This document shows positions 1 to 64,000 of a stretch of 64,000 bases of DNA, piece after piece; positions within the stretch are counted from its first letter, which is position 1; every line of letters begins with the position of its first letter. Source of the DNA: Bacteroidota bacterium (GTDB lineage: Bacteria; Bacteroidota; Bacteroidia; 2-12-FULL-35-15); assembly GCA_023251805.1 (NCBI GenBank), contig JAHEYB010000006.1, positions 1 to 64,000 of the forward strand, read 5' to 3'. The notes below the pieces were generated by a model that did no database searches, was not told where the DNA came from, and saw only the letters and a list, made by a program, of their open reading frames with translations. The position numbers were made by a program, and so were the translations under genes.

Positions 1-1
1 A

Positions 2-466
2 GATTTTTTGTGGAGATTTCACAAAGTGCATCACAGTGCCGAACATTTGGATTGGCTGGCAGCACATCGCGAACATCCACTCGATTCCATTTATACTGTT
101 GGATTAATTAATCTTCCAGCATTTGTTTTAGGGTTTCCTTTAGAAACAATAGCAGGCTTAATTGCATTTAGAGGAATATGGGCCATTTATATTCATTCAA
201 ATGTTCGTTTGCCAATTGGTCCATTGAGAATATTAATTGGTGCACCAGAGCTACACCATTGGCACCACGATTTAGAACGCGACAGAGGAAATTATGCAAA
301 CATCTCTCCTATCATGGATGTTTTATTTGGAACTTATGTTTGTCCGGATCATGAGCCTGAAAAATTTGGAATCAAAGAAGCCTTTCCAAAAAATTATGCG
401 GGGCAATTGATTTATCCAATGTTGCCAAAAGTGATTACGAAGCTATTGTTTAAGAAGAGAGAGTAA
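2..466 (+). CDS. Sterol desaturase / fatty acid hydroxylase superfamily protein, 5' truncated by window edge
   Basis: In-frame residues DFLWRFHKVHHS then HHWHHD histidine motifs; ORF track start (TTG at 8) is internal, and the reading frame runs off the left edge. Confidence 0.85.
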   Translation, partial: DFLWRFHKVHHSAEHLDWLAAHREHPLDSIYTVGLINLPAFVLGFPLETIAGLIAFRGIWAIYIHSNVRLPIGPLRILIGAPELHHWHHDLERDRGNYANISPIMDVLFGTYVCPDHEPEKFGIKEAFPKNYAGQLIYPMLPKVITKLLFKKRE

Positions 467-504
467 GTGTCAGAAAGAGTATTTTGTCATTGCAACTAGC
501 CGCA

Positions 505-527
505 CTTCGACTCCGCTCAGTGTGACG
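505..527. repeat. Dispersed repeat family A copy
   Basis: CTTCGACTCCGCTCAGTGTGACG. Confidence 0.8.
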
Positions 528-590
528 CCAATAGTCACTTCTCACCTTCTACGAAATGATGGTTTTCGCTAATCAACAATGATTGAATCA

Positions 591-642
591 ATCCCCCTAG
601 CCCCCTTTTCCTCCAAAGGAGTCCCTATGGGAAAAGGGGGAA
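591..642. repeat. Dispersed repeat family B copy
   Basis: ATCCCCCTAGCCCCCTTTTCC...GGGAAAAGGGGG. Confidence 0.8.
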
Positions 643-713
643 TTAGCATTGTCTACAAGATTGGATTAAGAACTCCTAAACCAAACAACTAACAACCACC
701 TACCAACAACTAC

Positions 714-1625
714 CTACCAACGCATCAATTGCTCTTTCGTAAATGTCCACTCAGGAGTTTCTAAATCACCTGTGAAATTTGTGCTGTACCAAGGACTGAT
801 ACTTGCGTTATTAAAATTTTTAAGAATATGAATTTCCTGAGCAGGCATATAGCTTTGCTGAATCATAAATAATTTTTCTCCTGTTGTTTCATTTTCGCAA
901 ACATCAACTACTAAAACGGCATGACCGGGAAAGCCGCCCAAAATAAACACATCACCAATTTGAATGTCTTTGATATTGGGAACTTTTTTTAATTCTTTGC
1001 TTAGTGAAGAAGTGCCTGCATAATTAAAAATGGTATTCATATACGATTTAAATGTTTTGTAAGAATCGTCTTTAGTAGCACTTTTCGACCATGTAACCGA
1101 ATTTCCTTTTATTACGGTACGATAACCTTCGCTCCATTTTTCAAAACCAATTGTGTGTCCACTAGTAAAATTAAAATGCAAACTTTCAATTATTTTTTGA
1201 GAATACAAATATTCCGCACGCATACGCATAACAGCATCGGCACATTGTTGCAGGTCGGTTGTTCCAACATCAATGTCAACCACAGCAGCGTGCCCGGCTT
1301 GATAACGTTTTTTTTCTCCATTGTACAAAAGCACATCGGGATTGCCCGATTTCAAAGGAAGATAGCGAAGCCAATTTCCAAAAGAACCAATCTTCGCCTC
1401 ATTTCTCACAAATCCTTTTGGTGTGGCTATTCGATAAATTAATGCATTTTTAATCTCATAATTTGATTTCCAACAATATGTATTGAATGTTGTTGCGGCA
1501 TTAAGTATCGTATCAGGCAAGGAAGCATGTAAAACCAAACCATTGGTTTCATCAGCACTTGTTTGATTGCAAGAATGAAAACAAATAAGTGTAAAGGCGA
1601 GAAGTATGGAACGTATCAGCCTCAT
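714..1625 (-). CDS. DUF4846-like lipoprotein with a GHAVLVVDV segment
   Basis: Lipobox-like FHSC; motifs IATPKGF..FGNWLRYLPL, HAAVVDIDVGTTDLQQCADAVMRMRAEYLY typical of DUF4846. Confidence 0.75.
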   Translation of the reverse strand: MRLIRSILLAFTLICFHSCNQTSADETNGLVLHASLPDTILNAATTFNTYCWKSNYEIKNALIYRIATPKGFVRNEAKIGSFGNWLRYLPLKSGNPDVLLYNGEKKRYQAGHAAVVDIDVGTTDLQQCADAVMRMRAEYLYSQKIIESLHFNFTSGHTIGFEKWSEGYRTVIKGNSVTWSKSATKDDSYKTFKSYMNTIFNYAGTSSLSKELKKVPNIKDIQIGDVFILGGFPGHAVLVVDVCENETTGEKLFMIQQSYMPAQEIHILKNFNNASISPWYSTNFTGDLETPEWTFTKEQLMRW

Positions 1626-2276
1626 TTATTTTTCCTCTTTGTGTTGTTTTAAAAACGGTTTATGCGAACGGTACACAACATAGTTAAGTGACAATTGAAA
1701 AACGCCAAAACTAACTTGTGTTTTATCAAAAAAAGCAGAAGAAGAAATAGTGTATCTGGTAGCAAGAGCAAAATTTTCATTTAAGTCGAGCTCAACACCT
1801 GCTAAAAAAGAAACGTCAGCAGGTTTAATATTATTATATGGTTGAACGTTTACACCATTAGCACTCGTTTGATCCAAAAGAACAATTTTAGAATTTGTAA
1901 ACGTAGAATATTGTCCGCCCATATTAAACCGAATATTATCGCCCAATTTATATTGAAGATAAACCGGAACATCCACATAAAAATAACGGAATTTAGTAAT
2001 GGGGGATTCTGTTCTGAATGCTTTTCCGGTATACAACAATTCCAGTCCAATGTTCAACTTATCCGACAAAACAATGGTATACATAAAACCGCCACTGCAT
2101 AATATTCCGGGGCGGTAAGTAATTGTATCGTTGAGTAACCTGGAGCTGGTCATGCCTACAGTAAAAGAAAAAGTAGAATATACTTTATTAGAATATTCCT
2201 GTGACGATGCGTTAAAAGAAAACAAGCATAAGAGCAAAGTCGTTATGCTTGTTTTTAAAAATGAATTAAATATCAT
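1626..2276 (-). CDS. PorT-like outer membrane beta-barrel protein
   Basis: Signal peptide (FNASSQ), alternating beta strands, GLELLYTGKAF..VDVPVYLQYKLG pattern. Confidence 0.7.
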   Translation of the reverse strand: MIFNSFLKTSITTLLLCLFSFNASSQEYSNKVYSTFSFTVGMTSSRLLNDTITYRPGILCSGGFMYTIVLSDKLNIGLELLYTGKAFRTESPITKFRYFYVDVPVYLQYKLGDNIRFNMGGQYSTFTNSKIVLLDQTSANGVNVQPYNNIKPADVSFLAGVELDLNENFALATRYTISSSAFFDKTQVSFGVFQLSLNYVVYRSHKPFLKQHKEEK

Positions 2277-2279
2277 GAA

Positions 2280-3284
2280 TTATTTTAATGAAACCTTTAC
2301 TGTATAACTACCGGTATTGCTGGCATTATAAACTGTTTCGTAAATAGAGATGTACAACATTCCGGTTGAAGTAGCAGTGCCACTAAATTTCGCTCCGGCT
2401 TTTAAAGCAGCGGTAGAAGTTTCTCCGAGTTTATAAACCACATTTCCGTATGCAGGATAAGTGTTTCCACCATAATCACCTTCATAATCACTAACTGGAG
2501 GAGCGGTAGAGCCTGAAATGGTTCCATCCGGTTTGTATTTACTTCCGGATAAACTGGCAAACGTAATTTCACCGCTGGCAGTGATGCTAAATTTTTGTCC
2601 CTGCTTGAGCATAATACCTGTTTTTAGCCAACCACCGTTTGCATTGGAGCTGATATGTTTTGTGGCTAACAATTTAAACGTCATGTCTCCACTTCCATTA
2701 TCACCAATATACATAACATCAATGTGTTTGATTTTTTCTTTCGGAATACTTAGTGTTCCATATTCTGTTTTCAAATCAATTTTTGCAAAATCGTAGGTTC
2801 CACCCATTGAATATTCATAATCAATAGAAACAACATCTTTATCCGATATAGTGCTTTCAACATTGTATTTTGATTGCAGTTCGATCAATGCTCCATCGGC
2901 AGTATAATCAACATATGTAGAAGGTTCGTATTTAGCAGAATAAATAAAATCGGTAATAGCAGGAATTGCTTTGATGTCCATTTTTGTTAATTCCTCAAAA
3001 GCCGTTTTACGCATTTGCTCATTTGAATTGGATAATTGTTTCACTAAATTGCTTACTTTATCGCTAGTAGCTTTATCGCTAGTTATTCCTAAATCCAATG
3101 CTGTAACATTTTTTAGAGGGATGTCTAGTTTTCCGTAAGCAGTAACCAAAGAGATACTTGACATTTTAGAAGTTCCACTTACAACATTTCCATCGCGGAG
3201 TGTAAGTTTTAATTCTACGTCAGTTTGAGCTTGAAGATTCAGTCCAAGTAACATCACAAATGAAATGTACATTAGTTTTTTCAT
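2280..3284 (-). CDS. Secreted protein: repeated YGKLDIP/YGTLSIP segments, HEAT-like middle, C-terminal LecA/PA-IL-like beta domain
   Basis: Signal peptide; C-terminal LKQGQKFSITASGEITF...NVVYKLG...GAKFSGTATSTGMLYISIYE..NASNTGSYTVKVSLK resembles the PA-IL pattern. Confidence 0.55.
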   Translation of the reverse strand: MKKLMYISFVMLLGLNLQAQTDVELKLTLRDGNVVSGTSKMSSISLVTAYGKLDIPLKNVTALDLGITSDKATSDKVSNLVKQLSNSNEQMRKTAFEELTKMDIKAIPAITDFIYSAKYEPSTYVDYTADGALIELQSKYNVESTISDKDVVSIDYEYSMGGTYDFAKIDLKTEYGTLSIPKEKIKHIDVMYIGDNGSGDMTFKLLATKHISSNANGGWLKTGIMLKQGQKFSITASGEITFASLSGSKYKPDGTISGSTAPPVSDYEGDYGGNTYPAYGNVVYKLGETSTAALKAGAKFSGTATSTGMLYISIYETVYNASNTGSYTVKVSLK

Positions 3285-3295
3285 ACAGGTTGGGA

Positions 3296-6200
3296 TTATT
3301 GAGTTTGCACTTCAGTATCTCTTAAATATTCTACTTCTGTAATAGGCACATTGTCTTTAAAGAAATAAATCGGACCAAAAGAAGTTTCTTTTCTAACATA
3401 CAAATGCCCTTCCAATCCTTTCACAACAATTCTTCTTGTTACTTTAGCATTGTTTTCTGAAGCACTTTCCTCAGTGATACCTTCAGGATATTTTTTTGCC
3501 AATTCGCTTTTAAATTCTTCGTTTGATGCAGTAGTAGTTGTTGTAGTTGTATTTTTCTTTTTCAATAGAATATCAATTTCAGCAACTTTATCCTTAGGAT
3601 ATTTTTCAGTAGGTTTAATCAAAGAGGCATCCAGGTATTTATTTTTTGCCGATTTATAATCTTTCACCGCAAATAATTTATCACCTTTTTCAATAACAGC
3701 TAAATACTCAGCCTCCTTCACTTTCGCACGAGCAAGTCCGTCTACAATAGAATTTATTTCAGAAATTTTATTTCCCGGATAAGGTTCAGTAGGTTTGATT
3801 GTTTGCGCTTCTTTGTAAGCAGCAATTGCATTGTTATAATCTTTATTCGCCAACAATCCATCCGCTTTAGCAACAGCAGCTTCGTATTTAGTTTGTTTTG
3901 CTTGCGTATTAGCTTGGTCGGTTAGTTGAGCATTTATTTTTGTTAATTGGTCTTTCGGATATTGTTCATTAGGTTTTATTCCGAGTGCTTCGTTATAGGA
4001 AGTTTTTGCAGTTGCATAATCTTTCGCACTAAAATCAGCATCCGCTTTAGCGATAGCGGCTTTGTATTTTGCATCCAATTCTTTTGCTCCCGCTTCTTTA
4101 GCCAAAATAGCATCAATGGCAGCCAATTTATCTTTCGGATATTTTTCTACAGCTTTTATTTCAAGCGCTTGATTGTATGCAGCTTTTGCATCGTCATAAC
4201 TTTTGGACGCAAAGGCGGCATCACCTTTTGCAATGGCAGCTAAATATTTTTCATTCAATGCTTTTGAAGCAGCATCTTTATTTGCCAAATCAGAAAGTAT
4301 TTTATCTATCTCCGCAATTTTATCCGTAGGATATTGTTCACCCGGTTTAACACCTAGTGCTTCGTAATATGCTGTTTTTGCAGCAGGATATGTCTTTGCT
4401 TTGAATGCAGCATCGGCTTTTGCGATAGTAGCTTTGTATTTTGCTTCCAATTCTTTTTCCTTTGCCAAGCGATCTTTTTCTGCTGCATCACCTGCTAATG
4501 CTTTTTCTATTTCCGCTAATTTATCTTTCGGATATTTTTCATTTGGTTTATAACCTAGTGCTTCGGTATAAGCAGTTTTAGCGGCAGCATATGTTTTTGC
4601 AGAAAGCGCAGCATCACCTTTTGCAACAGCAGCAGTATATTTTGCTTCAAGCTCTTTTGCTCCCATTTCTTTTGCAAGAATGGCATTTATCTCCGCAATT
4701 TTATCTTTCGGATATTTTTCAGATGCTTTATATGTCAGTGCCTCGTTATAAGCAGTTTTGGCATCGTCATATTTTTTTGTTCCTAAAGCGGCATCTCCTT
4801 TTGCTATGGCGGCAGCATATTTTTCAGCCAATTCTTTTTCTTTCGCTAATCGAGCTTGTTCTGCAGCGTCTTTTGAAGCAGCATCTGCAATGGCTTTATC
4901 AATTGCTGCTAGTTGTGATTTGGGATAGGCTTCAGCAGGTTTAAATCCAAGTGCTTCGTTGTAACCCGATTTGGCAGCATCGAATGATTTTGTTTTAAAT
5001 GCAGCATCACCCTTTGCAACAGCCGCTTTGTATTTTTCATCCAACTCCTTTGCGCCCATTTCTTTTGCAAGGATGGCATCTATTTCTGCAATTTTATCTT
5101 TTGGATATTGTTCCGATGCTTTTATGGACAGTGCTTCATTGTATGCCGTTTTTGCAGCAGCATATGTTTTTGCTTTTAAAGCAGCATCACCTTTTGCAAC
5201 AGCTGCTTTGTATTTTGCCTCCAATTCTTTTTCTTTTGCCAAACGATCTTTTTCGGCAGCGTCATTTGCTAAAGCTTTTTCTATTTCTGCTAATTTATCT
5301 TTTGGATATTGTTCGTTTGGTTTATAACCTAGTGCTTCGGTAAAAGCAGTTTTTGCAGTAGCATACGTTTTTGCAGAAAGAGCAGCATCACCTTTTATAA
5401 TAGCGGCTTTGTATTTTTCTTCTATGGCTTTAGCGCCCATTTCTTTTGCAAGGATTGCATCTATCTCCGCAATTTTATCTTTCGGATATTTCTCAGTTGC
5501 TTTGTAAGTAAGTGCTTCGTTATAGCTTGTTTTCGCTCCTGCATAATCTTTTGTTCCAAAAGCAGCATCCGCATTTTTAATAGCAACAGCATATTTTTCA
5601 GCCAATTCTTTTTCTTTTGCCAAACGCGCTTTCTCTGCGGCATCTTTTGAAGCGGCATCAGCCAAGGCTTTATCAATAGCAGCTAGTTGTGCTTTTGGAT
5701 AAGCTTCGGCAGGTTTAAAACCCAAGGCTTCATTATAACCTGATTTGGCAGCATCGTATGAATTGGTTTTAAAAGCAGCATCCGCTTTTGCAATGGCTGC
5801 AGTATATTTATCATTCAATTCTTTTGCACCCAATTCTTTAGCAAGAATAGCATCTATTTCTGCGATTTTATCTTTCGGATACTGTTCTCCCGATTTAACA
5901 GCAAGTGCATCGTTATATGCAGATTTTGCCGCATCATACGTTTTTGCTTTTAAAGCTGCATCACCTTTTGCAATAGCTGCTTTGTATTTTGCTTCTAGTT
6001 CTGTTGCCTTACCCGCCTCAGCAATTGCTTTATCAATTTCTGCTAATTTATCTTTGGGATATTGTTCAGCCGATTTTAATCCGAGTGCTTCATTGTACCC
6101 TGCTTTAGCGGTTGTGTAATCTTTTTTAGCAAGAGCGGCATCCCCTTTTGCAAGCGCTGCATTGTATTTATCATTCAGTGCTTTTTCTTTTGCTAAACGA

Positions 6201-7738
6201 TCTTTTTCTGCTGCATCTTTAGCAGCGGCATCCGCCAATGCCTTGTCGATTTCCGCAATTTTATCTTTTGGATATTGTTCGGCAGGTTTTATACCCAAAG
6301 CTTCATTGTAAGTAGCTTTAGCATTTGTATAATCTTTTGCAGATAATAGTTTATCGCCTTTTGCAATGGCGGCTGCATATTTTTCGGCCAATGCTTTTTC
6401 AGAATTTTCTTTTGCAGCAATATCAGCAAGTATTTTATCTATTTCTGCAATTTTTGTTTTGGGATATTGCTCATTCGGCTTTAATTTTAACGCTTCTTCA
6501 TAACTTGGTTTAGCAAATGTATATAACTTCGAATTAAATGATTTATCAGCATTTGCAATTGCTGTTTTATATTTTTCATCTAATTCTTTTTGTGATTTTT
6601 CTTTTGCAAGTATGTCGGCCAATATTTTATCAATTTCTGCAATTTTATCTTTAGGATATTTTTCGGCAGGCTTTAAAGCAGATGCTTCTGTATACGCAGT
6701 TTTTGCTCCATCATAAGTTTTAGCTGCTAATCCGGCATCTCCTTTTTGAATAGCTGCTTTGTATTTTGCTTCCAGCTCCGCTCCTTTTGCGGCATCAGCC
6801 AATAATTTTGCTATCTCATCCAACTTCCCTTTGGGGTAGACTTCAGCGGGTTTTAATTTTAAAGCATCGGTATAAGAAACTTTTGCTGCATCGTAATTTT
6901 TTGCAGTAAATGCCGCATCTGCTTTTGCAATGGCGGCTTTATAATCTGCTTCTAATGCAGCATTTTTAGAAGCATCGGCAATTAATTTTTCTATTTCAAG
7001 GATTTTACTTTTGGGATAGGCTTCACCAGGCTTTATGCTCAAAGCATCAGTATAAGCAGCTCGCGCTGTTGTATAATCTTTTTTACCAAAAGCTGCATCA
7101 CCTTTAATTATAGCTGCTTCGTATTTGCTTGCTGCTGCGCTTTCTAAAGCCGTTTTGTTTTTTTCTTCTTCCTCCGCTTTCTTAATTGCTTCCTTTTCTA
7201 TCTGATTTAGTTTATCCAACTCATCGAGCATCGACTGTGAATAAGCTTTATCATAGTCTATTTCCTTAATTTTATCATCGTAATAAAACTTCGCTAGGGG
7301 CTGACTTAAAATCGCGTTTACTTGAGAAACAACACCCGGATCTTTTGGCATTTCAAAAAGACTCACTTCTATATCTTGTCCCCCAAACTCTTCTTTGGCA
7401 CGGTCGTCAGGTACACCTTTTGTATTAAAATAAAACTTTTTCGAAATGTGTCCCGCTTTTGTAATTGTTAGCGTGTATTCGCCATTCAATTCCATTTTCA
7501 CATCAAAGCGACCACTAGAGGTGGTTGTTTGTTGGGCAATTTGTGTTGAGCCTTTGTATAAAGTTACGGTAGCTCCTTCCAGCTTTTTTCTGGTTTTTTT
7601 TACTGTACCTTTTACATCGTAAATATTGGCTTGTGCTTGGACATCATTTGTGATGAAAACAAAGGTCAACAACAACAAACATCCCAACAATAATTTGGCG
7701 TTCTTTTTAAAAATGCTTTTAAATGGAGTAAAAATCAT
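3296..7738 (-). CDS. 1480-aa repeat protein: carboxypeptidase-regulatory-like N-domain, 19 tandem TPR-like units, conserved C-terminal domain
   Basis: 19 matches to K(P/A/S)xExYPxxK(I/L)xEI...; paralogous N and C domains with the protein at 40153..41880. Confidence 0.85.
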   Translation of the reverse strand: MIFTPFKSIFKKNAKLLLGCLLLLTFVFITNDVQAQANIYDVKGTVKKTRKKLEGATVTLYKGSTQIAQQTTTSSGRFDVKMELNGEYTLTITKAGHISKKFYFNTKGVPDDRAKEEFGGQDIEVSLFEMPKDPGVVSQVNAILSQPLAKFYYDDKIKEIDYDKAYSQSMLDELDKLNQIEKEAIKKAEEEEKNKTALESAAASKYEAAIIKGDAAFGKKDYTTARAAYTDALSIKPGEAYPKSKILEIEKLIADASKNAALEADYKAAIAKADAAFTAKNYDAAKVSYTDALKLKPAEVYPKGKLDEIAKLLADAAKGAELEAKYKAAIQKGDAGLAAKTYDGAKTAYTEASALKPAEKYPKDKIAEIDKILADILAKEKSQKELDEKYKTAIANADKSFNSKLYTFAKPSYEEALKLKPNEQYPKTKIAEIDKILADIAAKENSEKALAEKYAAAIAKGDKLLSAKDYTNAKATYNEALGIKPAEQYPKDKIAEIDKALADAAAKDAAEKDRLAKEKALNDKYNAALAKGDAALAKKDYTTAKAGYNEALGLKSAEQYPKDKLAEIDKAIAEAGKATELEAKYKAAIAKGDAALKAKTYDAAKSAYNDALAVKSGEQYPKDKIAEIDAILAKELGAKELNDKYTAAIAKADAAFKTNSYDAAKSGYNEALGFKPAEAYPKAQLAAIDKALADAASKDAAEKARLAKEKELAEKYAVAIKNADAAFGTKDYAGAKTSYNEALTYKATEKYPKDKIAEIDAILAKEMGAKAIEEKYKAAIIKGDAALSAKTYATAKTAFTEALGYKPNEQYPKDKLAEIEKALANDAAEKDRLAKEKELEAKYKAAVAKGDAALKAKTYAAAKTAYNEALSIKASEQYPKDKIAEIDAILAKEMGAKELDEKYKAAVAKGDAAFKTKSFDAAKSGYNEALGFKPAEAYPKSQLAAIDKAIADAASKDAAEQARLAKEKELAEKYAAAIAKGDAALGTKKYDDAKTAYNEALTYKASEKYPKDKIAEINAILAKEMGAKELEAKYTAAVAKGDAALSAKTYAAAKTAYTEALGYKPNEKYPKDKLAEIEKALAGDAAEKDRLAKEKELEAKYKATIAKADAAFKAKTYPAAKTAYYEALGVKPGEQYPTDKIAEIDKILSDLANKDAASKALNEKYLAAIAKGDAAFASKSYDDAKAAYNQALEIKAVEKYPKDKLAAIDAILAKEAGAKELDAKYKAAIAKADADFSAKDYATAKTSYNEALGIKPNEQYPKDQLTKINAQLTDQANTQAKQTKYEAAVAKADGLLANKDYNNAIAAYKEAQTIKPTEPYPGNKISEINSIVDGLARAKVKEAEYLAVIEKGDKLFAVKDYKSAKNKYLDASLIKPTEKYPKDKVAEIDILLKKKNTTTTTTTASNEEFKSELAKKYPEGITEESASENNAKVTRRIVVKGLEGHLYVRKETSFGPIYFFKDNVPITEVEYLRDTEVQTQ

Positions 7739-7940
7739 ATTAAATCTTAATTTTCAATTACTTATGACACATATCTTGCGTAATTAGCAAATATCGTAAA
7801 AATTGGTTAAAAACAACGCAAATCAGACAATAAGTTTGCCACAAAATTTACACATAAAAACAGCGTGTTTTTCTACTGGTTTTAATTTTAATTTTTTTTG
7901 CTTACTTTTATAAAAAAAGCCTTTAAAATATACATCTTCA

Positions 7941-9074
7941 ATGAGTCTAAGCTACTGGGAACAAACTACTTATTTCAACGATATCGATGTCGCAATTATT
8001 GGTAGCGGAATTGTAGGATTGAACGCGGCATTAACTCTCAAAAAAAAGCATAGTAATTTAAAGATACTTGTACTCGAAAGAGGTATGTTGCCTAGCGGTG
8101 CAAGCTCTAAAAATGCAGGATTTGCTTGCTTTGGCAGTGCAAGTGAACTGCTTACCGATTTAAAAAACACATCAGAAAATGAAACCTTCTCACTGGTGGA
8201 AAAACGCTGGAAAGGTTTACTGCGACTGAGAAAAAATTTGGGAGACAAAACCATTGATTTTCACAATTGGGGTGGGTATGAGGTTTTTGACTCTAACAAA
8301 CAATATGATTTTTGCGAATCAAAAATTGCTTATTTGAATAAGCATACTTCTCCTATTATCGGTAAAAAAAATGTGTATCAAAATGCCGACAGCAAGATTA
8401 AATCGTTTGGTTTCAAGCAAGTAAAACACATGATAGTAAATACTGCCGAAGCCCAAATAGACACAGGAAAAATGATTAGCGCCCTCATTTCAAAAGTAAG
8501 AAAATTGGGCATTGAAGTCATAAATGGATTTGATGTAAAAAGTGTAGAAGATGATGGAAAAAGTGTGACAATTAGTGCTAGCGACCATTCTGTTTTAAAA
8601 TGCAAAAGAGTAATTATTGCGACAAATGGTTTTGCAAAGCAGCTTTTACCCGGGTATGCAGTTGAGCCTGCTCGAGCACAAGTTTTAATTACTCAACCCA
8701 TTAAAAACTTAAAACTAAAAGGCACGTTTCATTTCGATAATGGGTATTATTACTTTAGAAATATTAACAACAGGGTTTTATTTGGCGGAGGAAGAAATCT
8801 GGATTTAAAAACGGAAGAAACAACCGAATTTGGTTTAACACAATTGGTGCAAAATAAATTAGAAAGCTTATTGAGTACCATGATACTTCCAAACAGCAAG
8901 CACACGATTGATATGCGCTGGAGCGGAATAATGGGTGTTGGTCCACAAAAGAAAAGTATTGTAAGAGCAACGAGCAACAATGTTTTTTGTGCTGTTCGAC
9001 TAGGTGGAATGGGTGTTGCAATTGGTAGTTTGGTAGGCGAAGAAGTTGCACAAATGGTTTCCGAAAGTATGTAA
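7941..9074 (+). CDS. FAD-dependent oxidoreductase (DAO / glycine oxidase-like)
   Basis: N-terminal VAIIGSGIVGLNAALTL dinucleotide-binding motif; SGASSKNAGFACFG; C-terminal MRWSGIMGVGP. Confidence 0.9.
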   Translation: MSLSYWEQTTYFNDIDVAIIGSGIVGLNAALTLKKKHSNLKILVLERGMLPSGASSKNAGFACFGSASELLTDLKNTSENETFSLVEKRWKGLLRLRKNLGDKTIDFHNWGGYEVFDSNKQYDFCESKIAYLNKHTSPIIGKKNVYQNADSKIKSFGFKQVKHMIVNTAEAQIDTGKMISALISKVRKLGIEVINGFDVKSVEDDGKSVTISASDHSVLKCKRVIIATNGFAKQLLPGYAVEPARAQVLITQPIKNLKLKGTFHFDNGYYYFRNINNRVLFGGGRNLDLKTEETTEFGLTQLVQNKLESLLSTMILPNSKHTIDMRWSGIMGVGPQKKSIVRATSNNVFCAVRLGGMGVAIGSLVGEEVAQMVSESM

Positions 9075-9143
9075 CACTTACAATTTTATTTTTACCATTA
9101 GAATGTCGTCAATACAGAGACTTCACTCTGCATTTCCGTTTGA

Positions 9144-12100
9144 CTATACCCTAATGCCAACTACTAAAATATCGTCAACTTGCTCCACGCTTCCTTTCCA
9201 CTGATTGATGGTTGTTTCAAGGATTTGTTTTTGTTCTTGCATGGAATGTTTTTGAATGTTTAAAAGTAATTCTTGAAAACGTTTCGTCATAAACTTCTTT
9301 CCTTTTTCTCCACCAAATTGATCCACAAATCCATCGGTAAACATATATATGGTGTCACCAGAAGATAAAGTATGTAAATTATTATGAAACACTTTTTTAT
9401 CCATATCGGATTGCATACCACCAATCGCAAATTTATTTGCTTGAATTTCTGTTATCACTCCATCACTAATAATGTACAACGAACGATGCCCACCCGCATA
9501 TTGCAAATCCTTTCCTTCAATTCGCACAATGGCAATGTCCATTCCATCATTTGTATCATTGTCTTGCTGATTTTGTTTTAAAGATAATCGAACACCATCA
9601 TTTAAATAATTCAAAATTTTTGCAGGCTCTAAAATCTTTTTCTCATATACAATTTCATTCAACAAAGAGTTTCCAATCATACTCATAAAAGCTCCGGGAA
9701 CACCATGTCCTGTGCAATCTACACAAGCTAAAATACTTTTATTTTCAACTTTTGCAAACCAATAAAAATCCCCGCTTACAATGTCTCTAGGTTTAAAAAA
9801 TACAAATGATTGTGGTAATGATTTTTGAATTTCAGTATCCAATGGCAAAATGGCTTTCTGAATCCGTTTTGCATAGTTGATACTATCGGTAATGTCTCTG
9901 TTTTTTTGTTCTACCAAAACATTTTTATGCTCAATTTCTTGATATGCTACTTGCAATTCATCTTTTTGTTTTTCAATTTTGGCAGTACGTTCAATTACTT
10001 TCCCTTCAAGAACTTTATTTTCTTTCGCTAATTTTTTTGTTTTCCAATTCGTATAGAAAAACGAAAGAGCAATCAAAAGAAAAATGCACAAGAAATAAAA
10101 CCATGTTCTTCTCCAAAAAGGTGGCTCAATCACAAAATCAAATTGTGTAAACGAACGTTGTTCCCAAAAACCATCGTTATTACATGCCATTACTTGGAAC
10201 GTATAATCACCCGGAGGCAAGCCTGAATAGGTTGCTTCGGCTTTATCGGTAGCCGGACTCCAATCCTTATCAGCGCCAATCAAACGATATTTGTAACGCA
10301 CCTTTTCAGGATTAGACGTATTGATTCCAATAAAACTAAAGGTTAAGTGATTGTTTGTGTAATCAAGTACCAACTGTTGAGGTAAGGCGGTTTTTTCATC
10401 CAGACTATCTGTAAATTTTTTCCAATCCGTTTTTTCAAAAAACAATTTTACATCAGTGATATATGTTTTTGGTGGATTTACATTAAGCTCATCGCATTCA
10501 GGATTGTATTTTGTCAGTCCTTTTTTTGTTCCAAACCACAAACAACCATCCGCATCACGAATAGCTGCGTTGTGTGTACATTCAATTCCTGTAAAACCTT
10601 CTTCTTTTGCGTAAAAACGAATATCGACCTTCTTTGTATTTTCATACGCCATCATATTTAACTTGTTCAATCCTTTACTGGTAGAAATGTAGAGATTTTC
10701 ATTTTGGTCGAATACCATCGCAGCAACAGCATCATCACTCAAGCCATCTTTACTGGAAATAGTTTTAAATGCCTTTCCATCAAACTCACAGATGCCACCA
10801 CCAAAAGTTCCAAGCCACATGTTGTTTCTACTCTGCACAATGCTAATTACATTGTTATTTGGCAAGCCTTGTTCTTTTTTGTACACTCTGAATTTTTTTC
10901 CATCAAAAATATTTAAACCACCATCCCAAGTACCAATGCACAATTCACCTGCATTGTTTGTAACAAGTGTATAGATATACGGACTACTTAATCCGTCTTC
11001 GGCAGAATAATTTTTAAAACTTGTACCATCAAAGCGAGTGAGTCCGCCAGACCAAGAAGCTGCCCATACGTTATTGTTTTCACATAAAATAGTCGTCACA
11101 GGAAATGAGGTAATGCCATCTTTTTTGGTAAACTTTTTTAGTTTCCCATCTTTGAAACTATACAACGCATTTGCATCGCCTAGCCACAAAACACCTTTAT
11201 TGTCCATTGCCATGGCTGATGCATGAAATTTTTCGAATTGTTTGTCGAGCAATTCAATTCCTTTTTCTTTTGAATATTTATAAATTCCGCTAGAGGAATT
11301 AATAACTATGTTGCCATCATTATCGCTAAGCAATTGATTAACGATGTCGGTTCCCAATCCATCTTTTTCCAGATAGTGGATAAATCGTTCCCCTTGAAAC
11401 ATCACTATTCCTAAGCCCCACGTGCTAGCCCACAAATTGCCTTCTTTATCTTGTGTAATGTTTAACACAATATCGCCAGGCAAACCCCTCTTAGAATTTA
11501 TTCTTGTATATATTTTTTTTTCTTTATTGTATTTCACAATGCCATTACTCGTTGTGGCAAACCACAAATTACCTTTGTGATCATCTATCATCATATAGAT
11601 TAAACCATTATCAAGGTATGGAGAAGAGCCGCTTGAAAAAATATATCCACCAGTGGCTTTGCGAACAGCTTTTGTCATTCCTTTGAAAGTAGAAATCCAC
11701 ACATTGCCTTCATCATCTTCATTGAAACACATCACAGTATGATGTGTCAATCCATCTTTTTCCGAATATTGTTTTACCTTCTTACCATCGAAACAATATG
11801 CTCCACCTTCCCAAACGGCCACCCATAAAATTCCTTTGCTATCTTCAAAAACAGACATAATTGGTACTTCCGGGAAACCATCTTTTTGAGTAAAATGTTT
11901 TACCTTTTTTCCATCGTAACTGTACAAACCGTTGTCGGATCCAAACCAAATGGTTCCCGATTTACTTTCAACAATTGTATAAATCTTCTCATTGATTTTT
12001 GTGCTAGTATCTTTTAATCTCGTAAATGTTTGGCCATCGTATTTACATACACCTGCCCCCATTGTTCCTAACCACAAATTACCATTACGATCTTCTATTA

Positions 12101-12359
12101 TCGGACGAATGATATTGTTTGGTAGTCCGTCTTTTTCGGTATAATTAATAAATGTTTTGCCATCAAACTTGCTGAGCCCGCCTCCGTAAGTAGAAAACCA
12201 CATATAGCCTTTTGAATCTTGCAAAATGGAAGACACTTGCGAATGCGCAAGTCCGTCTTGCACATTGTATTGACGGAAATTGTATTGTTGAGCCTTTAAG
12301 CTATGAAAAGCAAAAAGAACAAAAGTAAAAATGAAAAACGATTTTCTTAGCTGAATCAT
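9144..12359 (-). CDS. Two-component regulator propeller / Y_Y_Y domain protein with C-terminal SpoIIE PP2C phosphatase
   Basis: Many Reg_prop repeats (GLPNNIIRPIIEDRNGNLWLGT), YKYRLIGADKDWSP Y_Y_Y segment, TM helix, coiled coil, PRDIVSGDFYW...DCTGHGVPGAFMS...DGMDIA. Confidence 0.92.
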   Translation of the reverse strand: MIQLRKSFFIFTFVLFAFHSLKAQQYNFRQYNVQDGLAHSQVSSILQDSKGYMWFSTYGGGLSKFDGKTFINYTEKDGLPNNIIRPIIEDRNGNLWLGTMGAGVCKYDGQTFTRLKDTSTKINEKIYTIVESKSGTIWFGSDNGLYSYDGKKVKHFTQKDGFPEVPIMSVFEDSKGILWVAVWEGGAYCFDGKKVKQYSEKDGLTHHTVMCFNEDDEGNVWISTFKGMTKAVRKATGGYIFSSGSSPYLDNGLIYMMIDDHKGNLWFATTSNGIVKYNKEKKIYTRINSKRGLPGDIVLNITQDKEGNLWASTWGLGIVMFQGERFIHYLEKDGLGTDIVNQLLSDNDGNIVINSSSGIYKYSKEKGIELLDKQFEKFHASAMAMDNKGVLWLGDANALYSFKDGKLKKFTKKDGITSFPVTTILCENNNVWAASWSGGLTRFDGTSFKNYSAEDGLSSPYIYTLVTNNAGELCIGTWDGGLNIFDGKKFRVYKKEQGLPNNNVISIVQSRNNMWLGTFGGGICEFDGKAFKTISSKDGLSDDAVAAMVFDQNENLYISTSKGLNKLNMMAYENTKKVDIRFYAKEEGFTGIECTHNAAIRDADGCLWFGTKKGLTKYNPECDELNVNPPKTYITDVKLFFEKTDWKKFTDSLDEKTALPQQLVLDYTNNHLTFSFIGINTSNPEKVRYKYRLIGADKDWSPATDKAEATYSGLPPGDYTFQVMACNNDGFWEQRSFTQFDFVIEPPFWRRTWFYFLCIFLLIALSFFYTNWKTKKLAKENKVLEGKVIERTAKIEKQKDELQVAYQEIEHKNVLVEQKNRDITDSINYAKRIQKAILPLDTEIQKSLPQSFVFFKPRDIVSGDFYWFAKVENKSILACVDCTGHGVPGAFMSMIGNSLLNEIVYEKKILEPAKILNYLNDGVRLSLKQNQQDNDTNDGMDIAIVRIEGKDLQYAGGHRSLYIISDGVITEIQANKFAIGGMQSDMDKKVFHNNLHTLSSGDTIYMFTDGFVDQFGGEKGKKFMTKRFQELLLNIQKHSMQEQKQILETTINQWKGSVEQVDDILVVGIRV

Positions 12360-12458
12360 CTTATGTAAAAATAGAAAAAATGCCTTAATAAAAGGGCTTA
12401 TTCAAAAGTATTGATTATCAAATTTTTATTGTAAATTTGGTCTACCGAAAACGGCAAA

Positions 12459-14834
12459 ATGAAACACTTTGTCAAAATACATTTCATTCTTCTACTACTC
12501 TGCTTTTTCTCTATAAAAAATGGAATAGCACAAACATTCCTCAATGGCGACTTTGAAATAAACACTGCAGGTACCGACCAAATTAATTTGGGCAATGCAG
12601 CGTTCAACGGATTTATGTCGAACACCATTGCATTTGGCTCTTTTGGAGATATGGACATTATTTCTTCTGCGACTTATTGTGGTTTAGCACAAAATGGTTT
12701 GTGGTATGTAGCATTTACAGGTTCGGGTACTGATGCAATTACAATGCAACTATCCGCAGCACTAACTGCAGGAACAACTTATACTATTTCTTATTGGGAC
12801 AAAGGTTGTTGGGGAACTTATGCAACCAGCTCTCCGGCTGTTGAAATTGGAGTTTCTACTGTAGCAGGAGCTTTTGGAACACCAGTATATGTTGCGCCCC
12901 TTCCTACAAATGGTGTTTGGGTAAACCGAACGTTTTCGTTTGTTGCGCCTGTAAGTGGTGCATTTATTACGGTTCAACTTCCTGCAGGAGGATTAGGTGA
13001 TTGGACCCAAGTAGATAATTTTACTTTTATTATCACCACTCCTACACCACCGGTTACTAATTTTTCGGTATCAAACAATACCATATGTGCGGGCACATGT
13101 GTAGCGTTTACCGATTTAAGTACAAACACTCCAACTAGCTGGACATGGACCTTTGCGGGAGGAACACCAAGCACATCCACTGTTCAGAATCCTAGTTCTA
13201 TTTGTTATGCAACTGCTGGAACCTATGCTGTAACGCTTAGTTCAAGCAATGCTTCAGGAGCAGATACACTTTTACAAACGAGTTACATTACCGTAAATCC
13301 GATTGATGTTGCTACGTTTAATTATAGTACTTCATCTTATTGCCAGAGTGGAGCAAACCCAAGTCCAACAATTACAGGAACTGCAGGCGGAACATTCACA
13401 TCAACGGCAGGTTTATCAATTACGGGTTCCACCGGAACAATTAATTTAGCGGCAAGTACTCCCGGAACCTATACTGTTACTTATACAACTGCAGGCGCTT
13501 GTCCAGCAACAGCCACTGCATCCGTGACAATTACAACCATTGCTGATGCAACATTTAATTATGCAGGACCTTATTGTCAAAATGCGACAGACCCTTCTCC
13601 AACATTAGGAGCAGGAGCTTCATTAGGAACATTTACTTCCACCGCAGGCTTAATAATTAATGCCGCTACGGGAGTTGTTGATTTGAGTGCAAGTACTCCG
13701 GGAACGTATACGGTTACTAATTCTGTTGCCGCTTCTGGAACTTGTCCTGCTGCAACTGCCACTGCTACTATTACAATCAATTCAATTCCTGTTCCTGTTA
13801 TTACCGGAACAACAACTATTTGTTCGGGCGCTACAACTGTTTTAACAGCAAGTGGTGGAAGTACTTATGCTTGGAGTACAGGTGCAGTAGTAGCATCGGT
13901 GAGTGTGAGTCCTGGCACATCTACCACATACACTGTTACAGCAAGCAATGGCGGATGTACTGCCACAGCAACACAATTGGTAACAGTTAATCCTCCTTCA
14001 ACAAGTTCAATGAGCGCAATAATTTGTCAGGGTAGCACATATGCACTTCCATCTGGAACAAGCGTTTCGTCTGCAGGAGTTTATAATGATACTTTAAGCA
14101 CAATTTCAGGATGTGATAGTATTATAACTGTAACATTAAGTGTAACTCCTCCACCTGTAGGAACGATTAATGCAACTATTTGTGCCGGACAAAGCTATAC
14201 GCTTCCTTCCGGAGCGACTGCTGCAAATCCAGGGACATACAGCGATACAGTTAGTACTTCCGGTGGGTGCGACAGCATTGTTACGGTTAACTTAACTGTA
14301 AATACTGCATTTGTTTTTGCAGGATTAGATACAGTGATAGATTATGGCAGCAGCACCGTGCTTACAGCATCAGGTGGTATTACTTATTCGTGGTCGCCTT
14401 CAAGTGGATTGAGCAGCACAAGCACTGCAAGCACAACCGCTTCACCAACCCAAACAACATCCTACACCGTTACAGCAACCAACGCGAATGGATGCTCGGC
14501 TTCCGATGTTGTGATTGTAGTTGTTGATTTACCTCCTTGTGCAGGTTCATCGGTTGATTTAAAAACACTTATTCCAAATGCATTTTCTCCAAACGATGAT
14601 GGATTGAACGATGAATTGTGTATTCCTCAAAATCCTTGTATTGTTAAATTAACGATTTCTATTTACGATCGTTGGGGAGAAAAAGTATATGAAGGCGCTT
14701 CATTGGATGCTTGTTGGAATGGAACATACAGAGGCAAAAAATTGGATTCTGCAGTTTTTGCTTATCAGTTTGAAGTAGTATTTGTTGATGGAACAAAAGG
14801 AAGTGGAAAAGGTAATATTTCATTGATTAAATAA
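12459..14834 (+). CDS. PKD/Ig-like adhesin with gliding motility-associated (type B) C-terminal sorting domain
   Basis: Signal peptide; PKD-like SWTWTFAGGTPSTSTVQNPSSICYATAGTYAVTL; C-terminal IPNAFSPNDDGLNDELCI...IYDRWGEKVYEG..CWNGTYRGK. Confidence 0.9.
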   Translation: MKHFVKIHFILLLLCFFSIKNGIAQTFLNGDFEINTAGTDQINLGNAAFNGFMSNTIAFGSFGDMDIISSATYCGLAQNGLWYVAFTGSGTDAITMQLSAALTAGTTYTISYWDKGCWGTYATSSPAVEIGVSTVAGAFGTPVYVAPLPTNGVWVNRTFSFVAPVSGAFITVQLPAGGLGDWTQVDNFTFIITTPTPPVTNFSVSNNTICAGTCVAFTDLSTNTPTSWTWTFAGGTPSTSTVQNPSSICYATAGTYAVTLSSSNASGADTLLQTSYITVNPIDVATFNYSTSSYCQSGANPSPTITGTAGGTFTSTAGLSITGSTGTINLAASTPGTYTVTYTTAGACPATATASVTITTIADATFNYAGPYCQNATDPSPTLGAGASLGTFTSTAGLIINAATGVVDLSASTPGTYTVTNSVAASGTCPAATATATITINSIPVPVITGTTTICSGATTVLTASGGSTYAWSTGAVVASVSVSPGTSTTYTVTASNGGCTATATQLVTVNPPSTSSMSAIICQGSTYALPSGTSVSSAGVYNDTLSTISGCDSIITVTLSVTPPPVGTINATICAGQSYTLPSGATAANPGTYSDTVSTSGGCDSIVTVNLTVNTAFVFAGLDTVIDYGSSTVLTASGGITYSWSPSSGLSSTSTASTTASPTQTTSYTVTATNANGCSASDVVIVVVDLPPCAGSSVDLKTLIPNAFSPNDDGLNDELCIPQNPCIVKLTISIYDRWGEKVYEGASLDACWNGTYRGKKLDSAVFAYQFEVVFVDGTKGSGKGNISLIK

Positions 14835-15922
14835 TGAGAGAAAAAAATTATATAGCTATTCTTGTTTTCACAACCATGCTTTTCATTTCTGCAAAAGCAC
14901 AGGATAGCCATTTTTCACAGTACGATCATTCCCCCTTGAATATCAATCCCGCTTTAACAGCAGTGGATAAAAATTTGCATGTTGTGTTACATCACAAAGA
15001 CCAATGGAAATCGTTGAACGGATACCGTACTGATGAACTTTCATTTGAAATGCGATTTGATCCTACCAGTTGGATAAAAATTAAAAATCGAACTGCTTTA
15101 TACAAAAAGAAGAAGCAAAAAGGGTTTGCATTAGGAATAAGTTTACTTGGCGATAAAGCAGGTGACGGCAATATGCAAAAATTATGCGCAACATTTTCAT
15201 TGGCTTATCACATGATGCTGGATCCTAACAACAGGATTTCTGCCGGATTTTTAACCTCTGCAAAACAAAGAAGCATAAGCCCCAATAATCTTAGATATAA
15301 TAGTCAGTATAACTATCTTGGAGCTTATGACCCTACTATGCAATCCGGAGAGATATACAAATCAAATAGTCTTTCCTACAGCGATTATTCTGCAGGTGTT
15401 TGTTATAGTTTTGGTGAAGAAAATAAATATATGGAATCGAACGACAACAAATCATTTAAACTTGGAGTTGCATTCGACCATTTATCTCGCCCTGAGCAAG
15501 CTTACATTACTGATATTCATTCGAAAAGTTATATGAAGTATACCTTGCATGCACAAACCTTGCTTGGAATAAAAAATTCTTCTATCAGTGTGGGAGCCTC
15601 TGCCATTTCAATGATTCAGGGACCGCAAAATGAAATTACAATGGGAATGCTTTTGAAATACAGAATGAAAGAAGAATCAAAATACACCGGCATTAAAAAA
15701 GGAATGGCTATTTCTCTTGGTTGTTCTTACCGATTCAGAGATGCATTAATTCCATACATGCAATTTGAACTAGCTCGATATGCTATTGGAATTAGTTATG
15801 ATGTAAATCTTTCAGGATTACAAAAAGCAACAACAGGAAGAGGTGGTTTGGAAGTGACTTTACGATTCTTTAATCCTGTCCCTTTCTTATTCCAGAAGAA
15901 AGTGAAAGCTAGTTTTAGCTAA
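14834..15922 (+). CDS. PorP/SprF family type IX secretion system membrane protein
   Basis: AQDSHFSQYDHSPLNINPALTAV N-terminus; start overlaps preceding stop (TAATG). Confidence 0.92.
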   Translation: MREKNYIAILVFTTMLFISAKAQDSHFSQYDHSPLNINPALTAVDKNLHVVLHHKDQWKSLNGYRTDELSFEMRFDPTSWIKIKNRTALYKKKKQKGFALGISLLGDKAGDGNMQKLCATFSLAYHMMLDPNNRISAGFLTSAKQRSISPNNLRYNSQYNYLGAYDPTMQSGEIYKSNSLSYSDYSAGVCYSFGEENKYMESNDNKSFKLGVAFDHLSRPEQAYITDIHSKSYMKYTLHAQTLLGIKNSSISVGASAISMIQGPQNEITMGMLLKYRMKEESKYTGIKKGMAISLGCSYRFRDALIPYMQFELARYAIGISYDVNLSGLQKATTGRGGLEVTLRFFNPVPFLFQKKVKASFS

Positions 15923-15925
15923 TAA

Positions 15926-15958
15926 AAAAAGAGGCATGTAAACCACATGCCTCTTTTT
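15926..15958. terminator. Bidirectional rho-independent terminator between convergent genes
   Basis: AAAAAGAGGCATGT-aaacc-ACATGCCTCTTTTT. Confidence 0.92.
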
Positions 15959-15976
15959 AATTTTACACTGCTAAAA

Positions 15977-18388
15977 TTACTTTTTTACAATTCGTTTGTT
16001 TATGGTTGACGTTTCAGACACCAATCGAATAAAATAAACTCCATTCGAATAGTCTGACATATCAAGAACAAACACTTTTTTATCAGAAGTAGTTTTAAAA
16101 ATTTCTCTTCCTGTTACATCTGTTAAAATCAATTCGTAATTTTTATTATTGTTGCTTATTTCTATGTTTAATATATCACTCGTTGGATTTGGATACATCT
16201 TACCTAACATCTCAGTAGAAGTATTTATTCCCGTTGCCGCGCAATTTTCAACAACAAGGTTTTGAGCAATCATAGATTGACAAGAATTGATATCGGTGTA
16301 GGTATACGTAATTGAAAAAGTTCCTATTCCAGAAGTAGCAGGATTAAAATTACCGGCACTCACTCCTGTTCCTGAATATGTTCCGCCTGTTGGCATTCCA
16401 CCCGACAAAGCAAAAGAAGGGTCATTATCACAAACTGTATCAGTAGCTAAATTAAAAGACACAGCAGGAAGAGGGTTGGTAGTAACACTAACCATATCTG
16501 TATTGGTACAACTATTTGCAGCCGTTCCAGTAACAGTATAAACAGTAGTTCCAATAGGCGAAGCAAAAGCAACTCCATTAGTAACTCCACCGTTCCAAAC
16601 ATAACTTACTGCACCTGCACCATTTAAAGTAGCCATGTTGCCAAAACAAACCGACTGATCTAAACCAGCATTCACGGTTGGAGAAGGAATAAAAGTGATA
16701 GTGATTTGTGCTGTTGTTACCGGACAAACACCTGTTCCCGTAGGAGTCAAAGTAAGAATAACACTTGATGCTGCTATATCCGCAGCAGAAGGTGCATAAG
16801 TAGTATTTAAATTCATAGGGTTTGCAAATGTTCCCGTTCCACTGGTTGTCCAGTTTCCTCCCGTTGCTCCCGTAACACTTCCAGAAACTACAACTGCCGG
16901 AACCGCTGAACAAACAGTTTGATTTGTTCCTGCGTTTGCTGTAGATGCTGCTGTTACTGTAATGTTTAAATTGAAAGTCATTGGAGGACAACCATCACCA
17001 TATGTTTTTATAACGGTAATTGTTCCATTTGTAGCAATATTGTTAATTGTCACCATTTGTGAAGTACTACTTCCGCTAATGATTCCTGTGGTTGTTGACC
17101 AGCTATAAGCAGAAGCAAATTCATTATTGATAGAAAACTGAACACCGCTAGAGTTTGCACAAACAGAAGTAGGTCCCATGATAGTTGCCACTTCATTACA
17201 ATAATGAAATTTAACATCATCAATCAATAAAGTGCTATTGTTAACAGCTGTCATCCATCTTCCTGATTCAAATGAAATAAAAGCACTATCAGGTGTTGGT
17301 CCAGGTGTTGGTATATTCATTGATTTAAATGTCCAAGTAGCAGATGGTAGCAGCGCCATCCAATTGCCAGTAACACCAATTCCTCCTGCTAATAAATTTA
17401 CGTATGCCGAAGCTGTATCCACTCCTGGAGTAGAATACTTATAATAAAAACCAAAACCTTTAGGAGTAGATGGAATACTCATTCCAGGTCGCATTAAACA
17501 AGGGCCACCACCTGGAGGGCAATCCCATGAACCCATTTGAGCTCGACCTATTCTGCTGTCGGAGCCTGAAATAATATTTTTTAAGAGCAAAGAATAATTT
17601 CCTGCATAAGCATCCATGGATTTAGCAAAAGTAATTTTCTCGGGCACATCAACTTCTACAGTCCAGTCCAAAGGAATTTCAACAGCAGGAATATCTTGCC
17701 ATACATCTAAATTTCCACCAAGAAAAACATCGGTGGTTCCTGTCCAAGCAAAATTATCTACTTCCAAAAAATCTCCCGGAGTACCTAAATTTGTCATTAT
17801 TTGATCTGAGCAAGTAACAAATATGATACAAGAATCTGGGTTCATAGTAAGAGCAGGAGAAAATGTATAGTTCATCAAAGTAAATGTACTCTGACTACCA
17901 CTAATAGGATAAATATATGCACCAGGATAAATTCCGTTTCCGGCTCCTGAAGCAACCCCTGCAGTAGTTGGCAAAAAAGCAATAAAACCTGCAGTGGATG
18001 CATTCACATTGTAGCGAACATTCACATTACAGCCTGTTAATGGTTGAACAGCAGGAAGTGGAACACCGTCTGACATTGCCCCACCATTCACATTTCCCCA
18101 TGAGCAATAGCCATTCAAAGTATCTCCAAATGGAGAAAGAATATTTTCAACACGTACTGCACTTCCAGAAACACCGGGAACTTCTGTGGCATTCAGAAGC
18201 CCATATTGATAAAATGTTTCAAAATTAGAACTTGAAAACAATGGAGTAGGCAAAACAACTGGATGCTGAAAAGTAGGGGCTATTGTCCAATTTTCAAAAC
18301 TATTGTTTGGTACCACTTGTGCTTTGATGCTATTTACGCTTGTAAGAATAGATACAGCCATAAATGCATTGAGTAGATTTTTTTTCAT
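15977..18388 (-). CDS. Secreted protein with Ig-like repeats and T9SS type A sorting domain
   Basis: Signal peptide; C-terminal MYPNPTSDILNIEISNN...LTDVTGREIFKTTSDKK..LDMSDYSNGVYFIRLVSETSTINKRIVKK. Confidence 0.9.
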   Translation of the reverse strand: MKKNLLNAFMAVSILTSVNSIKAQVVPNNSFENWTIAPTFQHPVVLPTPLFSSSNFETFYQYGLLNATEVPGVSGSAVRVENILSPFGDTLNGYCSWGNVNGGAMSDGVPLPAVQPLTGCNVNVRYNVNASTAGFIAFLPTTAGVASGAGNGIYPGAYIYPISGSQSTFTLMNYTFSPALTMNPDSCIIFVTCSDQIMTNLGTPGDFLEVDNFAWTGTTDVFLGGNLDVWQDIPAVEIPLDWTVEVDVPEKITFAKSMDAYAGNYSLLLKNIISGSDSRIGRAQMGSWDCPPGGGPCLMRPGMSIPSTPKGFGFYYKYSTPGVDTASAYVNLLAGGIGVTGNWMALLPSATWTFKSMNIPTPGPTPDSAFISFESGRWMTAVNNSTLLIDDVKFHYCNEVATIMGPTSVCANSSGVQFSINNEFASAYSWSTTTGIISGSSTSQMVTINNIATNGTITVIKTYGDGCPPMTFNLNITVTAASTANAGTNQTVCSAVPAVVVSGSVTGATGGNWTTSGTGTFANPMNLNTTYAPSAADIAASSVILTLTPTGTGVCPVTTAQITITFIPSPTVNAGLDQSVCFGNMATLNGAGAVSYVWNGGVTNGVAFASPIGTTVYTVTGTAANSCTNTDMVSVTTNPLPAVSFNLATDTVCDNDPSFALSGGMPTGGTYSGTGVSAGNFNPATSGIGTFSITYTYTDINSCQSMIAQNLVVENCAATGINTSTEMLGKMYPNPTSDILNIEISNNNKNYELILTDVTGREIFKTTSDKKVFVLDMSDYSNGVYFIRLVSETSTINKRIVKK

Positions 18389-18500
18389 AATGGAGTCATT
18401 TTAGTTTGTACCAAATTTATAAAAATTTGAAAAATAAACAACAAAAAAATTATTTATTTAGATATAAAAAACACAATTCACTATTTAAGTGTAAGGTTTT

Positions 18501-19217
18501 TTAACTGATTGGCAATAAATCGCAAAACCAAAACCCTTTGGTAGATGTGGCATTGATGTTACAATCCGTTTTTTTTATTTCTAGTGGCTTGTAAACTTTT
18601 TCTCCGAGAGTAAATTTGATGCGATTTTTAAAAATAGGACCGTCAAAACAAAAAGTATGATATTCGCCATTCTCTCCGCAAGGATCTACATCCTTTGGCA
18701 ATGCCTGCAAGAACGCTGCATCTATCTCCACTCCTACATTTTCTTCTTTTAAGGATGCGTCATTTACACAGCACGTGATTGTTTTAAATTCCAAATCAAT
18801 AAATTCATTTATTAACTTCTTTGTGTCTTTTTTCCACAAAGGAAATTCAGCTTTTAATCCAACCTTAGCCAAATTATTTTCTCTATACAATCTTAAATCT
18901 TCTAAAAATATGTCTCCGAAAATAACTTTTGTTACACCTAGCAATTTGTATTTCAAAAGCAATACTTCCATTTCTTTTTCGTACTCTTTATTAGTGCCCT
19001 CTGATACATACATTTTGATTAAAGGTAAACCAATGGACTTGGCTTGTTCTTCCAACAGTTCTTCCCGAACACCATGCATAGATATTCTTTTAAATTGTGC
19101 GTTGATAGTGGTTAGTAATGCAACAATTTCATATTTATCTTCTAAACCAATAGTATACAATGCTAGAGCGGAGTCTTTCCCTCCGCTCCAACAAAATATG
19201 CATTTCTCTTTTTTCAT
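18501..19217 (-). CDS. Dph6-like (COG2102) ATP-pyrophosphatase, diphthine--ammonia ligase family
   Basis: CWSGGKDSALALY PP-loop; SMHGVREELLEEQAKSIGLPL; VIFGDIFLEDLRLYRE; DPCGENGEYHTFCFDGPIF. Confidence 0.9.
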   Translation of the reverse strand: MKKEKCIFCWSGGKDSALALYTIGLEDKYEIVALLTTINAQFKRISMHGVREELLEEQAKSIGLPLIKMYVSEGTNKEYEKEMEVLLLKYKLLGVTKVIFGDIFLEDLRLYRENNLAKVGLKAEFPLWKKDTKKLINEFIDLEFKTITCCVNDASLKEENVGVEIDAAFLQALPKDVDPCGENGEYHTFCFDGPIFKNRIKFTLGEKVYKPLEIKKTDCNINATSTKGFWFCDLLPIS

Positions 19218-20302
19218 TATCTGAAAAAGAAATTACCTGGAATAACCCCAACAGCAAAACTGTCAACCAGTGTGGCAGAAGCATTGTATCGAATAACTTT
19301 TCCATTACTAACAAAATCTACCGCATCCGAGCCATAGAAATAATCATTGGTTGGATCTATTCCAAAACCATAAAAACTTCTATTAATAAGTGCTGTTCCA
19401 CTTAATATTGACGATGACGTTGAATGTGAATACACCGCACTGCTATATGAATAATACAACATCGTTTTTGCATTGTTGATTACCAAATTTGATGGTTGCG
19501 AAAAAGTAGATGCAAATGGTAATGATAAATCTACCGCATTAGTGGCGGTATCAATACGAACCAATTTACCTGGCTTTTGTAAAAACGTGTAGGTTGCATC
19601 CCATTCTCCCGAACACAATACCCATACTTTCCCTCCGGCATCCATTTTAATACTTCTAGGATTTGCTCCAACATTAATAGTTGTACTCACCGAATTGGTT
19701 ACTGAATTAATAACCGTTACAACGCTATCATTTGTAAATCCACCACTGCATGCAACATACACTTTGCTTCCAGCCAATACCATTCCTTCTGCTCCATTGC
19801 CTGTTGTAATTGTTCCTGTAATTGTTTTTGTAGTTAAATCAATAATTTTAACTGCTCCCGCCATTCCTCCTGAGCCCCACTCAGAAACATATCCCTTTGA
19901 AGAATTAATTCCCAAGAAATATCTAGGGTAAGTAAAACCTGTAATTGCTCCGCTACTTGCAAAAGAAGTACCATCAGCTATTTCAACTTTACCGGCATTG
20001 TTTACTACAATGTATGCCTTGCTGTTAAATATTTCCATCGACTGAACAATGTTTCCTAATGGATAACCATTTTTTGCTTCAAAAATATCGTTGGATACTC
20101 CACCCGTACTTCTGTTATAAAAATTAATGGTTCCTGTTCCACTTCCAAACGGACCTTCATTTGTAATAAATACTCCTGAAGCATAGGAAGTTCCTCCTGC
20201 CCCGCCTCCCGTTGCCGGCTCGGGATCGTCTTTTTTGCAACTTGAAATAGTAATAGCAGTTGCTAATACACTAAGATAAAATAATTGTTTTGTTTTAATC
20301 AT
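19217..20302 (-). CDS. BtuG-like DUF5074/YncE-type beta-propeller lipoprotein
   Basis: Likely start MIKTKQLF at 20302 (ORF track extends to 20347); lipobox ISSCKKDD; GVFITNEGPFGSGTGTINFYNR, NGYPLGNIVQSM, repeated blade motifs; lies in the riboswitch operon. Confidence 0.82.
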   Translation of the reverse strand: MIKTKQLFYLSVLATAITISSCKKDDPEPATGGGAGGTSYASGVFITNEGPFGSGTGTINFYNRSTGGVSNDIFEAKNGYPLGNIVQSMEIFNSKAYIVVNNAGKVEIADGTSFASSGAITGFTYPRYFLGINSSKGYVSEWGSGGMAGAVKIIDLTTKTITGTITTGNGAEGMVLAGSKVYVACSGGFTNDSVVTVINSVTNSVSTTINVGANPRSIKMDAGGKVWVLCSGEWDATYTFLQKPGKLVRIDTATNAVDLSLPFASTFSQPSNLVINNAKTMLYYSYSSAVYSHSTSSSILSGTALINRSFYGFGIDPTNDYFYGSDAVDFVSNGKVIRYNASATLVDSFAVGVIPGNFFFR

Positions 20303-20394
20303 GGCTTTGTTTTTAAAATTTAAATAGTTGTACATTTTTGTCTTCATTTTTTTTATTCACTCAAGTTTTACAAATTGAAATTGATTTTTAATTA

Positions 20395-22320
20395 TTATTT
20401 TGGATTTGGTTGGTTAAATACTAAAGATAAACCCACTTGATAGTTAAATAAGGGCATTGCTCTGTATGCCAGAACTTGATACGTTTCTTGCCACACATTG
20501 TTGAGCTGAGCAAATATTTTTAGTTTAGAAGTTGACAAAGAAAATGTTTGTGACACTGAAATGTTGGCTAGCGAATAGGGCTTTAAATAGTTGGAATTAT
20601 CTGAAAGTGTGTAACGATAGCCTGTATATAGCTGCGTATAATTCAAAGAAGTTCCTTTATAAATAATACTGGCGCTTCCTTGTGCGTTTTGTATAGGAAC
20701 ATAAATTAATTGCTTTCCTACTGATACATCATTTGCTGTTGCTGCTTTTTCGTTGGTGGATAATACATAGTTGTACAAACCCGATAGTTGAAACTTAAAC
20801 TTATTTTTTTCTAAAATAAATTTCACTTTATACTCCACACCACGCGACCAAACTTTTAGAACATTTTCGGGCGACCAAATTCCGTATTCATCGGGCAACC
20901 AAATAATCCAATTATTTATATCGCGATTAAATGCTGTTGCTCCTAATTCCCAAAAAATATTTTTTTTTGAATAGCTATGTTCTAAGCTTGCCTCTTCACT
21001 CCATCCTTCTTCTGCTTTCAAATTAGGATTACCGCCTTGTGCCCAATATAAATCGTTGAATGTTGGTAAACGATAATGTTTTGCGGCACTAAGTTTAATC
21101 GAAAAATATTTTAGAAATTTTCCTCTTATTCCAATGGAAGGCGAAAAAGGAATAGCTTTATTTTCCACAAATTCCTCACGAGCGCTAACAACTGCAGTCC
21201 AAGAATCATTGTAAGTTTGAATTTTATAACTCGCAAAAATGGAGGTTCTGTTTTGATGCGGATTCTGAATATAATCTTCCGTAATTGCCTCACTGTAGGT
21301 ATTATTCAAGCCTATATTGACTATATCAAATTTTGTAATACTGAAGTTGTTCTCCGCCTCAGTAATAAAAACTTTTGTCCGGCTTTTTGAATCAATATCA
21401 ATAGAAGAATCTGCAAAAAAAAGATATTCATCAAAATATGCAGCTCTAACAATTGATTTTATTTTTGCTCCTGTTCGCTGCCACTCTGATGTTAGTCTAT
21501 ACAATTCATCTTTCTGATTTGAAACATTTATATTTTGAGTCATAGAAGGCGGAATGTTTCTATCATTGAATTGATACCAAAAACGAGTATTTATTTTTTG
21601 ACGAGAGTTTAGTTGAAAATAATTTTCCTGCATCAAACCATACTCCTGCAATTCAGCATTGGTTTGCCTTTGCAATGGTTTACCATATTGAGCACTATTG
21701 ACAAAAGGGAAATCATTTTTAGCATCGTGGTTAAACAGTTTAACAGAAGAAATAAAACGTTTTTTGCTTATTTCTATTTGTGCTTGCTGCTGTTTATCAG
21801 AAAAACTTCCAAAAGTTGTATTCGTTGCAAAAGAAATTCCTCGATTATAGATTCCAATATTATTTAAATGAATACTTCCACCAACAGCTCCCGAGCCCCA
21901 CATTGCACCACCTCCACCATATTGCACTTTTGCCTCATTCATAAAATTTGCTGGAATTAATGATAAATCAATTAAACCATTCATCGGACTTTGTAAATTA
22001 AAGCCATTCCATAAAACCGCTGTGTGGCTTGCTCCTGCGCCTCTGAAAGAAGTAGTTGCCAAACTTCCCAAACCATAGGATTTTATAAAAATTTGGCTTT
22101 CATTTACAAGAACATCCGCTAGATTATTTGTTGAGTAGCGATTTAATAAAGTACTGTCGAATGTTTCGGTTTTAGAAGAATTAGAGAAAAGTATATATTT
22201 TGAATCCGACACCTCCACCACATTTAGTTGGGTAGATGAATCGATAGGGATTTGCTGAGCATAACCGGTTAAGGAAAGCAGAGCAAATGATAACATACAA
22301 TTAATCTTAAATAAATTCAT
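20395..22320 (-). CDS. btuB: TonB-dependent outer membrane receptor, BtuB-like (predicted cobalamin uptake)
   Basis: Likely start MNLFKINCML at 22320 (ORF extends to 22359); plug motif TTSFRGAGASHTAVLWNGFNLQSPMNGLIDLSLIP; directly downstream of a cobalamin riboswitch. Confidence 0.85.
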   Translation of the reverse strand: MNLFKINCMLSFALLSLTGYAQQIPIDSSTQLNVVEVSDSKYILFSNSSKTETFDSTLLNRYSTNNLADVLVNESQIFIKSYGLGSLATTSFRGAGASHTAVLWNGFNLQSPMNGLIDLSLIPANFMNEAKVQYGGGGAMWGSGAVGGSIHLNNIGIYNRGISFATNTTFGSFSDKQQQAQIEISKKRFISSVKLFNHDAKNDFPFVNSAQYGKPLQRQTNAELQEYGLMQENYFQLNSRQKINTRFWYQFNDRNIPPSMTQNINVSNQKDELYRLTSEWQRTGAKIKSIVRAAYFDEYLFFADSSIDIDSKSRTKVFITEAENNFSITKFDIVNIGLNNTYSEAITEDYIQNPHQNRTSIFASYKIQTYNDSWTAVVSAREEFVENKAIPFSPSIGIRGKFLKYFSIKLSAAKHYRLPTFNDLYWAQGGNPNLKAEEGWSEEASLEHSYSKKNIFWELGATAFNRDINNWIIWLPDEYGIWSPENVLKVWSRGVEYKVKFILEKNKFKFQLSGLYNYVLSTNEKAATANDVSVGKQLIYVPIQNAQGSASIIYKGTSLNYTQLYTGYRYTLSDNSNYLKPYSLANISVSQTFSLSTSKLKIFAQLNNVWQETYQVLAYRAMPLFNYQVGLSLVFNQPNPK

Positions 22321-22439
22321 TACAAACGATTTAGCGATAAGCTCAATCATAAGCAACAAACGGTAAAATTGTAAGGATAGAAAAATGAAAAATTATTCGT
22401 CTACTCTTCGCCTTTTCTCCGAAAGCTACAAATGTTATT

Positions 22440-22612
22440 TACTTTTTGGCAGGTCTCCTGACTCACTCTAGTGCACCTTCCCATCGGCCTTAGGCAGATA
22501 GTGGTTTGTAGAACACATTTTCCTTTCGAAAAGAGCTTACAGTTGCGGGAACAGTTCTTGATTTCAACAAGATTCCCTTTTAATCCAGACAGTATCTTCT
22601 GGAACCAATAGT
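22440..22612 (-). ncRNA. Cobalamin riboswitch
   Basis: Minus strand: GGGAAT..TTGAAATCAAGAACTGTTCCCGCAACTGTAAG...GATGGGAAGGTGCACTAGAGTGAGTCAGGAGACCTGCC, the canonical conserved blocks in order. Confidence 0.95.
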
Positions 22613-22616
22613 GATG

Positions 22617-22624
22617 CAAATGTA
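22617..22624 (-). promoter_or_regulatory. Bacteroidota -7 element for the cobalamin operon
   Basis: Minus strand TACATTTG matches TAnnTTTG, directly upstream of the riboswitch. Confidence 0.6.
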
Positions 22625-22654
22625 AAAATTTATTTTAAATACAATCATTAAAAT

Positions 22655-22662
22655 TACATTTG
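22655..22662 (+). promoter_or_regulatory. Candidate -7 element for the pseudouridine synthase transcript
   Basis: TACATTTG; would give a leader of about 140 nt containing the structured region. Confidence 0.45.
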
Positions 22663-22689
22663 TGCAATTAATACCGATACGGAATCTGT

Positions 22690-22793
22690 AATAGTCCAAT
22701 CCGAAAAAAATCGGATGGCCTATAACAGCTTATCTATAGGCATTTACAATACTTGGTAAGAAATAGCCTTTGGACTATTTCTTACCAAGTATT
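22690..22793 (+). other. Structured leader candidate with competing helices
   Basis: 19-bp perfect hairpin 22748-22766/22775-22793; smaller hairpins 22699-22716 and 22718-22741; 22690-22698 complementary to 22771-22779. Confidence 0.6.
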
Positions 22794-22807
22794 GATATAA
22801 CAAATAA

Positions 22808-23341
22808 ATGGAACAACATAAATTCATATACATAGCGTATAACAAACCGGCAGGAATTGTTTGTACCACCGAAAAAATTGAAGGGAATATTATTCAAGCG
22901 GTTGGACACAAAGAAAATATTCTTCCTGTTGGCCGCTTGGACAAAGATTCGGAAGGCTTAATATTATTGACAAATAATGGAGCTATTATTAATAAAATTA
23001 TTCATCCCGACTTTGAGCACGAAAAAGAATACGTGGTAACATTAAATCTTCCTTTGCGAAATCAGTTTTTAAAACAAATGGCGGAAGGAATAAAATTGGA
23101 TGATATAAAAACAAAACCGTGTAAAATAAAAGCAGAAGCAAATACAAAACGCGTATTTCGTATTATTCTCAAACAGGGCTTAAACAGGCAGATTCGCAGA
23201 ATGTGTGCTGCTTGTGACTATCAAGTAATAAAATTACAGAGAGTACGAATTATGAATATAAAATTGGATAAATTAAAGTTGGGTGAATGGAGAGATTTAA
23301 CGGAAGATGAAGTGGCGGAATTATTTTTACAATTAGGATAA
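22808..23341 (+). CDS. rRNA pseudouridine synthase (RluE/RsuA-like, no S4 domain)
   Basis: AYNKPAGIVCTTEK; PVGRLDKDSEGLILLTNNG; GLNRQIRRMCAA. Confidence 0.92.
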   Translation: MEQHKFIYIAYNKPAGIVCTTEKIEGNIIQAVGHKENILPVGRLDKDSEGLILLTNNGAIINKIIHPDFEHEKEYVVTLNLPLRNQFLKQMAEGIKLDDIKTKPCKIKAEANTKRVFRIILKQGLNRQIRRMCAACDYQVIKLQRVRIMNIKLDKLKLGEWRDLTEDEVAELFLQLG

Positions 23342-23356
23342 TTCCTAAACAAACAT

Positions 23357-23392
23357 AAAAAAAAGACCTCGATTGCTCGAGGTCTTTTTTTT
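23357..23392. terminator. Bidirectional rho-independent terminator
   Basis: AAAAAAAAGACCTCG-attg-CTCGAGGTCTTTTTTTT. Confidence 0.93.
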
Positions 23393-23410
23393 ATATAAAT
23401 TTTCTACTTA

Positions 23411-24340
23411 CTAGAAGTGGAAAGTTACTTTTAATGAACCAGTTCCTGTGTTAGAACCTCTTAAACCAAAAATAGTACCTTGGTTTAAATCAGTATCAAA
23501 ACCGAATTTAGAAGAACCAGAAGTTACTGTTTCAACTTCACCAGTTGTTGGACCAGTACCACCAGTAGTTTCAACTACTGATTTTCCTTTACCAGACATT
23601 TGGTAACCAATTCCCCAACCATACTCAGCACCTACTGCGATTTTTGGGAAAATGAAATACTCAGCACCAATGAATCCACGAACTCCTAAACCGAAAGTCA
23701 TACCTGACTTAGAAGACAATGAACGTGATGCAGCAGGACCTACAGAAGAAACAGCACCAGTTGATGTGTTCCAAGTTGTAGATGTTGGAGTTGCAGTTTG
23801 TCCAGCAGCTGTTGGATTTCCTGTCATTGTGTTACCATACTCCATTTTCATAGATGAGCTAGAAATCCAAATCATCGCATCAGCACCATAGTACCCTTGC
23901 AAACGAGTTTTTCCTCTTCTCATTTCTTTACCAACACCAATAGCGATGTTTGTATTTTTCATTTTAAATTTATCTTCAACCATTCCTGTTGTAGCAGGGA
24001 ATACTGGCACAGTAACATCTGCGTCATCAGTAACCATGTTTTTGTAAGTTTGGTTAGTGAAACCCAAACGTACCAACACTCTGTAAGCATTTTTTTCATC
24101 GATGAATTTTTTTCCGATGATAGTTTGGTTGTTGTTCAACCATCCTGTTGCTGGAGCACTGTTTGAAGTATTACCATTAAATGCATTTCCTACAAATTGA
24201 AAGATAGGATCTGCATCCATAGAGATAGCCCAATCTTCAGCCTCAGGCAAAATTGGCTCACCTTTTTTAGACGTTAAGTCTTGCGCGAAAGCACTTGTTA
24301 CGCCAAATGCTAAAGCAATCATTAGTACTGATTTTTTCAT
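23411..24340 (-). CDS. Outer membrane beta-barrel protein
   Basis: Signal peptide ...FGVTSAFAQ; alternating strands; C-terminal SLKVTFHF. Confidence 0.7.
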   Translation of the reverse strand: MKKSVLMIALAFGVTSAFAQDLTSKKGEPILPEAEDWAISMDADPIFQFVGNAFNGNTSNSAPATGWLNNNQTIIGKKFIDEKNAYRVLVRLGFTNQTYKNMVTDDADVTVPVFPATTGMVEDKFKMKNTNIAIGVGKEMRRGKTRLQGYYGADAMIWISSSSMKMEYGNTMTGNPTAAGQTATPTSTTWNTSTGAVSSVGPAASRSLSSKSGMTFGLGVRGFIGAEYFIFPKIAVGAEYGWGIGYQMSGKGKSVVETTGGTGPTTGEVETVTSGSSKFGFDTDLNQGTIFGLRGSNTGTGSLKVTFHF

Positions 24341-24406
24341 AGTTTTTGTTGTTTAGTTTAAATTAAATTAAAAATTTTTAATAATCAATTTTAAAATTCA
24401 GTGGTA

Positions 24407-24436
24407 CAAAGATAAACATTAATTCTAATCCAACAA
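24407..24436 (-). promoter_or_regulatory. Bacteroidota-type promoter for the OMP at 23411..24340
   Basis: Minus strand TTG-N19-TATCTTTG. Confidence 0.65.
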
Positions 24437-24482
24437 CTTATTAACAATATGTTTGTTTTTAACACTTAATTGTTAATAACCC

Positions 24483-25133
24483 CTAATCGCCCCATTCCTT
24501 ATCCTCTAGCAAGGGAACGAACTTGAACTCCCCATATTCAACCTTTTCGAACTTTTTAGGACCTACTTTCTTAATTAAGGTCATTATTTGAACCTTATCA
24601 CCCAACGGAATCACCAAAATACCCCCTATTTTAAGCTGATCAAGCAATGCATCCGGAATAATAGGGGCTCCTGCTGTTATAATAATCTTGTTGAATGGCG
24701 CGAAAATAGGCAATCCTTTGTATCCATCACCATAAAAAAACTTGGGATTGTATCCAATTGTAGGCAAAAAAGCCTTTGTTAAGTCGAAAAGTGCTTTTTG
24801 GCGCTCTATCGTATACACTTTTACGCCCATTTCCAGCAATACAGCCGTTTGATAGCCCGAACCTGTTCCAATTTCCAATACTTTTTCACCTTTTTTGAGT
24901 TCTAAAAGCTCTGTTTGAAAGGCAACGGTATGCGGCCGAGAAATTGTTTGTCCCGAGCCTATTGGAAAGGCAATGTCTTCATACGCTCTTTCTATAAAAG
25001 AACTATTTAAGAATAAATGTCTGGGAACTGCTTCAATTGCTTTTAACACCTCAGCACCTTCTATTCCTTTTTCTTTTAGCAAGACTGCTAATTGTCTTCT
25101 TAACCCTTTATGCCTGTATGTATCGTTTGTCAT
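24483..25133 (-). CDS. pcm: Protein-L-isoaspartate(D-aspartate) O-methyltransferase
   Basis: VPRHLF, GQTISRPHTVAFQTELL, VLEIGTGSGYQTAVLLEMG. Confidence 0.95.
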   Translation of the reverse strand: MTNDTYRHKGLRRQLAVLLKEKGIEGAEVLKAIEAVPRHLFLNSSFIERAYEDIAFPIGSGQTISRPHTVAFQTELLELKKGEKVLEIGTGSGYQTAVLLEMGVKVYTIERQKALFDLTKAFLPTIGYNPKFFYGDGYKGLPIFAPFNKIIITAGAPIIPDALLDQLKIGGILVIPLGDKVQIMTLIKKVGPKKFEKVEYGEFKFVPLLEDKEWGD

Positions 25134-25240
25134 ATCTATTTCTAGGGCACGAAATTAACAATTGTCTACTTATAATTAAGAGTATTTTTTCAAGAAGCGA
25201 TTGTGGAAAAAAGTATTTTTGTGGCAAATCAAGGTATTTT

Positions 25241-26248
25241 ATGATAAAAATAGGCGTTTTAGGAGCTGGTCATCTTGGCAAAATTCATATCCGTTTGTTA
25301 AAAGAAATAGAACAATATGAACTCGTTGGTTTTTTCGATTCCAATGCAGAAGCAGCAAAAGAAGTGGAAAAAGAATTTGGAGTAAAAGCATTTAGTTCTA
25401 TTGAAAGCCTTATCGAACAAGTGGATGCAGTTGATATTGTTACTCCAACTATTACCCATTATGAATGTGCCTCAAAAGCAATCAAAAGCTCAAAACATAT
25501 TTTTATTGAAAAACCGGTTACCAATACAATTGAAGAAGCCAAAAGTTTAAAAGGCTTGTCAAAAGAAGCAAATGTGCATGTGCAAGTTGGGCATGTAGAA
25601 AGATTTAATCCTGCTTTTATTGCTGCACGAGATTTTTGTTCCAACCCAATGTTTATTGAAACACATCGATTGGCACAATTTAACCCAAGAGGAACGGATG
25701 TATCAGTGGTGCTGGATTTAATGATTCACGACATTGATATTATTTTGAGTGTTGTAAAATCCAACATCAAGCGCATCAGCGCAAGCGGTGTGGCTGTTGT
25801 GAGTGAAACTCCGGATATTGCCAATGCCCGCATTGAATTTGACAACGGCTGTGTGGCCAACTTAACCGCCAGCAGAATTTCAATGAAAAATATGCGCAAA
25901 TCACGCTTTTTTCAAAAAGATGCTTACATTTCGGTCGATTTTCTTGACAAAAAGGTAGACGTGATACGCTTAAACGATGTGGAAGGTGAAATTGACCCAT
26001 TGGCAGTAACCATTGATTTGGGCCATGGCAAAGTTTCTAAACAAATTTATTTCGAAAATCCAACTATTTTACCCACCAACGCAATAAAAATGGAGCTCGA
26101 GACGTTTGCTGATTCAATAATCAGCAACACTACTCCTTTAGTAAGTATTGATGACGGTTATAAGGCTTTGGATGTAGCTTATAAAATAATTGAAAAAATG
26201 AAGCTAACATCTAATTTTGCTGAAGAACAAGGAGTATCAAACAATTAA
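25241..26248 (+). CDS. Gfo/Idh/MocA family oxidoreductase
   Basis: MIKIGVLGAGHLGKIHIRLL; HIFIEKPVTNTIEEA; ORF track start 25037 overlaps pcm, so start moved to ATG 25241. Confidence 0.92.
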   Translation: MIKIGVLGAGHLGKIHIRLLKEIEQYELVGFFDSNAEAAKEVEKEFGVKAFSSIESLIEQVDAVDIVTPTITHYECASKAIKSSKHIFIEKPVTNTIEEAKSLKGLSKEANVHVQVGHVERFNPAFIAARDFCSNPMFIETHRLAQFNPRGTDVSVVLDLMIHDIDIILSVVKSNIKRISASGVAVVSETPDIANARIEFDNGCVANLTASRISMKNMRKSRFFQKDAYISVDFLDKKVDVIRLNDVEGEIDPLAVTIDLGHGKVSKQIYFENPTILPTNAIKMELETFADSIISNTTPLVSIDDGYKALDVAYKIIEKMKLTSNFAEEQGVSNN

Positions 26249-26249
26249 A

Positions 26250-27119
26250 ATGAATTCAACTTACAAATTTTTTCTTTCCATTTGCATTTTTGCGACTGTC
26301 CTTATAAGTTCCTGCGAGCTGTATAATCCCGCAGAGCCTATTCCCGGCTATATTCACATCGATAAATTTAATTTAAACACTACATATTCAACCGAGGGAA
26401 GTAATTCTCATAAAATTACCGATGCTTGGGTTTATATTGATGACCAAATTGTGGGCTGTTTTGAATTGCCTGCTACTTTTCCGGTGATAGCAGAAGGCGT
26501 GCATAAAATAAAACTTATTCCCGGAATTAAAGTGAACGGAATTGCTTCCAATAGAGGTCAGTATCCATATTATACAAGTTATGAGCAAGACGTTAATTTT
26601 GAGGCTGGTAAGAGCATTACATTAAGTCCTACTATAACATATAAATCCACAACAAATTTTGTATATCTCAACGATTTTGAAGCGGCAGGATTCACCATCG
26701 ATACAACCAATTATTCTGATACTACATTGCAACTATTAGTCTCGCCCGACCCGAATGTTTATGAAGGTGCAAAATCAGCTATTGGGTATACCGATGCCAC
26801 TAAAACTCGCTTTGAGTGTGCAACTACTTCCAACTTTGTTTTACCTCACGGTGGCGCTCCCATATTTCTTGAATTTAATTACAAATGCAATCATGAAGTA
26901 GTGGTGAGTATTATTGCTTATGGTACAGCGACTTTAGAGCAGTTTGAAGTTATTCGCTTAAACCCTAGTGCCAATTGGAATAAAATATATGTTTATTTAA
27001 CGCCCACTGTTAGCGCCACCTACTCTGCTGTTGATTACAAACTTGTTTGGGGAATGCACGACCAATCAGGCTCCGACAGCTCAGTTGTTTTACTGGATAA
27101 CATCAAACTCATAAAATAA
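26250..27119 (+). CDS. Hypothetical lipoprotein
   Basis: MNSTYKFFLSICIFATVLISSCELYNPAEP lipobox; start moved to ATG 26250. Confidence 0.7.
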   Translation: MNSTYKFFLSICIFATVLISSCELYNPAEPIPGYIHIDKFNLNTTYSTEGSNSHKITDAWVYIDDQIVGCFELPATFPVIAEGVHKIKLIPGIKVNGIASNRGQYPYYTSYEQDVNFEAGKSITLSPTITYKSTTNFVYLNDFEAAGFTIDTTNYSDTTLQLLVSPDPNVYEGAKSAIGYTDATKTRFECATTSNFVLPHGGAPIFLEFNYKCNHEVVVSIIAYGTATLEQFEVIRLNPSANWNKIYVYLTPTVSATYSAVDYKLVWGMHDQSGSDSSVVLLDNIKLIK

Positions 27120-27150
27120 AGCAGACCGAATCTCCAAACGAAGATGTTTT

Positions 27151-28572
27151 ATGAATAAAAAGCTACAAGTCCTCAAATATCTTATTGCCGATATTTCAGC
27201 CGCAATGCTGGCTTGGGCATTGTTTTTTACTTTCCGAAAAATTTATATTGAAACTGCAAAATTTGGAAAACCTGTTCCTTTAGTTTATGACGAACAATAC
27301 TATTGGGGCTTGGTTTTTATCCCAATTTTCTGGATATTGATGTATTACCTTACCGGAACGTACAAAGAAATCTATCGCAAGTCGCGTTTAAAGGAGATAG
27401 GACAAACGTTTTTACTTTCTATTATTGGTGTTTTAATCATCTTTTTCGCGCTTTTGTTGGATGATGCAATTGTTTCCTACAAAAATTATTACCAAAGCAT
27501 TATCACTCTTTTCCTTTTACACTTTGGTTTTACAGCCTTTTTCAGAGTCATTCTTTCCTCTATTACCAATTACAGAATTCACAATAGAATTATTGGTTTT
27601 AATACGCTTTTGGTAGGAAGTAATGAAAATGCTTTAAAACTTTTCACAGAGATGCAAAGTCAGCAAAAATCCTCCGGATATAAATTTGTAGGCTTTGTGC
27701 ACATTGATAATAAAAATGGTTTCTCACAAGAGTTAAAAAAGACTTTACCTCACTTAGGTGAACTATCTGATTTAAAGAATCTTATAACTTCTCATAAAAT
27801 CGAAGAGGTGATCATTGCCATTGAATCATTTGAACATGAAAATATAGGTAAAATTGTAAACGAATTGGACTATCGTGGACTCATCATCAAAGTGATTCCC
27901 GATATGTATGATATCTTATCAGGCTCCGTAAAAATGACCTCTATTTTTGGAGCACCATTGATTGAGATTTCCCGAGAGATAATGCCTACTTGGGAACAAT
28001 CGCTAAAACGAATAATGGATATTTCGGTGTCTTTAATTGTATTGCTGCTTTTCAGCTGGGTGTATATCATTGTTGCAATAGCAGTGAAAGTAACGTCCAA
28101 AGGGCCTATTTTTTACAGCCACGAGCGCATCGGATGGCACGGAAAACCCTTTATGATACATAAGTTCCGTTCCATGCTCATTGATGCAGAAAAAGCTGGT
28201 CCGGCACTTTCAAGTAAACTAGACCCGCGTATTACGCCTTTGGGCCGTTTTCTTAGAAAAGTTCGTTTGGATGAAATTCCTCAATTCTACAATGTTATTA
28301 TAGGTGAAATGAGCATTGTTGGTCCACGCCCCGAACGACAATTCTTCATCGATCAAATTGTATTGAAAGCTCCTCACTACAAGCATTTGCATAAAGTACG
28401 CCCCGGAATCACATCGTGGGGACAAGTAAAATATGGTTATGCCGAGAATGTAGAAGAAATGGTACAACGTTTAAAATATGATATCATTTACATCGAAAAT
28501 ATGTCTCTTGCAGTTGATGTAAAGATTTTAATTTATACTGCTTTGATTGTGATTCAAGGAAGAGGGAAGTAA
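27151..28572 (+). CDS. Polyprenyl-phosphate sugar phosphotransferase (exopolysaccharide initiating transferase)
   Basis: N-terminal TM segments; KRIMDISVSLIVLLLFS; GPIFYSHERIGWHGKPFMIHKFRSM; GRFLRKVRLDEIPQFYNVIIGEMSIVGPRPER. Confidence 0.94.
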   Translation: MNKKLQVLKYLIADISAAMLAWALFFTFRKIYIETAKFGKPVPLVYDEQYYWGLVFIPIFWILMYYLTGTYKEIYRKSRLKEIGQTFLLSIIGVLIIFFALLLDDAIVSYKNYYQSIITLFLLHFGFTAFFRVILSSITNYRIHNRIIGFNTLLVGSNENALKLFTEMQSQQKSSGYKFVGFVHIDNKNGFSQELKKTLPHLGELSDLKNLITSHKIEEVIIAIESFEHENIGKIVNELDYRGLIIKVIPDMYDILSGSVKMTSIFGAPLIEISREIMPTWEQSLKRIMDISVSLIVLLLFSWVYIIVAIAVKVTSKGPIFYSHERIGWHGKPFMIHKFRSMLIDAEKAGPALSSKLDPRITPLGRFLRKVRLDEIPQFYNVIIGEMSIVGPRPERQFFIDQIVLKAPHYKHLHKVRPGITSWGQVKYGYAENVEEMVQRLKYDIIYIENMSLAVDVKILIYTALIVIQGRGK

Positions 28573-28573
28573 G

Positions 28574-28749
28574 ACTACAAATTACGAATTTTAACGAATT
28601 ACGAATCTGTGTGTATTTTATTTGCCTTTGATTTAAAACCCAATCAATACTAATCTATAATTGTAAACATATATTTAATAATTTAGCAAAAATTAAATTC
28701 ACATCGAATTACAATTATTCGTAATTCGTTAAAATTCGTAATTCGTAGT
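28574..28749. repeat. Element with ~33-bp terminal inverted repeats filling the intergenic gap
   Basis: 28574-28606 is complementary to 28717-28749 with one mismatch; inner 26 bp perfect. Confidence 0.9.
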
Positions 28750-28752
28750 AAC

Positions 28753-29655
28753 ATGAAGAACATCGCAGTAATCGGATCAGGAACTATGGGCAACGGAATT
28801 GCTCACACCTTCGCACAATTTGGCTACAACGTGGCATTAATTGATATTTCACAACCTGCGTTGGATAAGGCAATGGCGACCATTGCGAAGAACTTAGACC
28901 GCATTGTAGCTAAAGGCACCATTACGGAGGCGGATAAAGCAGCAACGCTCAAAAACATTACAACATACACCGCTGTTGCAGATGGCGTAAAAAGCGCTGA
29001 TTTAGTTGTAGAAGCCGCTACCGAAAATGTAGAAATCAAATTAAATATTTTTAGAGAATTAGATAAACTTTGTCCTCCAAATACCATTTTAGCAAGTAAT
29101 ACTTCTTCTATTTCCATTACAAAGATTGGAGCGGTTACAAAGCGAGCCGATAAAGTAATTGGAATGCATTTCATGAATCCAGTTCCTGTAATGAAGTTGG
29201 TGGAAGTAATTCGTGGCTACTCTACTTCTGATGAGGTGTGCAGCCTTATTATGGAAACTTCAAAAAAATTAAATAAAGTTCCTACAGAAGTAAACGATTA
29301 CCCAGGATTTGTAGCAAACAAAATATTAATGCCAATGATTAACGAAGCGATTATCACACTTCACGAAGGCACTGCTGGTGTTGAAGAAATTGATACCGTT
29401 ATGAAATTGGGAATGGCGCATCCAATGGGTCCATTGCAATTAGCCGATTTTATTGGATTAGATGTTTGTCTTTCTATCCTAAAAGTTTTGCAAGATGGTT
29501 ACGGCAATCCAAAATATGCACCTTGCCCATTGTTAGTAAACATGGTAACAGCAGGACATTTAGGAGTGAAATCCGGACAAGGTTTTTATTCCTGGGGACA
29601 TGGCACTAAAGATTTAATTGTAGCGGATGGATTTAAGAAGAAGGTGATGGCTTAA
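28753..29655 (+). CDS. 3-hydroxybutyryl-CoA dehydrogenase
   Basis: IAVIGSGTMGNGIAHTFAQFGYNVALID; SNTSSISITKIGAVTKRADKVIGMHFMNPVPVMKLVEVI. Confidence 0.95.
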   Translation: MKNIAVIGSGTMGNGIAHTFAQFGYNVALIDISQPALDKAMATIAKNLDRIVAKGTITEADKAATLKNITTYTAVADGVKSADLVVEAATENVEIKLNIFRELDKLCPPNTILASNTSSISITKIGAVTKRADKVIGMHFMNPVPVMKLVEVIRGYSTSDEVCSLIMETSKKLNKVPTEVNDYPGFVANKILMPMINEAIITLHEGTAGVEEIDTVMKLGMAHPMGPLQLADFIGLDVCLSILKVLQDGYGNPKYAPCPLLVNMVTAGHLGVKSGQGFYSWGHGTKDLIVADGFKKKVMA

Positions 29656-29665
29656 AAATTTCAGG

Positions 29666-29685
29666 CCTGCCTACCGGCAGGCAGG
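29666..29685. repeat. GC-rich palindrome
   Basis: CCTGCCTACCGGCAGGCAGG, strongly GC-rich against AT-rich surroundings. Confidence 0.8.
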
Positions 29686-29694
29686 TTTCAAATT

Positions 29695-29724
29695 AAAAGA
29701 GTTTCGATTACGGAGCTCTTTTTT
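29695..29724. terminator. Terminator between convergent genes
   Basis: AAAAGAGTTTCGattaCGGAGCTCTTTTTT. Confidence 0.8.
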
Positions 29725-29726
29725 AT

Positions 29727-30632
29727 TCAATCCATTTTAATAAATTTACTAGAAATAATAACTCCATTTATATTTTCAATAGAAACAAAGTAAATTCCGT
29801 TTTTAAATGTAGAAACGTCAATGCTTGATTTTCCTTCTACACATGTTGATTTATAAATCTGCTTCCCAATTGCAGAATATATGCAACAATAAAACTGCTG
29901 ATTAGATTTTTTTGTAAAAAAGTCAAATTCTAATGTACTTACAATTGGATTTTTTATCAATTTAAAATTGTTTTCTTTTTTTGATTCCTCAGTGATTCCT
30001 GTACCATAAGCACAAGCGCCATATACCTGAATACTATTTTCTATATAGCAATCCAAACTATATTCAAAATTCCCTACAAAACACCATGGCTCATCCCAGG
30101 TTCCAACAATACTTCCAATTCCTTCTATCCAAACATCTTTTTGTCCAGCAGAGTATCCAAGATGGATCTGTCTTCTATATGACCCACTAACTAAAATACT
30201 ATCAACCAGCAAAACAGGAAAACAATAATATCCGCAGGGCTGGCTATACGGATAAAAACAAAAAGTGTCGCCAAGATTTAGCCCAAAATCGTATTTGAGA
30301 ATATCTATTGAATCATTTGGATATCTGCACCAAACCTTTTTTAATGTGTCCTCTCTATATGAGCCCAAATAGTTTGCAGTAGTAATGTTAAAAGCAGATT
30401 CTGTGCCAGTCCAGTTACCGTAAAATTTTGAATAAGTGAGTCCATCAATGATAGTATCACCATATAGACCATAATAAGTTGATGAGGATGTTGAAGGGAG
30501 AGGAAAAGCGGGAAATTGATAGCCAACCGAATTCCAGATCGCACTATCGCTACTTGTTGGAAATGGAAAATATGTTTGGGAAAGTAAATTAAGACTAAAA
30601 AATAATCCTACTAGAAGTGAAATTTTTTTCAT
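29727..30632 (-). CDS. Secreted protein with T9SS type A-like sorting domain
   Basis: Signal peptide; C-terminal FKLIKNPIVSTLEFDF...YSAIGKQIYKST...IDVSTFKNGIYFVSIEN. Confidence 0.8.
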   Translation of the reverse strand: MKKISLLVGLFFSLNLLSQTYFPFPTSSDSAIWNSVGYQFPAFPLPSTSSSTYYGLYGDTIIDGLTYSKFYGNWTGTESAFNITTANYLGSYREDTLKKVWCRYPNDSIDILKYDFGLNLGDTFCFYPYSQPCGYYCFPVLLVDSILVSGSYRRQIHLGYSAGQKDVWIEGIGSIVGTWDEPWCFVGNFEYSLDCYIENSIQVYGACAYGTGITEESKKENNFKLIKNPIVSTLEFDFFTKKSNQQFYCCIYSAIGKQIYKSTCVEGKSSIDVSTFKNGIYFVSIENINGVIISSKFIKMD

Positions 30633-30643
30633 GAGAATATTTC

Positions 30644-31261
30644 CTAAAACTGCCCATCCTCAATCATCCTAATTGCCATCTCAATGTTTTTTTCATCGCC
30701 ATCGGCATCATAGTCGGATTTTAGGCTGGAGTTAAAAACAAGTGCTACACCTTGCCACATCGCAGCGGAAAAAGAACCTCTCATGCATTTCACCACATCG
30801 TAAGTCGTTCTTCCCGTTTCTCTATCAATTAGTTTTATTAAGATTCGTCCTTGTGTAACAGTTAAATTTTTCAATTCATCCCCAAACTCATCTTTCAATT
30901 GCTTTTCAGCCAACTTGGTGAATGCTTTTCTATCTCTTTCATTGGGCATTGTTGCTAATACTCTGTCGTACTCTTTAATTTTAACAGACGCTAAAATCGC
31001 ATAAGGATAAACCTTTTTCACATTGTATTTTAATCTGTCCCAAGCTGCTTTTTGTCGGTATGTTTTAAAAGTACGATCAGCAGAGCATGTTACAACAGCT
31101 AATTTTCCGTAAGGAATGGTATCGCCTTGGTAAAAAACAGTTTCCACTAATATTCCTTTTAAGTCGGGAACTGCTGCTTTTGGGTTAGAAGGAGTTTGAG
31201 CCATTCCTGAAAAGGAAATGACTAAAAAAGATAAGAATACTATAACTATTCTTGTTGCCAT
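30644..31261 (-). CDS. DUF4294-like protein
   Basis: Signal peptide; KAAWDRLKYNVKKVYPYAILASVKIKEYD..LATMPNERDRKAFTKLAEKQLKDEFGDELKNLTVTQGRILIKLIDRETG. Confidence 0.85.
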   Translation of the reverse strand: MATRIVIVFLSFLVISFSGMAQTPSNPKAAVPDLKGILVETVFYQGDTIPYGKLAVVTCSADRTFKTYRQKAAWDRLKYNVKKVYPYAILASVKIKEYDRVLATMPNERDRKAFTKLAEKQLKDEFGDELKNLTVTQGRILIKLIDRETGRTTYDVVKCMRGSFSAAMWQGVALVFNSSLKSDYDADGDEKNIEMAIRMIEDGQF

Positions 31262-31434
31262 TTGGCGGTATTTACTAGTATAACGTGTTGGTTAGCTAAA
31301 AGTTGCTTGCTTATTGTAAATATTTGTTAACTATTCCTTGGGCTTCGTAAAAATCAACACCTCGATTAAGCTCAGTGTCACGTTTATAAAAAATCTCTGC
31401 GGTCCTCTGCGCCTTCTCCGCGGTCGGAGTTTAT

Positions 31435-31452
31435 CCTGAGCGGAGTCGAAGG
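31435..31452. repeat. Dispersed repeat family A copy
   Basis: CCTGAGCGGAGTCGAAGG. Confidence 0.8.
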
Positions 31453-31461
31453 ACGGTTAAA

Positions 31462-32937
31462 CTATCGATTATTTTTCCATTTGGAAACAGACTTTCCTTC
31501 TTCTGAAACTACATTCTGTGCTTTCGCTGAACCCATCAACTTAGCGCCAAACAATGCCGCTACAATAGCTTCATCCTCTTTCGTCTCCGAAAGCATCTCA
31601 GGAGAATAATGATGTTTGATAAAGTGTGTATCAAAATTTCCTGAGGTGAATGCTTTGTGCTTCAATACAAATTTACAAAAACTAAGGGTTGTTTCAACTC
31701 CTGTTATTTGATAATCATCAATGGCTCTAATCATGCGACTAATCGCCTCTTCCCTATCTTTTCCAAACGTTACTAATTTTGCAATCATAGGATCGTAATA
31801 AATTGGAATGTCCATTCCTTCTTCAAAACCATCATCTACACGTACTCCTAGCCCTTGCGGACGCTTATACGTTACTAATTTTCCGATATCGGGTAAAAAA
31901 TTATTCGTTGGATCTTCAGCATACACACGTACTTCTACGCTATGTCCGTTTATTTTTAAATCTTCTTGTTTAAACGATAATTTTTCTCCGCGCGCTACTT
32001 TGATTTGTTCTTTTACTAAATCTAGTCCGGTTATCATTTCTGTAACAGGATGTTCCACTTGCAAACGGGTGTTCATCTCTAGGAAATAGAAATTTTTATT
32101 TTCATCCAATAGAAACTCTACAGTTCCTGCTCCCACATAATCACATGCTTTACCAACATTCACAGCACATTCGCCCATCGCTTTTCGAATTTCAGGAGTT
32201 AAAACCGAAGACGGTGCTTCTTCAATCACTTTCTGGTGGCGTCTTTGAATGGAACATTCCCGTTCAAATAAATAGACAATATTTCCATGTGTATCACCTA
32301 AAATTTGAATTTCGATGTGACGCGGACCGGCCACATACCGTTCGATAAATACAGAACCATCGCCAAAAGCAGACGTAGCTTCACTTACCGCCAAGTTCAT
32401 TTGTTCCTCAAACTCTTCAATATTTTCTACAATGCGCATTCCTTTTCCTCCGCCTCCGGCACTTGCTTTAATCAATAAAGGGAAACCTGTTGCCAATGCC
32501 ACTTCTTTTCCTTCTTTCACTGAAGTGATTGCACCTTCGGAACCGGGAACCATCGGAATTTTATATTTTTTTGCTGCTGCTTTCGCAGATAACTTATCAC
32601 CCATCATGTTCATTGCTTCAGGAGAAGGGCCAATAAACGTGATACCGGCTTTTTTTACTTTTGCAGCAAAGTCAGCATTTTCAGAAAGAAAACCATAACC
32701 CGGATGAATGCCTTGTACTTTCAACTGTTTACAAACTTCAATAATTTTATCGCCCAGCAAATAAGATTGATTGGAAGGTGGTGGACCAATGCACACCGCC
32801 TCATCAGCATACTTCACAAAAGGTGCATTTCTATCCGCTTCGGAATAAATAGCAACGGTTTGAATACCCATTTCTCTGCAGGAACGCATTACACGCAATG
32901 CAATCTCTCCTCTGTTGGCTACTAATATTTTGTTCAT
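31462..32937 (-). CDS. accC: Acetyl-CoA carboxylase biotin carboxylase subunit
   Basis: KILVANRGEIALRVMRSCREMGI; ASAGGGGKGMRIV; ERECSIQRRHQKVIEEAPS; FYFLEMNTRLQVEHPVTEMITGLDLV. Confidence 0.93.
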   Translation of the reverse strand: MNKILVANRGEIALRVMRSCREMGIQTVAIYSEADRNAPFVKYADEAVCIGPPPSNQSYLLGDKIIEVCKQLKVQGIHPGYGFLSENADFAAKVKKAGITFIGPSPEAMNMMGDKLSAKAAAKKYKIPMVPGSEGAITSVKEGKEVALATGFPLLIKASAGGGGKGMRIVENIEEFEEQMNLAVSEATSAFGDGSVFIERYVAGPRHIEIQILGDTHGNIVYLFERECSIQRRHQKVIEEAPSSVLTPEIRKAMGECAVNVGKACDYVGAGTVEFLLDENKNFYFLEMNTRLQVEHPVTEMITGLDLVKEQIKVARGEKLSFKQEDLKINGHSVEVRVYAEDPTNNFLPDIGKLVTYKRPQGLGVRVDDGFEEGMDIPIYYDPMIAKLVTFGKDREEAISRMIRAIDDYQITGVETTLSFCKFVLKHKAFTSGNFDTHFIKHHYSPEMLSETKEDEAIVAALFGAKLMGSAKAQNVVSEEGKSVSKWKNNR

Positions 32938-33101
32938 AAAATGTTGATTAATAAATGAATGCTTTCCCTGTCAAAAAAATATATTTGTGAAAGGTCAATC
33001 CGCTTCATTTGAAGCTGTACAAACCTAGTAAAAAAAGTTTTTATCGTGCTTGAATATTTGAACTCAATATCAACAAAATGATTATCCCAAAATAAACTAT
33101 T

Positions 33102-35513
33102 ATGCTTAAAAAAACAACACTTCTTATTCTTATTGCCTTCTTATCTATCAATAGTTTCGGACAGAAAAAGGGTTCAAAACCTGCCTCCTCTTCACCCGAC
33201 TTTAACACAAAAGAAGCAGAAGTGGAACTAATAAAAGCGTTGAACAAAGTGCGACTTGAAAACAAGCTCGATACCATTGAGTTTCATCCCGTTTTAGCCC
33301 AAGCTGCTGCTATTCAAAGTGCCGATATGGCTAAAAATGGAAAAGCCGTGCTTGAAAATAGCAAAGGCAAGTATAAAACTACTGCTAAAAGAGTAACTGC
33401 TGTTGGTGGAACCAACAAAGCACAAGAATTGGTATTGGGAACTAGCATTGCAAAAGGAAAAACTTCCATGACCCCTAAAGAGCTTGCTGATGCGGCTTTT
33501 TACAAATGGCGCGTAGGGAAACTAAATCAAGCGGTCATTAAAAATCCTGATTTTGTGTATGCGAGTCCTTCTGTTACCCTTGACGAATCTGGAAAAAAGG
33601 CTTATATCTCCATTGTATTTGGAAGTTTCAACTCTTTCAACACTGGGGCTGATAAGAAAAAAGAATTACCTGTTCCCTACTCTTCCAAAACTAAAAAGTT
33701 AAAAGAGCCGGAGGATAGAAGTTGCAATGCCTGCAAGAAATTTAAAGATTGGGATGGCTTAGCAGCGGGTTTGTATGTGGAAAACAATAAAATCTATATC
33801 AGATATGCCAACCTAAAAGCACTTTCAAAATTCATTCGCAAATCAGGCGATGGATTGGCTGTGGATATTGTTCAGCGCGCGCAATACGACAATCCGGATT
33901 ATAACATTGTGGATAATAACCTCATTTCAAAAGGAGTGTTATTAAAAACTGTTACCATGAGCAAACTCTATAGCAAAAACAGAGTGAAAGCGGTAAAAAA
34001 GGGTAACAGAGTGGTTAAAGCCACCAAGCTGGATGTACAATTAGGTGAACTACCAAAAAAGATAACCGGTCCGTATGAGTTGAATTTACTCATTGTTCAA
34101 GATGGAAAATTGTGTAAAGTAATTATGCCTTCTAAAATTGAAGCAGGCGACCAAGAATCCAATTCCCCTTTGAGTATGTTATTGATGCCCGATAGCGCTG
34201 CTTATTTTAAACCACCTTTTGAACCAACAACAGAATCTACGTTGCTAACATTTACTGTTCCCTTTGAAAAAAACAAATCGGATTACAAAGAAGTTGATAT
34301 GGAACCATTTTTAACTGCTTTGCAAGAACCCGATTTTTTAATTGAAGGATTATATATTACTGCCTACTCTTCTATTGAAGGAGATGCAAAAGCAAATGAG
34401 AAATTACAAAAGAAACGTGCTGAAAGTATTGTAAAAGCATTAGCTAAAATGCAAAAGGCAGGTGTTGTTACAAATGTAAAAACCACTGACTCTTGGAATT
34501 TATTTCAAATGGAAGCAGAAGATGGCAAGTATGATTATTTAACTAAAATGACCAAAGAAAAAGCGATAGCAGAAATTAATGGAAAAGGATTATCAGCAGA
34601 GCTAGAGCCTATGTTGGGCAAAGAGCGTTTTGGACAAATTATTATGGATGTTACCTATGACATTACCGGAATTAAGGAAGAGAAATTTTCGGTGAGTAAA
34701 TTTAATCAAGCAATGAAAAAGAATGATTTGAAACAGTGTTTGAAAATTCAATATTACATTGGAAAACAAATGCGTCTTCAAAAATATTCTGCTGAAGCAC
34801 CGGCAAAAATGAATATTCCTTTCGATGTAAAAAATTCGGGATTGCTTAACAATCAAGTGGTATTGCATTACATGTATAACAACAATGTTGCAACGGAAGA
34901 AGATTATGTTGAAATGAAAAAATTGGCAACACTTGACCCTACAAATAATTACATCATATTTAATAACATATTTTGTGCTGTTTCACTCGATAGTACTATT
35001 GGTGATGCAAAAGCACAAAACGAAATGCAGAAGCGCATTGATGCGATGTACAAAACAGATGTTCCTAAAAAATATGTGGACGCTTTAAACATTGAATGGC
35101 AATTTAGAATTATTGAATCCATGGATTCGGCTGAGAATAGTGAGTTGGTGACACAAGCATGTATCGAAAAAATAAAACAATTCTACAACATCAAAGAATC
35201 TTCTTGGCAAAACAATCTAAAACTAGCGTATGTATTTGCTCGCTTTAAGGATTATAAATTTGCGGCAAGTTTGTTAGCACCATTTATTGCTACAGAAAGC
35301 GTGAACGAAAATGTATTGTTCGCTTATGCATCCATTTGTGCAAAAATGCCTGAACTATATAAATCCAGAACATTTGTATTAGCATTGCAAAAAGCAGAAG
35401 AAAAGAATCACGACCGCTACTGCAAATTATTTGGAGCTCCGAATATAACTTTTCAGGTATTTGATAATCCTTTCGTTAAAGCCGATTACAAAAAAGCAGC
35501 ATGCAGCAAATAG
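33102..35513 (+). CDS. CAP/SCP-domain protein with OmpA-like segment
   Basis: N-terminal ELIKALNKVRLENKLDTIEFHPVLAQAAAIQSADMAKNG; later LIEGLYITAYSSIEGDAKANEKLQKKRAESIVKAL. Confidence 0.7.
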   Translation: MLKKTTLLILIAFLSINSFGQKKGSKPASSSPDFNTKEAEVELIKALNKVRLENKLDTIEFHPVLAQAAAIQSADMAKNGKAVLENSKGKYKTTAKRVTAVGGTNKAQELVLGTSIAKGKTSMTPKELADAAFYKWRVGKLNQAVIKNPDFVYASPSVTLDESGKKAYISIVFGSFNSFNTGADKKKELPVPYSSKTKKLKEPEDRSCNACKKFKDWDGLAAGLYVENNKIYIRYANLKALSKFIRKSGDGLAVDIVQRAQYDNPDYNIVDNNLISKGVLLKTVTMSKLYSKNRVKAVKKGNRVVKATKLDVQLGELPKKITGPYELNLLIVQDGKLCKVIMPSKIEAGDQESNSPLSMLLMPDSAAYFKPPFEPTTESTLLTFTVPFEKNKSDYKEVDMEPFLTALQEPDFLIEGLYITAYSSIEGDAKANEKLQKKRAESIVKALAKMQKAGVVTNVKTTDSWNLFQMEAEDGKYDYLTKMTKEKAIAEINGKGLSAELEPMLGKERFGQIIMDVTYDITGIKEEKFSVSKFNQAMKKNDLKQCLKIQYYIGKQMRLQKYSAEAPAKMNIPFDVKNSGLLNNQVVLHYMYNNNVATEEDYVEMKKLATLDPTNNYIIFNNIFCAVSLDSTIGDAKAQNEMQKRIDAMYKTDVPKKYVDALNIEWQFRIIESMDSAENSELVTQACIEKIKQFYNIKESSWQNNLKLAYVFARFKDYKFAASLLAPFIATESVNENVLFAYASICAKMPELYKSRTFVLALQKAEEKNHDRYCKLFGAPNITFQVFDNPFVKADYKKAACSK

Positions 35514-35731
35514 TGAATCAACCCGATTCGCAATTGTTATTGCTGTTGGTAACAATGAGAATGCCTTTTGGCAAATACAAGAATACTATTTTGTGCGACT
35601 TACCCGTTTTCTATTTGGAATGGTTTCAGCGCAAAGGTTTCCCTGATGGAAAATTGGGTATACTTTTACAAACCATGTATGAAATAAAACTAAACGGTTT
35701 GGAAGGCTTGTTGAAACCTTTGAAAAAGTAA
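35501..35731 (+). CDS. DUF3820-like small protein
   Basis: MPFGKYKNTILCDLPVFYLEWFQRKGFPDGKLGILLQTMYEIKLNGLE; overlaps the preceding gene by 13 bp. Confidence 0.8.
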   Translation: MQQIVNQPDSQLLLLLVTMRMPFGKYKNTILCDLPVFYLEWFQRKGFPDGKLGILLQTMYEIKLNGLEGLLKPLKK

Positions 35732-35806
35732 CTCTTTGCGCAAAGCAGATTGCTTCGTTTAGGAAACGAAAATTATTGTTTATCAAAAAATCGTTAATTT
35801 TGAAGA

Positions 35807-36718
35807 ATGAATAAATTTATCAAACTATTATTTCTGATTCTTATTTTGAATTCAACAAAGTTGTTTGCTCAAGAAACAACAGAGGCTGGATCAACTGAAA
35901 ACAATGGAAAACAACGACCATTTAAACTTGGTTTATACATCGGTTCCTACTTTGCAAATAAATATACTGCAGGAGTATATGATGGATATGGTTTTGATAT
36001 TGATGGCTTAAGAATTACCGATTTTGATAAAAGCTGGATGCACGAAAAAATTATCAATCAATATGGAGGAGGATATGGACAACCCGACCAAATTGCATTG
36101 GCACTTGGAGTTAATAGTTCGGCTGATTGGTTTTTTACAAAAGAAGATATGCCTATTAATATGCATTACACTCCTTCCTTTTTATTGGGATTGCAATGCC
36201 GTTATTCTGTAGATGATAAAAATGCCATTTCATTAAATTTGAATGTTGCGAAACTAAAAATTGCCGGAAATTTTACAATGAGCACTCGTCCACCAACCGG
36301 ATCCACACAAATCAACAATAGCATTCAAACATTTGGAATACAAGGTGGTGAACAGCGGTTAATGATACAAGTTGGCTATAACAGAATTATAGGAGACAAT
36401 GAAAAAGCAAACTTTTTTGTGGAAGGCGGACTAAACATGACCTATTCACAATTCGATAAAAATGAAATCTTAATTAATAATCTACGAATTGATTTGTTGG
36501 AATTTTATGATTATCAAGGAGTGCAGTCGGGCTACACTAAACTTCCAAAAGGTATGGGTTTTGGAGCTTATGCAGGAGGCGGATTAAATATCACTATGAG
36601 TGAAAAATTTACTGTTCAGTTGTTGTACAGTCCGTCCTACGAAGGAATTAAAATTGGAAACAATCCCCAATTAAAATGGCAACATTCAATTGGATTGAGA
36701 GCTTACTACAATTTCTAA
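35807..36718 (+). CDS. Outer membrane beta-barrel protein
   Basis: Signal peptide ...TKLFAQE; aromatic-rich alternating strands; C-terminal SIGLRAYYNF. Confidence 0.65.
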   Translation: MNKFIKLLFLILILNSTKLFAQETTEAGSTENNGKQRPFKLGLYIGSYFANKYTAGVYDGYGFDIDGLRITDFDKSWMHEKIINQYGGGYGQPDQIALALGVNSSADWFFTKEDMPINMHYTPSFLLGLQCRYSVDDKNAISLNLNVAKLKIAGNFTMSTRPPTGSTQINNSIQTFGIQGGEQRLMIQVGYNRIIGDNEKANFFVEGGLNMTYSQFDKNEILINNLRIDLLEFYDYQGVQSGYTKLPKGMGFGAYAGGGLNITMSEKFTVQLLYSPSYEGIKIGNNPQLKWQHSIGLRAYYNF

Positions 36719-37467
36719 AGTTTTGCCAAATATTTTTTTGATTTCACTTTAAAGAATTCATCTTCAATCATAAAATCTTTTCTGGAAGGAAGTTTCACAG
36801 CAAGTTCAAAATAAATTTTAGCTATTTTTTTTTCATTATTTTCATACAATGCTTCTGCATAATAAAAATTAGCGCCCACATCTGTTGGGAAATATACAAG
36901 CGCATGTTTCATCACTTTTACTGCATATTCTTTATCCGGCCATGTTAAAATCAATGGAATGTATGGCGTTTTATAATTTAATCCAGCATCAAACTTCCAA
37001 CCTCCCCCATTATTATACATCGAATCGGTTGCAATCAACATTTTGGTATGATACAATAATTTCGTCATCACACCATCATCCAAACTTTTCATGACTCCAT
37101 TTATTTCAGCAGAGAGCGCAATTGCGGATGTAAGTTCAAAACGAATTTTGCCATCTTTCGGAAATTTTTTTACCAAATCGTTTCCTAATGCAATTGTTTT
37201 GGAATAGGCCGCAATTTTGTCCTTATCGCTTATAGCCACAAATCGTCCTTTAAAGTTATAGCATTGCAAACAATATCCACCGGCAACTTGCACATTTTTA
37301 TTTTGTTTTAACAAACCATCAAAAATTGCTATGGCCTTGTCGATGTTGATAGCATTTGCCTGCAAGCCAACTGCATTTTCGGAGCGAGCATTAAAATAAT
37401 TAATCCCTGTTTGCAAATCATCAGGAGAAAAAAAAGCAACCAGTACAATTAATAATTGATGCGCCAT
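36715..37467 (-). CDS. Hypothetical TPR-like protein
   Basis: Helical repeat pattern, YFPTDVGANFYYAEALYENNEKKIAKIYFELAV. Confidence 0.6.
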   Translation of the reverse strand: MAHQLLIVLVAFFSPDDLQTGINYFNARSENAVGLQANAINIDKAIAIFDGLLKQNKNVQVAGGYCLQCYNFKGRFVAISDKDKIAAYSKTIALGNDLVKKFPKDGKIRFELTSAIALSAEINGVMKSLDDGVMTKLLYHTKMLIATDSMYNNGGGWKFDAGLNYKTPYIPLILTWPDKEYAVKVMKHALVYFPTDVGANFYYAEALYENNEKKIAKIYFELAVKLPSRKDFMIEDEFFKVKSKKYLAKL

Positions 37468-37636
37468 AAAACAGATTTTAATCGTAAGCTAAAATAAGAA
37501 AAATGGAGGATTAACAGACGATTATAAGTGTTTGACCAAATGAATTTGAATTTCACCGAAATTCTTAAACAAATGAGAATAAACTGAGTAGACAATAGTG
37601 TGTAATAGCTAACATTCATCATTAAAACCAATCAAA

Positions 37637-38548
37637 ATGAACCAGCACCTAAACGTTTTCTTGGCAACAGACTATTCCGAAGCTGTTATGAATGCAGAAC
37701 GATATGCCTTTGGATTTGCAAAAGAAACACAGTCCTCTCTAACTGTTCTGCATGTGTATGAATTGCCTTTTAGTTTGCCCTTAGAACTAGAAGAACGTGT
37801 AAAAGCATTGGAAAGATTGAAAAAGTATGAAACGCAAAAATTAAAAACACATTGCGATATGATTTTACGTTCCTTAAATATCAAAATACAAGATATTAAA
37901 TTGGAATACATTGCATTGAAAGGTTCTATTGGGAAGGAAATTCGAAAAGAAGCAGAACACAGTCACCCTGATTTGATTATTACAGGAACTCACGGAACTT
38001 CCAATAGCTTATCGCTTTTTCAAAAAAGTCATACTTGGGACATTATAAAAAAATCAAATGTTCCCATCTTAGCGATTCCACAAAATGCATTGTTTAAAAA
38101 TATTAAAAAGATTGTTTTTGCAACAGAATATCGTGAAGGAGAAATCCCCGGCATACAATCTATTGTAAAGATGGCTGCTCGCTTTGGTGCGAAATTGGTT
38201 GTAGTTCACATTAGCAATCATATGTTAGAAAAGGAGTTTGAATTAATGGTATATCAGCGTTTCAATTCAGATGTACGCGACAAAGTTTCGTATGAAAATC
38301 TAAGCTTTCGCATCGTATACGCAGATGATATCGTTAAAGGATTAAACGACTATTGCTTTTCTTCAAGCGCTGATTGGATAGCAATGTCGCATGCACAACC
38401 GTTTTTTTTCGAAACTATGTTAATCCCGGAAAAAAGTATCACTAAGGAAATGAGCTTAAAAACTCACATACCACTGCTTTGCATTCCCGATTTTTATGAA
38501 ACAAATTTAGATAAACCAGATCAAGAGATGTCATACGTTAAAAAGTAG
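37637..38548 (+). CDS. Universal stress protein family
   Basis: VFLATDYSEAVMNAERYAFGFAKE; HPDLIITGTHGTSNS; NVPILAIP. Confidence 0.85.
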   Translation: MNQHLNVFLATDYSEAVMNAERYAFGFAKETQSSLTVLHVYELPFSLPLELEERVKALERLKKYETQKLKTHCDMILRSLNIKIQDIKLEYIALKGSIGKEIRKEAEHSHPDLIITGTHGTSNSLSLFQKSHTWDIIKKSNVPILAIPQNALFKNIKKIVFATEYREGEIPGIQSIVKMAARFGAKLVVVHISNHMLEKEFELMVYQRFNSDVRDKVSYENLSFRIVYADDIVKGLNDYCFSSSADWIAMSHAQPFFFETMLIPEKSITKEMSLKTHIPLLCIPDFYETNLDKPDQEMSYVKK

Positions 38549-38552
38549 TACA

Positions 38553-39491
38553 CTACATCATACGTGTACGCTTTACCAAATAAGGCATTAGCACTTGTTC
38601 AAATCCAAGATTAATATCGGCTTCAACAAAGTCAATTTTAAACTGACCACATTTTAGAATCAACTCTTTTTTGTATTCGGCCATTTGATGCAGGTAGGAA
38701 TCTTTTATTTCATTCGGATGCAATTTAATTTCTTCACCTGTTTCCATATCAACAAAGCGATACGGACGGTTATCAAAATCAAATTCCATTTCTTTTTGTT
38801 TGTCCACCACATGAAATAAAATCACTTCATGCTTATTATGTTTGAGATGTTGTAGAGCCGAAAACAATTCTTCGGAGTTCGCTTTTGAATCCATCATATC
38901 ACTAAAGATCATAACCAGCGACCGTTTATGAATTCCTTCTGCTATTTCATGCAAGGCATCTATTGCGGAAGTCTTTTTGTGAACTTTAACATCATGTGGT
39001 TGAATGCGTTTTTCAAGTTCGTGATACAACAATTTATGATGAAGGGAGCTTGATTTAGCAGTAGTATGAACTTCTACATTTTCTGAAAAAATACTTAGTC
39101 CAACTGCATCACGTTGACGCTTGAGTAATTCAATCATTGCGCCTGCACAATAAACAGAAAAGGAAATCTTGTTTACCCCACCCCTGCCTTCGGAGTTTGA
39201 ATCAGGAATGGGAAAATACATGGAAGAAGAATCGTCAATGATTAACTGACAACGTAAATTGGTTTCTTCTTCGTAACGTTTTATAAATAGTTTGTCGGTA
39301 CGACCATATAATTTCCAATCGATGTGTTTGGTTGATTCACCCTTGTTGTACAAACGATGCTCCGCAAACTCAACACTAAATCCATGGAACGGACTTTTAT
39401 GTAAACCTGTAATAAATCCTTCCACCACTTGCTTTGCAATTAGCTCCAAGTGGGTGAATTGACGGATGGATTGTTGATTGATTGTAGTCAA
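38553..39491 (-). CDS. DUF58 domain-containing protein
   Basis: FAEHRLYNKGESTKHIDWKLYGRTDKLFIKRYEEETNLRCQLIIDDSSSM. Confidence 0.92.
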   Translation of the reverse strand: MTTINQQSIRQFTHLELIAKQVVEGFITGLHKSPFHGFSVEFAEHRLYNKGESTKHIDWKLYGRTDKLFIKRYEEETNLRCQLIIDDSSSMYFPIPDSNSEGRGGVNKISFSVYCAGAMIELLKRQRDAVGLSIFSENVEVHTTAKSSSLHHKLLYHELEKRIQPHDVKVHKKTSAIDALHEIAEGIHKRSLVMIFSDMMDSKANSEELFSALQHLKHNKHEVILFHVVDKQKEMEFDFDNRPYRFVDMETGEEIKLHPNEIKDSYLHQMAEYKKELILKCGQFKIDFVEADINLGFEQVLMPYLVKRTRMM

Positions 39492-39623
39492 AGGTTGGAA
39501 AGTTGGAAAGTTAGAAGGTTAGAAAGTTAGAAAATTGTAGGTGAAATAAAAATGAAAAGTTTTAAAATTTACTGATGTAACACACAGAAAACTTTAAAAC
39601 CTTTCAACTTTCTAACTTTACAA

Positions 39624-39941
39624 CTATAATAAAGCTTTCAACTTAGCATCCAACACTGCTTTTGGAACAGCGCCTACTTGTTTGTCAACTACTTGTCCGC
39701 CTTTAAAGAAAAGGATTGTAGGAATATTACGAATTCCAAACATTGCAGAAATATTTGCGTTATTGTCAACATTTACTTTGCCAACAACTGCTTTTTCGCC
39801 ATACTCGTTTGATAATTCTTCAACCAAAGGTCCAACCATACGACATGGTCCGCACCATTCAGCCCAAAAATCTAATAATACCGGTTTTGTTGATTTTGCT
39901 ACTAACTCATCAAAGTTAGCATCTGTAATTTCTAATGCCAT
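39624..39941 (-). CDS. trxA: Thioredoxin
   Basis: PVLLDFWAEWCGPCRMVGPLVEELS; IRNIPTILFFKGGQ. Confidence 0.97.
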   Translation of the reverse strand: MALEITDANFDELVAKSTKPVLLDFWAEWCGPCRMVGPLVEELSNEYGEKAVVGKVNVDNNANISAMFGIRNIPTILFFKGGQVVDKQVGAVPKAVLDAKLKALL

Positions 39942-39989
39942 CGTTTTATTTTTTTATAATGAATGAAAATTTGTTTCTCAATTGAACCC

Positions 39990-40021
39990 TAAAGATAAAA
40001 TTGTATTTCAACATTGGCAAA
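39990..40021 (-). promoter_or_regulatory. trxA promoter (TTTG-N20-TATCTTTA)
   Basis: Minus-strand -33 TTTG at 40018-40021 and -7 TATCTTTA at 39990-39997. Confidence 0.6.
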
Positions 40022-40032
40022 CGATTTGCCAA
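40014..40032. promoter_or_regulatory. Palindromic candidate operator over trxA -33
   Basis: TTGGCAAA-cga-TTTGCCAA. Confidence 0.55.
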
Positions 40033-40041
40033 ATTGTTTTC

Positions 40042-40058
40042 AATGACAGGCTGTCATT
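40042..40058. promoter_or_regulatory. Palindromic candidate operator abutting the -33 of the rightward promoter
   Basis: AATGACAG-G-CTGTCATT. Confidence 0.55.
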
Positions 40059-40088
40059 TTGTTAATATATCTAAAAAAGCTACCTTTA
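40058..40088 (+). promoter_or_regulatory. Promoter for CDS 40153..41880 (TTTG-N19-TACCTTTA)
   Basis: TTTG 40058-40061, 19-nt spacer, TACCTTTA 40081-40088. Confidence 0.6.
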
Positions 40089-40152
40089 GGGAATAAATGA
40101 AGCCACCTTTCGTTCAAATGAACGTCTGGTTTGAAACAACGGATTTTAGCAT

Positions 40153-41880
40153 ATGATTATTACTCCTTATTTTAAAACATCCCTCTCTTCTATTTGTTTA
40201 TTTTTTTGCCTGTTGGTTTGTCAGTTTGCTCATTCACAAGCAAGGATAGAAGGTGTTGTAAAACATGGTGGTAAACCATTATCAGGTGCCGAAGTGGTGA
40301 TTACCAATAGCGCGGGAGATGAAAAAGTGCTGACTACCAATTCAGCCGGTGCATACAACTATAACTTTCCTCCCAATGATGAGTTTAATATTTCTATCTC
40401 CAAAGTAGGATTTACCCAGTTTCAGATAATTTATTCTACGATGGGACTCACAGGAGCAGCAGCAAAAAAGTTCAGCAGTCTTTCTAAGCCCGAAAGTGAA
40501 TTATTTGAACTTCCATCCGACCAAGCAACAATATTGAAGTTGAATGCAGTATTAGATAAGCCTTTGCTTAGCTTTTATTATAATTCTGAAAAAAATGTGG
40601 TTGATTCAGATGAAAATTTGAATAATTCATTGGCTCAAGACTTGGCAAAAGTTGCCAAATTGTCGGGTGCGCAATCCTCTTTGATTGAAACCACCTACAA
40701 AAATGCGATTGCTAAAGCGGATGCAGCAATGTTAACGCGTAATTATGAGGTTGCAAAAGCATCTTATACCGAAGCAAGTTCTTCCAAGCCAAGTGAACAA
40801 TATCCTAAAAGTAAATTAGCAGAAATTGAAAAATTAAATGCTGATGCCGATGCAAAAGCAAAAGCGGATGCCACAGAAAAAGAACGTTTAGCGAAAGAGA
40901 AAGAATTGGCTGCCGCTAGTGCAAAAGAAAAAGCAGAGAAAGATAAAGCCGCTGCTGAACTTGCCGCAAAAGAAAAAGCGGAGAAAGACAAAGCTGCCGC
41001 AGAGCTTGCTGCTAAAGACAAAGCCGACAAAGATAAAGCTGCTGCAGAACTTGCGGTACAACAAAAATTAGAAAAAGAAAAAGCATTGGCAGATGCAAAA
41101 ACCAAAGCAGATGCAGAACAAGCTGAGAAAGACCGATTAGCAAAAGAAAAATCGGATGCTGCAAAAGCCGCTGCCAATGTTGCTGAGGCAGAACGTTTAG
41201 CGAAAGAAAAGGAAAAAGCAGATGTATTAGCAAAAGCAAAAGCGGAACAAGATAAAGTCGCTGCTGAGCAAACTGCTAAACTTGCAGCCGAACAAGCTGA
41301 GAAAGATAGATTAGCAAAAGAAAAAGCAGATGCTGCGAAAGCTGCTGCCGATGCTGCTGAAGCAGAACGCTTAGCAAAAGAAAAGGAAAAAACGGATGCC
41401 ATTGCAAAAGCAAAAGCTGATGCCGAAAAAGCTGCAAAAGATTTAGCAGAAAAAGACAAATTAGCAAAAGAAGCAGAAGCTAAAGTCCTACAAGCAAAAT
41501 ATGACAATGCTTTAGCAAAAGGTGATTCTTGTGTGAAAGTAAAAAATTACGACTTAGCAAAAAGTTCTTACTTAAATGCATCTTCTTTAAAACCAAAAGA
41601 AGAAACACCTGCTGCTAAAATAAAAGAAGTAGATGCATTGATGGAATTAGAAAAACGTTCGCAATACACCAACGAATTGGCAAAAAAATATCCTCAAGGT
41701 GTTACCGAAGAAGTTTCGAAAGAAGGAAACAATAAAATCACCAAACGTATTGTTGTGAAAGGAAATACAGGCGATATGTACGTGAAGAAAGAAACCAGTT
41801 TCGGAGCGGTGTATTATTTTAAAAATGAAGCCACTATTACGGAGGCGGAGTTTAATAAGAATACGGAGATTAAGAAGTAG
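40153..41880 (+). CDS. Paralog of the 1480-aa repeat protein: carboxypeptidase-regulatory-like domain, 2 TPR-like units, long Ala/Lys/Glu coiled coil, same C-terminal domain
   Basis: C-terminal KKYPQGVTEEVSKEGNNKITKRIVVKGNTGDMYVKKETSFGAVYYFKN closely matches the end of 3296..7738. Confidence 0.85.
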   Translation: MIITPYFKTSLSSICLFFCLLVCQFAHSQARIEGVVKHGGKPLSGAEVVITNSAGDEKVLTTNSAGAYNYNFPPNDEFNISISKVGFTQFQIIYSTMGLTGAAAKKFSSLSKPESELFELPSDQATILKLNAVLDKPLLSFYYNSEKNVVDSDENLNNSLAQDLAKVAKLSGAQSSLIETTYKNAIAKADAAMLTRNYEVAKASYTEASSSKPSEQYPKSKLAEIEKLNADADAKAKADATEKERLAKEKELAAASAKEKAEKDKAAAELAAKEKAEKDKAAAELAAKDKADKDKAAAELAVQQKLEKEKALADAKTKADAEQAEKDRLAKEKSDAAKAAANVAEAERLAKEKEKADVLAKAKAEQDKVAAEQTAKLAAEQAEKDRLAKEKADAAKAAADAAEAERLAKEKEKTDAIAKAKADAEKAAKDLAEKDKLAKEAEAKVLQAKYDNALAKGDSCVKVKNYDLAKSSYLNASSLKPKEETPAAKIKEVDALMELEKRSQYTNELAKKYPQGVTEEVSKEGNNKITKRIVVKGNTGDMYVKKETSFGAVYYFKNEATITEAEFNKNTEIKK

Positions 41881-42004
41881 CCATTTTTTTACCGCAGAGG
41901 GCGCAGAGATTTTCGCAGAGGGCGCAGAAATTTATTACAACACTCAGCGGCTCTCTTCTTTTCTCCTTTTTCTCTGCGGTTAATTTTTGATTCCGTAAGT
42001 GCCA

Positions 42005-45000
42005 TTAATTTAATTTATACTCCAAGCCATTCTCTTTCAACAAATCCAACAAATCGTTATTGGGATTTACTTTTATTTTTTTGGAAGGCATTACCACAGA
42101 AATATTTTCTTCCGTATCAAATACTCTGAACTGCAACATACAATTGCGATTTTCAACCGTACTGTTTTTTGCAATTATATCATTCATCTTATTCATAAAC
42201 TCATCGTTCAACTCTTTCAAAGAAACATTCACCGTTAAGCTTCTCGCCATCTTATCGCGCAATTCCGATAGCAACTGAATATTACTCACTTTGTATTCGA
42301 AGTTTCCTGAATTTCTGAATCGCTCCGAAATTTTCCCCTTCACAAATAAAAACAATCCCGTTACCATGTATTGTTTGAACTTCACATAATCTTCTCCGAA
42401 AAAAGCCATCTCAGCCGATTCATTGTAATCTTCTATCGTAATTTTCCCCCAAGGATTTCCGGTTTTTGTTACACCGTTATGAACGTTGGTAACAATGCCT
42501 CCCAGCGTTAAGTCTTTGTTTTTATTTTCTTCTATTTTTTTAATGTCGGCTAGGGAATGCGGACAAAAATTATCCATTTCTAATTTGTAAGTATCAAGCG
42601 GATGTCCGGAAATAAAGAAACCAACTACATCCTTTTCATTTTTTAATTGTTCTAAATTGCTCCAAGCTTCACATACTGGAATTTTTGGTTCAGGCATATC
42701 AATGGCTGCATCGTCACCAAACAAAGATACTTGTGCCGAATTTTCTCCGTCTTGATGTGAACTTCCGTAACGAATTACTTTCTCCAAGAAATTTCCATTA
42801 TCGTTTCCTTCGATGTGAAAATAAGTTGCACGGTGAATTCCAAATGAATCCAAGCCACCTGCATTGGCTAAACTTTCAAATGTTTTTTTATTTGCAGCAC
42901 GTAAATTAATTCTTCTTACAAAATCAAATACAGATTTGTACGGACCATTTGCATTCCGTTCATCCACAATTGAAATAACAGCCGCCTCTCCTACTCCTTT
43001 CACTGCGCCCATTCCAAAGCGTATTTGTCCGTTTTTATTCACAGCAAATTGATACTGACTTTCATTCACATCCGGTCCGAGTACAGGAACACCCATTCTG
43101 CGACATTCATCCATGAAGAAAGTAATTTTATCAATGTTGCTTAAGTTATGCGTTAATACGGATGACATATACTCGCCAGGATAATGTGCTTTGAGATACG
43201 CTGTTTGAAAAGCAACAAGCGCATAACAAGTCGAGTGAGATTTATTGAAAGCATATTGCGCAAACTTTTCCCAATCCACCCAAATTTTTTCAAGCTTATC
43301 AGCGGGCAAACCTTTTTCGGTGGCGCCATCCATAAACTTACTCTTCATTTTATTTAAGGTGTAAATATCTTTTTTACCCATTGCCTTACGCAACACATCC
43401 GCATCACCTTTGGAGAAACCTGCTAATTTTTGTGACAACAACATTACCTGCTCTTGATAAACAGTAATACCATAAGTATCCGCAAGGTATTCTTCCATTT
43501 CAGGTAAATCGTAAGCAATGGTTTCTCTCCCATGTTTACGCGCAATAAAATTCGGAATGTATTCAATAGGGCCCGGACGATACAATGCGTTCATGGCAAT
43601 TAAATCGGCAAACTTATCGGGTTTAAGATTGATTAAATGTTTTTGCATCCCCGCGCTTTCAAACTGGAATGTTCCGTTGGTATCACCACGTTGATAAAGT
43701 TCTAATGTTTTTACATCATCTAAAGGAATATCATCAATGTCGATACTTATTCCGTGATTTTCTTTTATCAATTTCAAGGCATCACGAATAATCGTCAATG
43801 TTTTTAAACCAAGGAAGTCCATTTTAATTACACCCGCATCTTCAATTACTCTTCCATCATATTGTGTAATTAACAAGGTAGATTCTTTGGAAGTAGAAAC
43901 AGGAATTAAATCGGTAAGATCCATCGGAGCGATGATGATTCCCGCAGCGTGAATACCTGTACCACGTACAGAGCCTTCCAAAATCAAGGCTTCTTTCAAT
44001 ACTTTGGATTGCATATCATCACCGGCTAAAATCGCACGCAATTTTTTTACATCTTCTAAATCTTCTTTGTTAAGACCTTCCTTTTCTTCAAGGCTTGCAT
44101 CACCTGTCATTGGTGCTTTTAAGACACGCTTCAATTCGATGCCGGGTCGGTCGGGAACTAATTTTGCAAGCATATTTGATTCTTGCAAAGGCAAATCCAG
44201 CACCCGCGCAACGTCTTTGATACTCATCTTTGCAGCCATTGTACCGTAGGTCACAATTTGTGCTACTTGATTTTTTCCATATTTATCAACTACATAGTCA
44301 ATTACTTTTTGGCGACCTTCATCATCAAAATCCGTATCAATGTCGGGCATTGATTTACGATCGGGATTTAAGAAACGTTCGAATAGTAAATTGTATTTAA
44401 TTGGGTCGATGTTGGTGATGCCAATGCAAAAAGCAACAGCGGAGCCGGCAGCAGAACCACGGCCCGGGCCAATCAACACTCCAATATCTCTTCCTGCTTT
44501 AATGAAATCGGCAACAATTAAAAAGTAGCCTGCAAATCCCATTGTTTTTATGGTGAACAATTCAAAATTTAATCGTTCTTCTACTTCAGGAGAAATATCA
44601 TGATAACGTTCCTTTGCACCTAAGTAAGTAATGTGATGCAAATAATCATCCTGTGTAGCAAAACCTTCGGGAATAACAAAATTCGGCAACATAATGTCCT
44701 GCTTCAGTTTCAGCGGAGTGATTTTATCAACTATGTCATTTGTATTATCAATTGCTTCCGGCAAATCGCTAAAGAGTTGCGACATTTCAGCTGTTGATTT
44801 AAAATAAAACTGGTCGTTATAAAATGCAAAACGTTTTCCTTTGAAAGAATTGGAGTCATCATCACCAAAATCTTTCATTGTAGGAGTGCTTTGTTTTTCA
44901 CCGGTATTTATGCAAAGCAAAATATCGTGCGCGTTGGAATCCTGTTGATCTACATAGTGTGAATCGTTGGAAGCAATAATTTTTACATTGTATTTTTTCG

Positions 45001-45601
45001 ACCAGCGAACAAGCACTTCATTTACTTTATCTTGCTCCGGAATTCCATGTCGCTGTAACTCGATATAATAATCTTCACCAAAAATATCGTACCACCATTT
45101 GAATTCTTTCTCCGCTTCTACTTCACCATGTTTCATGATGGCTTTTGGAACCGAAGCGCCCAAGCAGCAAGTAGTAGCAATTAATCCTTCGTGATATTGT
45201 AAAATCAATTCTTTATCGATACGAGGATATTTCCCGTACAAACCTTCCATGTATCCAAGCGAACAAAGCTTCACAAGATTTTTATAACCTTGCGGATTTT
45301 TTGCTAAAAACAATTGGTGGTAACGAACATCTTTGTCTTCCTTGGTAAATTGTCGTTTATGGCGATTTTCCACTACATAAAATTCGCAACCAACAATGGG
45401 TTTTATTTTATTCGGATTTTCGGGAGTATTGTGTTTTCCTGCTTCGGCAACAAATTTAAAAACGCCAAACATGTTTCCATGATCGGTTATAGCCAATGCA
45501 CGCATGTTATCGTTCACTGCTTTTTTGTACAGCGAAGAAATATCAGCTGCGCCATCGAGCAATGAAAATTGAGTATGTACGTGGAGATGGGAGAAGTTCA
45601 T
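42005..45601 (-). CDS. dnaE: DNA polymerase III subunit alpha
   Basis: PHP domain SHLHVHTQFSLLDGAADI; GPGRGSAAGSAVAFCIGITNIDP; PDIDTDFDDEGRQKVIDYV; YQEQVMLLSQKLAGFSKGDAD. Confidence 0.97.
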   Translation of the reverse strand: MNFSHLHVHTQFSLLDGAADISSLYKKAVNDNMRALAITDHGNMFGVFKFVAEAGKHNTPENPNKIKPIVGCEFYVVENRHKRQFTKEDKDVRYHQLFLAKNPQGYKNLVKLCSLGYMEGLYGKYPRIDKELILQYHEGLIATTCCLGASVPKAIMKHGEVEAEKEFKWWYDIFGEDYYIELQRHGIPEQDKVNEVLVRWSKKYNVKIIASNDSHYVDQQDSNAHDILLCINTGEKQSTPTMKDFGDDDSNSFKGKRFAFYNDQFYFKSTAEMSQLFSDLPEAIDNTNDIVDKITPLKLKQDIMLPNFVIPEGFATQDDYLHHITYLGAKERYHDISPEVEERLNFELFTIKTMGFAGYFLIVADFIKAGRDIGVLIGPGRGSAAGSAVAFCIGITNIDPIKYNLLFERFLNPDRKSMPDIDTDFDDEGRQKVIDYVVDKYGKNQVAQIVTYGTMAAKMSIKDVARVLDLPLQESNMLAKLVPDRPGIELKRVLKAPMTGDASLEEKEGLNKEDLEDVKKLRAILAGDDMQSKVLKEALILEGSVRGTGIHAAGIIIAPMDLTDLIPVSTSKESTLLITQYDGRVIEDAGVIKMDFLGLKTLTIIRDALKLIKENHGISIDIDDIPLDDVKTLELYQRGDTNGTFQFESAGMQKHLINLKPDKFADLIAMNALYRPGPIEYIPNFIARKHGRETIAYDLPEMEEYLADTYGITVYQEQVMLLSQKLAGFSKGDADVLRKAMGKKDIYTLNKMKSKFMDGATEKGLPADKLEKIWVDWEKFAQYAFNKSHSTCYALVAFQTAYLKAHYPGEYMSSVLTHNLSNIDKITFFMDECRRMGVPVLGPDVNESQYQFAVNKNGQIRFGMGAVKGVGEAAVISIVDERNANGPYKSVFDFVRRINLRAANKKTFESLANAGGLDSFGIHRATYFHIEGNDNGNFLEKVIRYGSSHQDGENSAQVSLFGDDAAIDMPEPKIPVCEAWSNLEQLKNEKDVVGFFISGHPLDTYKLEMDNFCPHSLADIKKIEENKNKDLTLGGIVTNVHNGVTKTGNPWGKITIEDYNESAEMAFFGEDYVKFKQYMVTGLFLFVKGKISERFRNSGNFEYKVSNIQLLSELRDKMARSLTVNVSLKELNDEFMNKMNDIIAKNSTVENRNCMLQFRVFDTEENISVVMPSKKIKVNPNNDLLDLLKENGLEYKLN

Positions 45602-45759
45602 TTTATTAATTCACTGGTTTACTAGTTCATTTGTTTATTAGTAAAAAAGCTAATAAATTGAACACAGCCGATTGTAAGTCGGGTTGTAAATTTACTTAAT
45701 AAAAGAGTACTTTTTAGTAGCTGTTGATAAGATTGGAAAAGTCGGTATTTTTACTGGAA

Positions 45760-46122
45760 TCAGTCAAATAGAGCTCGAACTTTCCTTTCAGCCCGCACTT
45801 CTTTTTTGATAGAAAGTTTATGTCGGATTTTCAACCAATTACATTTAGAGCAACTATAAATCCAAACAAACTTATAAGGTCTAACAACACATCCGCCACA
45901 CTCTTGGTGTCTGGCATTTGGAAAGTTTTCCGACCCCTTTCCTAAATGAACTTTTGGAGAACAAAAAAAGCCATAAGTAATATGAACAAGCGTAGGATGC
46001 AATGTCAAGTGATGCAGTTCACATATTTTGCCTTTATCCTCTTTTGCATAATTGTGAATCTTACATGAATGAAAGGAAAATAGTGAGAACAAAATAAAAA
46101 TGAAATGGAGAAAAAATTTCAT
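45760..46122 (-). CDS. Hypothetical Cys/His-rich lipoprotein
   Basis: LFSFHSCKIHN lipobox; CELHHLTLHPTLVHITYGF; GGCVVRPYKFVWIYSCSKCN. Confidence 0.6.
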   Translation of the reverse strand: MKFFLHFIFILFSLFSFHSCKIHNYAKEDKGKICELHHLTLHPTLVHITYGFFCSPKVHLGKGSENFPNARHQECGGCVVRPYKFVWIYSCSKCNWLKIRHKLSIKKEVRAERKVRALFD

Positions 46123-46129
46123 TTATTAT

Positions 46130-47884
46130 TTAACTGCTTTTTATCACCCTAAATGTTTTTGATTCACCTTTTTTGGTAATCAAGCGCACAAAGTAAATTC
46201 CGTTTGCCTGCTCAATGTTCAGATTAATTTTAGCAGTTGCTTCGTATTTTTTATCCTGAATAATTTCGCCCATCACATTATAAACCTGAACAGTAATTTC
46301 GTCATATATTCGGCCGAGTTCAACAGAAAAATTTCCAGAAGAAGGATTTGGAAAGAGGAGTACATTTTCAAACAAATCATTTTCCGAAACACCAACTGTA
46401 CTGTAAATACAAGCGCTTGGAATTTTTGCAACATAAATTTCTTTTCTTCCGGCAGCAGTAACATTCATACTTCCAAAAGCAGCTGTTAATTCATAATAGC
46501 CACAAGTATAAATATTGCAAGAATCATCTACCACAATTCCTGTTCCGCGGTCTTCAATAGGGCTTCCAGCCTGTATAGCCCATTGCCATTTACCGGCAGT
46601 ATCAATTGCAGCAACATAAATTTGAACGCTATCAACAGCATTTAATAAAGTATCAGCCGCTCCAAAAGCAGCATCTCCTTTGAATTGTCCGGTTACAAAA
46701 AGTAAATCTTGTTTATTAGCAGCAATTCGGTTTCCTCTGTCGGAACCATTATTTGAACCCGCTTTTTTGGCCCATACCCAACTTCCACCGGGAGTTAATT
46801 TGGCAACAAAAATATCTCGGCCATTTGGACTACCATTGTTGTTTATGGTGTCGTTTCCGAAAACAACTACATCGCGCAACTCACCGGTAATGTAAACGTT
46901 TTGTTCAAAATCAATGGTAACTGAATTCCCTCTGTCATCCAACAAACCACCTGCAGTACGCAACCATAGCTGATTTCCACCACTATCATATTTCAAAACA
47001 AAAATATCTCTTCCACCAAAACTGGTTGCTGTGATTGTTCCAAAAGGTTTTGTGCCTCTAAATCCACCGGTAACATAAATATTCCCAATAGTATCAATAG
47101 CAATACGATTATCGCGTTCACCGTCCGTTGCTTGAAATGTTTTCACCCAAAGAAATGTACCAATAGGAGAAATTTTTGCAACAAAACCCAATGAATCACC
47201 TGTGGGAATAGGAACATTAAAGCTTCCGAAATGCGCAATGATTCCGCCTGAAGCGTATGTATCACCAATAAATCCTGTTAAATAAATATTTCCTTGTTTG
47301 TCGGTTACTAAATCGTAGCCATGGTCATCGTAATCGCCACCGGCTCCAATTAGCCATTGACATGTTCCGCTTAAATCAAATTTTCCTACAAATATTTCGT
47401 CACCTCCTCCGGGAAAAACGGCACTGGCACAACTTCCCAAATTAGTATTGTACCACGCTGTTCCGGTAACATACACAAAATCGTTTTCTTTGTCAACACA
47501 TAAACCCAATGCTCTTTCGTCCCAACCACCAATTGCCGACCTTACCCATTGCCAGTTTCCTGTGCTATCAATTTTTGCAACAAAACCTTCTTTACCAAAA
47601 TCCTGTGTTGGATTAATAGCTCCGAAACTAACATCTGTTGCCGAAGTGCCACTGTTATAATATCCACACACATATGCATTTCCATATTTATCAATATCTA
47701 TATCCAAACCTTTGTCTGAGGCATCGCCACCAGCGGTTCTCACCCATTCCCATGCTTGAGCATTTGAATAAAATGGCAGTAAAAAAAACAGAAGAAAGAA
47801 AAGAGCATGAACAAAATAATGTGACATGTTTTGCGGGAAATTCTTTTGAGTTTTCATACTTAAGTATTTTCGTTTAGTATCCAA
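46130..47884 (-). CDS. SBBP-like beta-propeller protein with T9SS type A sorting domain
   Basis: Repeats GNIYLTGFIGD / DIFVLKYDSGGNQLWLRTAGG; C-terminal LFPNPSSGNFSVELG...VYNVMGEIIQDKK...ANGIYFVRLITKKGESKTFRVIKS; true start may be MSHYF near 47827. Confidence 0.9.
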   Translation of the reverse strand: MDTKRKYLSMKTQKNFPQNMSHYFVHALFFLLFFLLPFYSNAQAWEWVRTAGGDASDKGLDIDIDKYGNAYVCGYYNSGTSATDVSFGAINPTQDFGKEGFVAKIDSTGNWQWVRSAIGGWDERALGLCVDKENDFVYVTGTAWYNTNLGSCASAVFPGGGDEIFVGKFDLSGTCQWLIGAGGDYDDHGYDLVTDKQGNIYLTGFIGDTYASGGIIAHFGSFNVPIPTGDSLGFVAKISPIGTFLWVKTFQATDGERDNRIAIDTIGNIYVTGGFRGTKPFGTITATSFGGRDIFVLKYDSGGNQLWLRTAGGLLDDRGNSVTIDFEQNVYITGELRDVVVFGNDTINNNGSPNGRDIFVAKLTPGGSWVWAKKAGSNNGSDRGNRIAANKQDLLFVTGQFKGDAAFGAADTLLNAVDSVQIYVAAIDTAGKWQWAIQAGSPIEDRGTGIVVDDSCNIYTCGYYELTAAFGSMNVTAAGRKEIYVAKIPSACIYSTVGVSENDLFENVLLFPNPSSGNFSVELGRIYDEITVQVYNVMGEIIQDKKYEATAKINLNIEQANGIYFVRLITKKGESKTFRVIKSS

Positions 47885-47918
47885 CCAAATTTAACAATAA
47901 ATTCTTTCAAAAACAAAA

Positions 47919-47951
47919 AAGCCTCTAATCCGAAGATTAAAGGCTTTTATA
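47919..47951 (-). terminator. Terminator of the universal stress gene
   Basis: Minus strand GCCTTTAATC-TTCG-GATTAGAGGC-TTTTTTG. Confidence 0.85.
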
Positions 47952-47969
47952 TTAAATATTTGATAATAT

Positions 47970-48791
47970 CTAGTAAGGATTAAATACAGTTGTATCTTTT
48001 CTTTCCATTGGACGGAAACTCAAAACAGGAATATCGCTTTCGTTGATAATACGCTGAGCAACTGTTCCGATAAAGAATTCTTTCATACTCAACTCCGCTT
48101 TAGTCATGATTAAAATCAAATCTGCTTCAACTTCATGTCCGTAATCCATAATCATTTGAGGAATGTCAGAACCACGCAATGTCTTAATGGTACAACGTAC
48201 TTCTTGATCTTTAATATATTTCCAAACTTGGTTTGAATAGGAGATTAATTTATTTTCGGCAGCTTCATCTTTTTGAGTAAGAATGGAGATAACGCGGATA
48301 TCGGCATTGAAAATTTTCGCTAATTCAATAGCTTTATTTACTTTTTCGCGCGTTTCTTTTGTTAAATCTAAGGGCAATAAAATGGTTTTGCAACCATCAC
48401 GGTGAACTTTACCACGGATAGTGATAACGGGGTGTTTCGACTCCCTCACCATTTTGAATGCGTTTTTTCCGATAATTTTCCCCAAAGTGATTTTAGAAGA
48501 CAATCCAATCATCACAAATAATGGATTGATTACATCTGCTACTTTATTAATTTCTTCATACACATTGCCTTTGCGAACCATCGCTTCAACCGGTTGTCCC
48601 GATTTTGTGGATGCTTCTTTTGCTAGTTCATCCAACCTTTTTTGAACCAAAGGAGGGTTTCCTTCATCAACGCTTAATAAAATTATTTTGGAGCCGGTTA
48701 ATCTGGCAAGATTGTACGTTTGGCCAAGAGCAATAATTGTTTGTTCAGTAGAATCAATAGGTACTAGGATAGAATTTCCGGGTGCAGACAT
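47970..48791 (-). CDS. Universal stress protein (two-domain)
   Basis: SILVPIDSTEQTIIALGQTYNLARLTGSKIILLSV; second half KTILLPLDLTKETREKVNKAIELAK. Confidence 0.9.
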   Translation of the reverse strand: MSAPGNSILVPIDSTEQTIIALGQTYNLARLTGSKIILLSVDEGNPPLVQKRLDELAKEASTKSGQPVEAMVRKGNVYEEINKVADVINPLFVMIGLSSKITLGKIIGKNAFKMVRESKHPVITIRGKVHRDGCKTILLPLDLTKETREKVNKAIELAKIFNADIRVISILTQKDEAAENKLISYSNQVWKYIKDQEVRCTIKTLRGSDIPQMIMDYGHEVEADLILIMTKAELSMKEFFIGTVAQRIINESDIPVLSFRPMERKDTTVFNPY

Positions 48792-49068
48792 GTAGTATAT
48801 TTTATTAATTTAGGTGGCAAAAGTAAACAATTTACCCGAAGAATGAAATTTTAACCCTAAAATTATGGTTTTCATCTTCGTTTTTTAATAATCAATAGAA
48901 TGGAAACTAGCATATTGCCATAAAAAAAGAAAAGTTAAAACACATAGCCCACAGAAAAGAAGAAGCTAAAGCTTTACATAGGAACACATAATGCTATGTG
49001 CGAAGCTTGCTTCGGCTATCCAAAAAATAAGTATGCCTTAACCTTTAAAACCTATGTTTCGAAGCCTG

Positions 49069-49083
49069 CCCTGAGCGGAGTCG
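49069..49083. repeat. Dispersed repeat family A copy
   Basis: CCCTGAGCGGAGTCG. Confidence 0.75.
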
Positions 49084-49148
49084 CTGCGTGTTTAAAACCT
49101 TTTCGGGTGATATTTTAATCCAATAAAGCCAAATAAATCCGCGATTTC

Positions 49149-49179
49149 TTTGCCAATTAGAGAAAAGTACGTACTTTCG
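49149..49179 (+). promoter_or_regulatory. rpsP promoter
   Basis: TTTG-N19-TACTTTCG, exact Bacteroidota spacing. Confidence 0.75.
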
Positions 49180-49227
49180 CTGTCCCAAAAATAGGTTTGG
49201 GAATTAATCATTTAAAAAACTTAAACA

Positions 49228-49773
49228 ATGCCAGCAAAAATTAGATTACAAAGACATGGTAAAAAAGCTTCGGCTTATTTCCATATTGTAATTGCGGATG
49301 GTCGTGCACCTCGAGACGGAAAGTTTATTGAGAAAATTGGTACGTACAACCCAACTACAAATCCTGCAACCATTAACCTTGACAATGCAAAAGCATTAGA
49401 ATGGTTAAGTAAAGGTGCTCAACCAACCGACACATGTCGCGCTATTCTTTCTTACAAAGGAGTAATGTACATGAATCACCTTATGGGTGGTGTTGCAAAA
49501 GGTGCATTAACCCAAGAACAAGCAGATGCAAAATATGCAAAATGGATTGGTGATAAAGAAGTAAAAGTAAGCGGTAAAGTTGACAAATTAGCGAATGCTA
49601 AGAAAGATGCTTACAAAAACCGTATGGCTGCTGAAGCTGCCGCTAAGGAATCCAAAGCTGCGAAAATTGTAGCAAAAAACACTCCTCCTCCTGCAGTTGA
49701 AGAAGCTGCTCCGGTTGCTGAAGCTGTCGCTACTCCTGAAGCAGATGCTCCTCAAACCGAGGCAGAAGCATAA
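49228..49773 (+). CDS. rpsP: 30S ribosomal protein S16 with Ala/Glu-rich C-terminal extension
   Basis: MPAKIRLQRHGKKASAYFHIVIADGRAPRDGKFIEKIGTYNP. Confidence 0.97.
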   Translation: MPAKIRLQRHGKKASAYFHIVIADGRAPRDGKFIEKIGTYNPTTNPATINLDNAKALEWLSKGAQPTDTCRAILSYKGVMYMNHLMGGVAKGALTQEQADAKYAKWIGDKEVKVSGKVDKLANAKKDAYKNRMAAEAAAKESKAAKIVAKNTPPPAVEEAAPVAEAVATPEADAPQTEAEA

Positions 49774-49792
49774 TCTTGAAAACGAATTAATA

Positions 49793-49839
49793 AAAAGTCC
49801 CTTGTTTCTCGACTTCGCTCGAAATGACAAGGGGCTTTT
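49793..49839 (+). terminator. Terminator-like hairpin carrying a dispersed repeat in its loop
   Basis: AAAAAGTCCCTTGT...TTCTCGACTTCGCTCGAAATG...ACAAGGGGCTTTTTT. Confidence 0.75.
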
Positions 49840-49929
49840 TTAATATAAATTTCTTACTGCGTTTATCATCGTGCTGTCACTTCGAGCCCCGATTATTAGG
49901 GAGAAGCAGATAGTGTTAAACTAAAAACA

Positions 49930-50454
49930 ATGATTGACAACAAAGTCTATCCCATCGGAAAATTTGAATACGGAAAAACCTATTCATCAGCAGAAACACA
50001 AGCGCATATCAAAATTATTGAAGCGTTACCAACTTTGTTAAATACTGTTGCCAAGGAACTCACTCCTGCTCTTCTGAAAAAAAGTTATCGTGAAGGTGGC
50101 TGGAATGCACAACAAATCATTCATCACATTGCTGATAGTCATGCGAACGGTTTGATACGCGTTAAATTAGCATTGACAGAAAACAATCCCGTTATCAAAC
50201 CCTACAATCAAGATGCTTGGGCTGTATTAGCAGATGTTGAAACAAGTCCGATTGATGTTTCATTAAAAATGACTGAAGCAATTCATACAAGATGGACCGC
50301 CATTTTAAAATCTATGAGTGAAAGTGATTTTAAAAGAAAATATACACATCCTGAATACAACAAAGAATTTCAGTTAGATGAATTTATTGCGCTGTATGCT
50401 TGGCATGGAAATCATCATTGTGGTCAATTAAAAGTAATTTTGAATAATGGATAA
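49930..50454 (+). CDS. DinB superfamily / YfiT bacillithiol transferase-like protein
   Basis: YREGGWNAQQIIHHIADSHANGLIRVKLALTENNP..YNQDAWA; YAWHGNHHCGQL. Confidence 0.88.
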   Translation: MIDNKVYPIGKFEYGKTYSSAETQAHIKIIEALPTLLNTVAKELTPALLKKSYREGGWNAQQIIHHIADSHANGLIRVKLALTENNPVIKPYNQDAWAVLADVETSPIDVSLKMTEAIHTRWTAILKSMSESDFKRKYTHPEYNKEFQLDEFIALYAWHGNHHCGQLKVILNNG

Positions 50455-51013
50455 AAAAGATTGCTTTAATTTGGGTTATATCGCCAAGAGGGTTGGAAAT
50501 CATGGGGAACTAGGATTTGTATTGGATGTGGACGATGGCAATCGATATAAAAAATTAACATCTGTTTTTATTGAAATCAGTAATTCACTCGTTCCCTTTT
50601 TTATAAAAAAAATACAAATCAAAGGAAACAATGCAACCGTTTCGCTTGAAGGAATAGATACAATTACAAAAGCAGAAGAACTACTGAAAAAATCATTATT
50701 CCTTCCACTTAACGCTTTATCACCTCTCAAAGGAAAAAAATTTTACTTTCACGAATTACCGGGATTTGTTGCTATCGACAAGCGTTTGGGAGAAATTGGG
50801 ATTGTAAAAGAAGTACTAGATTTTCCACAACAATCTATCATCAGCATAGTAAAAGGAGAGCATGAAATTTTAATTCCATCGAAAGAAGAATTTATTGTTT
50901 CTATTGATAGAGCTGCAAAAATTATTCATTTGGATGCTCCTGAAGGATTGATAGAGCTTTACATTTCTTTGAAAGCAGATGATGATTCGGAGAAGGAATC
51001 GGACGAAGATTAA
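50447..51013 (+). CDS. rimM: Ribosome maturation factor RimM
   Basis: FNLGYIAKRVGNHGELGFVLDVDD; KFYFHELPGFVAIDKRLGEIGIVKEVLDFPQQSI; PSKEEFIVSIDRAAKIIHLDAPEGLIELY. Confidence 0.9.
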   Translation: MDKKDCFNLGYIAKRVGNHGELGFVLDVDDGNRYKKLTSVFIEISNSLVPFFIKKIQIKGNNATVSLEGIDTITKAEELLKKSLFLPLNALSPLKGKKFYFHELPGFVAIDKRLGEIGIVKEVLDFPQQSIISIVKGEHEILIPSKEEFIVSIDRAAKIIHLDAPEGLIELYISLKADDDSEKESDED

Positions 51014-51190
51014 TAGGGAGCAGGAACGAAGCAATCTCTGCTATTTGATAGCTAGTCTTCTTCATTGTGAAAGATTGCTTCCAGTTTCTGTTACAACACA
51101 GAACTCGCAATGACGTCCTAAAACTAGAAAATTCTCAAAAAGTTTGTTTTTCCAAAAAATAGTTTAACTTTATTATAGTATTAGTAAACG

Positions 51191-51934
51191 TTGAGTCATT
51201 CAAAGTTTTTCTACTCCTTTATGTCGAATCAAACATTCGCTTTTAAACAGTTTAAAATAAATCAAGACAAGTGCGCTATGAAAGTAGGCACAGATGCTGT
51301 TTTATTAGGTTCTTGGGTGAATTCTTCCAATGCAAAAACAATTTTAGATGTAGGAACGGGCACAGGTATTATTGCCTTGATGCTCGCACAAAAATCGGGT
51401 GCACGTATTGATGCCATTGATATTGATTTGAATGCATATATTCAAGCTACCGAAAACATAAATAATTGTCAGTGGAAAGACCATATTGAAGTGCATCATA
51501 TTTCATTACAACAATTCGCAAAAGAAAGCGACCACAAATATGATTTGATTGTAAGTAATCCTCCTTATTTTATTGATTCATCAAAAGCTTCGGAAGAATC
51601 ACGCACAAACGCGCGTCACACCGATCAATTGCCATTTAATGAGTTACTGGATGGTGTTTTAAAATTATTAAACCCAACAGGAAAATTTTATGTGATTTTG
51701 CCCACAAAAGAAAGTGAACAATTTAGAGAAGAGGCAGAAAAGCATAAATTATTTTTGACAAAACTTACTCGCGTAATCACGCGAACTGATAAACCGGAAA
51801 AGCGTTTGATGATGCGATATGAATTTATTCAACGTGCTTTTTCTGAAAGCTCTATCACCATCGAAAAAGATGAAAGGCATTCGTACACAGATGAATATAA
51901 GGAATTGACAAAGGATTATTATTTGGCTTTCTAA
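51191..51934 (+). CDS. tRNA1(Val) (adenine(37)-N6)-methyltransferase-like
   Basis: FKQFKINQDKCAMKVGTDAVLLGSWV; LDVGTGTGIIALMLAQKS; LIVSNPPYF. Confidence 0.9.
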   Translation: MSHSKFFYSFMSNQTFAFKQFKINQDKCAMKVGTDAVLLGSWVNSSNAKTILDVGTGTGIIALMLAQKSGARIDAIDIDLNAYIQATENINNCQWKDHIEVHHISLQQFAKESDHKYDLIVSNPPYFIDSSKASEESRTNARHTDQLPFNELLDGVLKLLNPTGKFYVILPTKESEQFREEAEKHKLFLTKLTRVITRTDKPEKRLMMRYEFIQRAFSESSITIEKDERHSYTDEYKELTKDYYLAF

Positions 51935-52009
51935 GAAACTTCTCGCAGATTTCGCAGAAAAAAACGCAGATAATGGGAAAATGTTTTTTTGACTTTTAAC
52001 TTTTGAATT

Positions 52010-53335
52010 TTAACTTTCCTTCTCCACAAACCTCACTCCCAACGTTTCCAATTCAGCTAACACAGGTTCATAAATTTCTTTTGTAGTTGGAATTGTAACA
52101 CCTCTTGCTTTTATTTTTCCTTGCAATATTAGTTTCGCGGAAATTGCTAAAGGCAAACCAACGGTCTTCGCCATTGCTGTGTAGGTTTGATCTTCTCCTT
52201 TCACAACAAGTGAGGAAACAATTTTTTTATTTTTTCCGGCAAGTGCATATTCAAATTCGTGCTGCATTACAATCATATCTTTATCATTTTCTTTCAGCAA
52301 CCATTTTTCCTCTAATAAATCTTGAAGAATTTGTGCGGGGCTGGCATCTTTCAAACGAATTTTTCTATCTTCAAAAACACCCAACCACTCTATCTTAGAC
52401 AATGTTTCTGCATCCATTTCATTTCCCATAAAAGCAATTAATTTTTCTTTTAAAGATTGTCTTCCTTGAGGAAGAAATGCTTCTAGTAATTGTTTGCACG
52501 TTAATGTATCTGATGCTTCTATTTTGTAGGTATCATCGGTCAAGCCCAATTTTACAAATACATTCCAAGCCTTACAATAACCAGGCATACGCAATGTTCC
52601 GCGTAACATAGTCGGAATTTTTTCCAGATTATAAATTTTTCGATAAGACAAAGAATCACGATTGGCATAAGCATCAAATGTTCCATAACCATCTACATTA
52701 ACGGTACATATTTGTGTAAACAAACGATTATAAGGAATGTATTTATACTGACCGTTTTCAATAAACTGCGCAGTGCCTTGTCCGGCTAACACCACATTGC
52801 GTGGGTTCCAGGAAAATTTATATCCCCACGGATTATCATTGTATTCGGGAGCAACCAATCCACCACAAAACGATTGAAAAGAAGTTAATTCACCGCCTTG
52901 TTCGTGAATATGATCAATCACTTTCATTGCGGAGGCGTGATCAATACCCGGATCCAAACCAATTTCATTCATTAAAATAATTCCTGATGCTTTTGCTTCA
53001 GCATCCAATTCTCTCATTTCTTTAGAAACATAAGAAGCTGTGGCTAGATGTTTTTTAAAACGTACACAATCTTTCGCCACATTCATGTGCATAAAAGCCG
53101 GAAGCATTGAAATTACAATATCTGCACGCTTTATTTCTTCTTCTCGCTGCCCATCATTATTTATATCAAATTGTATGGCTCTCGCATTAGCGTGCCCTGC
53201 TGTTTTTTGTTTTACCAAATCAAGCGACACATCTGCAACTGTGACATTCCAGTTTTCTTTTACCGAATGGCTGAGTAAGTAATTGATAAGAGAGGAAGCA
53301 GAACGACCTGCTCCTATGACTAAAATGTTTTGCAT
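52010..53335 (-). CDS. Saccharopine dehydrogenase family protein
   Basis: ILVIGAGRSASSLINYLL; GIILMNEIGLDPGIDHASAMKVID; FQSFCGGLVAPEYNDNPWGYKFSWNPRNVVLAGQGTA. Confidence 0.92.
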   Translation of the reverse strand: MQNILVIGAGRSASSLINYLLSHSVKENWNVTVADVSLDLVKQKTAGHANARAIQFDINNDGQREEEIKRADIVISMLPAFMHMNVAKDCVRFKKHLATASYVSKEMRELDAEAKASGIILMNEIGLDPGIDHASAMKVIDHIHEQGGELTSFQSFCGGLVAPEYNDNPWGYKFSWNPRNVVLAGQGTAQFIENGQYKYIPYNRLFTQICTVNVDGYGTFDAYANRDSLSYRKIYNLEKIPTMLRGTLRMPGYCKAWNVFVKLGLTDDTYKIEASDTLTCKQLLEAFLPQGRQSLKEKLIAFMGNEMDAETLSKIEWLGVFEDRKIRLKDASPAQILQDLLEEKWLLKENDKDMIVMQHEFEYALAGKNKKIVSSLVVKGEDQTYTAMAKTVGLPLAISAKLILQGKIKARGVTIPTTKEIYEPVLAELETLGVRFVEKES

Positions 53336-53372
53336 AAATAATTAGAAATATAACGCGAAGATAGTAAATACT

Positions 53373-54866
53373 CTACCTCATCAAATATTTGATGTGATTT
53401 TGAATCCAGTTCAAATGCATAAAATCACCCGGTGTTGTTGCTTTGTGCCTGCGTTGTTGCACTTTTTTACTTAAATCATCCAGTAATTTATTTTTTACGG
53501 AAGCACTGCCTTCCAAAACTTGTATAAGCTCCACCATTAAATCATGAACTCCAACTTGTTCCAAGTAGGTTCGAATATCCCTTTCTACAAGTATTTTAGA
53601 GGCCTTTTCGTATTCCTGTTTGATGATTAACAATTTTATTTTCAATGCTAAAGTGTCTTCAAAAGAAGCCAATACATTTTCAGCTTTTTTCACCTTTTTA
53701 AGATATTCGTCCACTTGATCCAGTAAAAAATTAAAATCCATTTTAAAAGTTTGCGGATACGTATCTGAAACTATCCTTGCCTTTTGGACATAGGCAAATG
53801 ATAACTTATCAAACTGATTGTTTTCCTTCAAAAAGGCAACAAATAAATTAATGGTATCGTTCGCCTCTGTGAATCGACTTGCCATGCATTGCGAGGTGGC
53901 TAAATTAAAATACAAGGATTCTGTTTTATACATTTTTAAAACCGAATCGTTGTTATGCACTAAATCCCAGGAATCTTTCATAAAATGATATGCTTCATTA
54001 AATTCACAGCGGTTAAAATGGTAAAACATGGTGATGTGATTGAAATGAAAATGTTGAAATTTGGTATAGTTCACTTTGTAGCTTAGCAAAGGGATTTCAG
54101 GGTTTTTAGCAAATAATTTTTTAAAGGCCGTTAAATGCCGACTTACCACTTGTTGGAAGTGTAAATAATCTTGCGAACCCAATTTGTAATACAAGGAAAT
54201 GTGATGATAACACATTAAAAAGCGAGGATATTCTTTGTTTTTTTCCGACAATTCTTTGATGGTCGCCAATTCATTCTTGGCAAATTTTATTCCTTTTGTA
54301 TAATTTATTTCATATAATTTTCTGGAAATAAACTGACAACGATAAATATCATACTGCAAGTTGATGGCCTTTTCCAAACGTTCAAACAGCACAACATTTC
54401 GTTCCAAACGATTAAACGATTGATTTAAAAAAATTAGCTGGTCGATAATATCAGGTAATAATTCAAAAATATTTTTTTTCCAACATTCTTTTTCAAGTTC
54501 CATTAACTCCTTGTAAGCACCTTCTTTATTGGTTCCTGAAGTCAGGTTTTTATTTCTATATAAAACAAGTTGTTCCTTTGTAAGAAATTCTCCTGTTTGA
54601 TTATCGGAAGTAGATTTTAATAATTCATCGTGAATTTTTTTACGGAGCTTAAAATACCTGTTTTCCAAAACGGCATACTCGCTTTTTTCCCTACTTTCTG
54701 CATAAATAAAGGAAACCGCATCTGAGTTTTTGAAATTACGATTTGTGCAGTTTTTTAAAAAATCGATTAGCTTCAATCCTACAGGTGAATCTTTGAACTT
54801 AAAATTGAGCTCCGAAGATTCAATCTCGTTTAACTTTTTAAAATCATCGTATAATTTCTTATTCAT
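53373..54866 (-). CDS. Hypothetical helical-repeat protein
   Basis: Long uninterrupted ORF with bacteroidotal codon usage; no recognised domain. Confidence 0.7.
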   Translation of the reverse strand: MNKKLYDDFKKLNEIESSELNFKFKDSPVGLKLIDFLKNCTNRNFKNSDAVSFIYAESREKSEYAVLENRYFKLRKKIHDELLKSTSDNQTGEFLTKEQLVLYRNKNLTSGTNKEGAYKELMELEKECWKKNIFELLPDIIDQLIFLNQSFNRLERNVVLFERLEKAINLQYDIYRCQFISRKLYEINYTKGIKFAKNELATIKELSEKNKEYPRFLMCYHHISLYYKLGSQDYLHFQQVVSRHLTAFKKLFAKNPEIPLLSYKVNYTKFQHFHFNHITMFYHFNRCEFNEAYHFMKDSWDLVHNNDSVLKMYKTESLYFNLATSQCMASRFTEANDTINLFVAFLKENNQFDKLSFAYVQKARIVSDTYPQTFKMDFNFLLDQVDEYLKKVKKAENVLASFEDTLALKIKLLIIKQEYEKASKILVERDIRTYLEQVGVHDLMVELIQVLEGSASVKNKLLDDLSKKVQQRRHKATTPGDFMHLNWIQNHIKYLMR

Positions 54867-54951
54867 ACCTATCGGCTCAAATATATTCCCTAAAAATAGA
54901 AAAATAGAATTATAAAAAAATTTATTGTGCTGTTTTTCTTACCTTTGTATT

Positions 54952-55356
54952 ATGCAAAAACGTTTTTTAGTATTCAGTGGATTTTCGGGAGCAATAGGAG
55001 TTGCTTTGGGGGCAATGGTTGCACACCTTTTGAAATCGAAATTAGAAACCGGATTAATTACAGAAGCAAATCTGCAAGCTTTTGACACCGCAGCAAAATA
55101 CCAGATATACCATAGCATAGCTCTACTGGCTGTTGCTGTTTGCATCGATAAATTCAATGAAAAAATAATTTCAAAAGTAGGCTATTGCTTTATGGCTGGA
55201 ATTGTACTTTTTTCGGGCTCTTTATACCTTTTAACAACTGCAAACCTTATCGGATTATCAGATGTACGTTGGCTGGGACCAATTACTCCAATTGGTGGAC
55301 TGTTCTTCATTGTGGGCTGGATTTTATTAGCCTTTGCAGGAATGAAAAAAAGATAG
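54952..55356 (+). CDS. DUF423 family membrane protein
   Basis: FSGFSGAIGVALGAMVAHLLKSKL; ALLAVAVCID; GLSDVRWLGPITPIGGLFFIVGWILLAF; start moved to ATG 54952. Confidence 0.9.
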   Translation: MQKRFLVFSGFSGAIGVALGAMVAHLLKSKLETGLITEANLQAFDTAAKYQIYHSIALLAVAVCIDKFNEKIISKVGYCFMAGIVLFSGSLYLLTTANLIGLSDVRWLGPITPIGGLFFIVGWILLAFAGMKKR

Positions 55357-55386
55357 ATAATTCAAAAAAAAAATTCGGTTTACAGC

Positions 55387-56877
55387 ATGAACAATTATAG
55401 CAATTACAAAGGAATGATGCGTAAAATAGCCGACATTCAATATGCTTCTGCTGTTTTAAATTGGGATCAAGAAACGTTTATGCCTCCCAAAGGTGCTACA
55501 TTTCGTGCCCAACAACTTTCTACCTTGGCAGGAATTGGTCATGAATTAGCTACTTCCAAAGAATTAGGCGATTTATTAAATACACTTTCTACTGATGTAT
55601 CGCTTTCTGAAAAAGAGAAACGCAACATCAAACAATCGCTGAAAAATTATAACGACAATAAAAAATACACAACGGAGTTCGTGCAGGAACTTAGTAAAAC
55701 CATTTCAGAAACCTTTCAGTCCTGGCAAAAAGCGAAAGAAGAAAACAATTTTTCTTTGTATGCGCCCAATTTGGAAAAGCTGGTGAAATTGAAACGGGAA
55801 GAATGTAAATTATTGGGAACATTTGCACATCCTTACGATGCTTTACTGAACCAATATGAACCGGGAGCTAAAACGGCTGACTTAGAAATACTATTTGCAG
55901 ATGTTAGGAGCCAACTAGTGGCTTTTGTTAAAAAAATCGCTGTAAAGCCACAAAACAAGGATAGTTTTATGTATTTGCAGTACAACAAAACCAAACAATG
56001 GGAATTGGGATTAGAACTTTTGAAACAAATGGGTTATGATTTTGAGGCAGGGCGACAGGATGCATCTTCACATCCATTCACTACCAACTTTAGCTCGCAA
56101 GATGTAAGAGTAACTACTCGTATCAATGAAAAAGATTTGAATGAAATGATTTGGAGTTGTATTCACGAAGGTGGACATGCTTTGTATGAGCAAGGATTAC
56201 CGGCTGAGGAATACGGTTTGCCATCGGGAGAATATGTTTCACTGGGTATTCATGAATCACAATCGCGCTTATGGGAGAACAATGTTGGTAGAAGTTTAGG
56301 GTATTGGAAAAATAATTTCAAGTTATTACAAAACACTTTTTCTGAAAGTTTAAAAGGGATAAACTTTGAAGATTTTTATAAAGCCATGAACATTGTAAAA
56401 CCTTCCTTGATTAGAACATCAGCGGATGAACTAACTTATCATTTTCATGTATTGATACGTTTTGAAATTGAAAAAGCATTGATAGAAGGAAGCATTGAAG
56501 TGAAAGATTTACCCAATTATTGGAACAGTAAATACAAAGAATATTTAGGCTTGGATGTTCCTAGTGATTCCAAAGGCGTTTTACAGGATATACATTGGAG
56601 TCACGGTAGTTTTGGCTATTTCCCAACCTACTCTTTGGGTAGTTTTTATGCTGCGCAATTTTTTGCTCAAGCAAAGAAAGAAATAAAAGGACTGGAATCG
56701 GAAATCGAAAAAGGAAACACAAAGCCATTATTGGATTGGCTAAGAGAAAAAGTACACCGTCATGGAAAATTCTATTCCGCTGAAGAGTTGTGCATTGCTA
56801 TTAGCGGTGAAAAGCTAAATTTTAAGTACTTTATGGATTATGCCGCTGCCAAATACACAGCGCTGTATAATTTGTAA
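55387..56877 (+). CDS. M32 family carboxypeptidase
   Basis: CIHEGGHALYEQGLP (HExxH-type); SLGIHESQSRLWENNVGRS; LIRTSADELTYHFHVLIRFEIEKALI. Confidence 0.95.
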   Translation: MNNYSNYKGMMRKIADIQYASAVLNWDQETFMPPKGATFRAQQLSTLAGIGHELATSKELGDLLNTLSTDVSLSEKEKRNIKQSLKNYNDNKKYTTEFVQELSKTISETFQSWQKAKEENNFSLYAPNLEKLVKLKREECKLLGTFAHPYDALLNQYEPGAKTADLEILFADVRSQLVAFVKKIAVKPQNKDSFMYLQYNKTKQWELGLELLKQMGYDFEAGRQDASSHPFTTNFSSQDVRVTTRINEKDLNEMIWSCIHEGGHALYEQGLPAEEYGLPSGEYVSLGIHESQSRLWENNVGRSLGYWKNNFKLLQNTFSESLKGINFEDFYKAMNIVKPSLIRTSADELTYHFHVLIRFEIEKALIEGSIEVKDLPNYWNSKYKEYLGLDVPSDSKGVLQDIHWSHGSFGYFPTYSLGSFYAAQFFAQAKKEIKGLESEIEKGNTKPLLDWLREKVHRHGKFYSAEELCIAISGEKLNFKYFMDYAAAKYTALYNL

Positions 56878-57271
56878 TTGGTTCATTTGCTAAAATGATT
56901 CGGTCATTTTAGCAAATGAATTCCAGATTTTTATGCCCTTAAATTTATTCAGGCAGATTCTGTGTTATTTAAAAATTCTAGTGAATAGAATCAGCCAAAA
57001 TTATTATACACAGAAAAATCTGCGAATCTGCAGCCTAAATACATAGCATAGTATAGTTTATCTCCGAATATTTATCAACACTTTTGGTTCGTTTTTTAAT
57101 TTATATAATCAATATAAATACTTGATTTACAATAATTTAATGTTTAAAAATAAAATAAATTTTAAAAGTTAAAAACTATATTTTAGTCGAAAAAATCACT
57201 GTTCATCCCCTAAGTTTACTACTTTTGTGCTTTCATTTTTATAAAAAACCTAAACACTAAAAAATCTAGAA

Positions 57272-58885
57272 ATGAACGAATTTGGAATAAAGGGAAAGAA
57301 CTCAAGTATTGCAAGTCTTGGTCTTGAGAATGTTTCTGCAGCATATTGGAATTTGAATGCTGCTGAATTGGTTGAAGAAACCATTGTGCGTGGAGAAGGG
57401 ATGCTCACCGATACCGGAGCATTGGCTGTAGATACAGGCGAATTCACCGGCCGTTCCCCAAAAGATAAATTTATTGTTGAAGATGCTAAAACGAAAGATT
57501 CGATTTGGTGGAGCGATGTAAACTTTAAGTTTGATGCTGACAAATTCGATACACTTTACAATCGTGTTTGTGCGTATTTATCAGGTAAAGAAGTTTATGT
57601 GCGCGATTCCTATGCTTGCGCTGACCCTAAGTACCGTTTAAACATTCGCGTAGTTACCGAATATCCTTGGTCTAACCTTTTCGCAAACAATTTGTTTTTG
57701 CGCCCTACAACTGATGAGATTATGAACTTTGAAGCAGAGTGGACAATCATATGTGCCCCGGGCTTTAAAGCTAATCCTGCTGTTGATGGAACTCGTCAAC
57801 ACAATTTTACCATTTTAAACATGACCAAAAAGGTTATTTTAATTGGTGGTTCAGGGTACACTGGAGAAATTAAAAAAGGTATTTTCTCATTGTTGAATTA
57901 CATCTTACCTCACGAAAAAGGAGTTTTATCAATGCATTGCTCTGCAAACATTGGTAAAGATGGCGATACTGCTATTTTCTTCGGATTATCAGGAACAGGA
58001 AAAACAACCTTATCTGCTGACCCAAACCGTGGATTGATTGGTGATGATGAGCATGGCTGGAGCAACGAAGGTGTATTTAACTTCGAAGGCGGTTGTTATG
58101 CAAAATGTGTGGATTTGACAAAAGAGAAAGAACCGGAAATTTTCGGAGCGGTGAAATTTGGTGCATTACTGGAAAATATCGAATACTACGAAAATACTTC
58201 TACTGTTGATTTTGCAAACATTTCTAAAACAGAAAACACACGTGTTGGTTATCCTATTCATTTTATTCAAAATGCAGTTGAACCATCTGTTGGAAACGTT
58301 CCAAAAAATATTTTCTTCTTAACATGCGATGCTTACGGTGTGTTACCTCCTATTTCTAAGTTAACAACCGGACAAGCCATGTATCACTTCATTTCGGGAT
58401 ACACTGCTAAAGTTGCCGGAACCGAAATGGGAATTACGGAGCCTACATTAACATTCTCTGCCTGTTTTGGAAAAGTATTTTTGCCATTACACCCAACAAA
58501 ATATGCAGAGTTATTGGGTAAAAAATTAAAAGAAAACAAAGTGAATGTTTGGCTGATAAACACAGGCTGGTCGGGCGGAGCATTTGGTGTTGGAAACCGT
58601 ATGAAATTATCTTATACGCGTTCAATGATCACTGCTGCTTTAACAGGAAAGCTGGATAACGTGAAATGTGAAACGATGCCAATTTTCGGATTACAAATGC
58701 CAACTGAATGTCCAGATGTTCCTGCAGATATCTTGAATCCTCGTAAAACTTGGGCAGACAAAGATGCTTATGATGCAACAGCAAATAAATTAGCTGCGTC
58801 ATTCACAAAAAACTTTGAGCAATATGCAAATGCTGCTAATGATGAAATCTTAGCTGCTGCTCCTAAAGTTGCTGTGAATGCTTAG
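57272..58885 (+). CDS. pckA: Phosphoenolpyruvate carboxykinase (ATP)
   Basis: DTGEFTGRSPKDKFIV; FFGLSGTGKTTLSADPNRGLIGDDEHGWSNEGVFNFEGGCYAKCVDL. Confidence 0.97.
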   Translation: MNEFGIKGKNSSIASLGLENVSAAYWNLNAAELVEETIVRGEGMLTDTGALAVDTGEFTGRSPKDKFIVEDAKTKDSIWWSDVNFKFDADKFDTLYNRVCAYLSGKEVYVRDSYACADPKYRLNIRVVTEYPWSNLFANNLFLRPTTDEIMNFEAEWTIICAPGFKANPAVDGTRQHNFTILNMTKKVILIGGSGYTGEIKKGIFSLLNYILPHEKGVLSMHCSANIGKDGDTAIFFGLSGTGKTTLSADPNRGLIGDDEHGWSNEGVFNFEGGCYAKCVDLTKEKEPEIFGAVKFGALLENIEYYENTSTVDFANISKTENTRVGYPIHFIQNAVEPSVGNVPKNIFFLTCDAYGVLPPISKLTTGQAMYHFISGYTAKVAGTEMGITEPTLTFSACFGKVFLPLHPTKYAELLGKKLKENKVNVWLINTGWSGGAFGVGNRMKLSYTRSMITAALTGKLDNVKCETMPIFGLQMPTECPDVPADILNPRKTWADKDAYDATANKLAASFTKNFEQYANAANDEILAAAPKVAVNA

Positions 58886-58919
58886 AAATTAGACTACTCT
58901 AATTAAATTATTTTATAAT

Positions 58920-58952
58920 CAGCCTTTCCAAATCGGAAGGGCTGTTTTATTT
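58920..58952 (+). terminator. pckA terminator
   Basis: CAGCCTTTCC-aaatc-GGAAGGGCTG-TTTTATTT. Confidence 0.75.
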
Positions 58953-58980
58953 CCCTATTGTTCAATCGAAGACGTTTCTA

Positions 58981-59056
58981 TTCCCTCTTTTCCCGTAGGG
59001 ACTCCCTCGGAGGAAAAGAGGGCTAGGTCCGAAGGACTCCTTCGGAGGAGATTGAT
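58981..59056. repeat. Dispersed repeat family B copy
   Basis: TTCCCTCTTTTCCCGTAGGGACTCCCTCGGAGGAAAAGAGGGCTAGG... Confidence 0.8.
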
Positions 59057-59118
59057 GAGAATCATCATCCAACGCAATAACACAATTCTATACTCCCAAC
59101 TAATTCGATAGCACAATC

Positions 59119-59154
59119 CATTCCCCCTTTGGAAAAGGGGGCTAGGGGGATTTC
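59119..59154. repeat. Dispersed repeat family B copy
   Basis: CATTCCCCCTTTGGAAAAGGGGGCTAGGGGGATTT. Confidence 0.8.
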
Positions 59155-59205
59155 CACGTATGATTGTTACGGAGATTTATTTACATTTGCACAACCAAAA
59201 CCATT

Positions 59206-59913
59206 ATGCACCTATTCTACACACCCGACATCAATTCCCACACATACACCCTTAACGAAGAGGAAAGTAAACATTGTGTCCGTGTGTTGCGCTTAAACGA
59301 AGGCGATAAAATTCAATTGATTGATGGCAATGGTGGTTTTTACGATGGGGAAATCATTGATAATAATCCCAAACGTTGCTCCGTAAAAATCATTGATACA
59401 AAAAAAGAAGTAGGAAAACGCAACTGGCATTTGCACATTGCCATTGCTCCAACCAAAAACATGGATCGCCTCGAATGGTTCGTAGAAAAAGCTACTGAAA
59501 TGGGCATTGATGAAATATCATTGATTGATTGCAAAAACTCCGAACGAAGCATTGTAAAGACTGAACGCATTCAAAAAGTAGCTATTTCGGCCATAAAACA
59601 AAGTTTAAAAGCTTATCTTCCTAAAATCAATGATGTAGTTGACCTAAAAAAGTTCATCGCAACAACGAAGGATTTTAAAGGTGAGAAGTTTATTGCGCAT
59701 TGTCAGTCGGCCGGATTGTCTCATATCAAATCTCAATATATTCCAAAACAAAATGCATTGATCCTTATTGGGCCGGAAGGTGATTTTACTATTGAAGAAG
59801 TAAAATTGGCTTTGGATAATGGTTTTAAAGAAGTTGGTTTGGGTGAAAGTCGCTTACGCACCGAGACAGCTGCCTTGTACGCGTGTGCTGCGTTGAATGT
59901 GGCGAATGAATGA
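59206..59913 (+). CDS. rsmE: 16S rRNA (uracil(1498)-N(3))-methyltransferase
   Basis: MHLFYTPDI...EESKHCVRVLRLNEGDKIQLIDGNG; ILIGPEGDFTIEEV; LGESRLRTETAALYACAAL; start moved to ATG 59206. Confidence 0.95.
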   Translation: MHLFYTPDINSHTYTLNEEESKHCVRVLRLNEGDKIQLIDGNGGFYDGEIIDNNPKRCSVKIIDTKKEVGKRNWHLHIAIAPTKNMDRLEWFVEKATEMGIDEISLIDCKNSERSIVKTERIQKVAISAIKQSLKAYLPKINDVVDLKKFIATTKDFKGEKFIAHCQSAGLSHIKSQYIPKQNALILIGPEGDFTIEEVKLALDNGFKEVGLGESRLRTETAALYACAALNVANE

Positions 59914-59937
59914 TTACGCTCAAAAGTCCTTTGTGTC

Positions 59938-60028
59938 GTCATGCTGAGCGGAGTCGAAGCATACATTATTGTTAACGATGCGCAACATTTTTTCAACTAA
60001 CTACCCTTCGACTCCGCTCAGGGTGACG
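59938..60028. repeat. Inverted pair of family A repeats between convergent genes
   Basis: GTCATGCTGAGCGGAGTCGAAGCAT ... CCCTTCGACTCCGCTCAGGGTGACG. Confidence 0.85.
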
Positions 60029-60060
60029 CACCCAGCTATATTTCCAAATTTTCAAATTCC

Positions 60061-60828
60061 CTACCTTCTCCGAAACTCCGAACAAATAATAGAAGTCGCT
60101 ATTGCCGCATTTAATGATTCTGCCTGTCCTTCATTAGTTTTATAATGTGAAAAAGAAGGAATGCTGATTTTATCAGTAATTAACTTTTGAACGTCTTCTG
60201 AAATCCCTCTCGACTCATTCCCAATAACAATAAGCCCTTCAGAAGATAATTTTTCATTGTAAATATTTTTGCCTTCCAACAAAGCACCATAAATTCGTTG
60301 TTGGTTATTAGTTATTTGTTGTTGGACAAAAGAAGTTAAATCACAATAATGTATTTTAATCCTTGCAATAGAACCCATTGTAGCCTGTACCACTTTTGAA
60401 TTAAACGCATCCGCTGTTTCGGAGCTACACACAATATTTTCAATTCCAAACCAATCTGCAATACGAATAATTGTTCCTAAATTTCCCGGATCTTTAATAT
60501 CGTCCAACACCAATGTGAGCTTTCCTTTCAAGTCATCCGAATTTAATTTATACTTGGGAATTTCACATACAGCTAACACTTCATTTGCTTTTGTTAAAGA
60601 AGAAATTCGTTCCAGTTCATTTTCTTTGATCTCAAATCGCTCTATAGTAGCTGGAATAGCATTGTTTCTTAAAAATTCAGATGTTGCATACACTTGCTTT
60701 ACAACAATGTCGGAATTCAATAATTCAGGCACAATTTTAGCTCCTTCCGCAATGAACAATTGATGTTCATCACGGTATTTTTTTTGTTTCAGGGAATTAA
60801 TGAAACTGATTTGACTTTTTGAAAGCAT
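60061..60828 (-). CDS. TrmH/SpoU family RNA methyltransferase
   Basis: LTLVLDDIKDPGNLGTIIRIADWFGIENIVCS; GLIVIGNESRGISEDVQ; SLNAAIATSIICSE. Confidence 0.93.
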   Translation of the reverse strand: MLSKSQISFINSLKQKKYRDEHQLFIAEGAKIVPELLNSDIVVKQVYATSEFLRNNAIPATIERFEIKENELERISSLTKANEVLAVCEIPKYKLNSDDLKGKLTLVLDDIKDPGNLGTIIRIADWFGIENIVCSSETADAFNSKVVQATMGSIARIKIHYCDLTSFVQQQITNNQQRIYGALLEGKNIYNEKLSSEGLIVIGNESRGISEDVQKLITDKISIPSFSHYKTNEGQAESLNAAIATSIICSEFRRR

Positions 60829-60994
60829 AGCTTTTTATTTAAAATAATTAAAACACATAGTGCTATTGCTAAGCTATGCAAAGCTTTAGCTTCTTATTTT
60901 TCTATGATTCTATGTGTTAAAAAAATACCACCACTATTGTAAGCACAAATGTAGTAATTTAGTAGCCTTAGTACTCTACAATTTTTAATCGAGC

Positions 60995-63499
60995 GTGACC
61001 GGAAGACGTATTTATAATAAATGGATCATCATTGGGTTAATCCCTTTGCTAATCATTGCCTGCCGCCCTGCTCGCAAGCTTCAGAAAGGTGAATTTCTGC
61101 TCCAAAAAAATCACATTATCGATAAAGATACAAAAGTTGATATAGGAGAAATTGAAGGTTATATCAAACAAAAACCAAATCGTAAAATTTTATTAATATT
61201 TCGTTTTCACCTTTGGTTGCACAATTTAGCGAACGAAGAAAAAGCTAAACGAAAAAGAATTTTATTCGATAAAAAAATTGAAAACCGCAACAACAGGAGA
61301 ATAGGAAAAGGAAAAAAGCCGAAAACAAATGATAGACAATTATTTGGTGAATGGCTTTTGAATGTAAGTGAGCCACCCGTTATTTACGATTCTCTTCTTG
61401 CAAAAAAATCAGCCAAACAAATAAAATTATTTTTGAATAACAAAGGTTATTTCATCAGTTCGGTAAGCGACTCTGTTGTTTATCGCAGGAGAAAGCGTGC
61501 AAGTGTTTATTATACCATCACAGCACAAAAACCTTATCTTATTAATCATGTTGAATACAAAATTCCGGACGAACTTTTAAGTTATTACATCACTTCGGAT
61601 ACCAACAATTGCCTTATTAAACCGGGTAAAAACTATGATGTGGATGTGATGCAACAAGAGCGCGAACGAATTGCTTCCGAACTTAGTAATAATGGATATT
61701 ATTTATTTACCAAAGATTATATTTACTATGAAGTAGATACAACCTTAGCAGATAACAAAATTAATGTTACTCTAGGAGTGAAAAATTTCGCCTACAAATA
61801 TTCCGATTACTCCGATTCTATTGTTGAACGTCCACATCAACGATTTTACATCAAGAACATTTACATCCAGCCCGACTTTGTTTCAAAAAAAATGGACTAT
61901 GTAAAAAAAGATACCATACGCATAGAATCGGGAACAGGAAAGGAAATTCAAGACACAGTAAAAGGCAAAGAAGTGGATTATTATATTCTTCATACCGAAG
62001 AATTAAAATATAAAACAAAAGTTTTACTCAACTGTGTTTTTATTCGTAAAGGAGAATTGTACCAATTGCAAAACGTAGATGATACCTACAAACGTATATC
62101 AGAATTAAAATCATTCAAAACGATTAACATCTTTTTTAACAGGGCAGGTGGCGATTATCTCGACTGTTTTATTCAATTAAGCCCTATTGCCAAACAATCC
62201 TTTACAATTGAATCGGAAGGAACAAATACCGGAAACGGGAATTTGGGAATTTCAGGAAGTATTGTTTATCAAAACAGAAATTTGTTGAAGGGAGCCGAAG
62301 TGCTAGAACTACGCTTAAAAGGCGGCATTGAAGCGCAACACACAGAAAATAGTAATTCGGCAAATTTAAACCCTGCCTCACAATTTAACACGGTGGAAAT
62401 TGGACCTGAAATGAATATTTATATTCCTCGCTTTTTGATTCCTTTTAAAGTGCATGCTTCCAAACGTTCAAATCCCAAAACGATTTTTACCAGCTCTTTC
62501 AACTTCCAGCAACGCCCTGATTATACACGCTACATTACCAACCTGTCATTTTCTTATACATGGAAAGAAACGGCTAAAAAAAGACATACCATTAGTCCTT
62601 TTGTGATAAACTTTGTTAAAGTGGCTTTGCGAGGCAACTTTCTTGATAACACCAACGATTTGTATTTAATAAATAGTTTCACCGACCACTTGGCAACAAG
62701 CACCAGATATACATTTACTTATAATGAACAAAATATAAAAAAGGAAGAAAATTTTTCATATTTCCGTGTCAACGGAGAATCATCCGGAAATATATTGCGT
62801 GGAATTTACAACATCGGAAATTCTATAAATCCAAATACATTTGTAAAAGATGACCAGGGAAGATACACTGTATTTGATGTTGCCTACTCGCAATACCTTC
62901 GCATTGATGGAGATTATAGATATTATTTTAATTCCAATGAAATAAACAAAGTGGTTTTTAGAATTGCTGCCGGTATCGGAAAACCTTTAGCAAATTTTAC
63001 AGCATTGCCCTTTGAACGCAGCTTTTTTAGCGGTGGAGCAAACGGAATTCGTGCTTGGCAATCCAGAACATTAGGTCCGGGTTCCTACGATGATGGGGAG
63101 GAAATTTCATTTGGACAAATAGGAGACGGACAAATAGAGGCGAATATCGAATATCGTTTTAAGATGTTTAAAATGCTGAAAGGAGCCATATTTGTGGATG
63201 CAGGTAATACATGGCTGCAGAAAAAAGACATTAGCCGACCCGGAGGAGATTTTCAGTTCGACAGATTTTCTAAGGAAATAGCTATTGGCTCGGGAGTGGG
63301 ATTGCGTGCCGACTTCAGCTTTTTTATTATCCGATTTGATATTGGTTTAAAAGTGCGAGACCCAAAATTTTCTGAAGATAAAAGATGGGTGATCGAGAAT
63401 TTGTTTGATGCTGAATGGAAAAGAGTTTACCGCACCAACAATAGCAATCGTAAATATGATTTTTTTACCTTCAATTTAGGAATTGGATATCCGTTCTAG
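60995..63499 (+). CDS. BamA/TamA family outer membrane protein
   Basis: GTG start; lipobox-like IIACRPARKLQKGEFLL; C-terminal barrel FERSFFSGGANGIRAWQSRTLGPGSYDDGE, IEANIEYRFKMF.LKGAIFVDAGNTW. Confidence 0.92.
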   Translation: MTGRRIYNKWIIIGLIPLLIIACRPARKLQKGEFLLQKNHIIDKDTKVDIGEIEGYIKQKPNRKILLIFRFHLWLHNLANEEKAKRKRILFDKKIENRNNRRIGKGKKPKTNDRQLFGEWLLNVSEPPVIYDSLLAKKSAKQIKLFLNNKGYFISSVSDSVVYRRRKRASVYYTITAQKPYLINHVEYKIPDELLSYYITSDTNNCLIKPGKNYDVDVMQQERERIASELSNNGYYLFTKDYIYYEVDTTLADNKINVTLGVKNFAYKYSDYSDSIVERPHQRFYIKNIYIQPDFVSKKMDYVKKDTIRIESGTGKEIQDTVKGKEVDYYILHTEELKYKTKVLLNCVFIRKGELYQLQNVDDTYKRISELKSFKTINIFFNRAGGDYLDCFIQLSPIAKQSFTIESEGTNTGNGNLGISGSIVYQNRNLLKGAEVLELRLKGGIEAQHTENSNSANLNPASQFNTVEIGPEMNIYIPRFLIPFKVHASKRSNPKTIFTSSFNFQQRPDYTRYITNLSFSYTWKETAKKRHTISPFVINFVKVALRGNFLDNTNDLYLINSFTDHLATSTRYTFTYNEQNIKKEENFSYFRVNGESSGNILRGIYNIGNSINPNTFVKDDQGRYTVFDVAYSQYLRIDGDYRYYFNSNEINKVVFRIAAGIGKPLANFTALPFERSFFSGGANGIRAWQSRTLGPGSYDDGEEISFGQIGDGQIEANIEYRFKMFKMLKGAIFVDAGNTWLQKKDISRPGGDFQFDRFSKEIAIGSGVGLRADFSFFIIRFDIGLKVRDPKFSEDKRWVIENLFDAEWKRVYRTNNSNRKYDFFTFNLGIGYPF

Positions 63500-63540
63500 T
63501 CTGGTTGTTGGTGGTTAGTAGATGGTTGTTGGATATGCCT

Positions 63541-63564
63541 GTCATTTCGAGCGGAGTCGAGAAA
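63541..63564. repeat. Dispersed repeat family A copy
   Basis: GTCATTTCGAGCGGAGTCGAGAAA. Confidence 0.75.
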
Positions 63565-63705
63565 AGGGTATCGTAAAATCAACTATACTCATCGCTATTG
63601 AACTATTGAACTTTTTACTATATTTGCCTTCCTAAAAAATCAGTTATTTGTTAAGGGGAATCTAAACTTTTTGACTTTTAACTTTTTAACTTTTAACTTA
63701 AAAAG

Positions 63706-64000
63706 ATGGCCACTAAAAAAATTGAAGAGTTATTGGGCGCTAATGCTGATAGCTTATTGAACCACACTTGCAAAACCATTTCAAAAGAAAACATACACCT
63801 TCCCGGAAGCGATTTTGTTGATCGCATCTTTCAGCAAACCAATCGGAACCCTCAAGTATTGCGCAGTTTACAGCAATTATATGGTACAGGAAGATTGGCA
63901 AATAGCGGTTATATGAGCATTTTGCCTGTAGACCAAGGAATTGAACACAGTGCCGGTGCATCTTTTGCTCCAAATCCTATTTATTTTGATTCAGAAAACA
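63706..64000 (+). CDS. Class I fructose-bisphosphate aldolase (archaeal/DhnA type), truncated by window edge
   Basis: Translation [98 protein letters not shown]; absent from ORF track because it runs off the end. Confidence 0.88.

Follow-up and report, generated by a model that had tools for sequence, protein, structure and literature searches.

Dph6, the diphthine--ammonia ligase, joins a carboxylate and ammonia into an amide at the expense of ATP, which is split into PPi and AMP; the underlying acyl-adenylate logic is shared by related PP-loop enzymes. The diphthamide pathway is absent from bacteria, and a bacterial subgroup of COG2102/PF01902, marked by ENGEF/YH in place of the EGGE/DxE188 motif, was set apart as DUF71-B12 (de Crecy-Lagard 2012, PMC3541065). 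According to that work, the EF-2-contacting positions differ in this subgroup, 75 of 102 members lie beside B12 transporter genes, and the predicted function is in B12 salvage, with a role equivalent to that of bacterial CbiZ. In a review from 2016, DUF71-B12 still figures as a subgroup of unknown function in B12 salvage (PMC5041015), and a search of the open-access literature, with subscription papers mostly outside it, found no biochemical or genetic work on the subgroup.

The other close point of reference is the set of BtuB-BtuG uptake loci of Bacteroides (PMC6143338, PMC10404256). The window analysed here, a 64,000-nucleotide stretch of DNA from a Bacteroidota bacterium, contains a locus with the same arrangement of riboswitch, BtuB and BtuG, and its products closely match solved BtuB-BtuG complexes. 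It differs from the Bacteroides loci in its accessory protein, which is a cytosolic ATPase rather than a surface B12-binding lipoprotein; the B. thetaiotaomicron operon paper that we searched mentions no diphthamide-type protein. The window member also differs from DUF71-B12 as published in lying under a cobalamin riboswitch together with btuB and btuG.

A preliminary description of the window had singled out this gene as one with an incompletely described function and had suggested that its product amidates a corrinoid. A B12 role has been predicted for the subgroup since 2012; because the B12-salvage link was already published (PMC3541065), that idea is largely known. Two things are new here: the statistics on linkage to riboswitches, and evidence that speaks against a CbiZ-like role in Bacteroidota. 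A DUF71-B12 protein can easily be taken for a diphthamide enzyme, and if such proteins act on corrinoids, they would represent an unrecognised cytosolic step between B12 uptake and use in scavenging bacteria.

The operon and its Dph6-like protein

The PP-loop gene proved to be real, on a strand that the preliminary description had left unstated (Table 1). Its ATG, as described there, begins inside the stop codon of the propeller lipoprotein gene: in the TAATG at 19219-19215, the start takes the last base of the TAA, giving a one-base overlap (...TTCAGATAATGAAAAAA...). Conservation does not extend to this junction: at locus L091, which holds the closest relative (78% identity), btuG and DUF71 are separated by a secreted-protein gene, a 77%-identical homologue of the one located after DUF71 in the window. 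The placement in a cobalamin-riboswitch operon, by comparison, stands: the riboswitch and the btuB-like, btuG-like and DUF71 genes are all collinear, and membership of such operons is conserved far beyond chance. A hairpin scan found no terminator-like hairpins in the gaps between the operon genes; the two that it found elsewhere both lie within coding regions, and are fewer than in shuffled sequences. The gene for the 803-aa secreted protein, about 112 bases downstream of DUF71, is probably the fourth gene of the operon. No other Pfam domain was found in this protein, which may be a surface corrinoid-binding protein because its L091 homologue sits inside the riboswitch operon. The signal peptide MIKTKQ...TISSC suggests that the true start of the btuG-like gene lies near 20302.

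Table 1. Features of the riboswitch operon in the window
Feature	Coordinates	Strand	Evidence
803-aa type IX-secreted protein	15977..18388	minus	same strand; homologue in relative L091
DUF71-B12 subgroup PP-loop ATPase (PF01902), 238 aa	18501..19217	minus	ORF, Pfam match, motifs, AlphaFold model pLDDT 90.6, nearest folds 2D13/3RK1
BtuG-like surface propeller lipoprotein (DUF5074)	19217..20347	minus	DUF5074 E 5e-29; PDB 3DSM/8BMX E about 1e-42
BtuB-like TonB-dependent corrinoid receptor	20395..22359	minus	PDB 8P98/8P97 E about 1e-67
Cobalamin riboswitch RF00174, operon leader	22431..22624	minus	91.1 bits, E 2.9e-21

At the level of sequence, comparison establishes the family, the subgroup motif and the loss of the catalytic Glu of Dph6, along with riboswitch collinearity and recurrent linkage to B12 genes. 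PF01902 (E 2.8e-39) is the sole Pfam domain found in the DUF71 protein; PF01955, the CbiZ-type corrinoid amidohydrolase domain, is absent, and a PADLOC run returned no defence family. With Dph6 (PF0828, PDB 3RK1; PH1257, PDB 2D13) the protein shares its fold, the P-loop SGGKDS (residues 11-16), His48 and the GENGE/GEGGE loop, which here reads CGENGEYHTF (180-189). It departs from Dph6 in that His187 occupies the place of Glu188, and this His is invariant in alignments of 27 and 31 sequences. Archaeal Dph6 structures are the only ones returned by PDB sequence and profile searches and are the nearest solved folds to the AlphaFold model (TM 0.67-0.74).

Automatic annotation would name the protein a true diphthine--ammonia ligase, in line with its PF01902 match and nearest solved fold. 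Against this name, the score with the Dph6 equivalog TIGR03679 is 95.2 bits, below the cut-off of 197.3, CGENGEYH stands where Dph6 has EGGE/DxE188, and the pathway in which Dph6 works is one that bacteria lack (PMC3541065). In the tree, which came from a short search with two Dph6 sequences only, the bacterial members split from archaeal Dph6 with support 100. Dph6 identity is thus contradicted by motif and score, and we give it practically no chance. The preliminary view of a Dph6-family fold without true Dph6 function is borne out by the sub-cut-off score, His187 and the separate clade; judged on these features, the protein is Dph6-like in fold but is not Dph6. The features that mark DUF71-B12 are all present, namely PF01902 with SGGKDS, ENGEF/YH, a bacterial clade apart from archaeal Dph6 and clustering with genes of B12 transport or salvage, and we are confident that the protein belongs to DUF71-B12 and acts in the uptake or salvage of corrinoids.

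Linkage to B12 loci across genomes

Our survey sample comprised 238 Bacteroidota genomes, 64 with a DUF71 family member above the cut-off and 174 without. When 56 Bacteroidota DUF71 gene copies were compared with Rfam riboswitch positions, 18 were found within 5 kb downstream of a same-strand cobalamin riboswitch, against about 0.05 expected, and five further copies were near a riboswitch in other arrangements. The other 33 have no riboswitch nearby, notably those of Flavobacterium and Chryseobacterium. The 18/56 statistic is based on Rfam matches, and not on the two-motif riboswitch pattern used for the neighbourhood survey, which recovered 10/10 Rfam hits and gave one hit in shuffled loci vs 43 in real ones. 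Co-occurrence at the genome level is uninformative because almost all Bacteroidota have a riboswitch (52/52 genomes with DUF71 and 48/50 without).

The gene neighbourhoods point the same way. DUF71 comes directly first after the riboswitch in L047 (97 bp) and L135 (about 0.1 kb). The genes found immediately upstream of it encode BtuB, BtuG, BtuF, DUF6580, CobU or a sirtuin, and they often overlap it or end no more than 10 bases away. Beyond Bacteroidota, DUF71 follows TonB receptors and riboswitches in MAGs of Omnitrophota and Acidobacteriota (L165, L163), and a riboswitch in a Verrucomicrobia MAG (L098). The B12-linked copies are scattered over the tree, with 16 changes vs a shuffled mean of 28.8. 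Conserved linkage to B12 loci, on which the preliminary description had staked its proposal, thus recurs across Bacteroidota and beyond.

The same neighbourhoods bear on the possibility that the substrate is a protein or other small molecule that needs modification when B12 is scarce, the corrinoid being only a regulatory signal. This would agree with the fact that Dph6 itself modifies a protein, with the many DUF71 copies that are solitary and without B12 neighbours, and with the sirtuin gene that abuts DUF71 in operons of Sphingobacteriaceae. We consider it unlikely, given that in many lineages the genes found repeatedly beside DUF71 serve corrinoid transport and salvage. No hint of a function came from the genes next to the solitary copies (M1 peptidase, patatin, DUF7935, DUF1697), and the long ORFs in L105 and L127, inspected for fusion partners, carry no second Pfam domain.

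Corrinoid gene content and candidate reactions

Among the 238 genomes, CbiB was found in 46, CbiZ in 7, CobS in 71, strong matches to CobU in 64 and strong CbiA/CbiP-type GATase_3 matches in 56. The overlap with the 64 DUF71 genomes is nil for CbiB, CbiA/CbiP and CbiZ, 14 for CobS and 12 for CobU, and 50 of the 64 lack CobU, CobS and CbiB altogether. The negative associations, such as that between CbiB and DUF71, have small Fisher P values, but are not phylogenetically independent because a single family (f18) contributes 41 of the 46 genomes with CbiB. Within genera, CbiB occurs in only two of 180 genomes (G154, G283); both are without DUF71, but as 76 of the 180 are too, these two cases carry no weight. 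CbiB, CbiZ, CobU and CobS were not found in the host genome, whose own absences are weak evidence because it is only 80% complete; the trend is carried by the remaining genomes, of which almost every one is >90% complete. As far as gene content tells, DUF71 genomes are unable by known enzymes to turn cobyric acid, and mostly also cobinamide, into a cobamide, a statement that holds whether or not the genomes are phylogenetically independent.

This gene content weighs on the role proposed in 2012, in which (pseudo)cobamides would be cleaved to adenosylcobyric acid or remodelled, and the product rebuilt with the preferred lower ligand. The proposal draws on the anti-correlation of DUF71-B12 with CbiZ and its co-occurrence with CbiB in other phyla (PMC3541065). 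In some Bacteroidota, moreover, DUF71 lies directly between cobU and cobT/cobS/cobC: between cobU and cobT in L093, L099 and L101, and, in L034, L035 and L050, as a second DUF71 paralogue in CobU-DUF71-BluB/CobT-CobS-CobC operons. Yet cobyric acid could not be rebuilt where the CbiB needed for its reuse is missing, as in all 64 DUF71 genomes, and where CobU and CobS are missing as well, as in 50 of them; a PP-loop ATPase is also unlikely as a hydrolase. Because DUF71 never accompanies CbiB in the genomes sampled, the CbiZ-like role does not carry over to Bacteroidota, and we regard it as quite improbable for this protein. The absence of CbiB bears on that proposed function and not on membership of DUF71-B12, which is a matter of sequence.

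A ligase that forms cobinamide, joining aminopropanol to cobyric acid at the expense of ATP and so standing in for CbiB ahead of CobU, would suit the amide-forming PP-loop fold, the lack of CbiB in every DUF71 genome and the adjacency of cobU in several operons. For the 50 DUF71 genomes without CobU and CobS, the host's among them, cobinamide would be a dead end, however, and in other phyla DUF71-B12 and CbiB are reported to co-occur (PMC3541065); its chances appear slim. We also rejected the role of a missing adenosyltransferase, as the host has a PduO-type enzyme, and so do 54 of 55 DUF71 genomes; with PduO present, corrinoids appear to be used but their adenosylation is already covered.

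The genome survey likewise makes cobyrinic and cobyric acid, to which the preliminary idea of corrinoid amidation had pointed, poor candidates for its substrate in Bacteroidota, because the product could not be completed in genomes that have no CbiB or CbiA/CbiP and mostly no CobU or CobS. The survey thereby removes remodelling through cobyric acid and CbiB for most Bacteroidota members and leaves a smaller set of reactions. It suggests that the enzyme may use ATP to modify a corrinoid taken up by the cell, for instance by restoring an amide at a side-chain carboxylate. Overall, we think it fairly likely that the protein is the DUF71-B12 enzyme of a B12-uptake operon, repairing or completing under-amidated scavenged corrinoids. 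Side-chain amidation as the reaction itself is put forward more tentatively, at less than even odds. It would fit all contexts seen, because it would be useful to importers of cobamides and to finishers of cobinamide, and redundant where CbiA/CbiP exist.

Under this repair reading, the operon (riboswitch, btuB, btuG, DUF71, secreted protein) would serve B12 uptake under repression by its riboswitch, with DUF71 encoding its cytosolic enzyme, and B12 scarcity would cause the enzyme to be made together with the receptor. The enzyme would bind ATP at SGGKDS, activate a carboxylate of the imported corrinoid as an acyl-adenylate with release of PPi, and transfer ammonia to it to form the amide. Cells without CbiA/CbiP would most likely use it to mend or complete scavenged corrinoids that are under-amidated. 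The chemistry may differ from that of Dph6, because a His stands in for Glu188, the presumed catalytic residue. Three findings sit less easily with this reading: 33 of the 56 Bacteroidota copies, more than half, have no riboswitch nearby, 174 of the 238 genomes are without DUF71, many of them B12 scavengers, and we looked for signs that under-amidated corrinoids are a common nutrient and found none. More broadly, DUF71-B12 proteins as a whole might be PP-loop corrinoid amidases that depend on ammonia and mend or complete scavenged, under-amidated corrinoids in bacteria without the de novo pathway, with a chemistry derived from the diphthamide pathway and unrelated to that of the glutamine-dependent CbiA/CbiP; we offer this as a doubtful but possible generalisation.

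Several features of the surveyed loci deserve mention in their own right. A small membrane protein, DUF6580, recurs right after btuB in riboswitch operons (L065:5653-6243, L101:6868-7419, L169:5669-6256 and about ten other loci). Its predicted model is similar to ECF S-components and to BtuM, a B12 transporter (8OVV, TM 0.55-0.60, probability 0.99, but E 0.74), which makes it a candidate inner-membrane corrinoid importer. The sirtuin (SIR2) gene abuts or follows DUF71 in B12 operons of the Sphingobacteriaceae type at L065:7295-7990 and L069:8741-9424 and in L073, L144, L169 and L101. In L075 (G182:C16), an in-frame TAA splits the DUF71 gene at about 7911-8630, indicating either a pseudogene or an assembly error. 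Finally, salvage operons of the Flavobacterium type (L034, L035, L050) contain a fusion of BluB, the DMB synthase, with CobT beside the second DUF71 paralogue, as at L034:8860-10536.
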